From: Aphelocoma coerulescens
Taxonomy: Eukaryota > Chordata > Aves > Passeriformes > Corvidae
Reading direction: 5' to 3'
Assembly (NCBI RefSeq): GCF_041296385.1
Contig: NW_027183519.1
Location: 248,001-312,000 of the forward strand
DNA length: 64,000 nucleotides
Both the position numbers and the translations under genes were made by a program. Positions 1 through 64,000 of this stretch are shown in pieces. The notes beneath the pieces are model-generated. The model was not told the DNA's origin and ran no database searches. It saw nothing but the letters and a program-made list of their open reading frames with translations. The number at the start of each line of letters is the position of its first letter. The first letter of the stretch is position 1.

Positions 1-2179
1 AAATTCACATGTCACTTCAACAGCTCTTTCTACACCAGTACAGATCTTGTCCCTTGCCCTCACTGGGAAATCATCATGGAAAAACATGTGCAATCAGACC
101 ACAGGCATTTTAGGTACTGAGACACCTAATTTTAAAAATGTCTTTGGACTAACTGTGGTTTTCCATTTCCCTGCTGCAGGTAGGGCTGCATTACTGACAA
201 TACAAAAAGAGGGCATTAGAAATGCTGGAGTAGCTTCATGCATGGAGTACCTAGAGCACCAGGTTTCCCTCCCTCCCCAAGAGGAGCTGGGAATTGAGAT
301 GTAATAGGAAGGAAGACGATTATCTCAGGTTACCCTTCTTCAAGTGCCATGGTCATGTTTCTGAGTGTCCCCACTGCCAGGTTGAAGGAGGAGTGGGGAT
401 GGCCCTGCCCCGCAGCTTGCCTACAGCCAGGAAGAGACAAGCACAGAAAATGGTAAGAGAAATACAGAAGAAAAAAACCTGAGTTTGAATGTTTTCAAGC
501 AAGGTAGGAATTGCTTTTGGCTGAGAGAGTTACTTTTCTTCCTAGCAGCTGGTACAGTGCTGTGCTTTGGATTCAGTATGAGAATAATGTTGGTAACACA
601 CTGATACTTTGGTTGCTGCTGAGCAGTGCTTACCCTAAATCCAGGATTTTTCAGTTTCCCACGCTCTGGCAGCGAGCAGGTGCACAAGAAGCTGGGAGGG
701 AGCACAGCCAGGACAGCAGACCCGAACTTGCCAAAGGGATATTCCATGCCATGGAGCATCATGGGCAGTGTATACACTGGGGAGGTTGGTCAGGAGCTGC
801 TGACTGCTTGTCGGGGATGGGCTGGGCATTGGTCAGAGCATGATGAGCAATTGTACTGGGTATCACCTCTGTTTCTTGGAGTTTATTCCTCTCTTTTATT
901 AGTATTGTTATTGTTAAATTTTACTTTATTTCAATTATCACACTGCTCTTATTTCAACCCATGGGTTTTACCTTATTCCAATTCTCCTCCCCATCCCACA
1001 GGACTGGGAGAGAAGGGGAGAAACCAGTGAGCAGCTGCATGGTACTTAGTTGCTAGTTGAAATTAAACCATGACAGAGCAAATAAGGAAAAAGTTATGTA
1101 TCATTCACTTTTTGAAATATGACTCCTTTGAAATTTCAGGCCCTGATTTGGGAAACATCCTTATTCAGAAACGCATGAAGGCTTCAGCGTTTCTCTAGGT
1201 ATGGATGTCTTTAATGATGCCTTCTTGATTTACACCTCCTGCTGCCACAGGCATAGTTATTTCCACCCTAACAGTCCTGCAGCTTGATGCTGTTCTCTGC
1301 CTTGAGCAGGCAGAGATAACATCCAATGTGCCTACTTCTCTCCCCTTGCTTTTTGGGTAGCATAGTAAATCTCCCTCTCCTTAATCCTTCCCATTTCTCA
1401 CCAAGAATGGGAGTATTCTGGGAGATGCAGCCCAGGCTTCCACCGCGAGTGTAACTACTATGGGTACCACAGCAAATGCACACACAGGCATGGCTGCATC
1501 ACTTACGTGGCAGAAGCCTCTTGGGAGGGTGTGCTGAGAGCAGGAAAATAATACACTGCTGTAACTTGATTTCCTGTTGCCTCAGCAGCTCCTGGCTCAC
1601 TCCCATCCTGCACCTGTGCATTTTTTCTGCTGCCCACCTGCAGTGCAAACCTTCCCATAAAGCCACACAGCAGCACCAGGATCCCTCTGCACTCGCTGCC
1701 AAGACACTTCCTTTTTTCCCACTGATTAAAAAAAATAATACTAGCAGGTGGGGAAAGTGGAGCAAAGCGTATAATACAACCCACAGTGAGAAGTCAGGAG
1801 CTCCTACTGTCCCTGCTGCCACCTGTGAGCCTCCTTCCCACCAGCACAGGACAGCTCAGTGCAGCTTTCCCCCCAAAGCACTGCCAGCTTTTTCCTCCTC
1901 CCATACCACAGTAGCCTTTCCCCAGAAGAAGCCAATTTCCCATGGCAGGAATTTCTTGGGGGATTTTTGTGCCTCACCTGAACCAGTGCATGGCCATGTC
2001 CTCATTTTTTTCCACTCCAGCTCCTGGGTGTGAGACAAGGCAACAAAGTCACAGACAGGTTATAACATACAGTGTCCAAATCCAGCAGTGTGTTGGTACC
2101 ACAAAGCCACATTTGTGGTTCTGGCTTATAAGCACTCACACTCTGGCAGCAAGTTAGCCGCGGGTTGGAGAAACATCAC
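1..2179. other. intronic/intergenic, no supported gene
   Basis: If the minus-strand gene at 2180-2746 continues, this is its next intron and possibly later exons, but no stretch has a convincing Sel1-like translation bounded by splice sites. A minus-strand open frame near 1500-1822 has a hydrophobic stretch but no family signature. I see no repeats of note. Confidence 0.5.
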
Positions 2180-2321
2180 CTTGCAAATACCTCTGTCCCA
2201 GGATGTGCTGGGCATTGGGGTACCCCAGACGAGCATACACATGAGCCACATGGAAATGGAAATCCTCATAGCACAACGGGATGTAGAGCAGGAGGAGGCC
2301 AGCAGTGATTACAGCTGCCAA
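2180..2321 (-). CDS. exon: signal-anchor plus Sel1-like stretch, gene unknown
   Basis: A 142-nt minus-strand exon with a strong acceptor (pyrimidine tract then TTTTACAG at about 2322-2330) and a donor (GCAAG|GTGATG). It starts in phase 0 and ends in phase 1. The translation opens with a Leu/Ala/Ile-rich transmembrane or signal-anchor segment (LAAVITAGLLLLYI). It continues with a stretch containing HVAHVYARLGYPNAQ, then HILGQRYLQG, which resembles the helix-turn-helix spacing and Gly positions of Sel1/TPR-like repeats. With the preceding exon this predicts a type II membrane or secreted protein with Sel1-like repeats on the lumenal side. Later exons must lie beyond the left edge. The splice signals make the exon itself fairly secure; the family call is tentative and no gene name is offered. 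Confidence 0.6.
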
Positions 2322-2701
2322 CTGTAAAAGAGAGGAACAGTCACAATGCAAGGAAGAAAATAAGCTGAGGGCTAGCTACAGCAAATACTTTATCTGAGTT
2401 CTGAAGCCTCCCAAAGCTATTCCCCACAGAGAAATGGGAGGAAAGGCCCACACAACCACAGAAAATCAAAGTCACCTTTGATAAAGAGCCGGTTCCAGAA
2501 CTTCCACTGAAGCTGGCAGAGAAGGCTCTGCTGAATTCAGTGAGCAGTGTATGAACTCCCGAGTTAATTTCCCCTTTAAGCTCTGCTACAGCAAAGGAAA
2601 CTACAATCATTTAATTTTCTAGTGGTCCTCTTGAAGAAAATGGGGAAAAAACCCCTAAGGTGCCACCAGGCTTTTAAAAACAATTCATCAAAGACACATA
2701 C

Positions 2702-2746
2702 CAGAAGGAGCCTCATTCTCCAGGCACCTGGGGACTTGTGGCCCAT
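2702..2746 (-). CDS. first coding exon (partial), membrane-anchored Sel1-like protein
   Basis: Short minus-strand exon from an ATG (2746-2744) to a good splice donor, CTG|GTATGTG, in phase 0. It encodes about 15 residues ending in Arg-Met-Arg-Leu-Leu-Leu, the basic flank and start of a hydrophobic segment that continues across the splice into 2180-2321. Two further in-frame ATGs lie upstream (2758 and 2767), so the true start is uncertain. A CR1 LINE ends about 35 bp upstream, so any 5' UTR is short, spliced or partly repeat-derived. Pairing with the next exon is inferred from matching phase and from a continuous hydrophobic stretch. I do not recognise the protein. Confidence 0.45.
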
Positions 2747-2782
2747 CACTGCCCACATAATTGTCATTCAGATGTGAACATT

Positions 2783-3232
2783 CACAGAATCACAAAATGG
2801 GTCAGGCTGGAAGGGACAACAGGGTGTCATCTGGTCCAACCTCCCTGGTCAAGCAGGGTCATCCTAGAGCACATTGCACAGGATTGCATTCAGACAGTTC
2901 TTGGATATCTCCAGTGAGGGAGATTCCACAGCCTCTCTGGGCAACCTGTTCCAGTGCTCAGTCACCTGCACAGTCAAGTTCTTCCTCATGTTCAGGTGGA
3001 AGTTCCTGTGCATCAGTTTCTGCCCATTGCCCCTGGTCCTACTGCTTGGCACCACTGAGAAGAGCCTGGCTCCATCCTCTTGACATCCTTCCTTCAGATA
3101 CTTATAAATGTTGATGACTTCCCCTCTCAGTTGTCTCTTCTTGAGGCTGAACAGGCCCAGCTTCCTCAGCCTGTCCTCATCCCTTAATCATCTTCATTGC
3201 CCTGCGCCAGACCTGCTCCAGGAGCTCCATGT
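2783..3232 (-). mobile_element. CR1 LINE 3' fragment
   Basis: Typical avian CR1 3' end in reverse orientation. It begins with the CACAGAATCACA terminus and the 'ctggaagggac' motif and runs into the end of the reverse transcriptase frame: on the minus strand near 2864-3055 there is a [19 protein letters not shown] tail. It is 5'-truncated, as most CR1 copies are. Its 3' end lies next to the first exon of the minus-strand gene. Confidence 0.9.
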
Positions 3233-6200
3233 CTCTCTCTCTCCCTTTGTGAACATCTGCAGCTCCTAAATCCTTTCATTCTGTGTTAAAGTGAGGACAT
3301 GCCTATACCTGACAGGAGAATAACCTTGAGTCTGAAACTCTTCTTGCATCCAAGGTATAAATCAGTGAAAAGTCTGATGAACTGCACCAGCAGGGAAAAA
3401 AATATGAGAGACCAGAATTAGACTGTTTGCTTTTTTTGGTGCCAAGTTGGATTTTCTTTGGTCAGTGAGCTAGCTATTAGATTCCAGTGAGAGGAGCTGG
3501 CAACTTATGCATCCGCATCTTGGCAGAGTCAGATATCCCTGGCTGGGGGAAGAAGAACATACTTAGGAAAAGGCTGTAGGAGACCCATGTGGAGCCTCCT
3601 GCCCGCAGAGGTTACCAGAAGCCCTTTGTCTCCCTGCAGGGGAATGCAGCGTGTCTTGCCAGTGGTTGCCAGCCCTGTAGAAGGTGAAACCCTTCCCTAG
3701 TACAGGGGAAAATGGAGACCAGGTACAGTCCCAAGTGGAAGACATGGTTCTTTGAAAACATCAAGGAGGCAAGTGCTGATTAGTCTCTCTCTGCAACTCT
3801 GTGCTGAAAGAAACCATGTCAGTGGTGTGGGATCTGGAGGAGACCACTCATACCTCATCCTTCAGATCTGTAGCTTTGGTGAAATAGTGATGGACTCTTG
3901 GACCTGATGTTTATGGGGACATGCTGAAGTGCCTGCAGGTGCTCTGCATGCCACAGTCCCTCCCTTGTGCATGCAGAAGGAGAGCAGACACAAGTAGCCC
4001 TTTTCAACAGCCAAGTCAGAAGTAAGCTCCAGGGCCTGTCCAATTGACCACAGCTGTTGCAGAACAAGGTCACTTTTTCATCTGGGCATAATTTCTTGCT
4101 ACAGCTACTTGTGCATGGTGGCTACAGCATGTGTGTGGGTTTGTCACCATGTCGTGTTCAGAATGAGCCAAGGGGACAAGAAGCAGCTGCAAAGGATGAC
4201 GAGATATAAGAGCTTTAATAGTCAGGGGCTCTTCTGGCCACTATGGATGGTTTGATGCAACTGATACAGACAGGTGCAAAAACCAACTCCCCCTCACTTT
4301 TTTGGGGGTAGGGGGAGAGGGTATAGTGCTCGAGATATACACAGACCATTGCAAAGTAAATGACACATTTAGATCCTGATCTGCTGCTCAGTTGTCTATA
4401 TAGCTTGAGCACAGAGGTGATGTGGGTTTACAATTCCTTGCTGTTTCATGGGGGCTCCTGCGCTCCCACACACCACGATCAGCTACAGGGATTTCTGGAG
4501 GCAGCAGATTGCCAAGAGCTTGTTATCTCCTAATTGGGACCCAGGTCCTGGTTTGGGCCCATCCTTAATTGGGATTAGTGAATGCTGGGGATTAAATTAG
4601 CCTAGTTAGCTAATTAGGCTAAGGAGAAAAAATAGGTAAGCAATAATGACATACAAATGCTCCAACATTTGATTTTCTGACTGATAATCTTAGGGATGTA
4701 GGAAACTTGGACACACACACCCCCATTCAGCCTGTGTGGTGCTGTTCTGAAAGTGCTGATGGGAATGTAAATCCCTGTAAGCCAATAGCAAGTCCAAGAG
4801 GAAATGCAAGTCCTAGATCAAACTGGTTATTGCTGAATGCTTTTGATCATATTTAAAAGGAGGAAATTATACTCCTGGTAAGAAGTGCTTCTTGCTGGAA
4901 ACATGGCTGATGTTAAAGGTCCAGCTCAGGCAAAGCTGAGTACAGACCTGTGGTGAAGGGTAGGACAGTGTTTCTGAAGCAGCGCAAAAGCTGATGAGTA
5001 AGGGTCTGGTTTCACACAGTGGCCGTGGGCTGTTACTGTGATATTTTGTCACTGTTGCAGTGGCTGGGGCTGGAACATGACAGGGAATGTTTCATGCAGC
5101 TGCAGGAAATAGGGTGCACCATATTGCAAGAGGCAGTGGCCATGCTTTTATAGGTGCAGATCTGTGACCTGCAAGATGCCCACAGCTGCGGTGTCTCCCT
5201 TGTGCTCCATGATAGGTTGTCTGAAGCCTCAGGAAAGGAGTAGGAAATGTGGCATTTTGGAGGAGCTGTTTCTATTGCAAGTCTGGTACAGCCAATACAT
5301 GTAACAGCGAACAAATGACCAAGTCAGTGAAAGGGGAAAGGATATGGTGGGACAGGTGCTGCAGGTCACAGGGGAAACCTCTGTGACCATGCTCCACTGC
5401 CATGGGGGGACAGCCTGACATATATGCTCTCTGTGGGACACCACCTTTCCACAACGATGTCCATCATGATCAGCCATGCCCTGATGGCAGCCTCTACCCT
5501 CACTGCTGCAGAGATGCTGTGTCTGGCTCCTCTGAGGCAGGTGGCCCAGGAACCTCTGGATGTTCACTTTTTGTCCCAACAAAACGGAGCAGAGGGTAGG
5601 CTTTCAGCTTTTTGCAGTTGTGTAGGCACTGACATGTAGGGCAAGTTCACATTTTACAAGGGAGTTCCTTTAGAAATCCCCCACTGAGCATCCCTAATCT
5701 GATTTGCTTGTTTGTTTGTGTTTGGGGTTTTTTTTCTATTTTCTTTTCCTAAACAGCAAGAAAAACTGAGACCTATGCATGACAAAAGGCAGGTGCACAA
5801 AGTACTGGACTGCACTGATCCCAGCTCAGGAAGATGGTACCACAAACAGCTGTTGCTTGGCTGCCCACCAAATCTGAAAAGGCATCTGCAAGCACACAGC
5901 TAGTCCCACACAAGCAGAGACATTAGCAAAAATACTCCTTTGTCCTCCACTGTGGTTACATCTGAGTTCAGGTAAACGTTGTGCTATTTTAAGTGTCTCC
6001 AAGACCAAGAGAGGAAGGAAACACAGCTGCTGGTGGAGGGGGCACTTTGAAGTAAGGTCTCCCTGCAGAAGGGATGTAAGAAGGAGCTGCAAGTCCCCTG
6101 GGCTTCCTCCAGGTTGATTGTCTGCAGCACTTTGCCCTCACAGCCAGCACCAGGGACTAAAGGCACCAACAGTCCCTGATCCAAGAGTTCCTCAGGGACC

Positions 6201-8498
6201 CCAGCTGGGCAACAAGTATTACTCTACCTCAAATGCAGGAAGGAACATGGGCAACCTGTTGCATTGCCCAGTGCAGAGATGTGAAGCAGATCACTGCCCT
6301 GAAACAACCTTTGTAGTCTTGGGTGACAACTCTCAGTTGCTCATCAAACCCTTTTCTTCTGTGGTGACTCATCAGAGACTACTTTGCATGTTTGAACCCT
6401 GCATCCTTAGGGCTGCTCTAAAGCACAGGGAAGCCCAGTGGTATTGTTGGGGCTCTGCTGGGGAATCAGGCAGTGAGGGAGATAAATCAGGCCGTGCATG
6501 TGTATTTATGCAACCCGGTTCCTATGCAGCAGCTCCAGCACTTTGACTGTACCATCACCCACGTGCCAAAGCCAGGTGAACAGGATCAAAATTATGACCA
6601 AGAGGAATGCCTAAAAATCCCACCCATAATCACTGCCCTTGAAGATGCCATATTACTGTGTGCTAGCAAAAGCCTCTGCTCCTCAAACTGAGAAAGGCAT
6701 CACCAGCCTTGCAATTCTGCGAGGCTGTGGTGCGCAAACAGCTCCTGTGGCTTTGACTCTGGCACCAGTGGCTTTCAGAGGCAGGGTGTGACATAACACC
6801 CACTGCCAGCACTCCCACCCTGAGCCCATCCCCACACTTACCTCCCAGCTGCTCCATGCCAGGCTCGGAGGGTGGGGGTTCCCACCCCCCAGAGAAGGAT
6901 TTGCCCCACAGGTATCAGCTCTGCCCCTTCCCTGCTGTCGCCACCGCACTGCAGGCTTCGTATCCCCCATCTCTCCCTCCCACAGGAAGTCCGAGCACCT
7001 CGTTTTAAGCTGCTCTGCTCTCTCTCACCAGGCACCACCACCACCCTGCCGTAACTCTTACCCGTCACCATCCCTTGGTTTTGCTCCTGATTTACAGTAG
7101 CAGTAGCCCAGCTGCTTCACTAAGATAAGAGGGATTGGATACACACCCCCCTGAAGTCACAGAAAAGAAGATGCTCCTGACGAAAGCCTTTCAAACCACC
7201 GATGTTTAACTCTCCCCGTGCTGAATATTTCTCTTCTTTCAGACTGCTCCCAAGTGCTGCAAGGCCTCACCAGTAAATTGTTGTATTTGACAAACTTGTT
7301 TGCATTTTTTCTGCTTTTTACATGCACGGATTTGGGACAAATGCAGGACCATGCAGGCCCAGGCCCAGGTGAGAAAATTAGAAGAGATGCAATGATGTAT
7401 AATCAGAAAGTTACCAGGACATACAAAATCCCCACAAAATTTGATGGGATGGGAGGGGTTTTTTAAGCCAGAAAAGAGCTTACTTGTTCAAGTCAGTCAT
7501 TTTATAGCTGCATAATTATGCCCCTATTCATCTGCAGCAGCCTCACCTAGTGAATTTTACATGCTAGATTTTGTTTTGCTTTCACATCTAAGAAAAAAAA
7601 TTCTTTTTACCACAAGATCCCTAATGCATGTTATCTTTCCTGCTCCAAAGTCCTAGCAGAGGATCTTAACCAGATGGCTGCCAGGCAAGGTCCATCTCGT
7701 GTGAAATGCTGACCTTGCCTGGTCTCCTGACTGCGAAAAACAAAATGTTTTTCTTTCCAAATTTGCAGCAATATGAGTGCTGTGCTTTGGTTTTAACGGC
7801 AATCCCACCCCCAGAGAACACTGATACCTCTTTGGTGATGATGACTCAGCCTAAAAAACCTTATGAAGAGGAAACCCTTCATATTTTCGTATTTTATTTC
7901 TTATGTTATGCTGCCACCATTGGGACAATTTCATCTGGTCAGTCAACAGCCCCATTACAGCTGAAGAGATTCATCTCTATAGCCCTGATCAAAGTGTGAC
8001 TCGTTTTCACAGTATATCAAATTTAATTGAGCAGTAATAGTCATACTGCAAGATCAAACACTTCCAAGTGCAAACCTCTGCACTAAGGAAAGTTGCAAAT
8101 GTCCAAAACAAGGCCCTTCACTGCAGCAAACAATAAAGAAGGGATGAAAGAAGGTGAGGAGTCTACTTACCTACTTACCCTTTTTTTTCTTTTTTAGGTA
8201 CAATTATTAAAACTTAAATTTTAAAAAACAAAACCAACCTCTCTGGGAGTTACTCTTCTTGGGAATGAGATGCCCTTAGCTATAATCCCAAATTTTGGCA
8301 GAAGTGAACTCTGTTAATCTTATTGTTGTTTGTGAAGGTGCGTTGATAACAGTTATATTTGTACTGACACCTCAACTCGCTCTGAGAACTCGTGATTTCT
8401 CAGTATAAAACAGGCCCTGGGGCTTGCAGTTCTTTGTTGCAGATGACGAAAAATGAGAACATATTATTAATTATGTATAATTCAGTGAGGGCTAGGCT
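3233..8498. other. non-coding, nothing recognised
   Basis: No exon with coherent translation and splice sites was found. Small items are a nested palindrome at 4597-4622, a short CA run near 4711, and several pyrimidine tracts followed by AG (about 5756, 7235, 7768) whose downstream frames resemble no protein I know. Confidence 0.5.
4597..4622. repeat. nested palindrome
   Basis: Arms TTAGCCTA and TAGGCTAA flank a centre that contains the palindrome TTAGCTAA. It sits in AT-rich sequence with no gene nearby. It may be chance or the remnant of a small inverted-repeat element. Confidence 0.6.
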
Positions 8499-8586
8499 GT
8501 CTGTGTCACAAGCCAGGTGTGGTACAGGATCTCATTCCAGTTGTCTGTGTCACAAGCCAGGTGTGGTACAGGATCTCATTCCAGTT
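8499..8586 (+). repeat. 44-bp tandem duplication, two exact copies
   Basis: The 44-bp unit starting GTCTGTGTCACAAGCC occurs twice head to tail (8499-8542 and 8543-8586) with no difference that I see. This points to a recent local duplication, or to an assembly artefact. No coding role is apparent. Confidence 0.9.
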
Positions 8587-11047
8587 GTGAGCTTCAGTTA
8601 CTTCTCTACAAAACCCAATTTACACCATGAGGAATAAATGATAGCTGTAGTAGCTGCCTCCTACCACCTAAGAATCCTTCTAAGATCCCTTCTACTTGCA
8701 ATGACTTTGGCAAGGAAAGGGCAAGCCCCCCAGTGAATTTTCTCTCTGGACTTCCAAAGAGCAGATGGCATTTCTTTTTTCCTTTCATTTTTACAAAACA
8801 AGTTGTGTAGAGATTTTTCATTTTGTTTGAAAACCTGGAACAAGCCACCTTCAGGAAAATGCAATTTTCTTCCCATTTCTTTTTCACTTTTTCCAGGTTG
8901 CTTTCTTAGGAAAAGAAATTGGTGTAACAAATTTTCTACAGCCGGTAAAAGCCTATTTGATTACAATGTCCTCGGGACATAGGTATCACAAGGCAAATTA
9001 GATTCACCTGAGAGCTCCCCAACTTGAACATAATTGGAGTAGGCACTTGCAAATGACTTTGTAGCCAACACAAAATTCCATGTAAATATAACTTCAGTTA
9101 CTATGTTGAACAGAGCTCAGATATGGGTAAGGGGGAGGACCAAAGCAAACAGCAACAAGAGAGTGTTGAGGGATAAGTTTTGGTGTAAGACAACGGGAAA
9201 GATGGGGTTAAGGAGTTCTGGCTGTCACCATCTCTGACAGACTTCACCTTGCCTAACTAGCTGTAGTTTCCTTTCAGAACTGGCTAAACAAGACCAAGAT
9301 AAAAATCTATTCAGGCTAGTCATTTTGACACTATTAATAGCAAATACAAGGGTGTACCATGAAAAACAGTGTAGATGTAGGGGTAGTTCAAGTCTTTCTG
9401 AAATCAGTATGCAAGTGTTAACTGCAGAACTATTACAGAGATTTGTGTTGCGTTAAGAGTATAGACATTTATCAGAAAATAAACTTTCCTGCTTTCCAGC
9501 TAGTCCTTAGAGAGGCTGGGTGCAGCTAGGTTTAATTTTTTTATTATAACCAATTCAGCACTGTAAGTTAAGTTGCATTCATTAAGATCCCAGATGCACC
9601 AATAAAGTGGGTTACATCCTAAGTCCCATTCACAATCAGAGATTTACAAATAGTGAAGCTTCCCAATGAGACACTGTAAGTCTGGTTGGGTTCAGAAGAA
9701 CTTGCATGAACACAGACTCACAAACAGGGCAGTTTATTGGAACAACAAGTTGTAGATACTTTTAGATTGGCAGTGATAGATTCACTAGACGTGCAAAATA
9801 TAAATATATAGTACTATGTACAAGTGTTTCCAGGTATGTTCTAGAGGTGTAAATCTTACTAAAGAGGCATCCCGACTTTGGGGAAGGAGACAGGAGTAAG
9901 CCCTTTGACTTGTCTGCAAGGTGGTCGTATTCTCGTCCTCTGCCATGGAGTACATCAAATATGGAATTACATTTTTTTGTAGAAGTGGAGGTGAGAATGT
10001 AGTCAAATATTCTGTTAGCTGCTGTCACAAAGGGGAGGGGCAGACACTTTATACCTAAATGAGGAATACTGGGAGTTACAAAAAGAGAAATTACAAAGGC
10101 TGTGTGTCTTGGGCAAGGGCGGAACAGAACTGTGACACTTTAGTGTCCCTCCTTCTTCCAGCTGGATTGCAGTGATGAGAATCACCTGCAACCTATAGAT
10201 AAACTATCACCCCATCGGCAGGCCATCATGTCTATGGTAATCCCTTCAGCACATATCTCACACTCTATCTCATTCCTACAATGAGTGAAGCTGTTTAGAG
10301 ATAACAAACAGATTAATAAATGTATCTGTTAAGCCGAGCAATTGAAGCCATTCATCACTACAAACAATACAACAGAGCAGCCAGAGAGGGTGGGATTTTC
10401 CTGAATCCAAATACAGCAGCCAGCAGAGAGACCCAGCTGAGCAGAACCCTGTTATTTGATAGAGATCCTGGAAAAAGGCAGAAGGGAAGCTCTCTGCAAT
10501 GGGAAAAAACCCCGGGGGCAAATACAAGTCATACTGGAATTCATCTCACCACAAAACCTAGAGCCTAAATTCATTTAAGTGGTGACTAAAAAAAACCCTA
10601 ACAAACTATATTACTCACCTAAGGGGAGTTAGTTCAAAGTTCGGCATACTAAAACCTCTGACTAAAAACTGTATAGTAAAAACTAAACTGTGTAGCTGTC
10701 ACCTAAAAAAATTAATTTCTCAAATACTTTCTGCTGCCTGGCTTTTGAAGTTCCACAGATGTCCTGTGAATACCATGGCAGAGCTGAGCACCTAGACATG
10801 TGTCTTCCACTTAAACTTGTGCGGGATCCAGAAATTGTATAGCTCTGAAGGGTGTGGTACAAAGAGATTTCCGGGAAAAGCTTCATCGGTCTACTAAAGA
10901 TGATCTCCACGACTTCTGCAGAAACTCAGATCCTGAAAAAAATTAATTCAAGAAAGTCCAAATAACATCATGTTCATAGTGAGGGGTGAGAAGTAGTACT
11001 TGCTTTAGAAAATGTGTTTCTATTTTGGAGGCAATTGGGAATAAGTG
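8587..11047. other. non-coding flank upstream of ERV1
   Basis: AT-rich sequence without recognisable exons or element ends. It runs directly into the ERV1 target duplication at 11048-11051. Confidence 0.5.
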
Positions 11048-11051
11048 CTTT

Positions 11052-11514
11052 TGTTACAAAAAGGATAGGATATTGGATTTTAGAAGTAGTAAGGCTAAGG
11101 CTCTGCTAGGCTGTAAGGCCTCAGGTGTAGAAATAGTTCTCTTGGGAAACAGGAATGGAATGTGCTGGGTGGGGAAGTTAGGAGTAGTGAATTAGCTGGG
11201 CATGGAGAACATGTCTAAAAGTAAATAGTTCTGGGTCGATATATGTTGCATGCAAGGGGGATTTCAGTGGTGGGAGTTCAATTGAGCATTATCTAAGACT
11301 AGACAACCATGAAGATATACGGCTTGAGGTATGATTATCAATTGTTAATGTTTTGTATGTGTGCCAATGTTTGAAACTGTATAAAGAGCTGAGTGAAACG
11401 ATAGGTCTTTGGGAAGCCTGATTTGGGACACCAGTCCCCAGGTCCCCGGGCCCTGAATAAAGCACCGCATAAACTGACTCTCTGTTGGTTTGTGTTTGTG
11501 GTCGGTGGGCAACA
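11052..11514 (+). repeat. ERV1 5' LTR
   Basis: 463-bp LTR, TGTTAC...GGCAACA. It carries CCAAT at 11364-11368, TATAAA at 11380-11385 and AATAAA at 11456-11461, giving a long U3 and a compact R/U5. It matches the 3' LTR except at two positions (GTGAATT versus GTGTATT, and CTTGAGG versus CTTGGGG). Confidence 0.97.
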
Positions 11515-11520
11515 GTTTTC

Positions 11521-11538
11521 TGGCGACCCAGGTGGGAC
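11521..11538 (+). promoter_or_regulatory. ERV1 primer-binding site, tRNA-Arg-like
   Basis: TGGCGACCCAGGTGGGAC begins 6 nt after the LTR end. From memory of vertebrate tRNAs it best fits the complement of a tRNA-Arg (CCU) 3' end, with about two mismatches. The spacing is longer than the usual 0-3 nt. The assignment needs alignment to the host tRNA set. Confidence 0.6.
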
Positions 11539-11645
11539 TCCGGGGGTCGTAGGGGCGGTTCGCGGGGTGATCTGCTCCGTGCCGGCACCAGGTGATTTCT
11601 GGGGAGACATCAGCCCGTGCCTGACCCCGCGTCCGACGGACAACC

Positions 11646-11656
11646 ATGAGGTAAGC
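11646..11656 (+). promoter_or_regulatory. ERV1 leader: likely major splice donor
   Basis: ATGAG|GTAAGC, with the donor GT at 11651-11652, is a near-consensus 5' splice site in the leader and a good candidate for making subgenomic env mRNA. The exonic side contains an ATG at 11646. A short gag-independent leader peptide joined to env is therefore possible but unproven. Confidence 0.6.
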
Positions 11657-11921
11657 CCACAAGGTGCTTTATTCCTTTTAAACCGGTGGTGGTAGCCTGC
11701 CCGGTAAGACGAGTCTCTACTCGCAGGGTTGGGGCATTGGTTTGGGATTATAAAGCCTAGGCGCTGGCCGTCAGACAGAGCGAAAGCTTTGCAGAGCCAG
11801 CCCTTGCTTCTCGCGGCGACGAGATAAGCAAGGAGGGAATTGGATATTGTGGTAATTGGTATTGGTATTAGTCTGTGTGTTATTAGTTGTGTGCGTTATT
11901 GTGTGGTTGCATACCTCTGGA

Positions 11922-12317
11922 ATGATGCCGTTGCGGGTGTTTCGGGCTTTGTCAAGTTCAGATAAGGATATTCCGGAGGATTCTCCCCTCGGGTGTTTGC
12001 TAAGTCATTGGAAGGAGGGTAAATTGGGACGGGAACTGCAGAAAAGAGAATTGATTGATTATTGTAATAAGGTATGGCCTGAATATGAAACTGGGGGGAT
12101 GCAGTGGCCGTGGAATGGCACTATTAATTCTGAAATTATAACCCCCATGATGCGGTATTTACGGGAAAATGAGAAGTGGGATGAGATACCCTATTTGGAT
12201 TTGTTTTATCAGCTAATAGGAAAAAAGGACTGGCAGAGGAAATGTGGAATGATGGTGTTAGAAACGGAACCAGAGGAAACGGGGGCAGGGGAAGAAGTGG
12301 TTTCGGAGGTTTTGTGA
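11922..12317 (+). pseudogene. gag: ERV1 gag remnant: matrix only
   Basis: The open frame from tandem ATGs (11922 and 11925) to TGA at 12315-12317 encodes about 131 residues. Residues from SPLGCLLSHWKEG onward align by eye with the ERV2 matrix region, sharing the WP/WPxNGT and W-rich spacing. Unlike ERV2, it has no Met-Gly start for N-myristoylation. The frame runs into sequence belonging to nucleocapsid in another frame: the whole proline-rich and capsid region present in ERV2 (roughly 1 kb) is missing. An open frame extends upstream but lacks ATG. It cannot supply a capsid, so this copy could only move with help from another element. Confidence 0.85.
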
Positions 12318-12577
12318 ATCAGAATGTAGGGAACCAGATGATGGGTAGGGGTAGAGGTAAATTGGGGCCCAATCAGTGCGCCCGATGCTTCGCCGAAGGT
12401 CATTAGAAGAATGAGTGCCCCCTCAATTTGGGGATGGGGACACCGATGAGTAACTTTCCAGGAGGGAATCCCATGAATCAGGGAATGAATGCGAATGATG
12501 GGTTAAACCCTTTCGCGCCAGGACCACAAGGTGTCGCTCAAGCCTTTATGATGGGGAGCTATCAAAATCAGAGCTGA
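12260..12577 (+). pseudogene. gag: ERV1 gag remnant: nucleocapsid with stop in zinc knuckle
   Basis: In a different frame from matrix, a Gly/Arg-rich basic stretch leads to one CX2CX4HX4C zinc knuckle (12377-12418). The residue after the His is a TAG stop (12404-12406) where relatives have Trp. The frame then stays open through a Met/Asn/Gly/Pro-rich tail to TGA at 12575-12577, where it meets the protease frame. Nucleocapsid normally binds and packages genomic RNA. The TGA is followed by CTAG, a known efficient read-through context. Confidence 0.85.
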
Positions 12578-12925
12578 CTAGATAAAGATCTAAAAGTGGT
12601 CCTGGAAGTTGACGGGGGGCCCAGGGAATTTAGGGTAGATACAGGAGCCACTTTCTCTGCAATCAATGAACAAATAGGACCGTTAAGTGATTCAGTTGTG
12701 AAAGTAGTAGGGGTGTCGGGGGAGGTGGTGGAGAGGTCATTCTTGCGGCCACTGGAAATCAAATTTGGAAACAAAGAATTGGATCACCAGTTTTTATATA
12801 TGCCAAGCAGCCCGGAATGCTTGTTGGGGCGAGATTTATTATCGGCACTGGATGCAAAAATCATATTTGAGAAAGGGCGTGCTAAACTAGAAATCCCGGA
12901 GGGAATCCGGCAAAACTTTTTGTGA
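12578..12925 (+). pseudogene. pro: ERV1 protease, in frame with gag across UGA
   Basis: Aspartic protease of the retropepsin type, which would cleave the Gag-Pol polyprotein. The catalytic motif VDTGATFSAIN and the later LLGRDLL flap/helix motif are both present in a frame continuous with nucleocapsid through the UGA at 12575. The domain is complete, about 110 residues, but the frame closes at 12923-12925, just after a run of five T's. Polymerase resumes one frame over. ERV2 has no such break, so this looks like a single-base indel rather than programmed frameshifting. Confidence 0.88.
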
Positions 12926-14301
12926 TTAAAGAGACAAAGACAGAGGAGATACCCCAGGAAATAGAGCAGGCAGTAGTCCCGTGGGTATGGGAAACAGGGA
13001 CCCCGGGCAGATCCAGGGTAGCCGTTCCTGTGAAAATTGAATTAAAGGAAGGGGCACACCCGGTAAGAGTTCGACAGTATCCTATCAGTTTGGAAGCCAG
13101 GAAAGGAATTGCCCCAATGATCACGCAATTTATAGCATTAGGGATTTTACAAGAATGCGAATCGGAATTTAATACTCCAATCTTTCCGGTAAGGAAACCA
13201 AATGGGAAATACAGGTTGGTGCAGGACCTGAGAGCAGTAAATGCAATTGCCAAAGATATACACCCGGTGGTGGCCAATCCATATGCATTGTTAACATCGA
13301 TTTCTGAGAATTTTCAGTGGTTCACAGTGATTGATCTAAAAGACGCCTTCTTCTGCATCCCACTGGCCCCCGAGAGTCGACACATTTTCGCCTTTGAATG
13401 GGAAAGCCCAGACACTCGCCGCAAGCGACAGTTAACATGGACCAGGTTGCCACAAGGATTTAAGTGTTCACCCACCATTTTTGGAAACCAGCTAGCAAAG
13501 GAGTTAGAGGAATGGAAAACTACCAAGGTAAAAGATTCTCCTTTTTCTTATGTTGTTTTACAATATGTGGATGACATACTCCTGGGAACAGAGGAGCGGG
13601 GACTGTGCTCAAAGTTAACAATTGAACTATTAAACATGTTGGGTCAGGCAGGATACCGAGTATCCAAGGAAAAAGCGCAGCTGGTGCAACAGAAGGTGAT
13701 TTATCTGGGATGTGAAATATCACAAGGAGTCAGGAGAATAGGGGTGAACCGCATTCAAGCCATCTGTGCAATCCCTGTACCACGAAATAATCAGGAACTA
13801 AGATCTTTTCTAGGAATGGTCGGCTGGTGTCGCCTGTGGATTCCGAATTTCGGACTTATGGCCAAACCACTATATGAAACAATCAAGGAACCCGAATTCA
13901 AGTGGGGTAAGACACAGCACAAGGCCTTTCAGGAATTGAAGCAAGCACTCAAAGAGGCCCCCGCTCTGGGTCTGCCTGACCTGACAAAAGACTTTCAATT
14001 GTATGTGCATGAAAGGCAGAGATTAGCTTTAGGAGTACTCACACAGCGATTGGGGTCATGGAAGAGGCCCGTGGGGTACTTCTCGAAACAGCTGGACATG
14101 GTGAGCGGAGGGTGGCCAGGGTGTTTGCGAGCAGTGGCTGCTACGGTAATCCTAATTCAGGAGGCACGGAAGCTGACACTGGGAAAACACATCACGGTAT
14201 ATGTACCTCCCATATATGTACGTCTTGGAACAAAAAGGGGGGCATTGGCTCTCCTCCAGCAGAATGATGCAGTACCAGGCTCAGTTGCGGGAACAAGATG
14301 A
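12922..14301 (+). pseudogene. pol: ERV1 reverse transcriptase segment
   Basis: Reverse transcriptase palm and fingers with [17 protein letters not shown] and the catalytic YVDD (13564-13575), followed by the thumb/connection region. The segment is offset by one frame from both protease before it and RNase H after it. Homology to ERV2 leaves this frame at about 14205-14235 and continues in the next. Two small indels of opposite net effect therefore bracket the domain. The first codon given (GTG) is only the frame limit, not a real start. Confidence 0.9.
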
Positions 14302-15847
14302 TGTTGAATTGAAAATAACCAACCATCTCAATCCAGCAGAATTCCTTAGGTCCACCCAAGAGGAAGGAGAACTGGAGCATGACTGCGTGGAGGTGATCGA
14401 ACAAGTGTATGCCAGCCGTGAAGATCTGAAAGATGTCCCGATGGCAGATCCCGATGTGGAGCTGTTTACGGACGGATCCAGTTTTATGGAGCATGGAACC
14501 AGGTATGCAGGGTATGCTGTGGTGACACTCCAGGAAATAGTGGAAGCTAAAGCACTGCCTCCGGAAACTTCAGCGCAAAAAGCAGAAGTATGGGCGTTGG
14601 TAAGGGCATTGGTCCTTAGTAGAGACAGGAAAGTGAACATTTGGACTGATTCAAAGTATGCATTTGGTGTAGTTCACATCCATGGGGCTCTGTGGAAAGA
14701 AAGAGGACTTTTGACCTCTCAAGGCTCACAGATCAAACATAAGGAAGTAATAATTCAGTTGTTGGAAGCTGTACACTTACCTAAAGCAGTAGCGATCATG
14801 CATGTCCGAGGTCATCAAGCAGACTCCGGGAAGGAATTTCAGGGGAATCGGATGGCAGATGAAGCTGCGAAAAAGGCAGCCAGATTGGTCTGGACTCAAA
14901 TGGCTCTGATACCGACAAGAGAAAATCCCGCTGCACCTTATTTGGAAGAGAAACCGTGCTACTCTCCGGAGGATGAACGGTTGGCACAATTCACTGGAGC
15001 AAGAAGGAATGTTGTAGGATGGTATGTAACACCGGTCGGACAAGTTATACTGCCAGTGGAATTAATGAAAGTAGTCATGAAAACTGAACATAACAAACTC
15101 CACTGTGGTGCAGAAGCATTGGTAGAACATCTAAAGAAAATAGTACTCTCTAATTCGATGATAACAATGGCCAAAAGAATAAATGCCACCTGCCCGATTT
15201 GCATTAAAAATAACCCGTTGGTTAGAAGACAGGTCCAAATGGGGAAAATACGTGTAGGGCCACAACCAGGGGATTACTGGCAAATAGATTTTTCCGAGTT
15301 ACCAAAATCTCAGGCATACAAGTACTTACTAGTTTATGTGTGCACCTTTTCAGGATGGCCCGAAGCTTTCCCTTGCAGAACGAACCAGGCCAAGGAGGTA
15401 GTGAAAACCCTTCTCAAGGAAATTATTCCGAGGTTTGGGGTTCCTTTAGGAATATCATCAGATAGAGGACCACATTTTACTGCAGGAATCGTGCAGGAAG
15501 TTTCTACTATTCTGGGAATTCAGTGGCACTTACACACCCCCTGGAGACCTCAATCTAGTGGTCAGGTGGAACGAATGAATCAAACTCTGAAAAATCAAAT
15601 TAAAAAGATTTGTCAAGAAGCTAAAATACAGTGGCCCCAAGCATTGCCTCTAGCCCTTCTGAGGATTAGGATTAAACCACGAGAAAGGATAGGGGTAAGT
15701 CCGTATGAAATTTTGTACGGCAAACCATATCATGCTGTAACCTATCAAGGGGACCCACATGTAATTGGGGATCAGATGATTGTAAATTATGTTTTGTCTT
15801 TAAATAAGACCCTTGCAGCACTGAGATCCACGCTGGAGTGGAATTGA
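14201..15847 (+). pseudogene. pol: ERV1 RNase H and integrase
   Basis: From about 14230 the frame carries the end of the connection domain (GGHWLS), then RNase H with FTDGSS, an AEVWAL glutamate and WTDSKYAF. Integrase follows, with the HHCC zinc module near 15090-15200, catalytic Asp in WQIDF, Asp in SSDRGPHF and Glu in SSGQVERMN, in DD(35)E spacing. A TGA at 15845-15847 cuts off the C-terminal integrase domain, which continues in the same frame after it. RNase H removes RNA from the hybrid during reverse transcription, and integrase inserts the DNA copy. Confidence 0.9.
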
Positions 15848-16096
15848 CCGTTACCTCTGGACACTCCTGCTCACGATATTCACCCAGGAGACCAAGTTTA
15901 TGTGAAGAACTGGTCGGTGGAGCCTCTGAAGGAAACATGGGACGGCCCCCATCAAGTGATAATGACAACTTACACCGCCGTCAAGGTCGACGGGATCAAC
16001 AGCTGGATCCATTACACACGGGTCAAAAAGGTCCCCTCCCGATGGTCGGTGGAACCCCTATCTCCCACAAGAATGGTGTTCAAAGCCAAAAATTAA
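15848..16096 (+). pseudogene. pol: ERV1 integrase C-terminal domain after a nonsense codon
   Basis: The integrase frame continues past the TGA with HPGDQVYVK, WDGPHQV and WIHYTRVKK, the GPY/F-type chromatin- or DNA-binding tail also present in ERV2. It ends at TAA 16094-16096, which overlaps the env ATG (TAATG). The single stop is the only break between this and the catalytic core. Confidence 0.85.
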
Positions 16097-18252
16097 TGCT
16101 GTTGTTGTTACTCTTGAGTAAAATAATAATTGTTGAAACCTTTGTTAAAATCACAATACCTGAATCAAGGGTGTGGGTACCGGAGAATTCAAATGTAAAT
16201 CTCACATGTTTGTTTGTCGATGACCAGGGAGCTGGATGGGACAGAGTCGGGGCACGATGGAAATGGATCACCAAGGATCAAATTCAGGATAAAGGAGTAG
16301 AAACGGTCTGGGATGAGAAGCAGCAAAAAGGTAGGACTACCCTGCAGATATCCAATGTAACAAAGGCCAGAACAGGAAAATATGCTTGTATAGTTTGGAT
16401 AAAAGGGAGTTATGATTATGGATTCGTAAATCTTGACATTTTAAATATCTCCCAAACAGAACCGGAAAATAAGGTCCAGGCGACTCTCCCAAATGGGAAA
16501 GTAGATATGTGGGACGGACCTCCTCTCAGAATAAAATGTACTCACAAAATTGAGACAGGGTGTCAGAAACAGATTGGAATGAAATGGTGGAAATGGAACA
16601 CGACACAGGAAATGTGGAATCCACAGGTACAAGGGACAAGTTGGTGGACGCAGGGAAATGAAAGCAGAGGATGGTTGAATATAACGAACTCAGAGATTGG
16701 TAGATCGGAGGGTAAATACCTTTGTGTTCTCGTTTGTGGTAATAGGGGAGGTTATGGGGTCAGGAAGGTAGAAGTGGTATTACAACAGGATCGAGGAATC
16801 AAGCCTGAACAGGAAATATATAACGCAAAGGAAGGGCAGGATTTGGTTTTAAGATGTAGGATACCAACTGAAAGCTACACTGAGTATGAATGGTGGTTTG
16901 GAGGACAGAACTTGGTGGCTCAAGGGAAATATCAAATTAGAAGAAAACCCCAAGAAATAGTGTTAGTAATTAAAGAGGTCCTGGAACAGCAAGATAATGG
17001 ACAATACTGGTGTTGGGTTGCTCGAGATGATTGGTGGGCAACCGGGATGATTAGTGTTTATGTTGAAAGAGCAAGGGTGACTCGGCAGGTACCAGAGGAT
17101 GAAATCCGAACCAAACCAGAGAATCTGATTGTGGGTTTAATTAGGGATTTTGGGCAAACACAAAATGTATCAGCAATCACTGCATGTCTGCCTTTGCCCC
17201 ATGCGGCAGGAGATCCTATACCATGGGGAATTATACCAGCTCCAGACATGCCTGCATCTAATCGAACAGTTACCTTAAGTTGTACCCAGGAGACTAGGAT
17301 CCGAACTAAATTGGTTAATTGGACAAATGTGATAAGGAAACGCTGGAAAACCCCGGGGAACCGAGCAGATTGTTACAAGCTTCCGAATGCTGTATTTACC
17401 AAAATCGGAAGATTCCATGGAGTAGGATGGTGTGAATACGATGAGAGGCAAACGCTAGAAGTCCCGGCAACTGAACAATATTTTGAAATAATATGCCAGA
17501 ATGTTACAAACACAACTACCATGGAGCAATGGCAGACAATCTGGGGACCTAGTTTGTTAGAAACCTATCGTTACATAGGAACAGTTCAATGGTGTATTTA
17601 TTGGAAGGGACGGAAAAATCAAACTTACTCAAAGACCTATCAAGGACAGGGTAGTTGGAGAAAAGATGCACCTGGAATGACCGATTGGAATTGCACTAAG
17701 GTCTTCACTTGTGACAGCCCAAGTGAGTCTGTGAGTCTACTGCCTGTAAAGGTACTTTTGAGATTTGGCTGTGAATGTAGGGGATATAACCACACGATAA
17801 AAGACAAAAATACAGAAGGAGAGTTAAACTGTAAAACTACATCAATCCGAGCTCCAGGAAATTTAGTTTGGGTAATGGGTCACGGACACTGGACCACTCA
17901 TATGCCGGTAGACGGTCCAACTACACAAATTACTTTAGGAGTTCCAACTCTTTGTCCTTTTTGGAAATCGACAAAATTGACGGCCTCAGAAATACAAATG
18001 AGACATAAGCGAGATATAAGTCAGGAAATTGGAGACATAGGGTTAGAAGAAGGGGAAGATTGGCATGGACCTTCTTCAGGAGTTAAATTTACCCACTCTT
18101 CAGGAGTGGGTATTAGAATCTCTCTTTGCACCAATATCATCATATCGAAACAGGGAAATGTTGTACAAATTGTTGGGGCAAACAGAAAGGTTGGCGGCTG
18201 TGACCAAGAAGGGATTCAAGGACTTAAATCTGCAGTTACAAGCTTCGTCTAG
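16096..18252 (+). CDS. env: ERV1 Env surface subunit with three Ig-like domains
   Basis: Open frame of 718 codons from an ATG that overlaps the pol stop (TAATG); the larger frame upstream from 15838 is only pol in another frame. Residues 1-16 are a Leu/Ile signal peptide. Three Ig-like units follow: about 18-116 (Cys38, Trp55/57, RTGKYAC at 92-98), 130-230 (Cys148, Trp164, SEGKYLC at 204-210) and 238-325 (Cys254, Trp266, DNGQYWC at 300-306). Residues ~330-635 are Cys- and N-glycan-rich and resemble retroviral surface protein, ending in a furin-type RHKR (636-639). The frame then runs out at 18252 without a membrane anchor, because the transmembrane subunit is in another frame. As it stands it would encode a secreted, glycosylated protein. 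Retroviral surface proteins bind host receptors; the role of the Ig region is unknown. Confidence 0.85.
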   Translation: MLLLLLLSKIIIVETFVKITIPESRVWVPENSNVNLTCLFVDDQGAGWDRVGARWKWITKDQIQDKGVETVWDEKQQKGRTTLQISNVTKARTGKYACIVWIKGSYDYGFVNLDILNISQTEPENKVQATLPNGKVDMWDGPPLRIKCTHKIETGCQKQIGMKWWKWNTTQEMWNPQVQGTSWWTQGNESRGWLNITNSEIGRSEGKYLCVLVCGNRGGYGVRKVEVVLQQDRGIKPEQEIYNAKEGQDLVLRCRIPTESYTEYEWWFGGQNLVAQGKYQIRRKPQEIVLVIKEVLEQQDNGQYWCWVARDDWWATGMISVYVERARVTRQVPEDEIRTKPENLIVGLIRDFGQTQNVSAITACLPLPHAAGDPIPWGIIPAPDMPASNRTVTLSCTQETRIRTKLVNWTNVIRKRWKTPGNRADCYKLPNAVFTKIGRFHGVGWCEYDERQTLEVPATEQYFEIICQNVTNTTTMEQWQTIWGPSLLETYRYIGTVQWCIYWKGRKNQTYSKTYQGQGSWRKDAPGMTDWNCTKVFTCDSPSESVSLLPVKVLLRFGCECRGYNHTIKDKNTEGELNCKTTSIRAPGNLVWVMGHGHWTTHMPVDGPTTQITLGVPTLCPFWKSTKLTASEIQMRHKRDISQEIGDIGLEEGEDWHGPSSGVKFTHSSGVGIRISLCTNIIISKQGNVVQIVGANRKVGGCDQEGIQGLKSAVTSFV

Positions 18253-18691
18253 GATGACAATTCAAAATCGGATGGCTTTAGATATGATATTGTTGAAGGA
18301 GCATGGCATATGTGGATATCTGCATGGTAGAGATGATCATTGCTGCATTCACATCCCGAATGTTACACAGGAAGTAGAAAAGGATATAAGTCAATTAGAA
18401 CAGATTGAAGGAAAGGTGAATAATATTCAGAAAGAGGCAGAACATAATTGGGTTGGAGAACTGTTCAGCTCCCTGGGAATTCGGATGTCCGGATGGATAT
18501 CCTCAATTGTACAGTATGGAATCATGATTGTTATAATCATTTTAGTTGCCTTAATAGTATATAAGTGTCTTTTAGGAATGATTGTCAAGGAAGGTCAACA
18601 CTCTCGGCGAATAATGAAGGCGATAATGCGAAGAGAAGTTCTGGCAGAACCAGCCACTCCACCTCCTGCTTATCGCGAAAAGGCAACATGA
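18065..18691 (+). pseudogene. env: ERV1 Env transmembrane subunit, frame-shifted
   Basis: A frame offset from the surface subunit, open from about 18047, carries a heptad-rich helix, a QNRMALD-type conserved segment in the region called immunosuppressive in other ERVs, a Cys...Cys-Cys loop, a second helix, a hydrophobic anchor (IMIVIIILVALIVY) and a cytoplasmic tail ending near ATPPPAY. The Cys loop reads C-9 residues-CC, whereas the usual motif has six between. The exact frameshift site lies between about 18047 and 18180 and I cannot place it. No clear hydrophobic fusion peptide is seen after RHKR in any frame. Without the surface frame it has no signal peptide. Confidence 0.85.
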
Positions 18692-18695
18692 ATTG

Positions 18696-18739
18696 TTGAG
18701 CATCCTTGCGAACCCAGAAGAAGCTCGAAGGATGCTCAA
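18696..18739 (+). other. long hairpin between env and the polypurine tract
   Basis: TTGAGCATCCTTGCGA and TCGAAGGATGCTCAA form an inverted repeat, a stem of about 14 bp with one bulge and a loop of about 13 nt. It sits directly after the env stop and before the polypurine tract. It would form a strong RNA hairpin in all viral transcripts; its function is unknown. Confidence 0.75.
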
Positions 18740-18750
18740 AAGCGGGGACT
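18738..18750 (+). promoter_or_regulatory. ERV1 polypurine tract
   Basis: AAAAGCGGGG followed by ACT immediately before the 3' LTR, in the position of the plus-strand primer. A C interrupts the purine run, and the tract overlaps the 3' arm of the hairpin by two bases. Confidence 0.75.
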
Positions 18751-19213
18751 TGTTACAAAAAGGATAGGATATTGGATTTTAGAAGTAGTAAGGCTAAGGC
18801 TCTGCTAGGCTGTAAGGCCTCAGGTGTAGAAATAGTTCTCTTGGGAAACAGGAATGGAATGTGCTGGGTGGGGAAGTTAGGAGTAGTGTATTAGCTGGGC
18901 ATGGAGAACATGTCTAAAAGTAAATAGTTCTGGGTCGATATATGTTGCATGCAAGGGGGATTTCAGTGGTGGGAGTTCAATTGAGCATTATCTAAGACTA
19001 GACAACCATGAAGATATACGGCTTGGGGTATGATTATCAATTGTTAATGTTTTGTATGTGTGCCAATGTTTGAAACTGTATAAAGAGCTGAGTGAAACGA
19101 TAGGTCTTTGGGAAGCCTGATTTGGGACACCAGTCCCCAGGTCCCCGGGCCCTGAATAAAGCACCGCATAAACTGACTCTCTGTTGGTTTGTGTTTGTGG
19201 TCGGTGGGCAACA
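18751..19213 (+). repeat. ERV1 3' LTR
   Basis: 463 bp, same termini as the 5' copy and two substitutions from it. AATAAA is at 19155-19160. It is followed by the target duplication CTTT at 19214-19217. Confidence 0.97.
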
Positions 19214-19217
19214 CTTT

Positions 19218-21589
19218 TTTCCAAGGAAATATTACCAAGTAGTAGGCAGAGTAGAAAAGAAAGCAACACCACACCCCAGTTCTCCTGAGGTCTGAGAAGG
19301 TATCCAGGCGGTTGAAGGTCCTTCAGGTACAACTCTGTCTCCAAGGCAGAGGTAACCTTTACCCAGGAGCTCACAGTGCAAGGCTGGCGGCCTCTCAGCA
19401 AGGACCTGCCCCAAGCCGGCCCAGCAGGGCACCAGCAAAGCCACCCGGCTTCCCGGGGCAGGTGGGAAGTGCCGCGGTCCAGGACAACGCAGCAGCAGCC
19501 CGTCCGCTGGGCTGTGTGCGAGGGACTGCAGCAACAGCAGGTCAGGCACAGGCTACCCAACACAGGCAGCACTTCAGTGCCCACACAACATCTGTAGGAG
19601 AAGCACCAGAAAAACTTCGTAGTAATAAAGCAGGGGCACAAGGGCTGGGTAAATGATGCAAAGCCCTTCACCGCTGTGGCCTTCAAAGGAAACAAACAGT
19701 CGCTTGGGGATAGGCTTGAGGTACAAATACCATTAGGAAGATGGAGGTGGTTAAGTGCTCCCTTTGGCTCCTTTTGTGCATGTGGGATTGAGGTTGAGTT
19801 ATTTGCGCTAACAGCTGGGTCTGAAGTTGCTTTGGGATTGTTCCTGTGTACCTAAGTTTGCTTCAATTTATCTCTTTGAACAACAGAGAGGGGAGTTCAG
19901 GTTGTGCTTGTGAGAGAGTCTTGTTAGCTGACATAGGGTGATCTGAGGCTAGTTTCATGTACTCTACCTGACATGTCCCTAACCTGATCTGTATGATAAA
20001 TATACATCCTTGCTTTAGCTTAACCTTTGGTGTTAGGATGCCTTGCCTGGGTAATCCCGGCTGTAAGGAGCTCCGAGCAGCTGAAAGCGTGCAGCCAGAG
20101 GGAGCCGTCGGGAAAGCTCACGTGTGAACCAGGGAATGTCTGTGGCAGGGATTATCTCTATCTCATAGGAGGCCTTTTTGTTCCTCTTCCTAGCACTTCT
20201 GTGGACAGAAACCAAAGAGAAATTTTTTTTTTTTCTTCCTACATCTTGAATGGTGTTCCCACAGGGGTCTTATGGCCTGCAACTTGGCTCCCCTTTCCTG
20301 CAAGGTAAAGGGCAAATGGATTCTTGATTTTGAACAGAAATTGCTTTTAAACAGCATGTTGAATGAAATCTTAACTTCTGCAGGCTTTTGTAAAATGTTG
20401 AGGTTTGTTTTTAAACTTAAAAAAAAAAACCAAAATCCTTCAAACCCTCTTATCTTCTTTCTTGCTGAAGGAGAATAAAAACAACTGATGCTTCAAATAG
20501 ACAGAAGCACCAGACAGTTACATAAAAACAAACTGCCAGATCCCTGCATGTAGGAGTGTCTGCTCTCAATTCAGTCCTGCCTCTCTGTGAATGTGCCTGG
20601 AAGTAGGTCTCCCCATCCTGAGGCGATAGCAGCTGGGACTACTAAATGCCCGAACTGAAACTGGGCGCTGAAGGCACTGATGATGTGGCCTTAGGCTGCA
20701 TAGAGATTCAAGCAGAGTCCTTCGTAGCCAGGGGACCAAGTATTTGCAGTCAGACGTTGGAGAAGAGCCACAAAGTTTTAAATCTTTACTAGTTCTGTGA
20801 ACAGCTCGAAAGACCTTTAAGCGAAGCTCTAGGGATCAGCACATATCCTCCTGTCTTAAAGCTTCTTAAAGTATTTCAATTGTTGTAGACCTGAAAAAAC
20901 TGGAAAAGTTATGGCGAGGACAGAATCCTCATGAGAACTTTATGCCCTCAGCTCTACCTCCCTTTAAATGTCTGGTTGTAATTGTGCTCAGGAGCCTTCA
21001 ATATCAAGGTAGAGGAAATACAAGCTACACCTACTAAAGTGGTGGGTTTGTGATCAGATTGTTAAAGTGCATGACAGATCCAGCTCATCTTCCCTCTGAA
21101 GAGCTATTCAGCCATCTAAGGGCCAGGGTTTCTCCCTGAGCTCATTGCATGCTCACAAATGGACAGCAAATCACTCAGATAACACAGGCTTACAGTGTTC
21201 TGGAAGAGCACAATGAATTGTTACTTTTTTGAAGCTGAAAGAATTGGATTAACCAAGAGCACCCTTGAGCTGAGCTCTGAGGTTAAATGATAATGTACTG
21301 AAAATGGCACCCCGAAAAACCAAGGAGGTTAAGGCTTCATTTTAGGGAAACACAGGCAGGGATTCCAAGTGCCCAAGATGAGGAAATTTGCACTGCATTG
21401 ATTGTTACACTTGGAACAGAATTCATGATAAACTGCTTTTAACTGTAGTTTGTGAAATATCTGGCACCACAAAAGAGTCTGAGGCCCTAGGTATTGGTGC
21501 ATCCCCTGCTTAAGATAGAGGTAAAAAGAAAAGTCAGCCCACGTGTGTAGAGTTGTTGGCACTTCCCCACCCCCGGAATCTTGAAGAGA
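19218..21589. other. non-coding between ERV1 and the GC-rich island
   Basis: A moderately GC-rich stretch at about 19380-19520 has overlapping open frames on both strands but no splice-bounded exon or known motif. The rest holds short T and A runs (about 20223 and 20420) and nothing recognisable. Confidence 0.5.
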
Positions 21590-22080
21590 TGATGGGAGCT
21601 TTATTCGACGCCCCTGGGCAGCCTCGTGTCCTCGGCAACGCAGTGCAAGAGCCCCTCATCCCAAACCCTGAAGGAAGATAATCTCCTTCAGGCTGCTCCT
21701 GGGGCGCTTAGCACACAAAAGCCAATTAACTCCATTGCGGAAAGAAGGCTTCGCCGGCAGTGCGGCGGCTCTGGTGCCATCTGAGCACACAGGCGAGGCT
21801 CGGAGCCGGCGCGGAACTTGGCGATAAAGAACCCCGGGGAAATGAGTGGAGTGACTCTTGGCAGGGCCTCTCCCGCCGGTGACCCCACGGAGCCCCATCC
21901 CCAGCGCAGGCCGGCGGCGCCTGTGAGGGGGCTGAAGCTGGAGAAGCCCCCACAGCGGGGGTGACAGGACCGAGACACCCCCTCAGCCCCGCTGTCTCTT
22001 TAAATGGGGGCGGGGCCTCTCCCGCTGCCCGCCTGGCGCGGCCGGCCCCGCCCCGCTTCGCCATTGGTTGTGCTGCAGTC
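21590..22080 (-). promoter_or_regulatory. CpG-rich promoter-like island (or solo LTR), minus orientation
   Basis: A CpG-dense block unlike its AT-rich surroundings. Read on the minus strand it has a CCAAT box (complement of ATTGG at 22063-22067), GC boxes (GGGGCGGGG), TTTAAA at about 21997-22002, then about 400 nt later AATAAA at about 21603-21608. The order CCAAT, GC boxes, TATA-like, poly(A) signal could be a host CpG-island promoter with a first exon, or a solo LTR about 530 bp long. I found no convincing TG/CA termini with target duplication and no coding exon. It may serve EMCN, an antisense transcript or neither. Confidence 0.4.
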
Positions 22081-25000
22081 TAGGCACACAGAAACAGCAG
22101 CATGCTAACAAAAAATATGTGTTGTGCCCCAAAAACTTGTGAAGTAGCTAGGGGAAGCTGACAGTAATGAGACAGTAAGCATCGTGCCCAGTGCTCTGTA
22201 AGGTCAATTTCTTCCTCATTACCAGTGCCTCTTACTCCTGCTGCTGGGCAGTCTGCTAGCCAAAAACACCAAGGTAATAAACAAAGATTTATTTTTAAAG
22301 GCTTTTGTGACTCTTGAAGATATGTCTCAATTAATTTCTTTTATTAAAACAACTTACTTCTCAGTTAAAGGTCAGCTATTCATTCCCAGGCACTTAACTT
22401 GGTTTTGAAAGGAGGAGTTCTTTAAGAATGTATCAATTAATTCAGGATTTTCTTGAGCAGAATAACAACCTAGCATAGGCTGGGCTTCGGATTCTGCTCC
22501 CATGTATAAGGGATGTCACAGCTCAGAGTTTCTGGGCTTGGGAATGGTGTTGGCATGTTGCTAGAGCCTGCCAGTTTGCATGATGTGAAGACTCTGGACG
22601 TCTAAAACAAATACTAACAAAACTATTCCTTCTGTTTTATTGCAGGCCTTCCCGTGAGCTCTCCAACAAGTTTAACAAGCAAGAGCAATAGAGAGTTTGC
22701 TCTATGCACACCGATGGAAAAAGGCTGGTGTGGGTGGGAGAGGGGCAGTCTGAGGAAAGGAAATGTTCAGGGAGCAAGAAGGATCTAGGGGAATAATGAA
22801 CCTGACACACAGTACAGAGAAGCAGAAAAGTGATGTTCAGCTTGTAGCATTGAGTAACTTTGCTGTGATTTCAGCTGAGTACCATGTTGGACTAGCTGAT
22901 ACTGGAAAGAAAACACGGTGGGACCACAAAAAAAATCAGGCCTGGCATATTACGTGATGCCATGGGAAGCTCATATAAATAGTGTTTACCAAGGCACTTG
23001 TTCTTGCCAGGCTCTCATTCCTCACCCTGTAGTTAGAAGCAGCAAGTCCCAGAGTAAGGCAAGTTTCCTGTGCTAATGAACCTGTATTGTCCTATTTTCC
23101 TTTCTCTGGGCTTATCAGGAAACAGTCTCTTCTGTACTGGTCTCTGCAGTTCTTGCTGCTGCTGCCTGCAGAATCTTGGCCCTCCTGTTACCATGATGGA
23201 TGTATTTCTCCAATTCATTTTTATTCTGATCCCAGATTATTCCATAACTGGAAAATACCTTTGAGATTCAGAGAAACTAGACAGGAGTGGCTGACTTGTG
23301 AGACACTTTAATGAAAGAAGTGGGGAAATGAGCTTAAGGTTTTAGTTCCTCACTCTGTTTTGTTCAGTAATGTTTCTTTTCAGCTGTCATGTTTCTTATT
23401 GATGGTCACAAGTAGTTAAAATGCTGACCTATGTTTTTTTCTTTCCTTCATTACTCACATCTTGGTCCATTAACACATAACCAGGAAAAAAAACCCAGTG
23501 GATTTCAGTCCTCAGTTTTTCTCCTGAGGAGAGGCACACATCTCCTGCACAAATGCAGGGATACGTATTCCTGTTTTTCAGTGCAGTTTGTTTCTGTTGG
23601 CATTTCCAGTCAGTATCCAGGGTAACTCATTGCTGTGATAATTGCCTGCTTGCCCTCTATATCATGTAGTATAATAGATAAGGTAAAAAAAAGGCAGTAG
23701 TATTTCCTTGGGAAATCTGAAGCAATCACATGGAATTAAGAATTCATAGGAATTATTTTAGTCACTTGATGATGGCTCAGTTTCCAACCTTACATTATCA
23801 CCCCTCAGCAGACAGGCACCGAGGGAAAGAGAATTTCTGCTTTAAAGAAACAGTCATTTTTCAGAGATAAAGTCTTGGGCAATGATTGTTTCCTGCACTA
23901 TAGCATCAGAATGTCTCAGTTATGACTGTATTTTTTAGGCACCACACAAGCACTTAGTAAGTGATAATTTTTCCCCAGGAGGTTTCTGACTGTGTCCAGA
24001 CAAATAAGGGTAGAAGAGTGGGGAAGGGGGAAAGAAAACAACCACAAAACCATTTTTTAATAGTGGGCATGAGTTTAAAATCAGTTTTGCAAGGAAGGGG
24101 AATTCCTACACGGTTGGGAAAAACAAACCTTATTTGTTACTGTAACTCCATGGATTAGAGTTACATGTACTGCCTATACAAAAGTTTCTGTAAAAACAGG
24201 GACGTGTCTTTCAGAGACTTAGTAGAACAAAATTGTATTCTAGACCTCAAAATGGCCGTAAGAAATTGGTTTTAATGACTTAACTAATTTCATAGCTTCC
24301 ACCCAACAATTTGAGCCCTCTTCTGTTCTTTGGAAGAGGAACCATGCAATCCTACAGGTGTGGGTTGTGAGTAGGTACCTGAGTAACAAAACCTCAGTGG
24401 CTGTTACCATGTCCTCACCACTTATATATGGAGCTATAACCTCTGCTAGGACCCCTTTTCAAGAGATCACCTTCCCCAGATGCCTTTGTTTGAGAGCCAC
24501 TTCTGATATTTAGCTGGGCAAGGGAAATGCTTGACCTTGCATCGCATCTGTCCAGCCAGTCAGCTCCTTCAGTGGCAGTGAGCACTTGTCTGCTCAAGCC
24601 TCCATCCAATATGGAATGCAATCCCATGTGTTATACATTACACCCAGGGAAACACCGATATATGCAGTTTCTGTTTTCTCTCTGGAAGTTTAGTCATTGT
24701 TTTTTCATAGGCTCTATGCAGACAGGTAATAAATATTTTGTGTTGTTGATACCTGACTCAAATTCACATTAGCACCTGAAGGTAGAAATGTATTCCTTTA
24801 AACCCAGCCCTAAAAAATGTCCCAGAGGCTCACAACAGTCACTCCAAATGTGGCAGAGAGCAGACACATTCATCTATAACAGCACTCAAGAAACTTGCTA
24901 TCTACAAATATTGAACCTCTTTGGAATTCTTCATCTACTATTAGCACTTTTTTTTTTTTTTTTTTTAATTAGCAGTGAATATTTTGGTCTTTCTTCTGTT

Positions 25001-25385
25001 GGAGACAGGTCTAATTTTCACTCTCTTTCATGTTTATTTACTTGTTAAAAGTTCTTTTCAATGTTGAACAGTACCATAACCTCCTCAAAGTGAAAAACTT
25101 TGTAGCTCACAACCTGTAAGTGGACAAGCAGATGATCCTAGGGAAATCTGCACCCATACAAAGTGTGTGTTTCTTCTAGGCCATGCTAGATAAACTTTTC
25201 CACCCCTCTTGCCAAGTTTTCCAAGTATTATTGAGAAGAAATATAGATGTGAAGCACCAAGCTGAAGCTCCAGAACTGGGGACACAGAAGTTGTTTTGGG
25301 AGGGTGATTCTTTCAGAGGGAGTTGTTTGGGGAATTCTGGCAATACACGTTTACCTGAAAGGCAATATTTCTTTTGCATGTCTAG
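22081..25385. other. probable EMCN 5' intron/upstream region
   Basis: The upstream mucin exons of EMCN should lie here or further left. A candidate acceptor (TTTTATTGCAG) at about 22646 opens a Ser/Thr-rich frame (PVSSPTSLTSKSN), but a good donor is lacking. A TATAAATA at about 22975 precedes a short hydrophobic ATG frame near 23074 that has no good donor. Neither is firm. A poly-T run of about 18 lies near 24949-24966. Confidence 0.4.
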
Positions 25386-25451
25386 CTTCTGGAAATCCTA
25401 AAAGCAGTTCTGGAAACCAGACTCAGACAGGGAGTGATATCCGCTATTCTA
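25386..25451 (+). CDS. EMCN: EMCN exon: extracellular stem
   Basis: A 66-nt exon, phase 1 to phase 1, between TGTCTAG and GTGAGT. It encodes a Ser/Asn/Gly-rich stretch (ASGNPKSSSGNQTQTGSD) with an N-glycosylation sequon (NQT), ending just before the membrane. This matches the position and character of the juxtamembrane stem in mammalian endomucin, an O-glycosylated sialomucin of venous and capillary endothelium that limits leukocyte adhesion. It joins in frame to the transmembrane exon at 26995. The exon call rests on splice sites, phase and context, since mucin stems diverge quickly. Confidence 0.75.
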
Positions 25452-26511
25452 GTGAGTATTCTTACTTAACTGTATGGCTTTTGAGTTTTAGCTGGTCAGT
25501 TTTGCTTTTGATGAGTGATTGGCACAGCAGACAAATTAAACTGGCATTTTTATTTGTAGCCTTACTGGACTTAAGCCCTATCACAAACCACTTAAATGCT
25601 GGTTACAAAACTCCTCTCAAAGAAAAACAGAGCTTGATAAGTTGATACCACTCTCACTGTAGAGCAGCACAGGACTGATTCAGAGTGGTAAAATTGAAAA
25701 AAAAAAAAAAGAAAAAAGAGAGAAGAAGAGTCATCCCCTGTGAGAGAAGACACAAGGGAACATACAAAAAAGTTGCTCATATACATGTTGTACATATTAT
25801 ATGAGCGTGTTGTTGTGAATGTACGATACGCATATACTATTCCTATCGTCATGGGAGGGAAGGTCCAGGAGGCAGTCTTCTGCAGACCCTTTAAGCACTT
25901 GATATCTGTGTGATGCATGCTACTTAATCTTTCATTTTAATATTATGCATCTCTGGGGCAAGAGTGTTGCTGCAGATTTGCTCTTTCCTACCCAGCATAC
26001 TGACTAAGCAAAATATGTTTGATGTTTTCCCCCTGTAAACGGTCTCCCTCTAGTTCCATAGATGCACAGACACATCTATATGAATATTAAACATTAATTG
26101 CATTGAGAGCCATTGAATGCAGCCTCCCCCTGACACAGGGCTTAGGCCAGCAGGTGGAACAGTGCCTGATAAGTTTGAATGTGGCCGGTTGCTGCCAGAG
26201 AAAAGATAAAAAGGGAGAAGCTGGGTTTATATGTTTCCCTGGGAAAGCTCTTCTTCATTACATAATTCTTTCTTTTTTTTTTTTTTGCTTCTTGGCTGGG
26301 AAACACCTGTCAGGAAATGGCAGATGGTGGGAAATAATAAAAGGAAAGAAATGTCCTCATTTTAAAAGGAGATCTTGCATTTTCTATCCCAGGTTGTAAG
26401 TGCTGTGGGGAATGTTACTGAATTATGTAATTCCTTGGTGTCTTTCTGGGTGCACAATGCTAAAAGCAAAACAATCACTTCAGTTGCTGAATTTCAGACA
26501 GGTCTCTCTCT

Positions 26512-26544
<33 letters not shown>

Positions 26545-26994
26545 CCTTGAAAAAGAGGAAAAAATAAATTGCATGTTCAAAAAATTTGTTTCTGGAACAC
26601 GACTTTCTCACAAAACCTTTGGAGGCCATCAGCATTGGGGTTGAATGACGAGTGTTTTCCTCAAAATTAGGATGGGCCCAGTGGAGCAGGTGCTGAAACT
26701 TTGTTCTTTTACTGAAAAATGGGTGAAAGCAGTTCCACAGGGCAGCATGAGTGTCAGGGAAGGGGTAAGGGTGGGAGAAGGAAGATGCTTCAGTCTTCCC
26801 TCCCCAGAGAGTCCAAGCCTGAGGCTCAGTGGTTGCAGGAAGAGTAACAGGAGCAGCAGGTTACCCTGCTCCAGAGAAATGGGTAATGTTTGGTGAAATG
26901 GAGCTGGAGGTGCCTCTCAGTGTGTGTAAGTGCCTATACACAGAGGCAGTGTAAGTCAGAGGCAGCAGCCAAAATTGTTCTCCCTCTTTTGCAG
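25452..26994 (+). other. EMCN: EMCN intron
   Basis: The intron between stem and transmembrane exons. It contains A-rich and T-rich simple repeats, including a (TC)n then T30 run at 26503-26544. No other gene is seen. Confidence 0.65.
26515..26544 (+). repeat. poly-T tract, 30 nt
   Basis: An uninterrupted T run after a (TC)n stretch inside the EMCN intron. It could be a simple-sequence expansion or the tail of a minus-strand retrocopy. No adjacent retrogene is recognised. Confidence 0.9.
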
Positions 26995-27090
26995 ATGTTA
27001 TCTTGCCAATTGTCATCACCCTGATAGTCATTACCCTCTCTGTCTTCTCACTGGTGGCTTTGTACAAGATGTGCCAGAAGAAAACTCCAG
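26995..27090 (+). CDS. EMCN: EMCN exon: transmembrane segment
   Basis: A 96-nt exon (acceptor TTTTGCAG, donor CCAG|GTATTT) joining the stem exon in phase 1. It encodes a single membrane-spanning helix (VILPIVITLIVITLSVFSL) followed by VALYKMCQKK, a basic, Cys-containing start of the cytoplasmic tail. The run ILPxVIxLIVITLSVF is nearly the same as in mammalian endomucin, which is the main reason for the gene name. The protein is a type I membrane sialomucin. The intron after this exon is the one that received ERV2. Confidence 0.9.
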
Positions 27091-28655
27091 GTATTTGGTT
27101 TGCTTTCTCTGCAGGGGATGGGGGGGGAAATCAATGTGCTTTTCATTATTAAAAGATCTCTTTTAGATTACCTTAACCATCACTGTTGTGGCAGTCTGGT
27201 GGGAAAGCCTTTTGTATTTTGAAGTGTTTTGCCTAATGTGGGAAACTAACACTTCATTTTCAAAATCAGTAGGAAGAGCAGAGTGAGCAAAAATGATTTT
27301 TGGAGAACATATAATGCTGTAAAGCCTTTTGTTCATGATTTTGCAGCTACAAAGAGCTAACAAACACCTGTGCTAACACAATCAATCAGATAGAAATAGA
27401 CAGTGAAAACTAAATTTGAAGATGTTCAACAAAATCCCTTTATGTATTTTATCTTTCTTCTAGACACAGGCAAAGAAATATCAATGTTTTCTTTTGGGAT
27501 ATACCTGATACATACACACACACACACATGCACATGACACATGAGTAAAATTTTCCAGTTACAGTATAATGTGCAGGGAACAAAATCCCTGAGCAAACAG
27601 TATTTGCAGAAATAGTCATTTTGACAGAGCAGCTAAAGTCAGTATCTCTTTCTTTGTTGTCCATTAAATACTTAAAATAATGGGTTATAGTTCCATCAGA
27701 GTCCATTTGACGAATATTTCAGGGCTGCCCAGGCAGGCCACAGGTAAGTGTAAATCTCCATTAAGTGAAAACCCAGATCTGAATCCAGACTGTGGTTTTT
27801 CTGTCCCTGTGAGCTGGTGTGAGTTAGGAGACCTGTGCAGAGCTGTGAAATCACCCGGCCTTGGAAATACAAAATCACAACAGGGTATTGAAACTGTAAA
27901 CCAAGACAAACAGTGTGTCACAACCAATTTAGCCAATGACATGGCAAAACAGACCCAGATAAACAGAGGAAGGTATGATCCTTACTTAGGAAATTACTGA
28001 ATATTCAGAGTCGGGAGAGAAAGATGTGAGATGGAGAACATTTCCTTACCAGCCTCCCCTCTGTGCAAATGTCATCAGGCACTGTATTAGCAAATTCATT
28101 TTGAAGATAGAGTAGATACCTGTGGTGCTTCCTGTAGGATTTGCCCAGACCCATCCAGTGCACTTCCCCTGCAGATGGAAAGCCCTGTACTTGGTGCCAT
28201 GGAGTTGGTGCCGTGTCTCTGATGTAACCCCCGGCCCCTTGTATCTGCCCACACTTGCACGTAAGCATAAAATACATTCAGCATATGATTCATTTTGGAG
28301 ACAAACCTGTTCCTCATCGATGGGGATGACAAACTCTGTTCTCGGATGTCGTGCCAGGTTGTACCCCACAGGGGGTACGGCCTCAGGAACACCCTTGTTC
28401 CCTCAGTCCCCTCACCCCGTATCTTTTAGCTCAGTTGTTGTGTACTCAAGAACCATCGCATGCTCATGTCCTCTGTGCCAGCTACCCAGGGATTTGGGAG
28501 CTGCAGGGAAAAAAACGTGCTTCTGTTGTGCTCTTGGGCAAGTCCTCTGTCATTCTCCCTGGTTTCCAGAAGCATCAGTAGGAGCAGCATCAGTTCACTT
28601 CCATAGATGACCAGAAAAATAACAATTACTATTCAAGCTGATTGATTGTGTGAAT
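27091..28655 (+). other. EMCN: EMCN intron, 5' of ERV2
   Basis: Intron sequence with a (CA)n run at about 27515-27528. No exon is supported. ERV2 begins directly after GAAC at 28656-28659. Confidence 0.7.
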
Positions 28656-28659
28656 GAAC

Positions 28660-29220
28660 TGAATCAGGGGGATGGGGAGCAAAAGAATTCGGTTGTTAGG
28701 AACAATGCATCTAGCTTGGTCAGCATACCAGAGCAGGAAGAAGAAGATAAGAGACTGCTGATAAAACCAGGGGGAGTCTCAGACAGGCATCCTGCTTCAT
28801 CCCAAAACTAGCTCAAACCAGTCCCAAAGCTTAAACCCAGGCCAAAGGTATAAAAGAGCATGCGCAGGAGAGAAAGGTGAAAAGTTCAGACGAGGAAGAC
28901 TCCCCTGACTTCGTCACAAGACCCCCGAGAGACCCCTACCACAACCACCAGACAACACTGCGCAAGCGCAATGCGGATGTAAATGACTTTTGAGTTCATT
29001 ATAATACGAAGCGAGGCTGGGCGGGGCTAGGTGATGAATATGTATGAGTTTGTTAGGAAACTTAATGAATATGGAACTTGTAACCCGATAAATACCGAGC
29101 TGAAAACAGCTGTAGGCACGCATGATTTTGGAGGAGCGATCCCCCATGCGTCCCAGCGCTGGAATAAAACATACCTACTTTACTACTTTTTCTAGTAGTG
29201 GAGTCCTTTCCTGCCTTTCA
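28660..29220 (+). repeat. ERV2 5' LTR
   Basis: 561 bp. TATAAAA is at 28849-28855 and AATAAA at 29163-29168, so R is long. It ends CCTTTCA just before the primer-binding site. Four substitutions separate it from the 3' LTR (CGTCA/CGTCG, AAACTTAA/AAACATAA, CCCGATAA/CCCAATAA, AACATACC/AACACACC). Confidence 0.97.
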
Positions 29221-29222
29221 TT

Positions 29223-29240
29223 TGGCGAGCCAGGCAGGAG
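29223..29240 (+). promoter_or_regulatory. ERV2 primer-binding site, tRNA-Arg
   Basis: TGGCGAGCCAGGCAGGAG starts 2 nt after the LTR. It fits the complement of the 3' end of vertebrate tRNA-Arg (ACG) with about one mismatch in 18, from memory of that tRNA. Spacing is canonical. Confidence 0.75.
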
Positions 29241-29723
29241 AGACTCTGCCCGGCTGCAGGATCGGCTGAGGAGCGGACATCCTATGCGCGCCCCAGGCCT
29301 TTCCTGGCGGATCTCCTCCCCTCAGCTCGCTCACTGCAGCGGACAGACAACGACCTGCTAAAGCTGCAGACAAACGGTATGTTTTGCATTTAAGGTGCCT
29401 GTAAGTCGTACGCGTGGCCAGGGCTGCTGGTAAGCCGTGAGGAGACGTCCCACGCGCAGCGTAGTCCCTGTGAGGGAAAAGGTGGGGCCGGCAAGGGGCA
29501 ATCACCGACCAATAGAGCGGCCGCTAGCAATCCTGGGGGCGGATTGGGTGATTCCAAGGGGGGGTCCCGGTGGAACTTGTTACTGTGTTGGAAAAATACA
29601 AGCGGGATCCTGAAACTATTACAAGCGAGTGTCACGAACATTTTGCTACTAGTAGCTGGTTTGAATGTTGTTTATATGTTTGTGCAGACATTGGTTGTTG
29701 TGGGATTGCTTTTTATGGGTGTG

Positions 29724-29779
29724 GATGTGTATTCGGTCGTGCAGATGTGTATTCGGTCGTGCAGATGTGTATCAGGTCG
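29724..29779 (+). repeat. 20-bp tandem repeat in ERV2 leader, ~2.8 copies
   Basis: The unit GATGTGTATTCGGTCGTGCA occurs twice exactly (29724-29743, 29744-29763), then once partially with changes. It may be a duplicated protein-binding or RNA-structure element. Confidence 0.9.
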
Positions 29780-30313
29780 CTTATTCGTTTGTAAAACAGG
29801 AAGCTTGCGTGTTGCCGTGTGATATTTGAGAGTGTGATATTGAGACATTTGTTTGGAAGAGTGCTTGTTCGTTGAATTTGGAATCTTGACTGGAAGAACC
29901 TCTGCAGGAATATTAGTGGCTTTTGATTGAGAACAACCAGCAGCAGAGAATTTAAAGTTTGAAAGAGTACAAGAAATAGCTTGCTCTTGTGGATGTATCA
30001 GAACCTTTTTCAACGGGAGGGCAGCAAGTTGCATGGATATTAATGCAGTGTAAAGTTTGTATTTTGAGCCTGAGATTTTAAAGATTGTGTGTGGGAAGTC
30101 GCATTTGGTGCCTGAGGTTTGGGAGGTTCGGGAAGAAAATTGGGAAAGAATTGTGAGAAAGTGTGAAGAAAGATTTGGGTGGAAACGAGATAATGCTAGG
30201 GGACAAAACTCTCTCCATTCATGTGTCCTATCTGCTCGAGTGATAGAGAGGACTCCCTGCTTGGTGTGTGGGTGTAAGTTCAGTGTAGATCTTGTGGAAG
30301 TCGGAGAAAGGAG

Positions 30314-30344
<31 letters not shown>

Positions 30345-30355
30345 AAAAAAAAAAA
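30314..30355 (+). repeat. A18-G-A23 tract just upstream of ERV2 gag
   Basis: A nearly pure 42-nt adenine tract about 87 nt before the gag ATG. This is unusual inside a retroviral genome and prone to length change during copying and sequencing. Confidence 0.95.
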
Positions 30356-30441
30356 GGAAGATTTCAAGCAGCCTTGGCAAAAGGCATAGGATACAGGTGA
30401 CCCGAAGGGGGTGGCACAGTATTTGAGTAAGCTCAAATAGG

Positions 30442-31956
30442 ATGGGAACCAGACAAAGTAAGGAAATCCCCAGAGCAAGCCCGCTCGGCTGTATTCTAGC
30501 CCATTGGAAGGAGATAGTAGGAGCTGGAGGCACAGAAAATAAAAAAACCCTTATAAAATATTATACCCAGTGGTGGCCACTGTATAAATTAGAAAATAAA
30601 GCTAAATGGCCATCTAACGGAACTTTAGATTATAATACTTTGCTTCAGCTAGTGCTGTTTTTGAGGCGGGAAGGTAAATGGGAAGAAGTTTCCTACGCTG
30701 ATGCATTTTTCTCTCTCCGAAAACACCCTGAATGGCAGAGACACTGTGGAATCAAACCCCCCAGTGATCCTATGGTGTTAGCTCTGGAAAAAGAAAATAA
30801 AAAGGGCCAAAGAAGAATTAAGCGCTGCTGCTCGTCGTGCAGCATAGGCCAGAGATGCACAAGGTCAGACAAAGTCTATCAAACAGCAGCTCAGGGACAA
30901 GATGATGATGAATTAACCGATTTGCTTAAGCCTCCCCTTAGGAGACAGGAAGAGGATGCGGACTCGGAAGGAACACCAGCGCCAACCCCCTCTCCCCCGG
31001 GCAGTCCTGTCTCGTCCCGAACCAGGAAACAGGTACTGATGGCACCCCTGAGAGAGGCGGTGGCACCTGATGGGGATACAATGTTGATTAGAGTACCTTT
31101 CTCTACTGCTGACCTAGATGCATGGTATAATATTGCCAAAAATTACCGAAATGATCCAGCAAGTACTGCTGAGCGCTTGCGACTTATAATTAAACAGCAT
31201 AATCCAGATTGGGCTGATATACAATTATTATTGGGTGGACTAACAGAGACAGAAAGACAGTTAGTTTTGAAAACAGCTCGAGACTTGGCAGAGGACTATT
31301 ACAAAACGCAACAATTAGATGTAAAAGATTACTTCCCACTCCAGGAACCACACTGGAATCCGAATAGAACAGCTGAATTAAAGAAATTAAAAAGTTATCA
31401 AGAATGGATAGCAAAAGGGGTGGAAAGGGCTATTCCCAAGACCCTAAACTGGTCAGCTTTGTACGCAATAAGACAGGGTCCTTCCGAGTCACCATCCGAA
31501 TTCCTGGATCGTCTGAGGGATGCAATGCGCCGTAACACATCGCTGGATCCTGGGACCGAGGTAGGGGTACAACAGCTGGTATCTTTGTTTATAGGGCAAT
31601 CCACAGGAGATATCAGACGTAAATTACAGAAACTTCAGGGGCCAGAAGGGAGGAATTTAGAAACTCTATTAGATGCAGCTTGGAGGGTATTCAGTAATCG
31701 AGAAGAAAGCTACAAGCAAGGGATGAGGAGATTAGTAGCAGTAGTAGAAGAAGGGAATAGAGGAAAACTTAGACAAGGACCCCCCAGACGAGGACCTCCC
31801 AGACAGGGCCCACCCCCGCTAGGTAGAGACCAATGCGCGATTTGTGGAAGGTCCGGCCATTGGAAAAATGAGTGCCCAGAAAGAAGACAAGAAGACTGCC
31901 AGAACAGAGGAAACCGAGGAAGGGGGAGGGTGGTTGCACATGTGAAAGAAGACTGA
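30442..31956 (+). CDS. gag: ERV2 Gag polyprotein, intact
   Basis: 504 codons from ATG (30442) to TGA (31954-31956). It starts Met-Gly, with Ser at position 6, a fit for N-myristoylation and membrane targeting. Residues about 12-120 are the matrix region shared with ERV1. About 170-200 is Pro-rich with PTPSPPGSP but no PPxY. About 200-430 is capsid with a major homology region near 343-363 (RQGPSESPSEFLDRL). An Arg/Pro-rich linker leads to one CX2CX4HX4C knuckle at 465-478. Gag assembles the virus core and packages RNA. The frame continues past the stop into protease with no other stop, so Gag-Pol would form by UGA read-through. No internal damage is visible. Confidence 0.95.
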   Translation: MGTRQSKEIPRASPLGCILAHWKEIVGAGGTENKKTLIKYYTQWWPLYKLENKAKWPSNGTLDYNTLLQLVLFLRREGKWEEVSYADAFFSLRKHPEWQRHCGIKPPSDPMVLALEKENKKGQRRIKRCCSSCSIGQRCTRSDKVYQTAAQGQDDDELTDLLKPPLRRQEEDADSEGTPAPTPSPPGSPVSSRTRKQVLMAPLREAVAPDGDTMLIRVPFSTADLDAWYNIAKNYRNDPASTAERLRLIIKQHNPDWADIQLLLGGLTETERQLVLKTARDLAEDYYKTQQLDVKDYFPLQEPHWNPNRTAELKKLKSYQEWIAKGVERAIPKTLNWSALYAIRQGPSESPSEFLDRLRDAMRRNTSLDPGTEVGVQQLVSLFIGQSTGDIRRKLQKLQGPEGRNLETLLDAAWRVFSNREESYKQGMRRLVAVVEEGNRGKLRQGPPRRGPPRQGPPPLGRDQCAICGRSGHWKNECPERRQEDCQNRGNRGRGRVVAHVKED

Positions 31957-34900
31957 AGAGGACCGGGGGATTCCACCCTAGCGGATCCACTGGTTATAAT
32001 GAAGCTAGGGGACAAGGAAAAAGAAATAGAATTTTTGGTGGATACGGGGGCAGCATATTCAGTTTTAAATAAAGCTTTGATGCCTGTGGAGGATGACTAT
32101 ATTGTGGTACACGGAGCAACTGGCCAATCTGAAAAAGCTTATTTTTGTAAGCCATTGAAATATAAAATTGGGAAACAATGGGGTATTCACAAGTTTCTAT
32201 ATTTACCCAATTCTCCAAAAGCACTCTTGGGAAGAGACTTATTAGAACAATTACAAGCAACCATTATTTTTAGGAATGGGGAAGTTATTCTGGAGGTAAA
32301 TGACCAACAGTACATAGAGATACTGAGCCTAATATTAACAACCAAAGGCCCTGTGGAGGAAATCAGGGAAGAGATAATAAGCCAGGTGTTCCCAGGAGTC
32401 TGGGCCACAGATGTACCTGGGAGAGCCAAAAATGCAACCCCAATACAGATCAAACTCAAAGAAGGGAAACAACCAGTTAGAATTAAACAGTATCCCCTTA
32501 AAAGGGAAGACAGGGAAGGAATTGGCCCAATAATTGAAAAATTCTTACAGTTGGGATTGTTAAAAGAGTGCCAATCTGATTTTAATACTCCTATCCTGCC
32601 TGTCCGTAAACCCGATGGATCTTACCGGGTGGTCCAGGATTTACGGGCTGTTAATAAGATAACTGAGGATCTCTATCCTGTGGTGGCAAACCCTTACACT
32701 CTGTTAACATGCTTAACACCAGAACTAACCTGGTTTACTGTTTTAGATCTAAAGGATGCCTTCTTTTGCCTCCCTCTCCATGAAGCCAGCCAGAAAATTT
32801 TTGCATTCGAATGGGAAAGCCCTAAGAGTGGACGCAAAACCCAGCTCACATGGACGGTGTTGCCTCAGGGATTTAAGAACAGTCCCACCTTGTTTGGAGA
32901 ACAGCTCACAAAAGACATAGAGTCCTGGGAAGCCCCACCAGGAGAAGGGAAGCTATTGCAGTACGTGGATGATCTCCTAATAGCTACCCGAACAGAGGAA
33001 GCTTGCACAGCCTGGACGGTAAGCCTCTTAAACTTCTTGGGACTCCAAGGGTACAGGGTATCCAAGAAAAAGGCTCAGGTGGTGAAACGGAAAGTGATCT
33101 ATCTGGGCTATGAAGTCAGTGCTGGGCAACGAACTTTGGGGCAAGATCGCAAAGAAGCGATATGCCAAACCCCAAAGCCCCAGACAGCGAAAGAGTTACG
33201 GACTTTTCTGGGGATGACGGGGTGGTGCAGATTGTGGATTTACAATTACGGGCTGCTCGTGAAACCATTATATGAACTCATTACAAAGGAAAGCAGAGCT
33301 CTCCAGTGGACAAAGGAGGCCACGCGGGCCTTCAGCCAGCTAAAGAATGCCCTCATGTCAGCTCCAGCTCTAGGACTCCCAGACGTGAGTAAGCCATTCT
33401 TTCTATTTTCCCATGAGAAGCAAGGGATCGCCCTGGGAATACTAGCACAGGACCTGGGCCCATACCGACGGGCAGTTGCTTATTTCTCTAAGCAGCTAGA
33501 TGCAGCAGCCAAAGGATGGCCTGGGTGCCTCAGAGCTGTTGCAGCAGTCGTGCTAAACATCCAAGAAGCACGCAAGTTCACCTTGGGTCAGAGAATGACT
33601 GTACTGGTATCCCACACGGTGTCTGCGGTGCTGGAAGTGAAAGGTGGGCACTGGCTCTCCCCACAAAGGTTCCTGAAATATCAAGCCATCATGGTGGAAC
33701 AAGATGATGTAGAAATAGTGGTAACTAACATTGTCAATCCAGCTTCCTTTCTCAGTGGAAATCAAGGAGAACCAGTACGCCATGATTGCCTGGAGACCAT
33801 GGAAGCCACCTACTCCAGCCGCCCGGATCTGAAGGATACCCCTTTAGACAACGCAGAGACCTGGTTTACTGATGGGAGCAGCTACATCATCAGTGGAAAG
33901 CGACATGCTGGGCATGCAGTTACCACCTGCCAGGAGGTGATAGAATCCGGACCTCTGCCAACAAACACCTCTGCGCAGAAGGCTGAAATAATCGCCCTAA
34001 CCCGTGCCTTAGAGATGGCAAAAGGAAAGAAAATAAACATCTATGCAGACTCAAGGTATGCGTTTGGAGTTGTACACGCACACGGGGCCATTTGGAAAGA
34101 AAGAGGACTGTTAAATTCGCATGGAAAGAACATCAAACATGCAGAAGAAATAATGCGGCTGTTGGAAGCAGTCCAGCTACCTGAGAAAGTAGCAATCATG
34201 CACATAAGGGCACATCAAAAGGTGAGCTCAGAATTGGAAGAAGGAAATGAACTGGCGGACAGAGAGGCAAAAGAAGCAGCAAAAGGTGAAGTAACAACAA
34301 CTGGGGCCTTGATCCCAGATGGACAACTTTCCCTAGAGGGTAAGCCAACATATAATAAAAAAGACAAGAAATTGATTAAAGATGAAAAGGGAACATTTAA
34401 TCAAGAGGGATGGGCTATCACTGCAGGGGAAAAAGTAGTTGTTCCCTCTCATTTGCTATGGGCCGTAGTTAGAGAGGAACACCAGAAAACACACTGGGGA
34501 ACAAATGCCTTATATAATTACTTAATTGAGAAAATTATCGCCAGAAACTTATACGAAACTGTTATGCAAGTAACCCGACAGTGCAACCTTTGCCTCCAGA
34601 CTAATCCCAAAAATACCCCTAAACCAAAATTAGGCCAAATTGGGAGAGGCCATGGGCCAGGACAGCAGTGGCAGATTGATTTCACAGAACTTCCAAGAAA
34701 AGGGGGGTATCGATATTTGTTAGTGCTAACAGATACTTTTTCAGGATGGCCAGAAGCTTTTCCTACTAGGACCGCTAAGGCTCGAGAAGTAACCAAGGTG
34801 TTACTACAAGAAATAATACCGCGCTTCGGAGTTCCAGCCACAATGTCCTCAGATAGGGGACCACATTTTATTTCAAGGGTGGTACAACAAACTAGCCGAC

Positions 34901-35484
34901 ATTTAGGCATAGATTGGGAACTCCACACTCCATACCATCCCCAGTCGAGTGGCCAAGTAGAGAAAATGAACCATATGATTAAGCAGCAAATTGTGAGATT
35001 AGGGCAAGAAGCTAACCTACCCTGGCCCCAATCTCTCCCACTTGCATTGTTACGAATTCGGACCAAGCCCAGGATTAAGGAGAAGCTAAGTCCCTTTGAA
35101 ATACTTTATAGGAGACCATATGGGGTACAGAAAGGAATATCTACGCAAACAGAGGAAGAAACGCTAACCACCTACATGATTGCTTTAGATAAACAGCTTA
35201 GAGAAATTGGAAAACATGTGGCTGGAACTCGAAGTCGAGGCCTAGACGGTCCTGTACATGGCATTCAGCCTGGAGATTATGTATATGTTAAGTCTCTTAC
35301 AGAAAAGACTCTGGAACCACAGTGGGAAGGACCATTCCAGGTGCTCCTCACCACTTACACCGTGATTAAGATCAGAGAACAGAGTGCCTGGATTCACCAT
35401 ACCCGAGTAAAGAAGGCTCCAGAGACCCCTTGGAAAGTGACCCCTGGGGATGAACTGAAATTGAAGTTTACTCGAACAAAATGA
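31957..35484 (+). CDS. pol: ERV2 protease-reverse transcriptase-RNase H-integrase, intact
   Basis: In frame with gag after the UGA; the first internal ATG (31999) is unlikely to be the real start. Numbering from 31957: protease with VDTGAAYS (catalytic Asp at 29) and LLGRDLL; reverse transcriptase with [17 protein letters not shown] and YVDD (336-339); RNase H with FTDGSS (Asp 639), AEIIAL and YADSRYAF; integrase with the HHCC module from about 842 and catalytic Asp908, Asp966 and Glu1002, exactly DD(35)E; C-terminal [16 protein letters not shown] module. All catalytic residues I can check are present and there are no stops in 1175 codons. It performs maturation, reverse transcription and integration. 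The end overlaps the env start by 4 nt (ATGA). Confidence 0.95.
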
Positions 35485-37592
35485 AAATGTTAGGGTGGCA
35501 CGCAAGTATAACCCAGAAAATTGTTTTTCTCACAGTTATAATTGTAACCATCAGCCAGGAAATTATTCCTAGGGGAGAAGACATATGGTCTCAAGCCTTT
35601 ATGCGGGTTACTGGACTCATGGGGAAATATTCTGATTTAAAAAATTTAAACCTGTTGACTGTAGTCATACACGGAAACCAAGTGTATACAAAGCAAGAGT
35701 GGGAAAAACAAAGAACTTGGCAGCTCCAGGGGACTGTAGGAGAAAAAATCAAGATTGGATGCCGAATGATTAACGGGACTACTCACAGAAAAGCAACCCA
35801 AATCAGTGTCTCAACTACTTCTACAGACAAACACCGTGAAATCTGTAGTTACGCAAGTGAAGCAGACTGTTGGTATAATTTTACATTAGTACAGACTGTT
35901 GAAGTGGTTTGTCTTTGGGGCCAAGGCAGTAATGGACTCTCATTCAAATTCCAGATAAATGCCATGGCTAGGCCCACTATGACCTACTCTGGCAATCAGA
36001 TCCAAACCCAGGTCACACCACTTAAATCTGAGCCAAAGGTTTATGAGATTGGCCCTTATGTAGTAAGGAACACAGGCCAACAATTACTGCTGTTTAACCC
36101 AGAATGGTCTCTTAAGCGTGTAGAACTACTAATGCAAATTAACATTTCTGAAATCCAACCAGCCTGCTCCCCTTTAATTCAAACATCCCTTGAAGGGTGG
36201 ACAGCCTGGCTGCAGAAGCAAACCCCCCTCAAGAGCAGAATGCGGAGAGACCTGAGTGGCATGCTAGGAACAGGGCTGGGAGTTATAAATGGAATTGATT
36301 CAGAGATACTGATGAATAAACTGGCCACGGCAACCAGTGACCTGACCAAATTAAAACAGCCCCTACAATCTTCCCTATTAGCATTAGGAAACAGCCAGTG
36401 GCAAGTCTCAAAAATACTCCCAGACCTTGCAAAAATCAGCAACCTGGATCACGAACTGATATTAAACACGCTTGGCACAGCTCAGGACAATGTCTCATTA
36501 GCCTTTAGCTGCATACAGGCTCAATTATGGATGCAGTCCACAGCTTCCTTAATCATAAGAGAGGGTAATGAAGGTGTATTTCCTATTGAGATCCGAGAGG
36601 CTGTTTGGAACAATGCTACTAAATTAGAAAGAAAACTCCAATCCTGGTGGACCTTGGTAAATTTCACCTATAGCCCAATGACTAACATAGCTACTGCCTT
36701 TGTGCTTACGATATGGAATGCCACAGTTTATGTAATTCATCCTATTGTCGCATTGGGATTAAACCATAAAGGGACAGTTTTCTACCCCTCTGAACATAGA
36801 GTATGGGCTCGGATGGTAAGAGAAAAATGGCAAACAGTGAATTTAGAATCTTGTATTACACGGGAACAACAAGGATTTATCTGTGAAAGTAATACACTTG
36901 ATGCCAGAGACATATGTCTTGATACAGAACAAGGCATATGTCACTTTGAGATCCACCCAGACACTTCACCGAAAACTGTACTCGTATATGTTGGGCAAGG
37001 CTGTGTGTGCTTAAGAACTACCTGCACTTCAATGATGATAGATGACAATGTTATAAATGTAACTGCCAGGAATCACTCTAATTTTTGTATTTGTAATTTT
37101 GCCATGATTGTTGGGTGTGATTTTTTGTATTTAGCACCAGTCGTATCTCATCAATTAATAAGGTCTAACTATACCGTTTACCATAAATTGCTACCCACAC
37201 CTATTGGGATGGACCTAACATTAGTAAAGCAATTAGTAAAACATCAGGACCTCATGGAGATTTTGAAAGAAATCCAAAGAAACGGGGAAAAGACCTTAGT
37301 CACTGTCCATTATGACACACAAGAAATCAGCAGAATTTTGCAAAGAGTGAGACAAGACGCAAGTCATAACTGGTGGGACTCACTTTTCGGGTGGTCACCT
37401 ACCGCAACGGGTATCCTAAATACGTTATGTCACCCCATAATTGTCTTATTAACCTTGGTTAGCACCTGTCTCGCGCTGTCTATCGCGTTACTTATTTGGA
37501 ACTATAGAGTACTAAAAAGACTATCAGTTCTAACTACTTTGTCAAACGCACACGGGAAAACATTAAGAGATGCCTACCAAAAAATTCATTAG
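35481..37592 (+). CDS. env: ERV2 envelope glycoprotein, intact, large transmembrane subunit
   Basis: 703 codons overlapping the pol stop (ATGA). An N-terminal hydrophobic signal peptide ([11 protein letters not shown]) leads to a short surface subunit of about 256 residues ending in RMRR (253-256). A Gly-rich fusion-peptide-like stretch follows ([14 protein letters not shown]). The transmembrane subunit is long, about 447 residues, with heptad helices, several cysteines, a Trp-rich membrane-proximal [12 protein letters not shown], an anchor near 640-673 and a short tail. It lacks the CX6CC loop and has no Ig-like domains. It is not recognisably related to ERV1 env. Overall architecture (small surface, large transmembrane) resembles some non-gammaretroviral-type envelopes, but I cannot name the group. 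Env normally mediates receptor binding and membrane fusion. Confidence 0.92.
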
Positions 37593-37636
37593 AAAAAGAA
37601 TTTAAGTATTAGTAAAAGAATTTACTAACTCTTTAG

Positions 37637-37648
37637 AAAAGGGGGGAC
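37637..37648 (+). promoter_or_regulatory. ERV2 polypurine tract
   Basis: AAAAGGGGGG followed by AC directly before the 3' LTR: an uninterrupted, classical plus-strand primer site. Confidence 0.9.
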
Positions 37649-38209
37649 TGAATCAGGGGGATGGGGAGCAAAAGAATTCGGTTGTTAGGAACAATGCATC
37701 TAGCTTGGTCAGCATACCAGAGCAGGAAGAAGAAGATAAGAGACTGCTGATAAAACCAGGGGGAGTCTCAGACAGGCATCCTGCTTCATCCCAAAACTAG
37801 CTCAAACCAGTCCCAAAGCTTAAACCCAGGCCAAAGGTATAAAAGAGCATGCGCAGGAGAGAAAGGTGAAAAGTTCAGACGAGGAAGACTCCCCTGACTT
37901 CGTCGCAAGACCCCCGAGAGACCCCTACCACAACCACCAGACAACACTGCGCAAGCGCAATGCGGATGTAAATGACTTTTGAGTTCATTATAATACGAAG
38001 CGAGGCTGGGCGGGGCTAGGTGATGAATATGTATGAGTTTGTTAGGAAACATAATGAATATGGAACTTGTAACCCAATAAATACCGAGCTGAAAACAGCT
38101 GTAGGCACGCATGATTTTGGAGGAGCGATCCCCCATGCGTCCCAGCGCTGGAATAAAACACACCTACTTTACTACTTTTTCTAGTAGTGGAGTCCTTTCC
38201 TGCCTTTCA
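37649..38209 (+). repeat. ERV2 3' LTR
   Basis: 561 bp, four substitutions from the 5' copy. TATAAAA is at 37838-37844 and AATAAA about 8989 bp after its 5' counterpart, near 38152-38157. It is followed by GAAC at 38210-38213. Confidence 0.97.
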
Positions 38210-38334
38210 GAACTTAATGCAATACTGCAAAATTAGAACTGAGCCTTGTGCCAGCAGCTGCAATAGTCATGTCTAAATGTCTGGGGTTTGAGTTCCAGCA
38301 GTCAAAATGGTATTAACTTTTTTTCTTCTTCCAG

Positions 38335-38359
38335 AGAGACAAGAGAACGGTGCTGAACA
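38335..38359 (+). CDS. EMCN: EMCN micro-exon: cytoplasmic tail
   Basis: A 25-nt exon between TTCTTCTTCCAG and GTAAGT. It encodes ERQENGAE in phase with the transmembrane exon before it and the next exon after it. The ENG core matches the equivalent short tail segment of mammalian endomucin. It begins only about 125 bp after the ERV2 3' LTR, so its acceptor and branch site are close to the insertion but appear undamaged. Confidence 0.85.
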
Positions 38360-39392
38360 GTAAGTTGAATCCTTTTGATTGCTTTGAGATCTATCACAGG
38401 GCACTTGTAAATGTAGCAGATTTTGCATAGGATCTTCTTTCATCTTTCTCTGTTTAAACATAATAATCAGTTGCCAGCCCAAAGAGAAATATCCTGTTGA
38501 AAGTGCTGCACTTGCAGTTATTGTAGACCTGTATGCATGATAAGCAGCTGTTTCAGCATGGGTAGAAATGTGGTGACTCTCAACTGTTTTGCAAGTGGTC
38601 ATTTTGAAATGGATAAACAGCTTATACTGTGCCACAGGACTCATTGGCCCAGTCTTTTTCTTTTTTTTTCCACTTTTTGCCCCATTGATCCTTCCCCTCT
38701 CCCCCCACATCTTTTCCCACTCCCCTTCTTTTGTTCATGTTTTCTTTCTTTTTATTGTGTTTCCTTTTTATTGTGGGTTATTTTTATATTTACTTATTTA
38801 TATTTATATTTCTTTTGGTCCCCATTATATCATGTTCCTCTGTCCCATCTTGTTTCCACTAGACCATTTGCGTAGGCTCAGTTGAAATAGTAGCGGCATA
38901 AGGAGTGTGAGGAGAGGGAAACTGAGAAAGATCCATTAGAAGATACGTGCTAAAGGCCATTGAGCTTGGCAGTGGCCACTTCTATGACCAAAAGCAACAT
39001 TTGGGCTGCTGATTTACTTGGTAGCCTTGACTCCCTGGGCATCTGAAGTGGTCCTTCTTTGCAATTCAATATGTCTAAAGGGCTTGCATTGACAGAAAAA
39101 GTATGACTCCTTTTCCCCAGATGTATCTCCTCTGTGAAGTCCTAGATTAAGCCTGGAGTCATTAAACGTGATTTATTACATATTGTAAGAGAAAGGTATT
39201 TTCAGAGATACTGTTATATGGTGTTTTCCACCACCAAGATTTCCACTTCATGACCCCATGCAAAGCCTTTTTTAAGCCTGCCAGTGTAGACTGGAGTAGA
39301 TGCTGCCTCCTTGGGACCATCATTTTAGAGTTTTGTTTGGCTGACCAACATGTGTGCTGTCTGTCTGCTTAAATGTTTTCTGACTTCAACAG
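38360..39392 (+). other. EMCN: EMCN intron
   Basis: Pyrimidine-rich and AT-rich intron sequence (38640-38850); nothing else is recognised. Confidence 0.7.
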
Positions 39393-39454
39393 GGCCCAGT
39401 CAGACAAAGAAGGAGTCAAACTTCTTTCTGTGAAGACAACTTCTTCTGAGACTG
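39393..39454 (+). CDS. EMCN: EMCN exon: conserved cytoplasmic tail
   Basis: A 62-nt exon (acceptor TTCAACAG, donor ACTG|GTGAGT). It encodes AQSDKEGVKLLSVKTTSSET, which is nearly the mammalian endomucin tail, including the SDKExVKLL core. Phases on both sides fit the neighbouring exons. This exon and the transmembrane exon together make the gene assignment strong. Confidence 0.93.
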
Positions 39455-39807
39455 GTGAGTGTTGCCTTTGTGTGTATGTCTGTTTCCCTGTCTGAGCTCA
39501 GAGAAGAGCAGTTTTTGGGATGTCATTTCTTATAGCAAGCCCATGTTCACTTCCTGTCAGGTCAAAGTCGCTGCAAACAATTCCTCTATAGTGCAAATGC
39601 CCAGACTGGGAGCCTGTAGAGCTGCAGTTCAGCTGTTCTGTGTGTGCTGTCAGTACTTGGGAATGAGAAGTAGGACTGGTTTAGGAAAATATTTTTTAAA
39701 ATCATTGATGGTAAGCGATCTAGCGAGGCATGTTCAGGAGTAACAGTGATCACAGTATTTATCAGCTAGATCTGGCTGTAAAAGGAGGTTTGAGGACTGG
39801 TAATATC

Positions 39808-39935
39808 AAAATCACAGAATGTTCTGAGCTGGAAGGGACCCTCAGGTGAATTTAAGTGAATGGCCCACATGAAGATCAAACCCATAACCTTGATGTGGTT
39901 ATTACCATGCTCCAACCAACTAAGCTAATATCCCA
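39808..39935 (-). mobile_element. CR1-type 3' fragment
   Basis: ATCACAGAATGTTCTGAGCTGGAAGGGACC is the reverse complement of a CR1 3' end. The part after it (unusual for the main CR1 group) ends near CCAACCAACTAAGCTAAT. Short and diverged. Confidence 0.65.
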
Positions 39936-42900
39936 GGGATCAAAAGGTTTGGAGTCAGTGCTGTATGTAATCAGGGTTCTGTTGGAGTTGGTGTCAGTCA
40001 GTGTACAGTGACTGAGCCCTGTACTCAGTCACCCCTTGCATTCAAAATCCTACTCTCATTGCAAATCCCTCTGTCCTGTGCTTCAGGTTCTTACAAAATA
40101 AGTGATATAAAGCCTAAAGGAGCAAAGGTTATTCATAACATGCACAAAAGAAAGCAAAGTCTCAAAGGAAAGAGATGGATGGAGTAATAAATTCTGCAAA
40201 AAAATGGAGTAGCACAAAATAAGACTGAGGCAGAACAAAATTCTGACTAATCAATCAAAATCCCTAAATCTCTCATGGTAGAGCTAGCCATGGTGATACT
40301 TCACACCTTCACCCAATGCTTTCTCAGTCATGTAGGTCCCCCCTCATCTGCAGAAGTCTTTCCATCGCTTACTTCCTACTTTTTAGGTATAAAGCTCTTT
40401 TTTTGTCTTTAAGCTTTTTGGCCATCTGTTTCTCCTACTGACATTTCTGAGGTTGACCAATCGCTGCTTTCTCCTTTTGTCCAAATCCTTGGGAAGTCCT
40501 CTGAAATACAGCACTTGATCTGAACTATCCTCTGCTTGCTGGAGAGGCACAATTTAGACTCTCCAGCCTTCTCTGCAACTCCCAGAACTTTTCATGCAGT
40601 CTAAAACACCTACAGGGCATCTCTGGCAGCCGTTGCAACAAATCAGAGTCGGGCAAGGTCCCTCCCCATGGCCTCATGACACAGAGCTAGGGGTAGAGTG
40701 GCACAGGAAGGGCCTGCTCCACCACAGGACACATAATTCTGCCCCACTGTTGGGTTTTTTTGTTTGTTTGCTTGTTTTTTAAACTGAATTAAGTTAGAAA
40801 CTAATTAATGGACATTTTTTGATTGATTCTGCCCTCATGCCATTTCAGAAATAAAGTGACTTCATTGACAGTAGCAGAAATGTTTGTGGCTTACAGCAGG
40901 GTAAACGAGAAAAGACACAGGCTCACTTTTTTTTTCCCCAGATGAGCTCTGGTGCTTGTTAATCAGCTACTGGCTCACGGATTATCTGAGCATCTTCCAT
41001 CCAGAGGATGCTTGATATTCCTTTATACTGAAGTATGATTTGTGCATGCTATAATTAGAAGGTTTGAGTCATAACCACTTAGAAGACAAGATTCTTGCCC
41101 TCTTCTCATTAATACAATTCATATTTAAACTAGCTGCCATTTTCTCTTGAATTCTTACATCATCATATGTTTCAAAATTAAACATGCTTTCACAGAAATT
41201 GAAGTCCTGCTTTGCCCAGGTTTTTAGACCCACTTACTTCTTAAATTAAAAGCACTCTGGCAGAGGGGTCTCTTTCTTCCAGAAATATCTGTCACTCATA
41301 CAGGTATTTCAAATATGTTAGGATGCCTCCCCATTGGAATCAGATTTACTTGCTTCGTTAAAAGCTCAGGCATAAAGGCAAATATTTCTTATAGTACAGA
41401 CACAAGAACTGTCTGACTCATGGGCCTTCTCACAGCTACTGACAACAATTGCCCTGCATAAAACTTCTTTGCCTGTGTTCTTTCCTTGGTCCAGCTGTTT
41501 AAAAAGTGTGTGTTGTGGCTGTCTCTGCACATACCAGCAAAACTACAAGGAGCTGTGAGTAGAAAGACCTAAAAAGCAGATCTAAAGAAAGATCTAAAGA
41601 GCAGCCTAAACTTTACAGGCAGGGCTACATCATCCTCTCACTATCAATAGGCAGCTCCTCCCTAAGGTCAAGCATATATACAGTGCAATTCTGCTTTGAT
41701 ATGTATTCAAATTAAGCTTTATTAGAAGTATACATTGGGGGTTTTTTTTCATTTTTGCTTTTTATTCCAAACAGAAGACTTTGAGATTATATAATTTTGT
41801 AAAATATATACAGGACAAATACGGACCTACAAACTGTTCAAGCTAGCAACTTAGAAGGACCCTGTGTCAGTGTTGTGCATAGATCTTGATCAAAGGTTAT
41901 GGTGAGTTTAATCTTGCCTTATTTTATCTGTCTAAAAACTATGCCAGCTGCACATAGTTGAAAGAGATGTATGTGTCCAGAGGGCTGTTTATCCCATCTG
42001 CCTTGAGCTGGAACGGGCTGACCTGTGGCAGTCCATGGACTACTGAAGGATCCTATTTCAGGACTTCTAAAATTAGGTTCTGAATATGAAATGAAAGGAA
42101 AAGGAAAGACTCCATTTTCAGAGACACAGCTGAATTCAAGAGTATTATTTCAAATACCTACAATTAATGTGAAAAGAGTACAGGAAAAGAATGGTTTTCA
42201 ATTAAGCCTGGACTTATGTAATGTTTTTAATGGTATTACACTAGGTAAAATGGAGCTTTAATATTCTCATTTTTTATAAGTCTTCTTAGAAAGATGGAAT
42301 TGCTAATGGCTTTGAGCTCTAAGGCACAACTGGTGTAGAATTGATGTAAAGTAAAAAAACCTGAAAACTAAACTAGACTCAGTAAATTTTTCATGCATGT
42401 TTGTCAGTGAACTGCAACACCTGATGCAAGATAAGTGCCTCTTCTTGCATCTAACTTGAAAACTCGTCTTGGATAAAAATGCTCAGGATGCTGAATCGTC
42501 TCAGAAGTTTTACACTAAAGTACAAATGCAGGACTTATGGCAGCCATTTCATGTTGGCTGTACAGGCAAATTTAGGGTGACTCTCCCTAGGGAGAATAAA
42601 TGGTCTTCTACAATACAGCATTCTAGAAAATCTACCTGCAAAAATATTTATTTGAGATTCAACATAGCCCACAGAACTGCACATTTTGCTTGTCAGTGAC
42701 AGTTATATTTCCTGAGAATATAAGATGAAGGGTTTTAATTGATGACTAAGAGATCAATACCATCAGGCATGAGGTTAAAGTATTGCCTGTCTTGAAAACA
42801 GACCTAACTTTTTCTGTAAGGGTTCTTGTGTATTACACTGAGAAACAGCAAGGGTATTGATCACCTTTTTAGGACTGATGAAAAACATCAAGGAATGAAA

Positions 42901-45900
42901 ATTGTTCAGTTACAGAAAGGATAGTAAATAGAAAATTGGGTAAGGCTACTCCATACAGGTGTATGATGCGTGATAGAAGTATTGATACCTGAGTAATGAC
43001 TTGACAATTTTGTTTTATGGCCCTTGCCTGGAATAACTATTCTAGAGCAGGTAAAATGTATGAAAGGCCTTTTAATGGAAGCACACCAGTTCAATATTCA
43101 ATGTAAAGTCTTGTAGGGATGTGCAGGTGACATAATATTTCCGGCATGGGTATAATCTTGGCACCTAAGCATAAGCTGATCCAATAAAGCGTGATTTATG
43201 ACCAGACTGAGCTGTTTTGAGGTGAAAGGGTAGGATATGACTTACTTGGCTTGTAGGGGTATTGCCTGTTCTGCACTGAGTTTGCTGAAAGGCACCTGAG
43301 GCTGGAGAAGGGTCTGTGGTACTTGTCTGCATTAGGGCTTCCAAGGATACCCATTGTGGACAAAAATGAAAATTCAAGTGTTGCTACTAAACAGAGATGA
43401 GAAAATGTACCAGGCAAAGATGGATATTTGGGAGACACTTAACCTGGTCCATTTGAAACCCCTTTAACCTATTGCAATCATGCTGGGGAAAGAGACCGTT
43501 TAATACCTAGAGGTGCTCTGAGATGGCAGTGCAGTGCACGATAGCATGAACCGAGGAAGCAGAAAAACTTGCATTCTCCATACGCTCCACATCTCTTCCA
43601 AAAGCTGCTGCTGTTCAACAGGAATGATGGCCTTAGAGCTGTTATCTGCTGCTTCAACTGAATGTACCTCAAGACAACCCACTGTGGTGCTAGGGCTTGG
43701 ACATGGAAAATCCTGTGATGTTCTGAAACAATGTGGTGGGATGACATTGTCTTTGTCACTGCTTTCCACAACCCTCCAAATGCTGAGACTAATTGTTCTG
43801 CCTCACTCATCAAACCACAGATGTGGTTTTGGAACAATGGGACAAATCAGGAGCTGGTGCAGACCTTGTTTCCTGTTATGTTGAGTACATCTAAGCACAG
43901 ACCGTGACATTTAAGAAGGTAAGAAATCTTTGGTGCTTACCTCATTATGGACCCAACCAAGGGAAATTTACCCCTGTGAGGGGGTATAGTTCCATAGTGG
44001 GCCATGAGGTTTCTCAACATGCATTGGGACTTTGACCTCTTTTTCTTTATATCTAGGATCCAGATGTCTTTAGGAGCAGAAGAATCTGACCCCCTAGATG
44101 AGACACTCTGTCAATGGAAATTCCCTTCCCTCTTCCAATTACTTGCAAGATAAGCAGTGTAGGTCAGTGAAGAGCAGTCTGCTGGCATGCTGCATGCTTA
44201 GGAACAGTAAGAGTGGGTGTTCCTGCTAATGTAGGATATGATACTGATTTTTTCTGTTTCCTATTCTGAGATGTAGTTTCAGGGTCTTATGTTTTTCCCC
44301 CTGCAGGTAGAACACCTAGATGCCGCTTTGTAGGAAAGGTTCGCCTTGCAACAGAGAAAGATGTCAAGTACCTCCCTCCCTTTCCTTTTCTTTCTCACTT
44401 TCTGATACTCTATTTTTTTAACCTTGTATTGTATAATAGCCTGAAGTTGTGTTTCTTTCTTCACAGAAACTGTGGAATAAACTTTCTTAGCTCCTTACAG
44501 CTTGTGGTTGGACTCTGTTTGTGTTTACTCTCACCACCAAGTTCTGACTGCACACACTTCCAGCTGAAACTTTTGGACAAAACCATAGTCAAAAACATAG
44601 TCAAACTGTAGTCAAAACAGCATATGCTTCCTGCTGTATTTCTAATTTGACTTGTGAGCTGTGCATATTTTCAAGGGTTTTTAAAGCAGTCTTAGATTCA
44701 GACTGCTGAGGGTCAGGTGATGTTTTCCCCTGTGAAGCATTTGCTGACTTTACAGCCTGCAGTTTTCTGAGATGCTCCTCATGAGGGAGCCACCTCCCAC
44801 TCTTTGCTGCCCATTCGGCAGCAATTGCCTTCCTGTCCTTCACCTGAACTTTTCCACACACCCTCTCTCTGCCATGGTGAATTTTTCAGATCCTTCTGTC
44901 GTGCTAGCCATAGCGAGGAGCAGTTTGCAGGGAAATGGTGAAGTGTGTGGCAGGGGAGCTGCAGTACATTGCAGGTGCTGGACCCACTGGCCCACATCAA
45001 ACCTAGCTACTGGTTCCCAGTTAATGCTGTTCTCCAGCATCTGTAATACACCCCTCTTTCTTTTATTTCAGCGTGGTAAAAACAGACATTTTTTTCCCCT
45101 GTGTCTGCAGAGGTAGTTTTATACTTTTATAAAAGATAGGCTTCTGCAATCAGATTTTATGGAAAGCTTGCTTTAATTCTTTGCTCCAAACCTGAGTGCC
45201 ACTTACCAGCAATTTCTCAGCAGCAGATATTACAGTGAAATAACAGCACAATTAATTTCTTTCTTACAGACAATGTAATTTGAGATGCGGTACAACCTAT
45301 TTTTTATGTGAAAGACTGTTTTTACATCCTTTTTCTTCCAGCTTTCCCAATAATGTCAGAGGGCTTTACCCAGGTCAAAGGCTTTCTGTACTCATAGTAC
45401 TCAGTCTGTACTCTCTTTTATGTCATGATGTTCTGCAGTGTGTGTGTATTCTGAATACTATATTCAGATTCTGAATCAAATGTGGAGGGGCAGGGGAAGA
45501 GGGCCAGTTGTAGTGAGATTAATCCAATATCCTTCCACAATGGTGAGACAAAGAAATGTTTGTTTCAGAGCTTCAAAACTGACCTTATTGTAATCTGTAA
45601 TTTCAGTTGATTGTACCCATTACTTATTCAGGTACATGGGCATCAGGATGCAACATTAATAGTTAGAAATGGATATATTTGTGAGGGAAAAATCAAAACA
45701 AATACTGCACAAGTGAAATTTTAATTAGGAATAAAACCCTGCATTTTCACTGCAGCACTATTTCTTTCCTGGCTATCTTTCAGCTTGGAACAGCCCTCAG
45801 TATCCATGTACTCAGTCTACCTTCCATGAACTCAAAACAAGTACGTTGAAGGATGAGGATTTATGAGTACAAAAGTTGTTTTTTTTTTCTTTTATGTCTT

Positions 45901-47221
45901 CCTTATCTTTATCCTTTTGAACCACGGCCTTGTTTTAGAGGAGAATGCGTGCAGGGTGTATCGGATCAGGCCCAGTGCTTACGCTGCCAATTTCTTTGGG
46001 TGGATCAGTGACCAAGGCTCTAGCAGAAGTGTTCAAAGGGTAGCCACATGGAGGCTGTGTGTATGAAAGACCTGTGCTGTATTGTAGTGGTTGCTGCAGC
46101 ACTGACTCCTTTAGTACTGAGGCTAAGAAACCATCATCTGAGCCAGCTGTACCTGCTCGGACCTTGGATCTATGTAGCCTCAAATCCTGTCACTGAGGGT
46201 GGATCACATGAGGTGTGAAAGGAAGCGTGACAAACAGGAAAGGACTCCAATAGCCTGTCCTCCACCATAGTCTTTCAGCAGTCCGTGGCTTGGAGACATC
46301 CTGAATCAGACTTTGTATCCTTGGTGTTTCCCAGATTTCAGTGGCTATTAATTCCACAAATTTGTCTGGTTTGCTGTGATATCTGCAGCCTCCTGCAGCA
46401 ATGAACCTGATAGTTTGACTAGAGATCTGTCTGTTATATGACAGTAATAGTTAGAGACCTCATGATGCCTATGTCTTTGTTTTTGCAATCCAATTTCAGA
46501 CAAAAATCAACAAACAGATGCAACACTGGAGTATGAGAGGGAGAATAAAAGGGGTAATGTGAGGCTTTGCATGTCAGCTAAAACTTCCACATCAGTATCT
46601 GACTTCATTTTCCAAATATTCTGCCTAAGGCCTCTTTCTCAAACTGTGCATCATTTCTTTCAGTTTTTGTAGAAGTGCGTGATATATGTGAGGTTGGCTT
46701 CTCACTGCCCTCTGCCAACCTATCTGAGCCCACAACTCCTCCTCCATCAGGAGAGGTGTCACAAGGCAGGACCACAGGTAAAGGGGGTCACGTAGCACTT
46801 GCAGCTGTGCAGTTGGTAGCACTTTAAATGCACCAAATACTTTCTTCCAGTTCCCTTCATCTCCCATTTTTCTGAGGCTGCACACTTACTTTTCAAGGTG
46901 GACAAATGTACAGTGAATTTTCAACCCATTATCAGAAAGTTATTGCCATACTATCCATCAAATTGGATCAGAATATCAGAACAGCAACCAATACCTTTAT
47001 TCAAGATGCTGAATACCTATATAGTGAGCAGCTGACAGTTCAGGTTTCTCCTGATACCTTCCATCTCCTGCTGCACAAAACTAGAGTTTGTGTATCATCT
47101 TTCTCTAAATGCATAATTCAGAATAAATAAAATCCCAGTTTTTCACTGACGATGTTGTGCAGCAATTTTGCTCTTGTTGGTATATTTTGTGGAACTGCAC
47201 CCTTTCTCTTTCAATGATGGC

Positions 47222-47463
47222 CTCAAGTTGCACCAAGGTAGTTTAGATTAGATATTAGGGAAAAATTCTTCACAAAAAGGGATGTTGTTGAAACAGGCTG
47301 TCTAGGGCAGTGACAGAGTCATCATTCCTGGAAGTGTTCAAAAATGTGTAGATGTGGCACTTGAGGACATGGTTTAGTGGTGAACATGGTGATGTTGCTG
47401 GGTTGATGGTTGGACTTGATCTTAAAGGTCTTTTCCAAACTTAACAATTCTATGATTCTGTGA
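47222..47463 (+). mobile_element. CR1 LINE 3' fragment
   Basis: Forward CR1 3' end: TTTAGATTAGATATTAGG and AAATTCTTCAC near the start, then GATGTTGCTGGG, TTGGACTTGATCTTAAAGGTC, and the terminal TCTATGATTCTGTGA. Diverged by substitutions and small indels. Confidence 0.85.
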
Positions 47464-50008
47464 CAGCCTTCAAAGGATCCAGGTAATCTATCTGGACTGG
47501 TTGAGCACCTCCAGTGCACCCTCTATTTTCTCAGTCACCAAAAACTTCAGTATGAAATAATTTCTTCAATCTATTAAAATGCCATCTGTTCTAACAAGCT
47601 ACTGAACACAAGTATTTAGTTTTCATTTCCTTTCTGGGAAGCAAGGTTTAACCCATTTGTTTTGGTGGGTGATGGTTTGGGGGCAAGTTTGGGTTTTTTT
47701 CAGTCTTGGAACCTGTTTGTGTCAGTTAAGGCTGTTTTGAGATCAATATAAATGTCTTCTTACTTGCACCTAGTCTGAATGTTCTTCTTGGTTTGCTCTT
47801 TGAGTTGCATCTGGATATTTAGCAGAACATCAAACTGCTGAACCATTGAACTCCCAAACTGATCTGGACACGTCTCTGTGCAGTCTCCGGGCATACTGCA
47901 GCCCTGTATCTAAATCCATCCATTACCCTTTTATCTCTTGAACAGAGAGCATCTGTGACCACTTCTTCTCCAGTGTATAATCATTGTCTCATCGTCACTG
48001 AATTGTTGGCTGGCACTAATGATCACAGACCTTAGGACAAAAATATCTTCAGGCATATTTGCAACCATGGAGCAGCCATAACTTGGTTTCGTTTCACAAG
48101 TCTTGCAGGCTCCTGCCCTCTTGGATGTGCAAAGCAACATAGAGCATCCCTGCCTGCATCCATTCCTCACCAGACATTGATATTATAGGGGGACACTGTT
48201 CACTGTTCCAGGGATAAAGTGTGTAGCACCAGGAAATCTGGATAGGGCGTGAGTGTCTGTGTGCTGCAGTCTCAGGGTGTGCAGAAAGGCAGAGTCACCC
48301 TCCCTGGCCTGGCTACCGCTGTGGGCAGGTACCACTCAAACACTCTGCCTTCTGCAGCCAACGCTGCTTGCCCATTTCATACTCTGATCCAAGGTCTAGT
48401 GGCATAAATGGGATGTAATCAGGGAGCTACGTTGACTCTGGAGCCTGCCCTTAGACATGTTATTCTCCTGGGGTGCTTCCATGTGAATCTGTCTGCAGAA
48501 AAAACAGCTGAGAGTGGAATTGATAGAAAAGTACTGATATTTATTACCACTATTGAGTATCTTCTGCATGGTAATATATTTCACAATTAATTTCTCCATC
48601 GCCTTCTTTTTTAAATAGTTTTGCCAACTTCTCTCTTTCATTCTCTATTTAATCTTCTATTTCTACATATTAAGCAAGGAAAGTAGAGACATGCAGAAGG
48701 GGAAAAGAACTAAAAAAGAAATGAGCGTTCTTGAAAATATCATTCCTTTGTTAGTATAAAACTGTGCAATATTTGAACTGGTTCACTTTATTTTAGCTTT
48801 TCAAAACAAGATTTTTATCTAACAAAAAATATGCCTTGTTAAGATGTTTCAGTTTTTTTCCTAGAAGAAACCTGTGATTCCCTTTTCTCTACCTGAAATG
48901 TGACATGATCAGAACTTCTGAAGCTCTATCTTAGCAACACTTCAAAATTACTTTAAAATATTTTTTTCCAAAATTGAACCCTTGGGAAGTGAACACAATT
49001 CCAGCACATTATTGTTGAACAGTTTTTAGCAGATACCAAGTCTTGTACTCATCTCCAAAAAGCTGGACTAAATTAAAGAGCCTTTTTTGCTGTGAAGAAA
49101 AGCTGTTGGAAAACTATTGATAAGTCTTTTCCATTCTCTTCAGGAGTGCAACTATTTAATTTGGCTGCTAATCATTTAAATGCCTAATCAGTGAATTTTT
49201 CTATAATCCTAACTTGTATTACAATTTGCAACCCCAGGCCCTTGATCATTTGTAGCTTTTTAACACATATTCACTTCTCCTGGAATGTAATACATCACTT
49301 CCTTGCCTCTCATGTGTGCATGAGGAATTAAATTGTCTCCTGCAGGTGAGCAGGGAGGCAGAAGGCAGTTTCCTGGAGGCATTTGGGTTTTCCCACCCTC
49401 ATGCCTATCTCCATGTGGCTCTGGACAGTCTGTGAATGCCACTCCCTGTTCATCTCCATGTACAAATCTCTGACACAAAGTAATTCCACTGCCATTCCTG
49501 AGTCATGCCCTTGGAAACGGGACATCTGTAAACACGTCCTCATCTGGATTCTTATTTGCCTGCCTGTAACTGCTGGTAGTGCCTCTGCTTCTCCAGGGAA
49601 GGAGGATTGAGAACTGTGTGAAGTTCTTAAATATTCATCCTTCTGCTTTGGAGGAACTGAGCTGATGTCAGTGTTACTGGCAAAAATTAATTTTATAGTT
49701 CTATCTTCTTATTTTTATAGTTCAATGTTCTAATCATAGCTATAAATTAATTAAAGTCTTATTCCTCTTCAACCTTGGAAAATACATTGTGGTAGTAACC
49801 CACCATTTTTGAGCAAATCACAGGGGAGATAATCGATAAACTAGGAAGAGTACTAAAAATCTATCGTGTGAACAATTTTTGGCATTAAGTAAATCTGACA
49901 AGGAGACTGGCTGGTTTGTACAGTGGTCAGTGATGTGTTCCTGCTAGACTCATTGGTCCTTTTGTCTTTCCATGTTTATCTGATGCAAATATATTTTCTG
50001 TTTCTTAG

Positions 50009-50067
50009 GAGAGCACTCATCTCATGGGAAGAATAAAACTCGGCAACTCTTCACATCTCAGCAATAA
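50009..50067 (+). CDS. EMCN: EMCN terminal coding exon
   Basis: Acceptor TTTCTTAG, then codons giving GEHSSHGKNKTRQLFTSQQ and TAA (50065-50067). GEHSxxGKxK corresponds to the last residues of mammalian endomucin; the bird tail runs about nine residues longer. Only 3 nt after the stop is TAT|GTAAGT, a good donor. The 3' UTR may therefore be spliced to a further exon (a candidate acceptor, GTCATTTCAG, ends at 51300) or read straight through. Confidence 0.88.
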
Positions 50068-53000
50068 ATATGTAAGTTCATAGCCTTTGTTTTCCATCCC
50101 ATAACATTAGTGATTGTCAGTCCCTTTAATACTTTTTAGTCTCAGTATTGTGCCACATAACTAAAAAAAAGGGTTAAAAATGCAAACCAAAAAGAGCAAT
50201 GACTTAAGTTGGCAGCAGCCTCAAGGAAAAATGTCTTAAAGAAAGCTCAGCTTGAGCACACCATCGTGACCAGATTCACAGGCAAACTGAAGAAGCTTCC
50301 AGCTCCAGAGACAGACCTATATAGGCAAGAGCATGTGACTTTAACTGTTCAGCATTTCCTGGATGTAAATCCCTGAGTGAATTTTCTTTCTGTTTGTGTG
50401 AGAAAGAATAGATTTTTAAAGGCAGATACCTATTAAAAAAAAATATTTGGTACCCAGAAATTTTTTGCTCCTTTTTTTTTCCATGAAAAATCTGAATCTT
50501 TTTCACTTCATGAAAAAAGCCAGCACTTTGATTGAGGTAGTTTATTACCTCTTGAAATCCTTGGTGGTTAACATACACAGCAAGTGCTGGATGCTATTTT
50601 TATGTGTGAGAGGGCAGAGACCATCAGAGCACCTCTGAAACCCAGGTTTTGATGTGGGCACTGCATTGTCCTTCATGTATGAAGCTTTCTCAGGCACCAC
50701 AATATCCACTTCCCATGGAGCTGCTTCTCTCGCTTGTGGAGAGCTGTGGTCCTTTGCTGAGGGAGAAGGAAGCAGCTGTGGGAAGGGTCCTATGTGACCA
50801 GGGTAGAGCAGGAGGTAGGGGAGAAGGATGCTCTGAGGAGCTGGGTGTCCCAGCATGTGTGGGATGGACCCAACAGAGGCTCTGGCAAAGCCCAGCCTCC
50901 CACCAGCACTGTAGGATGAAGCCCCTCTAGAATGGGTCCCATCACCCTCCACTGAGAAATACCTGGCTGATCAGAGATGTGAGGAACATCTTTGATGGTT
51001 TTGACCTATTCTCATTTCCTCTAGCATGCAGAGACCGAGCTTTCCTGATGCCAATAAAAAGGACAAAATTACCTCCTTTGTTCCTTGAATTAGAGCAGCA
51101 GAACGCAGTTTTGCCTACATTATTGAAAACCCAGAGGTGGTTCAGTATGTGTGGATGCAAGACAATGGCCTGGACAATGAATTTAATCCTTATTGTCTAA
51201 CCCATATTGGATTTATTCTGTGTCTTCCATTTTAGCTTGCTCTTATGTTCCTGAACAACCTTACCTGGAATAATAATCCTGAGATACTCTTGTCATTTCA
51301 GATGTGAAGCAGCCTGTTTTATCACGATATCCAGGAACATCCCACCAAAGTTGCATTTCAATGGGAAATGTGGAGCAGCTGAAGCTTTTTACCATCAGGG
51401 CACTTGTGTTAATGACCAGGTTTTGACTTCTAAATCTCAAGCATCTCCTTTCCCTTCTGGAAAGACATGTAATTTTTTGATGGCTTAATTACTGGTATAT
51501 CATATATATTTATTATTTTCACATATAGTAAAAGCAGGGAAACAGGTTGAAGAGAATGTAAAAAGAAGAAGGGTGAAGATAATGTAAAAATTAGGTGATG
51601 TTTGCATAGTAGCTACTAAAAATGTTTTCTGCACACAGAGGAAGGAATATGTCAGTATACTTTGTTGAACTTATGGTAGCTAGGGATCTTTTAATTGTAT
51701 GTAGCAGAATACAAACAGGGCCTGACCCTTGAAACAGGACTGGGCAAACAGCCACTATGAAAATTAATTCAGTGTTTTCCATGAGACTCCTCACTGTAGC
51801 ACATGCTTTGCTTGTCACAAATGTTTACAGGGTGGGATGCCCGGCTGAGATGCTGAAGTGTGTGCTTGTTTTCTGTGAAGGGAGGAATATACCTTGCACT
51901 GAGGCTCTTTTAAATTCTGTAAATTACTGAATATAATCCTTGTAATGTAGCAGGCAATAGTTGGTTTTCACCTGTTCCTTGGCTAATTGCATTATGTGTG
52001 CTACAAATATGACTCCCATATAGCCTGGGGCACACAGTGGGAATCAGCAAGGGAAGCAATTTCACAGATGAACCTTCGTCCCTGTGTTCTGAGTAATGCA
52101 TTGGATTCCTGTGGGTTATTGAATAACTCTGGAAGTTTAGAGAGTGTTTCAAGTGCTAATTACAGTAGCTCTTAATTTGTACAGAGCTGGCAGTTCCAAA
52201 ATATCAAGTAGTGCTTCTATCTGCATGTACCCTACCTTTCTAGAACTATAAATGTTTGAAAGTTATATTACTGTGAGCATCTGCTCAGTCTCAATCCACT
52301 GACTGGTAGCATTCCAAGAATTACTTTTTTTTAAATTGAAAATTGAAAGAAGACAACTGTTGGTCTAAGTGTAGGACCACGATCCAGGATGATCATCTAA
52401 GTTTTGTTACCTATTGATGCAACACTTTTGAGGAACTTCTCTCTCCAATTTCCTTCTCTGAAATATTAAAACTTGCCCAGCATTATGGTAAGAGACTGAG
52501 CAGATTTATTAGTTCATGTCTATAGACAAATCTGAAAAGTGTTTTTTTCCCTGTGCTTGGCCATTGCTCTTACTTCCACTTTGTTGGATCTGACAATCTT
52601 CTGTCTTAGTGGCACCATGGAAGACTTTTGATGAAGCTTGATCAAAGATGGGGAACAAACAAGTGTCCATGCTTCAGCTGAACTTACGTGGTTCATTCAG
52701 GTATTCCTGGATCACTTGTGTTCTTCAGGAGCAGAGGAGTCTTGGATGCCTACTTTGGAAAGGTCAGGCCATCTGAAATATGCTAGTTGGCATCTACAAC
52801 TATTCTGGTTCCTGATTGATGAAGTTTCCTTCAAAAAAAAAGCAGTCACTGTGGATTTTCATGTTGATTAAAAACCCAAGATATTTTGTGGTATGTTGTA
52901 CAGTGAAAGGACAGTAGAAAAAAGCAGAGAAAGATTGTGAAATACCTGTTTGTGTTTTTGTGCAAAATACTTTCAGAAAATACCATGTTGCGTCAAGAAA

Positions 53001-56000
53001 AAAAAAATGTACTGCCTATTAAAATGTATTATCTTTATTAAGTAGCTATCCTTTTCTGTTTGCAGAAATGTAATCTGTTACCCGTGTCTAGCACAACTAT
53101 TGTCCATTACTCCACATTCCTGTATCACAGAATGAGCTGGACCCTTTCTGACAAGCCTGGAGAGCAGGCATTAGATATTCTGGGCATGGTGGTGGCAGGA
53201 GCGCCATGAAACCTTGCAGAAGGCATGCTGGAGGTGGCAAGTGGAAACTCCTCCTCATTACAATCAGTGATGGGGAGAGAGCAGGCCTCTGCAAATCCTG
53301 ATGCTGGAAAAGTGAAAAACACCAAAACAGGGAAGGTGTTTGGGCCCTTCATGATAAGGGGCACGGCAGACAACCAACTCATCAGAAGGCTGGGAAACAT
53401 CTCTCAAAGGGACTGACTTGTGCTGAGTGTGTATCAAGTAAAAGAGGTGAGTTTAGTGGAGAGCGGAAATAAGAGCCTGAGATCCTCTTAACCCCTGAAA
53501 TTACAAAACTTGTAGTAAAGGGAGACATATGAACTTCCATGCTTGTTAAAAATCACAAGGGAATTAATGTTGGTATGAAGGAGAGAAGACAGATTTGCTT
53601 GAAGGATATCTGTAAAGCACAGAAAGGATTTGAAAGAATATTTGGGGCACTTCTGCAGGGCTGGAGGTGCTGGAATTGGCTTTAATGGGAAGTGATGAAC
53701 TGTCTGCAGAGAGAGCTCAGTATTTAAAGAAGTTACATGCAATGGATCAGGTAGATGAAAAAGAAATGAAAAATCAATTCAGGTTGTCTGGCTCAACAGC
53801 TCCACTGTAATACATGTCTAAAAGAGCCACTACAGTTTTTCTAGCCACTAGTATGGCAAAAAAAGCCCCAAAAGTTAAAGTTGGTTCTCCACTGTGAGTT
53901 TCGTCTGTATGAGAATACCAGGAAAATGGATCTATATTTGTAAAAGTCTTTTCACTAAAGTTTGGTTAAATCCTCTGTGGACAGTCCTATTTAAATTTTG
54001 TGTTCTTCAGCTTCTGTGTCCTAATTTGCTAAAGCAGTAAATGACATCCACTTCACTGTGGAATGAACATGCCCACAGAAATGATATTGAACTGGATCTG
54101 CTTACAAATTAGTTCAGCTCGTGAGTTACTTGTTGAACAAGTTTGTAGGTCGAGTATATAATTCTGATCTACATGTTACAATCCAAGACTAAAGAACGTA
54201 TTTGGGTGGCAAAGACTTTGGGGTATCATTAATCACTGCCAGCAAAGTGTGCAGGGCTCAGTTTTGCCAGGAGAAAGTGTTTTCAGCACTGCTTATCTCA
54301 GGCTCAACTTGGGAAAGCAAGTCACTGTTTTCAAGCACAGAAAAGTTTCCCTGGGCTCTTCCCAGAGTCTAACCCTGCTCAGTAAAAAGCTTTGCAATAT
54401 TTTGGGAGTGACCAGTTGCAGCATGCTGGGATTTTGGACCCAGCTCTAAACAAGACAAGTGGGCACTGAAGGAAAAGAACCAACCAAACAAAAAACCCCA
54501 TGTGGCACAGTCTATTGACTATTGGCTTTCTACCCTAAGATGCTGTATCAAGTAACTTATCTGACTCACAGACAGAAAAATGCTTTTGTCATTATTTACA
54601 GGGAAAAGGTCTAGAAATGAGAAAAACAACATAGAAAAGTTGAAAATAATTATTTCTAAAAGGTAAATGCTGAAGAGGTAGGCATGAAATGCTTTTCAAG
54701 CACAAGCAGCTTATTAGCCTTCTAAGTACTTACATTTTATTCTCACACGTTTGGCCGAGGGCCTCATGTTGGCTGCTTGTGAATGGGCCAGTCTTCTGGG
54801 GTTTATTCTGCTTATTGGATCACAGGAATGATTCTGATCCTTGACACTCCATTGTTTGTGGACAGAATTATTTCACAGGCACTGCTCAGAAAGTTGTTTA
54901 AATGAAAAATATTCCTTGGCCTGTTTGTTGTGGGAAAGTTGTATGGCCTGCCAGCAAGGCTGTTGCAAGGGAAAGCAGTAGCCCTGTCAGGATACTTCAC
55001 CTTCCATAAGCCCCAAAGGCACCTGTGGTTTTGGAATGACTCCACCCCACTGAAGAGGGGTGAACCATTTCACTGCATACCAGTGCACAGTAGACTTAGA
55101 GAAAGGCATAAAGCACATCAGTCTCACTGGCTCGGGACAGGGAGGCCATTGGCAGCATCTGTGACACTCCTTGGTTGTCAGCAGCCAGCAGATATGGCTT
55201 TTCTGCAGTGCCCTGTGGTGACAGCACTGCCTTCACAGCCGTCCCCTCAATTTCTGGGCAGAGTGCTGGCTATTGATTTGCTGTTGGATTTCTGCAGTGC
55301 TCCTGGGAGCTCACTCACCAGCGCTGAGTGAGCCTGGCCTCAATGCTGTGCCCCGGCATGCTGGGCATCTCCAGCACGCTGCCTGCAGCAAAGCACTCTC
55401 CTCAGGACGCTTTGAACATACATCTCAGGACCTCTCTGGCACCATTAATTACGGCCCTCAATTTTTTCCAATTAGAACCCTATATGTAATAAAATAAAAG
55501 AGCTTAAAGATTGCTCTATTGATTTCCAGTTGAGGCAGCTTTCCGTTTATAGACAATCTATAAAACACAGACTTTAATTAACCCTGGTGAGTGCAGCTGA
55601 CATGAAATGTCAATACCCTCAAAATTTTCAGCATAGACAGCTGAAGGATCTTCTCAGCTCCCTCACATCCACTCTGCATGTTCCCTGGGTGGAGAGCCAC
55701 AGTAGAGGCACTTCCCTATCAGGCTGCACTGGAACAAGGACAGAAACCTCTCTGCTACCACAAACATGTTTATTGCTGGCTGTGCTGGCCGTGCCTGTGG
55801 ATGTGCCTCTGTCTTTGCTTCATCTTGAGGGCTGGACAAGACCTTAAAGGTCCCTTCCAACCCAAATCATTCTGTGATCTTCTCCCCCCATGGCTTTGCA
55901 GGTAGGCAAGACAAAGACCCACAAGTAGCCTGGTGGTGGCCTACAAGGGACACCCAGCAGGTCCTGCTGGGTCCTGGGGACCCTGTGCCATGGTGGGCAG

Positions 56001-59000
56001 CTCTGGGGCTGTTCTTCAGGCATCCACAGGTAACCCCTTCGTTCCGCGGCTGTCACATTGTGGCCGCTGCGCTGTGCTGGGCCTGTTCCCTGGAACAATA
56101 TCCTGTAATTTAAAGGTGTTAAGCTGCATAGAGCTTAGTCTGTTATTTGAGGTCAAAGCTACTGAGGTGCCTCAATAGGGTAGCCTCATCAAGAGTTCTG
56201 ATGCACTTCAGGACCTGCGTGGGTGGCAAAATTCCAAAGAGAGGAGCAGCAATCAGGACCTCTGGCTGGTCAAGAGTGAAACACAAACCTGCCTGTGGGA
56301 AACTGCCTCACTGCCTTGCATGGAGGGGCTTCTGTAGCAGCAATGTCAGCTTTTGGGGCCACATCATGGCACTCAAAGGAGCAGCACTAAACAGTGCAGC
56401 TACAGAACTCAATACCACAAAAAACCACGCTAAATAAAACTGGGAAGAAAGGTAGTGCTATGTGGGCAAGGAGCATTTCATCGGTTTCCATCTCTGCTTT
56501 CCACAGAGCATTTATTTTCTCCAGATTTGGTGCTTTCTGATAGAAAAGCAACTGTGTTACTGTGTTCTTTATTATTATTAACAACTTTCACCTTTCTCAT
56601 GTCATCAGTAGGACACTTCCCTGGTCAGGGCTGCTGTTTTTCTAATGAATGTGGCTCATTTGTCTGTTTCCCTCCCTCCCCGCTCTGCTTTTTGTCTGCT
56701 TGCTCTTTGGGTAGTAATTTGATGTATTGAGCTCTCACCACCTCCGCTGCCCCCGGGGCTGAAGTTCTGACAATGCTAAACAGTTAAAATGCAATGCAAT
56801 TAGAGGCAGTACAGAACAGCAGAGAATAAGCCAGCAAAAATTCAGTCGTGCATAACGCTGTGGAGACTGTGTGGCTGTCAGTCTCCAACTCCAGGAGATA
56901 ATTTGGGCTTTTTAAGAAGCAATAATTGAGCCTTTTGCATATGCTGCGGTTATGAACTAGTCAAAAGTCTGTTTGCTCTGCACCCTGGAGTACCAGATGG
57001 ATTGGATTGTCCCTGCAGGTCTTCGGGGGCTGCCAGCTTCATACTTCAAGACTTTTCTAGCTCCTGTACTTGTAAGTTGTTCTTCTGACAACTCTTATGC
57101 ATACAAGCACCTTGTCTGAATTTAGCTGGCAAAGTGAGGAAGGAAGGGTGAGGAAGAGCATACCAAACTAAATCCACATAGCTTGGGGAGTTCAGAGCCA
57201 GAGCTGAACTCTGCTGCCACATCATCCAAAGAAAAGCTGCATGTGAGAGAGAAAACCACCTCAGACCTTCAGCCCTCAGAGTATGGTAAGTGCTGTGTGC
57301 TGCAGGTCAGGCTGCAGCTGTCCCATGCCAGCCAAGCTGGTCACACTCGGAATCTTTCAGTCCTATTTTCACAAATCCCACGTGCGCATTTCCAAAGAAG
57401 ACTCGGTACTAGGAAGCTCAACAAAGAGCTGCTACTAGAAAAAAAGTAATCGGAGGGAGACTTTTCCCTTGGGATTTAGCAGCTGACCTCAGTGGAGCAC
57501 GCACCTGATGGAAAGAGCAGAGAGCAGCAGCTGCTCTGCTGACAATCGGGGATGATTGGAGTTGCAGGTGAAATCCCGAAGGTGAGTTACAGAAATGTCT
57601 AAATGCCCCCCCCCCACCCCCCCTCAGTCAGAGCCCCTGCTTATGGAATGGGGAGCAGGAGGCAGGATGGGAGGAAAAGCACCTACTGGGTACAAACCCC
57701 TTATCAGCCCCAGGCTTGCTGGGCTTGCTTACCACACTCTCCCTAGGTCGCTTCCTCACATCCCCAAACCTGTGGGCATTCGTTGCAGAGAGGGATAGAA
57801 AAGACTTAATCCTACTGCACTATAGTTTTAGTTCTGCTCAGTGCTCGGCATGAAGGGCCTGGCCTAAACCTCTGGAAGATGGAGATCAAAGGGGCCAGGA
57901 TATGAACCAGATTGCACTTTCATGCTGCTTAAGCCAGGTGCTTTTAGGAGCCATGGCAAGCTGTCACAAACCTGTGCCAGACTGTGCATGGCCAAGGGGC
58001 TGGGAGAGACACCAGGGGCCCACTCCACAGGGAAGCTGGCCCTGAGGCACTTGTGTTCCCCATCACCCCAATAATTTCTTTCAGGTGCCACTACTGTGTA
58101 TTAACTGGGAAGATTTTGCCTCCCATCTCACCCTCCCTCTCTCCCAGGTAGGTTTCTTATTGTTGGGTCTGCTTTGCACCCTCCTAAATGCTTCTCTTGG
58201 CAGAGGATGGAGGCTTTGGGGCATCTTCCATCCTCCAAAAACCTGGACATATTTGGGTCCCCTTCAGTTGCCCAAGCTTGGCTGCCAGCTTAGGAGCAGG
58301 AAGGCTGAGCAGTGGGAGGAGGGGTTTGCTGGGGGTCTGTGCAGTAGTTCAGTACATTTCAGTTCCTAGTGCTTGGCACGGGATGATGATGGGTCTCAGT
58401 GAGGGGGAAAATTGTTACTGTCCTGTTGCCGCGTTCCTTCCCTTTGGAGAGGTGCTGCTTTCATCTGCTCCCTCAGGCAGGCCTCTTCTAAAAAACCACA
58501 GTGTTACAAAGGACAAAACATCCACCCCTCTCCAGGCTGTGCCTGCTGCCCTCACACAGCCATGAAGGTGTCTGCACACTGAGAAGAGCCCCCTCCACAC
58601 GGCCAGCATCAAGCTCTTTACCTAAAAACATACGGTTCAAAACTCCATTTTAAGATTGGTGTTCAAGGTGGGTACCCAACTCCCTGTTCCCAGTGCCCAG
58701 CTTCAAAACCTGTACATGATGCAATCCAGAGTGATGCTTGCCCCTTCAAACAGTTCCTCACAGCTCATAATTTTTAGACTTCTTTTAGACAGCATTTTAG
58801 CGGTTCTTTGAAACTTTGCTGGCCTGAAGCAGTAGCATGCACAGGACCGCAACACAGTGAAGGTGATGGAAGAATGTGGAATGAGAAGCATAAACAGGAG
58901 TTGGGCAGGTGGGGAGGGGCCAGCCTGCTGCTTCATGCAATGTCTTGAGAGCAAAGGTAAGGGGTGGCTTTTGATAAATGAAGAATGCCAATATGCTGCA

Positions 59001-62000
59001 TCTCTGCTTTCTGGGCTTTCAAAGCTCCAAAAAAAACCAATTCTCCTGTGCCTACAGATCAATAATGGAATGAGCTGTTTGGGGATTGTCCCCTTGGTGA
59101 GGTGTGCCCCACATATTCCTTGGAGGAACTTCCACAGAAGTCATCCCTGTGCCATCTGTAGTCTGGAAAACACATCCCAGCCTTCCTCCACGTGGCTTTG
59201 TTAAATACTGCCCTCTTCAACACAGCAGGGCTGGGTCAGCTGTGATGGTGCTTTGTGCACACACTCAGTTTTCTACCTCCACACAGGTCATAAATTAAAG
59301 TATAAGGAGGAGGAATCCTGACACTGAAAAAGTCAGTGGGGTCCTGAATCCCTGGGGCAAGCGGGTGTGAATTTATGTACCTGTGCATCGTCTTGGGGAA
59401 TGAAATTAAAGTGTGTCGCCCTCTATTTTCCTGGAGTGCACCAGGTGATCTGATAAGATTGTAGCTGTCTCTGAGGGACTGCAAGGCAGATGCGTGGGTC
59501 TGATGGGGAGATAAAGAGCCTTGCTTTCTTGCACTTGGAAAAAACTTGTCTGAAAAAACTGCAGCTTTCTGAGCCTTGCCATTGATTGCAGAGTGGAGGT
59601 GACTTCTAGATCCAGAAATGCTTGGTTTAAAATATTCCAGACTTTTTTTATTTCCCTCCTCATTAAATGAGGACACCTAATGTGCTGGTTTACTGTACCA
59701 GTTTTAGGAACAGAATCATTAGGATTCAGCTGCAGCACAAAGACAATGCACTAACTTCAGCTGAGCCTCAGTCATTAGGCACATATGGTTTCTATTTTCC
59801 ATAGCTGTGTCTGACATATTAAATTAGTTATTTTGCCCCTGTGTGTTGGAAGCAGCAGGAATTAGTGTAGAGTTTAAACAACATACCTGGTAGAGCGAAA
59901 TAAGGAAAAGTTAATGACCACAAGTACTGAAGAATTTTAAGTATTCAAGGTTGTGTTCAGGGAAGAAGAAACCCTACTATGGATCAAATAATCTCATGGC
60001 TTTCAGAGAACTCTTTCCAATAGAGCACATGAGTATTTAGAGTCTGTGTTTTGTAAGAGAAAATGAGTGACCTTATTCTCACGTTACCAAGGGAAAAAAC
60101 AAGACTGAAAGTTCATCACGTTGCCAAGGCATGACAGGTGCCTGTGGTGGGGACAGGGACAGCTGCCATCCAAAGGTGACTCCTGTTTTGCTGTGCAGGT
60201 TTCATGTCCAGGGAAACACCTTTCAAGCCTGAAGTCCTGCAAGTGAAATAGAAACCAAGGGAAGCTGCAAGGGCCAGTCATCCAGGCTAATAGTGGGATA
60301 ATGTTAACCCACCCTGTTTTATTTTTGTTTTTTTTAATTTAAATGTAATTTAACTTTTTAATTGTTCACCCCTCCATGTTTTTGTGGCTTACCTGAAGCT
60401 ACATGACAGCAGGTGCCTTACCAGAAATATTTGGCAATCAAACTTGTTACATCAGCCCCCAAACTGCCTCTTGCCACCTCAGAGCATCAATGCCCCAACC
60501 ACCACTCCCATGCCATTTGCTTTCATCTCCCACATTAATCAAAATTGGTTTTAGCTAAGCTGACTTGCAATCTCCAGCACACCATAGCAAATTGCTAGAG
60601 AAATACTGAAAACTTCTGGGGCAGGTGTAAAACAAGCAAACAAAATCAAAGCAGTGGTTTGGATCTGTTGGAAGAAGTAAATGCTCAGCACACAACCTAT
60701 GAAATCTATAAACTTGCAATAGAGAACTAAAGAATTCTATCCTAAAAATACCTGTTAAAAAGTTCATTTACAAAAGGAAGCAGAGCTTTTTGTATTGGAC
60801 AACTTGCAGCACATGTCTCTCTTTTAATCCAGAGAGACTAGAAATGTCAGTGTAACAAAGTAACCATCTTTTTCTTTTCTTCCTCCTCAAGCAGCAAGAA
60901 ATTTGGTGTTCTGATTGCAAATGCCCTTAGATGAACCCTGGGTGCCCCACTTGCAGTGGTGGTGGGTAGGTAGCAAAGCCTGTGGTGGTTTATTTTTCCT
61001 TGGGGTTTCCGTCCCCTGGAAGTGAAAAGTCTGCTTATAAACTGAAGAATTTTTCAAGGGGAAATGCAAGAGGAGCCCTTGTGCAGGGCTGCCATGCAGG
61101 GAAGGATATTGCAGCAGCAGCAGCAGCCCCTGAGCTGTGAAGTACCATGGCCAGCTGGTAGATGGAGATGTTCACCAGCCCTGAAACCAGAGCTTGGGAA
61201 GTGTAGGTCTCACTTAGCCCTGCAGATAGTTAAAGAGCTGTGCCTTCAGCATGATGCTTTCTCCCAAATATATGGACAGGTACATGCCATTGGCACTTGC
61301 TGGCCATGTCCCATGTAACTCCCTGTGATGAATGGGGCCACTTGCTGCCAGCCCACATCAGCACCCTGGGTCTAGGAGCTGCTACTGGCTCCTTGTCCCC
61401 CCTGGAGACAATTTGCTTTTGCAGTGGGAAAGGTAAATGGTAATGGATGAAGATGATGATGATAGTGATGGTGACGCTGATGGTGGTTGCTTTATTTCTT
61501 TACCTCACTACTTACTTCTGTCTTCTGTTTTGCAGGCTAAGTGTGGAACACAGCAGTCTACACATCCATGTTCTTGTGATTGCCCTGAAGCTTACAGGCT
61601 TTTTAGAAGGGCAAAGAGCTTCAGAGAAGCTGGCAGTGCTCCTGTCATCAGCTGGCAGTTATCAATGGGATGCTAACCACAACATAATGGAGCAGCTTGG
61701 ACCATAGAAAAGCTGTCTGGATACCTATTCTCAAAGAAAACTGTTTTCTTTGCATGCGTGCACAACCTGCTGTTCTTTCAATCTTCAGAACACCGAAATC
61801 ATGACATTTTCACCAAAACATCCACCAGAGTCTGTCCTTAGAAATACAAGGCCTCACACCCCAGCAGGGCCTGTTTCTTTCTCCCCATACAACACACACT
61901 GGCCACAAGGACTACAAAGCTTATGTCTTTAGCACATTTCCCCCAAACCAATGACTACAGTGGGATGAAAAGAACGAGCTTCTGACTGCTCAAACCAAGA

Positions 62001-62201
62001 GCCTTATTTCCACCTGTTAAACAACATCTCTGTGTCAGCAGAGTCCAGCATAGAGGAGGAGACAGACTATATTTAAATCAATCATTTCTCATTGAATTAA
62101 ATGAAACTATATACAGGAATAACTATATACATGAAGAAACAAGTCTCGACATCGCCTCTTCTCCAGGATCCATCTGAGTCTGTTCTGAGCAGCAGAAGTA
62201 C
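50068..62201. other. EMCN 3' UTR/intergenic region toward the RNF4-like gene
   Basis: The EMCN 3' UTR must begin here. The rest holds one CR1 tip (55824-55879), a C-rich run at about 57606-57624 and an imperfect GAT repeat at about 61450-61485. No exon with good splice sites and coherent translation was found. The 3' UTR of the RNF4-like gene occupies part of the right end. Confidence 0.5.
55824..55879 (+). mobile_element. CR1 LINE 3' tip
   Basis: GGCTGGACAAGACCTTAAAGGTCCCTTCCAACCCAAATCATTCTGTGAT is the last ~55 bp of CR1 in forward orientation. Confidence 0.85.
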
Positions 62202-62351
62202 TCATAGATAAATGGGATGATACAGTCCTGGACTGAGGTCCACCCTGCAGGTTGGGCACATGTCAGCATTCTCCAGGGCAATAGGGAGGCACCGACTACA
62301 GAAAACATGGCCACAAAGAGTTGACACAAGCTGTCGTTCACTTTGCACAAT
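62202..62351 (-). CDS. RNF4: RNF4-like E3 ligase, terminal exon (second half of RING)
   Basis: A 150-nt minus-strand exon after the acceptor TTTCTTCCAG, phase 0, ending in TGA (62204-62202). It encodes IVQSERQLVSTLCGHVFCSRC, then a helix and CPTC, and ends YHPIYL. With CPIC in the preceding exon this completes a C3HC4 RING. The wording is very close to the C-terminus of vertebrate RNF4, a SUMO-targeted ubiquitin ligase that dimerises through this RING and ubiquitinates poly-SUMO-modified nuclear proteins. It differs between CPTC and the end, where the usual basic residues are replaced (VDLSPGL). It may be RNF4 itself or a bird paralogue. Confidence 0.88.
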   Translation of the reverse strand: MVQSERQLVSTLCGHVFCSRCLPIALENADMCPTCRVDLSPGLYHPIYL

Positions 62352-62668
62352 CTGGAAGAAAGAAAACCACAACATGTATTGGGAGGAAAGAATTTGAGTT
62401 TGCTGCTCCATTGGCACCAGGCAAATGAGACTTTAGAGCACCTGCAATCAGAATAATGAGGGACCCACAGATTGCCAGTGCCATCTTGGCCAAGGCTTCT
62501 CCCTGTACGTTCACCACCAAGAAGGGACTTGTGGAGCTTCACAGCAAGGGCTCTGCTTCCAGCAGCTGCCCGCAGCATCCCACATCAGCCCACCGACTTG
62601 AGCAGCTCCCCTTCTGTCCCCTTCCCCCTCCCACAAAGCAGAAAAGATGACACTGTGTGGATCCTCAC
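62352..62668 (-). other. RNF4: intron of the RNF4-like gene
   Basis: A 317-bp intron with donor GAG|GTGAGG and acceptor TTTCTTCCAG. Open frames across it are read-throughs of the exons. Confidence 0.85.
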
Positions 62669-62723
62669 CTCTGAGTAAGTATCCATGCAAATTGGACACT
62701 TGATAACAACTCCTCTCTGGGCA
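62669..62723 (-). CDS. RNF4: RNF4-like E3 ligase, exon with first half of RING
   Basis: A 55-nt minus-strand exon between TTCCCTCTAG and GTGAGG. It encodes AQRGVVIKCPICMDTYSE in phase with the terminal exon. CPICMDxYSE followed by IVQ across the splice is the RNF4 RING start. The first base completes a codon from an upstream exon not identified here. The gene's 5' part, including SUMO-interacting motifs, should lie further right. Confidence 0.88.
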
Positions 62724-64000
62724 CTAGAGGGAACAGAACGAGAAAGAACATGCAGCTGTTAATATCACCACACTGCAGTGCTTATTGAGACATAAAAGCT
62801 CACATAATCCTGCAACTGCACTGACCAGCCATGACACATTTCCTTTGAAAAACCCTGCTGCCTTTAACTCTCTTTGCTGCACATGATGAGCAGTTAGGGT
62901 CTCCCTGCCCTGACAGAAAGAGTGTCCTGGTCTTTCACCAGGAGAAAGGTGCAGCCAGTCATTCTGCTCTGGGATTTGAAGTAACAGCAGTCTCTAGCAG
63001 TTTATGTATGGCAGCTTTGACTTCCACCAGGTCATCAATAACAGCTTTGGAACTACAGCATCCAGCTTTCCGCTGGGAACTATTCACCCCAGAATATTCA
63101 TTCCAGGACCCAGGTCTAACGCTACAGAGTAACACGGCTCTGGCCAGCTCCAGCCCCAGGAAGGAGCCCTTGGTCCATGTTAAATGCTGCAGCACTGAGC
63201 TCTTTCAGCCTTACCTAAACAGAGCAGGAAGGCTCATTCAGTAACAGAGAAGCTTGAGACTGAAGGAACAAAGTATTCCTTTTTTATATTAATCAAGTGG
63301 TGGGATTTGTTCACCGACAGACTAAACAACCAAAACTTAAACATCTACAAATTCAATAGCAAAATGCATTATGGTTTAGAATAGAAGAAGCCCTTGAGGT
63401 GGCATATTTAAGACCTGACACCTAAAAGTTCCATACTCAAGTGCTCTCCTACGTTGCCTTGCCAAAAGGCTCAAAGCACACCAGCTTCATTAAAACCTGT
63501 GTCTTTCCCCCCCACCCCAAAGAAACACTTCAGAAAACCTTATACCATCATTCTCATCTCCTTTGTCTCCCCTAGTGACATGGACACCTGATTTAATTTC
63601 ACCAGTCTAATGCACTGCACCTTTCTTATCCTAATGGAGTTCTCCTACAGCAGGACTTTCCTGTTTCCCCCTGCAGAATGGGGCTTTTACTGTGCAGGCA
63701 CCCAGCTTGGGCTGCAAGATCCCCATCACACATGCAAACAAATCAGGCCTTGTGACAGCCAGGACTGGCCATAAAAGCATGACCTCCACAACCGCCTTTG
63801 TGCAAGCCTGCCCTGGGAAGAAGGGCTCCAGCTCCAGGAGAGAGGCAGCCAGCTGATGCCACGTGTGAAAAAGCAGGGAATTTCTGCTGGAATTTGCCCA
63901 GCTGCTGCCTGCCGGTCCCATGATGCCAAGCCTCATCGATAACAATGGAATTATTTCCATATCTAACAGCGCTACTAGAGCTGGTCAGAAAAAGTAAATG
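62724..64000. other. upstream intron(s) of the RNF4-like gene
   Basis: Possible exons on the minus strand near 62959-63195 and 63540-63600 were considered. Neither joins in phase to the RING exon with clear homology. The region is otherwise unremarkable. Confidence 0.45.

What the first reader, a model, noticed from the sequence alone, without database searches (positions are those of the whole stretch)
16147..17070. Retroviral Env whose surface subunit begins with three tandem Ig-like domains
Seen: one open frame from the env ATG to beyond the RHKR site. Residues ~18-325 fall into three units, each with a Cys, a core Trp 15-20 residues later, and a Y-x-C-type closing motif (TGKYAC, EGKYLC, DNGQYWC). 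The last is a textbook V-set D-x-G-x-Y-x-C. Known: retroviral surface proteins usually begin with their own receptor-binding fold, not recognisable Ig repeats. Inference: an ancestor captured a host Ig-superfamily segment or evolved one, possibly for adhesion, receptor use or immune-ligand mimicry. I recall no described ERV of this form but cannot search. The ERV is young, so relatives may be active in this lineage.
Basis: partly seen in the sequence, partly recalled or inferred. Interest (0 to 1): 0.93.

Follow-up and report, generated by a model that had tools for sequence, protein, structure and literature searches.

The report
Retroviral envelope wearing immunoglobulin domains
A retrovirus copy in the scrub-jay genome carries at the front of its envelope protein a chain of three predicted antibody-like (Ig) domains that Ig-free relatives in the same genome lack and that a shearwater poxvirus protein resembles, and the chain likely works as a detachable decoy or docking arm aimed at the bird's immune cells.

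Summary
The Env frame begins with three Ig domains: Pfam recognises D1 and D3, and AlphaFold2 predicts all three. The genome is the Florida scrub-jay's (exact contig-length match). It gives 106 Ig-block matches, 71 on contigs summing to the W chromosome. Relatives occur in passerines, a mousebird and a parrot.

Older loci in the same genome keep the SU core without the Ig block: the pol-to-core gap is 112-185 nt in 11 of 16 loci, against 1080 nt here. So the block is an addition, not a disguised SU fold.

RxxR precedes the core in 30 of 34 proteins. The closest protein in a viral structure library is an avipoxvirus Ig protein (SWPV1-183, 43% identity over 320 columns). D1 is nearest to B7-family V domains, by a modest margin.

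I read it as a predicted furin-releasable, B7-like immune or adhesion module. Function is inferred; host donor and direction of the poxvirus exchange are unresolved. This copy is broken (SU and TM in different frames) and lies in or just upstream of an endomucin-like gene, one of whose predicted isoforms uses env as first exon.

The parts
11048..11051 (.). target-site duplication CTTT (5' copy)
   Evidence: identical to 19214-19217
11052..11514 (+). 5' LTR, 463 nt, TG...CA
   Evidence: 2 differences to the 3' LTR (found)
11856..12317 (+). gag MA-like frame
   Evidence: Pfam Gag_MA E 4.9e-4, below the curated cut-off
12596..12925 (+). retroviral protease frame
   Evidence: Pfam RVP 1.4e-9
12922..14301 (+). 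reverse transcriptase frame
   Evidence: Pfam RVT_1 7.5e-29
14201..15847 (+). RNase H and integrase frame (pol is split over frames in this copy)
   Evidence: Pfam RNase_H 2.5e-27, rve 1.1e-18
15937..18252 (+). Env frame with SU; ATG at 15937 (start of homologous gene models) and at 16096 just before the hydrophobic signal peptide
16141..16443 (+). Ig domain D1 (residues 16-116), V-like, nearest to B7-family V domains by a modest margin
16456..16788 (+). Ig domain D2 (residues 121-231), recognised by structure prediction only
   Evidence: no Pfam hit alone; AF2 strands, pLDDT 70-89 apart from residues 121-140
16795..17073 (+). Ig domain D3 (residues 234-326), I/V-type
17074..17085 (+). RVTR, minimal furin-type site in the linker between Ig block and SU core (cleavage predicted, untested)
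   Evidence: RxxR at this place in 30 of 34 proteins against 5.1% background; 49 of 49 full-length copies compared
17119..18000 (+). SU core, shared with Ig-less relatives
18001..18012 (+). RHKR, SU/TM cleavage site (by motif)
   Evidence: residues 636-639
18065..18691 (+). TM frame, different from the SU frame in this copy; CX9CC motif
   Evidence: Pfam TLV_coat 9.5e-5, just below cut-off; motif
18751..19213 (+). 3' LTR
19214..19217 (.). target-site duplication CTTT (3' copy)

Best explanation
This is the env gene of a young gamma-type-like avian endogenous retrovirus whose surface subunit carries three tandem Ig domains (two recognised by sequence, the middle one predicted from structure) between its signal peptide and an SU core that Ig-less relatives carry alone; the array is predicted to be cut from the core at a conserved RxxR site and likely acts as a B7-like immune ligand or decoy.

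Shown: the three-unit array, its place, the Ig-less relatives with the same core, the conserved RxxR, and the resemblance to an avipoxvirus Ig protein. Predicted: the D2 fold and the cleavage. Inferred: one or more Ig domains were added to an Ig-less Env in an ancestor of this lineage, and their number changed later. While still on Env, the array docks the particle on immune or other cells. Once released it is a soluble Ig protein that engages an inhibitory or adhesion receptor, the use that avipoxviruses would make of their version.
For: Fold: Pfam, AF2, VIA-align.

Addition: gap between pol-end hit and core hit 1080 nt in the window and 3 further copies measured, against 112-185 nt in 11 of 16 divergent loci of the same genome; D1-D3 profiles find nothing below E 0.3 in those 16 loci, while 3 of 3 control copies score about 1e-38 or better for each domain; Ig-less proteins P0030, P0031, P0041 (passerines), P0044 (unnamed source) and ostrich P0052.

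Separable module: RxxR in 30 of 34 against 5.1% background; a 332-aa poxvirus protein at 43% identity over 320 columns, E 1.7e-39, next viral hit 3.3e-13.

B7-likeness: D1 profile CD276 7.3e-22 (single-V chains 1.4e-10, 4.5e-10), PD-L2 2.3e-9, PD-L1 2.8e-7; wider family profile led by CD276 2.1e-15 and PD-L2 4.1e-11; PD-L2 top structure for D1 and tied top for the kakapo single Ig.

Maintained: 63 of 106 rows lie in a frame of at least 924 codons with no stop in the match (my count).
Against: The function is untested. dN/dS between two subfamilies (0.43; D1 0.40, D2 0.62, D3 0.24) is not clearly below a neutral simulation (9.6% of 500 runs as low; D1 10.6%, D2 36.8%, D3 7.6%).

RVTR here lacks the basic P2 residue of strong furin sites (recalled). 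P0025 has no RxxR; P0010, P0013 and P0042 have only variants; Ig-less Envs have the site too. The kakapo model is poor (pLDDT 54). Some one- and two-Ig proteins may be gene-model artefacts. The range of the window model matched by the poxvirus protein is not printed; that it is the Ig block is my inference from its length and Ig-only annotation.
Confidence: 0.5

Rival explanations
1. The Ig array is the receptor-binding part of Env: it stays on SU and gives attachment to one entry receptor, with no separate immune role; RxxR is uncut or cut only partly.
For: It sits at the SU N-terminus, where gammaretroviral RBDs sit (PMC9967133, passages). Domain number differs between relatives, as expected if receptor use changes.
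Against: Ig-less relatives kept SU core and often TM, which suggests that the core can serve without it. RxxR is kept in 30 of 34. A poxvirus carries an Ig-only relative.
Confidence: 0.3
2. The three units descend from the ordinary gammaretroviral receptor-binding domain, whose core is Ig-like (recalled), and only converged on canonical Ig features.
For: The RBD core is a beta sandwich described as IgV-like (recalled).
Against: The gap is too short to hold the block in 11 of 16 related loci. The units carry canonical Cys-Trp-Cys patterns and pass Pfam Ig cut-offs. A profile of the block matches 766 PDB sequences at E<=1; the 60 shown are Ig proteins of cells.
Confidence: 0.06
3. The array came to the retrovirus from an avipoxvirus, not from a host gene; poxviruses were the first captors of the host Ig gene.
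For: SWPV1-183 is 43% identical over 320 columns; avipoxviruses hold many Ig-like genes (tables in PMC5390406, passages).
Against: Ig domains of this kind occur in varying number in Envs from passerines, mousebird and kakapo. The direction was not tested: the poxvirus sequence was not found in the collections searched.
Confidence: 0.12

Closest known systems
Gamma-type retroviral Env (review PMC9967133, passages)
   Same: SU/TM with RxKR-type site, TM with CXnCC, weak Pfam TLV_coat match
   Different: SU starts with three Ig domains; no CXXC in SU; CX9CC instead of the usual n=6; core of about 300 aa
Avipoxvirus Ig-like proteins SWPV1-183 / CNPV081 (332/333 aa) and SWPV1-144 / CNPV167
   Same: Ig-annotated protein of the block's length, 43% identity over 320 columns for SWPV1-183; SWPV1-144 at rank 18 with 31% over 140 columns
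   Different: separate gene in a DNA virus, too short to hold SU core or TM as well; annotated only as Ig-like domain protein
B7 family (CD276, PD-L2, PD-L1)
   Same: D1 is nearest by profile and fold, by a modest margin
   Different: about 20% identity; no V-C pair shown; part of a viral fusion protein
Foamy virus Env (LP/SU/TM, recalled)
   Same: would also be cut in two places
   Different: no Ig domains (recalled); no call here relates them

Membership tests
Immunoglobulin superfamily | profile match above curated cut-off | tested here: met
   Ig_3 50.9 bits (cut-off 30), ig 44.9 (21.8), V-set 31.4 (26) on the Env frame; D1 and D3 alone also pass Ig_3 (34.1, 31). D2 alone does not match
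Immunoglobulin superfamily | beta-sandwich fold of all three units | tested here: met
   predicted only: AF2; VIA-align matches span model 15-325
B7 family | V domain closest to B7 V domains | tested here: inconclusive
   best in profile and fold, but competitors lie close
B7 family | V domain followed by C-type Ig domain, TM and tail as a cell protein | tested here: not met
   D1 is followed by D2, D3 and a retroviral SU core; whether D2 is C- or V-type was not settled
Gamma-type Env | TM with CXnCC and TLV_coat-type match | tested here: met
   CX9CC in 7 of 8 relatives examined and in the window; TLV_coat 9.5e-5 in the window, slightly below cut-off, above it in P0003, P0013, P0017, P0018
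Gamma-type Env | CXXC in SU (absent from alpharetroviruses, PMC9967133) | tested here: not met
   none in the window SU or in core+TM of 8 relatives
Gammaretrovirus-like provirus (ERV1) | 4-bp target duplication, gamma-type pol and gag | tested here: inconclusive
   CTTT duplication; Gag_MA weak; no pol tree built
Avipoxvirus CNPV081-like Ig proteins | sequence homology over the whole three-Ig block | tested here: inconclusive
   Foldseek alignment of 320 columns with a 332-aa target, 43% identity, E 1.7e-39; aligned range on the window side not printed and sequence not fetched
Furin-processed Env (second site) | cleavage between Ig block and core | not testable with these tools
   only the RxxR motif was counted

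The most novel reading that the evidence does not exclude
A bird retrovirus lineage took up a host B7-family V domain, built it into a one-to-three-Ig array in front of its envelope behind a furin site, so that every Env sheds or displays an immune-checkpoint-like ligand, and avipoxviruses and these retroviruses have traded this array.
Probability: 0.3. Interest if true: 0.95.

Novelty: new variant of a known kind. Interest (0 to 1): 0.84.

Why it matters
Ig-domain immune mimics are well known in large DNA viruses (recalled; the viral structure matches include several). In my searches of open-licence PMC I saw no retroviral Env built on tandem Ig domains, though long listings were seen by title and abstract start only. 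If the module is released or binds a checkpoint-type receptor, retroviruses would have an immune-decoy strategy coded inside env. The W chromosome of a songbird would hold dozens of open copies of it, and a retrovirus-poxvirus exchange would be traceable. The Ig-less relatives in the same genome give a natural control.

Tried and rejected
Reading the pattern as chance: rejected by Pfam and structure.

Reading it as the normal retroviral SU fold: disfavoured, since related loci lack the region. No retroviral RBD appears among the 50 structure matches shown, which excludes nothing.

D2 as a duplicate of D1: considered and dropped as unproven, because D1-D3 match better.

Host donor: third protein search with a six-row profile, E<=10, gave 7 hits; best host-like are an unnamed Ig protein 2.6e-4 and JAM2A 5.3e-3 (only 1055 word-sharing candidates). 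Donor unresolved.

Relatives in IMG/VR: four scans, none. So the poxvirus link rests on the structure library alone.

Selection: dN/dS not decisive; the core comparison failed on gaps and was not repeated.

Rows dropped: divergent core places number 22 by my count, 16 were fetched; the other 6 matched only parts of the core. For profiles A7-A9 I gave 12 of 13 D1 rows (kakapo left out), 8 of 11 D2 rows and 7 of 10 D3 rows. My first domain profiles drifted between D1 and D3 and were replaced. The kakapo model is poor, so searches are weak support.

L039 looked Ig-like by eye; D-profiles say no (E 0.66), a kakapo-Ig tblastn says E 0.002: open. L050, L051 and L053 have long gaps without a significant Ig match. 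The tree has an ostrich outgroup on a very long branch and 10 rows whose N-terminus is unknown, so gain versus loss is not settled. Old Ig-less loci show no clear preference for one clade.

Papers: PMC10536682, PMC11631490, PMC9967133, PMC5390406 and PMC8151833, passages only; others as search listings.

Full report
The provirus. Two 463-nt LTRs (11052-11514, 18751-19213) differ at 2 sites and are flanked by a 4-bp duplication CTTT. At recalled bird rates of about 2-3 x 10^-9 per site per year this is roughly 0.7-1.1 million years; gene conversion could lower it. Gag, protease, RT, RNase H and integrase frames lie between, split over several frames. The Env frame is open from 15937 through 16096 to 18252, and the TM frame is a different one, so this copy is not intact. 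Other copies in the genome have one long frame.

The family. One search found 24 proteins, one search found 53 (many shared), seven. Three-Ig members include the window, P0001-P0005, P0011 and P0019 (P0004, P0011 and P0019 lack the start of D1); two-Ig forms include P0010, P0016, P0026 and P0054/P0056; one-Ig forms include P0007, P0009, P0013, P0025 and the kakapo P0032. Some are NCBI gene models and may hide domains in predicted introns; P0007, P0025, P0054 and P0056 bear the source label lgn, which I take to be Logan contigs. The mousebird P0014 starts inside D1. Ig-less forms are P0030, P0031, P0041, P0044 and ostrich P0052. P0017 and P0018 keep only part of D1. On a core+TM tree, one clade of 23 rows (100/100) holds the Ig-bearing rows other than the kakapo, the two partial ones and two rows of unknown N-terminus; the kakapo one-Ig protein groups with Ig-less and unknown rows (86/55), so the Ig was either gained early and lost, or gained twice.

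Ig-less relatives in the same genome. A core search gave 132 matches (130 of 374 candidates scored). Of 22 divergent places, 16 were fetched. All 16 carry pieces of the same SU core and 11 also TM pieces. The gap from the end of the pol hit to the start of the core hit is 1080 nt in the window and the 3 further copies measured, and 112-185 nt in 11 of 16 divergent loci; L039 (904), L050 (1540), L051 (1177) and L053 (1091) have longer gaps, and L041 gave neither hit. Several hits cover only part of their query, so the short gaps are rough. Profiles of D1-D3 find nothing below E 0.3 in the 16, while 3 of 3 control copies score about 1e-38 or better for each domain. L039 may hold half of a broken kakapo-type Ig (tblastn E 0.002).

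A second cleavage motif. RxxR begins 13-24 residues before the core in 30 of 34 proteins (near-duplicates and fused gene models included), against 5.1% of background windows; P0010, P0013 and P0042 have basic variants and P0025 none. It is present in Ig-less P0030/P0031 too (RMKR), so it may predate or outlive the block. Of 50 genome copies compared, the 49 full-length ones all keep RVTR and all 8 Ig cysteines. Cleavage is predicted, not shown.

The poxvirus link. Foldseek against the viral library puts SWPV1-183 of Shearwaterpox virus first: 332 aa, 320 columns, 43% identity, rmsd 2.6, E 1.7e-39; the next hit is 3.3e-13 at 16%, and SWPV1-144 stands at rank 18 with 31% over 140 columns. The matched range of the window model is not printed; a 332-aa Ig-annotated protein fits the block and not the core. 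The kakapo model, though poor, also ranks these two first, but at 16% and 10% identity and hardly ahead of other proteins. The genome paper lists SWPV1-183 as similar to CNPV081 (54%), 'Ig-like domain protein' (passages). So a DNA virus appears to carry the block alone. Direction is unknown.

Genome setting. C5 of the genome is 79,645,632 bases, exactly the contig length given for a protein of Aphelocoma coerulescens, P0058, so the window is Florida scrub-jay. Contigs C34-C38 sum to 41.46 Mb (lengths), matching the 41.5 Mb W chromosome reported for this bird (PMC11631490, passages). 71 of 106 Ig-block matches lie there (my count; 121 of 144 candidates scored, so counts are lower bounds). Four other copies on C5 share the window's flank at 99.5-100% over 2000 bases, so these five are one insertion multiplied by segmental duplication.

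Selection. Between two subfamilies (30 and 20 loci) dN/dS of the block is 0.43 over 580 pairs, but random substitution gives a median of 0.73 and is as low in 9.6% of runs; this does not prove constraint. Open frames in several species and many copies argue for it.

Mechanism. Relatives suggest that core and TM can serve without the block. The block is an add-on with its own folds, six N-glycosylation motifs, a predicted exit site and an Ig-annotated poxvirus counterpart. I therefore favour a displayed and predicted-releasable immune ligand or decoy of B7 type over a pure receptor-binding arm. Steps inferred: capture, release, partner.

Literature (open-licence PMC only). Searches found no paper with all terms. 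One search found one, PMC9967133; the passages I saw do not mention an Ig array and expect that novel folds exist in the N-terminal domain of SU. Searches gave listings (3,229, 3, 5 and 89 papers at partial term counts) of which I saw only the rows listed, by title and abstract start, apart from the papers named above. Absence there is weak evidence.

Noticed in passing
window 15937-16330, then about 22646-22680, 25388-25447, 26988-27089, 38331-38360, 39391-39459, 50008-50064 (+): The provirus lies in or just upstream of an endomucin-like gene. The NCBI model 'endomucin-like isoform X2' (P0058) has env (leader, signal peptide, part of D1) as first exon, joined at AAG|GTAGG inside D1 to endomucin exons found further down this window. 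The model may belong to this copy or to one of its duplicates; a possible env-driven host isoform.
   Followed up: partly
G000 C5 25.75-27.0 Mb (L075-L078): The provirus with its flank occurs five times on C5 at 99.5-100% flank identity: recent segmental duplication of the region.
   Followed up: partly
G000 C34-C38: 71 of 106 Ig-env matches lie on contigs that sum to the W chromosome, many with open Env frames.
   Followed up: partly
P0030, P0031, P0041, P0044: Ig-less Envs keep an RMKR site before the core, leaving a short peptide where the Ig block would be.
   Followed up: no
L039 1472-1651: Old locus with a possible broken single Ig of kakapo type, stop inside.
   Followed up: partly
TM of the family; window 18065-18691: CX9CC instead of CX6CC, and no CXXC in SU: an unusual disulfide layout for a gamma-type Env.
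   Followed up: no
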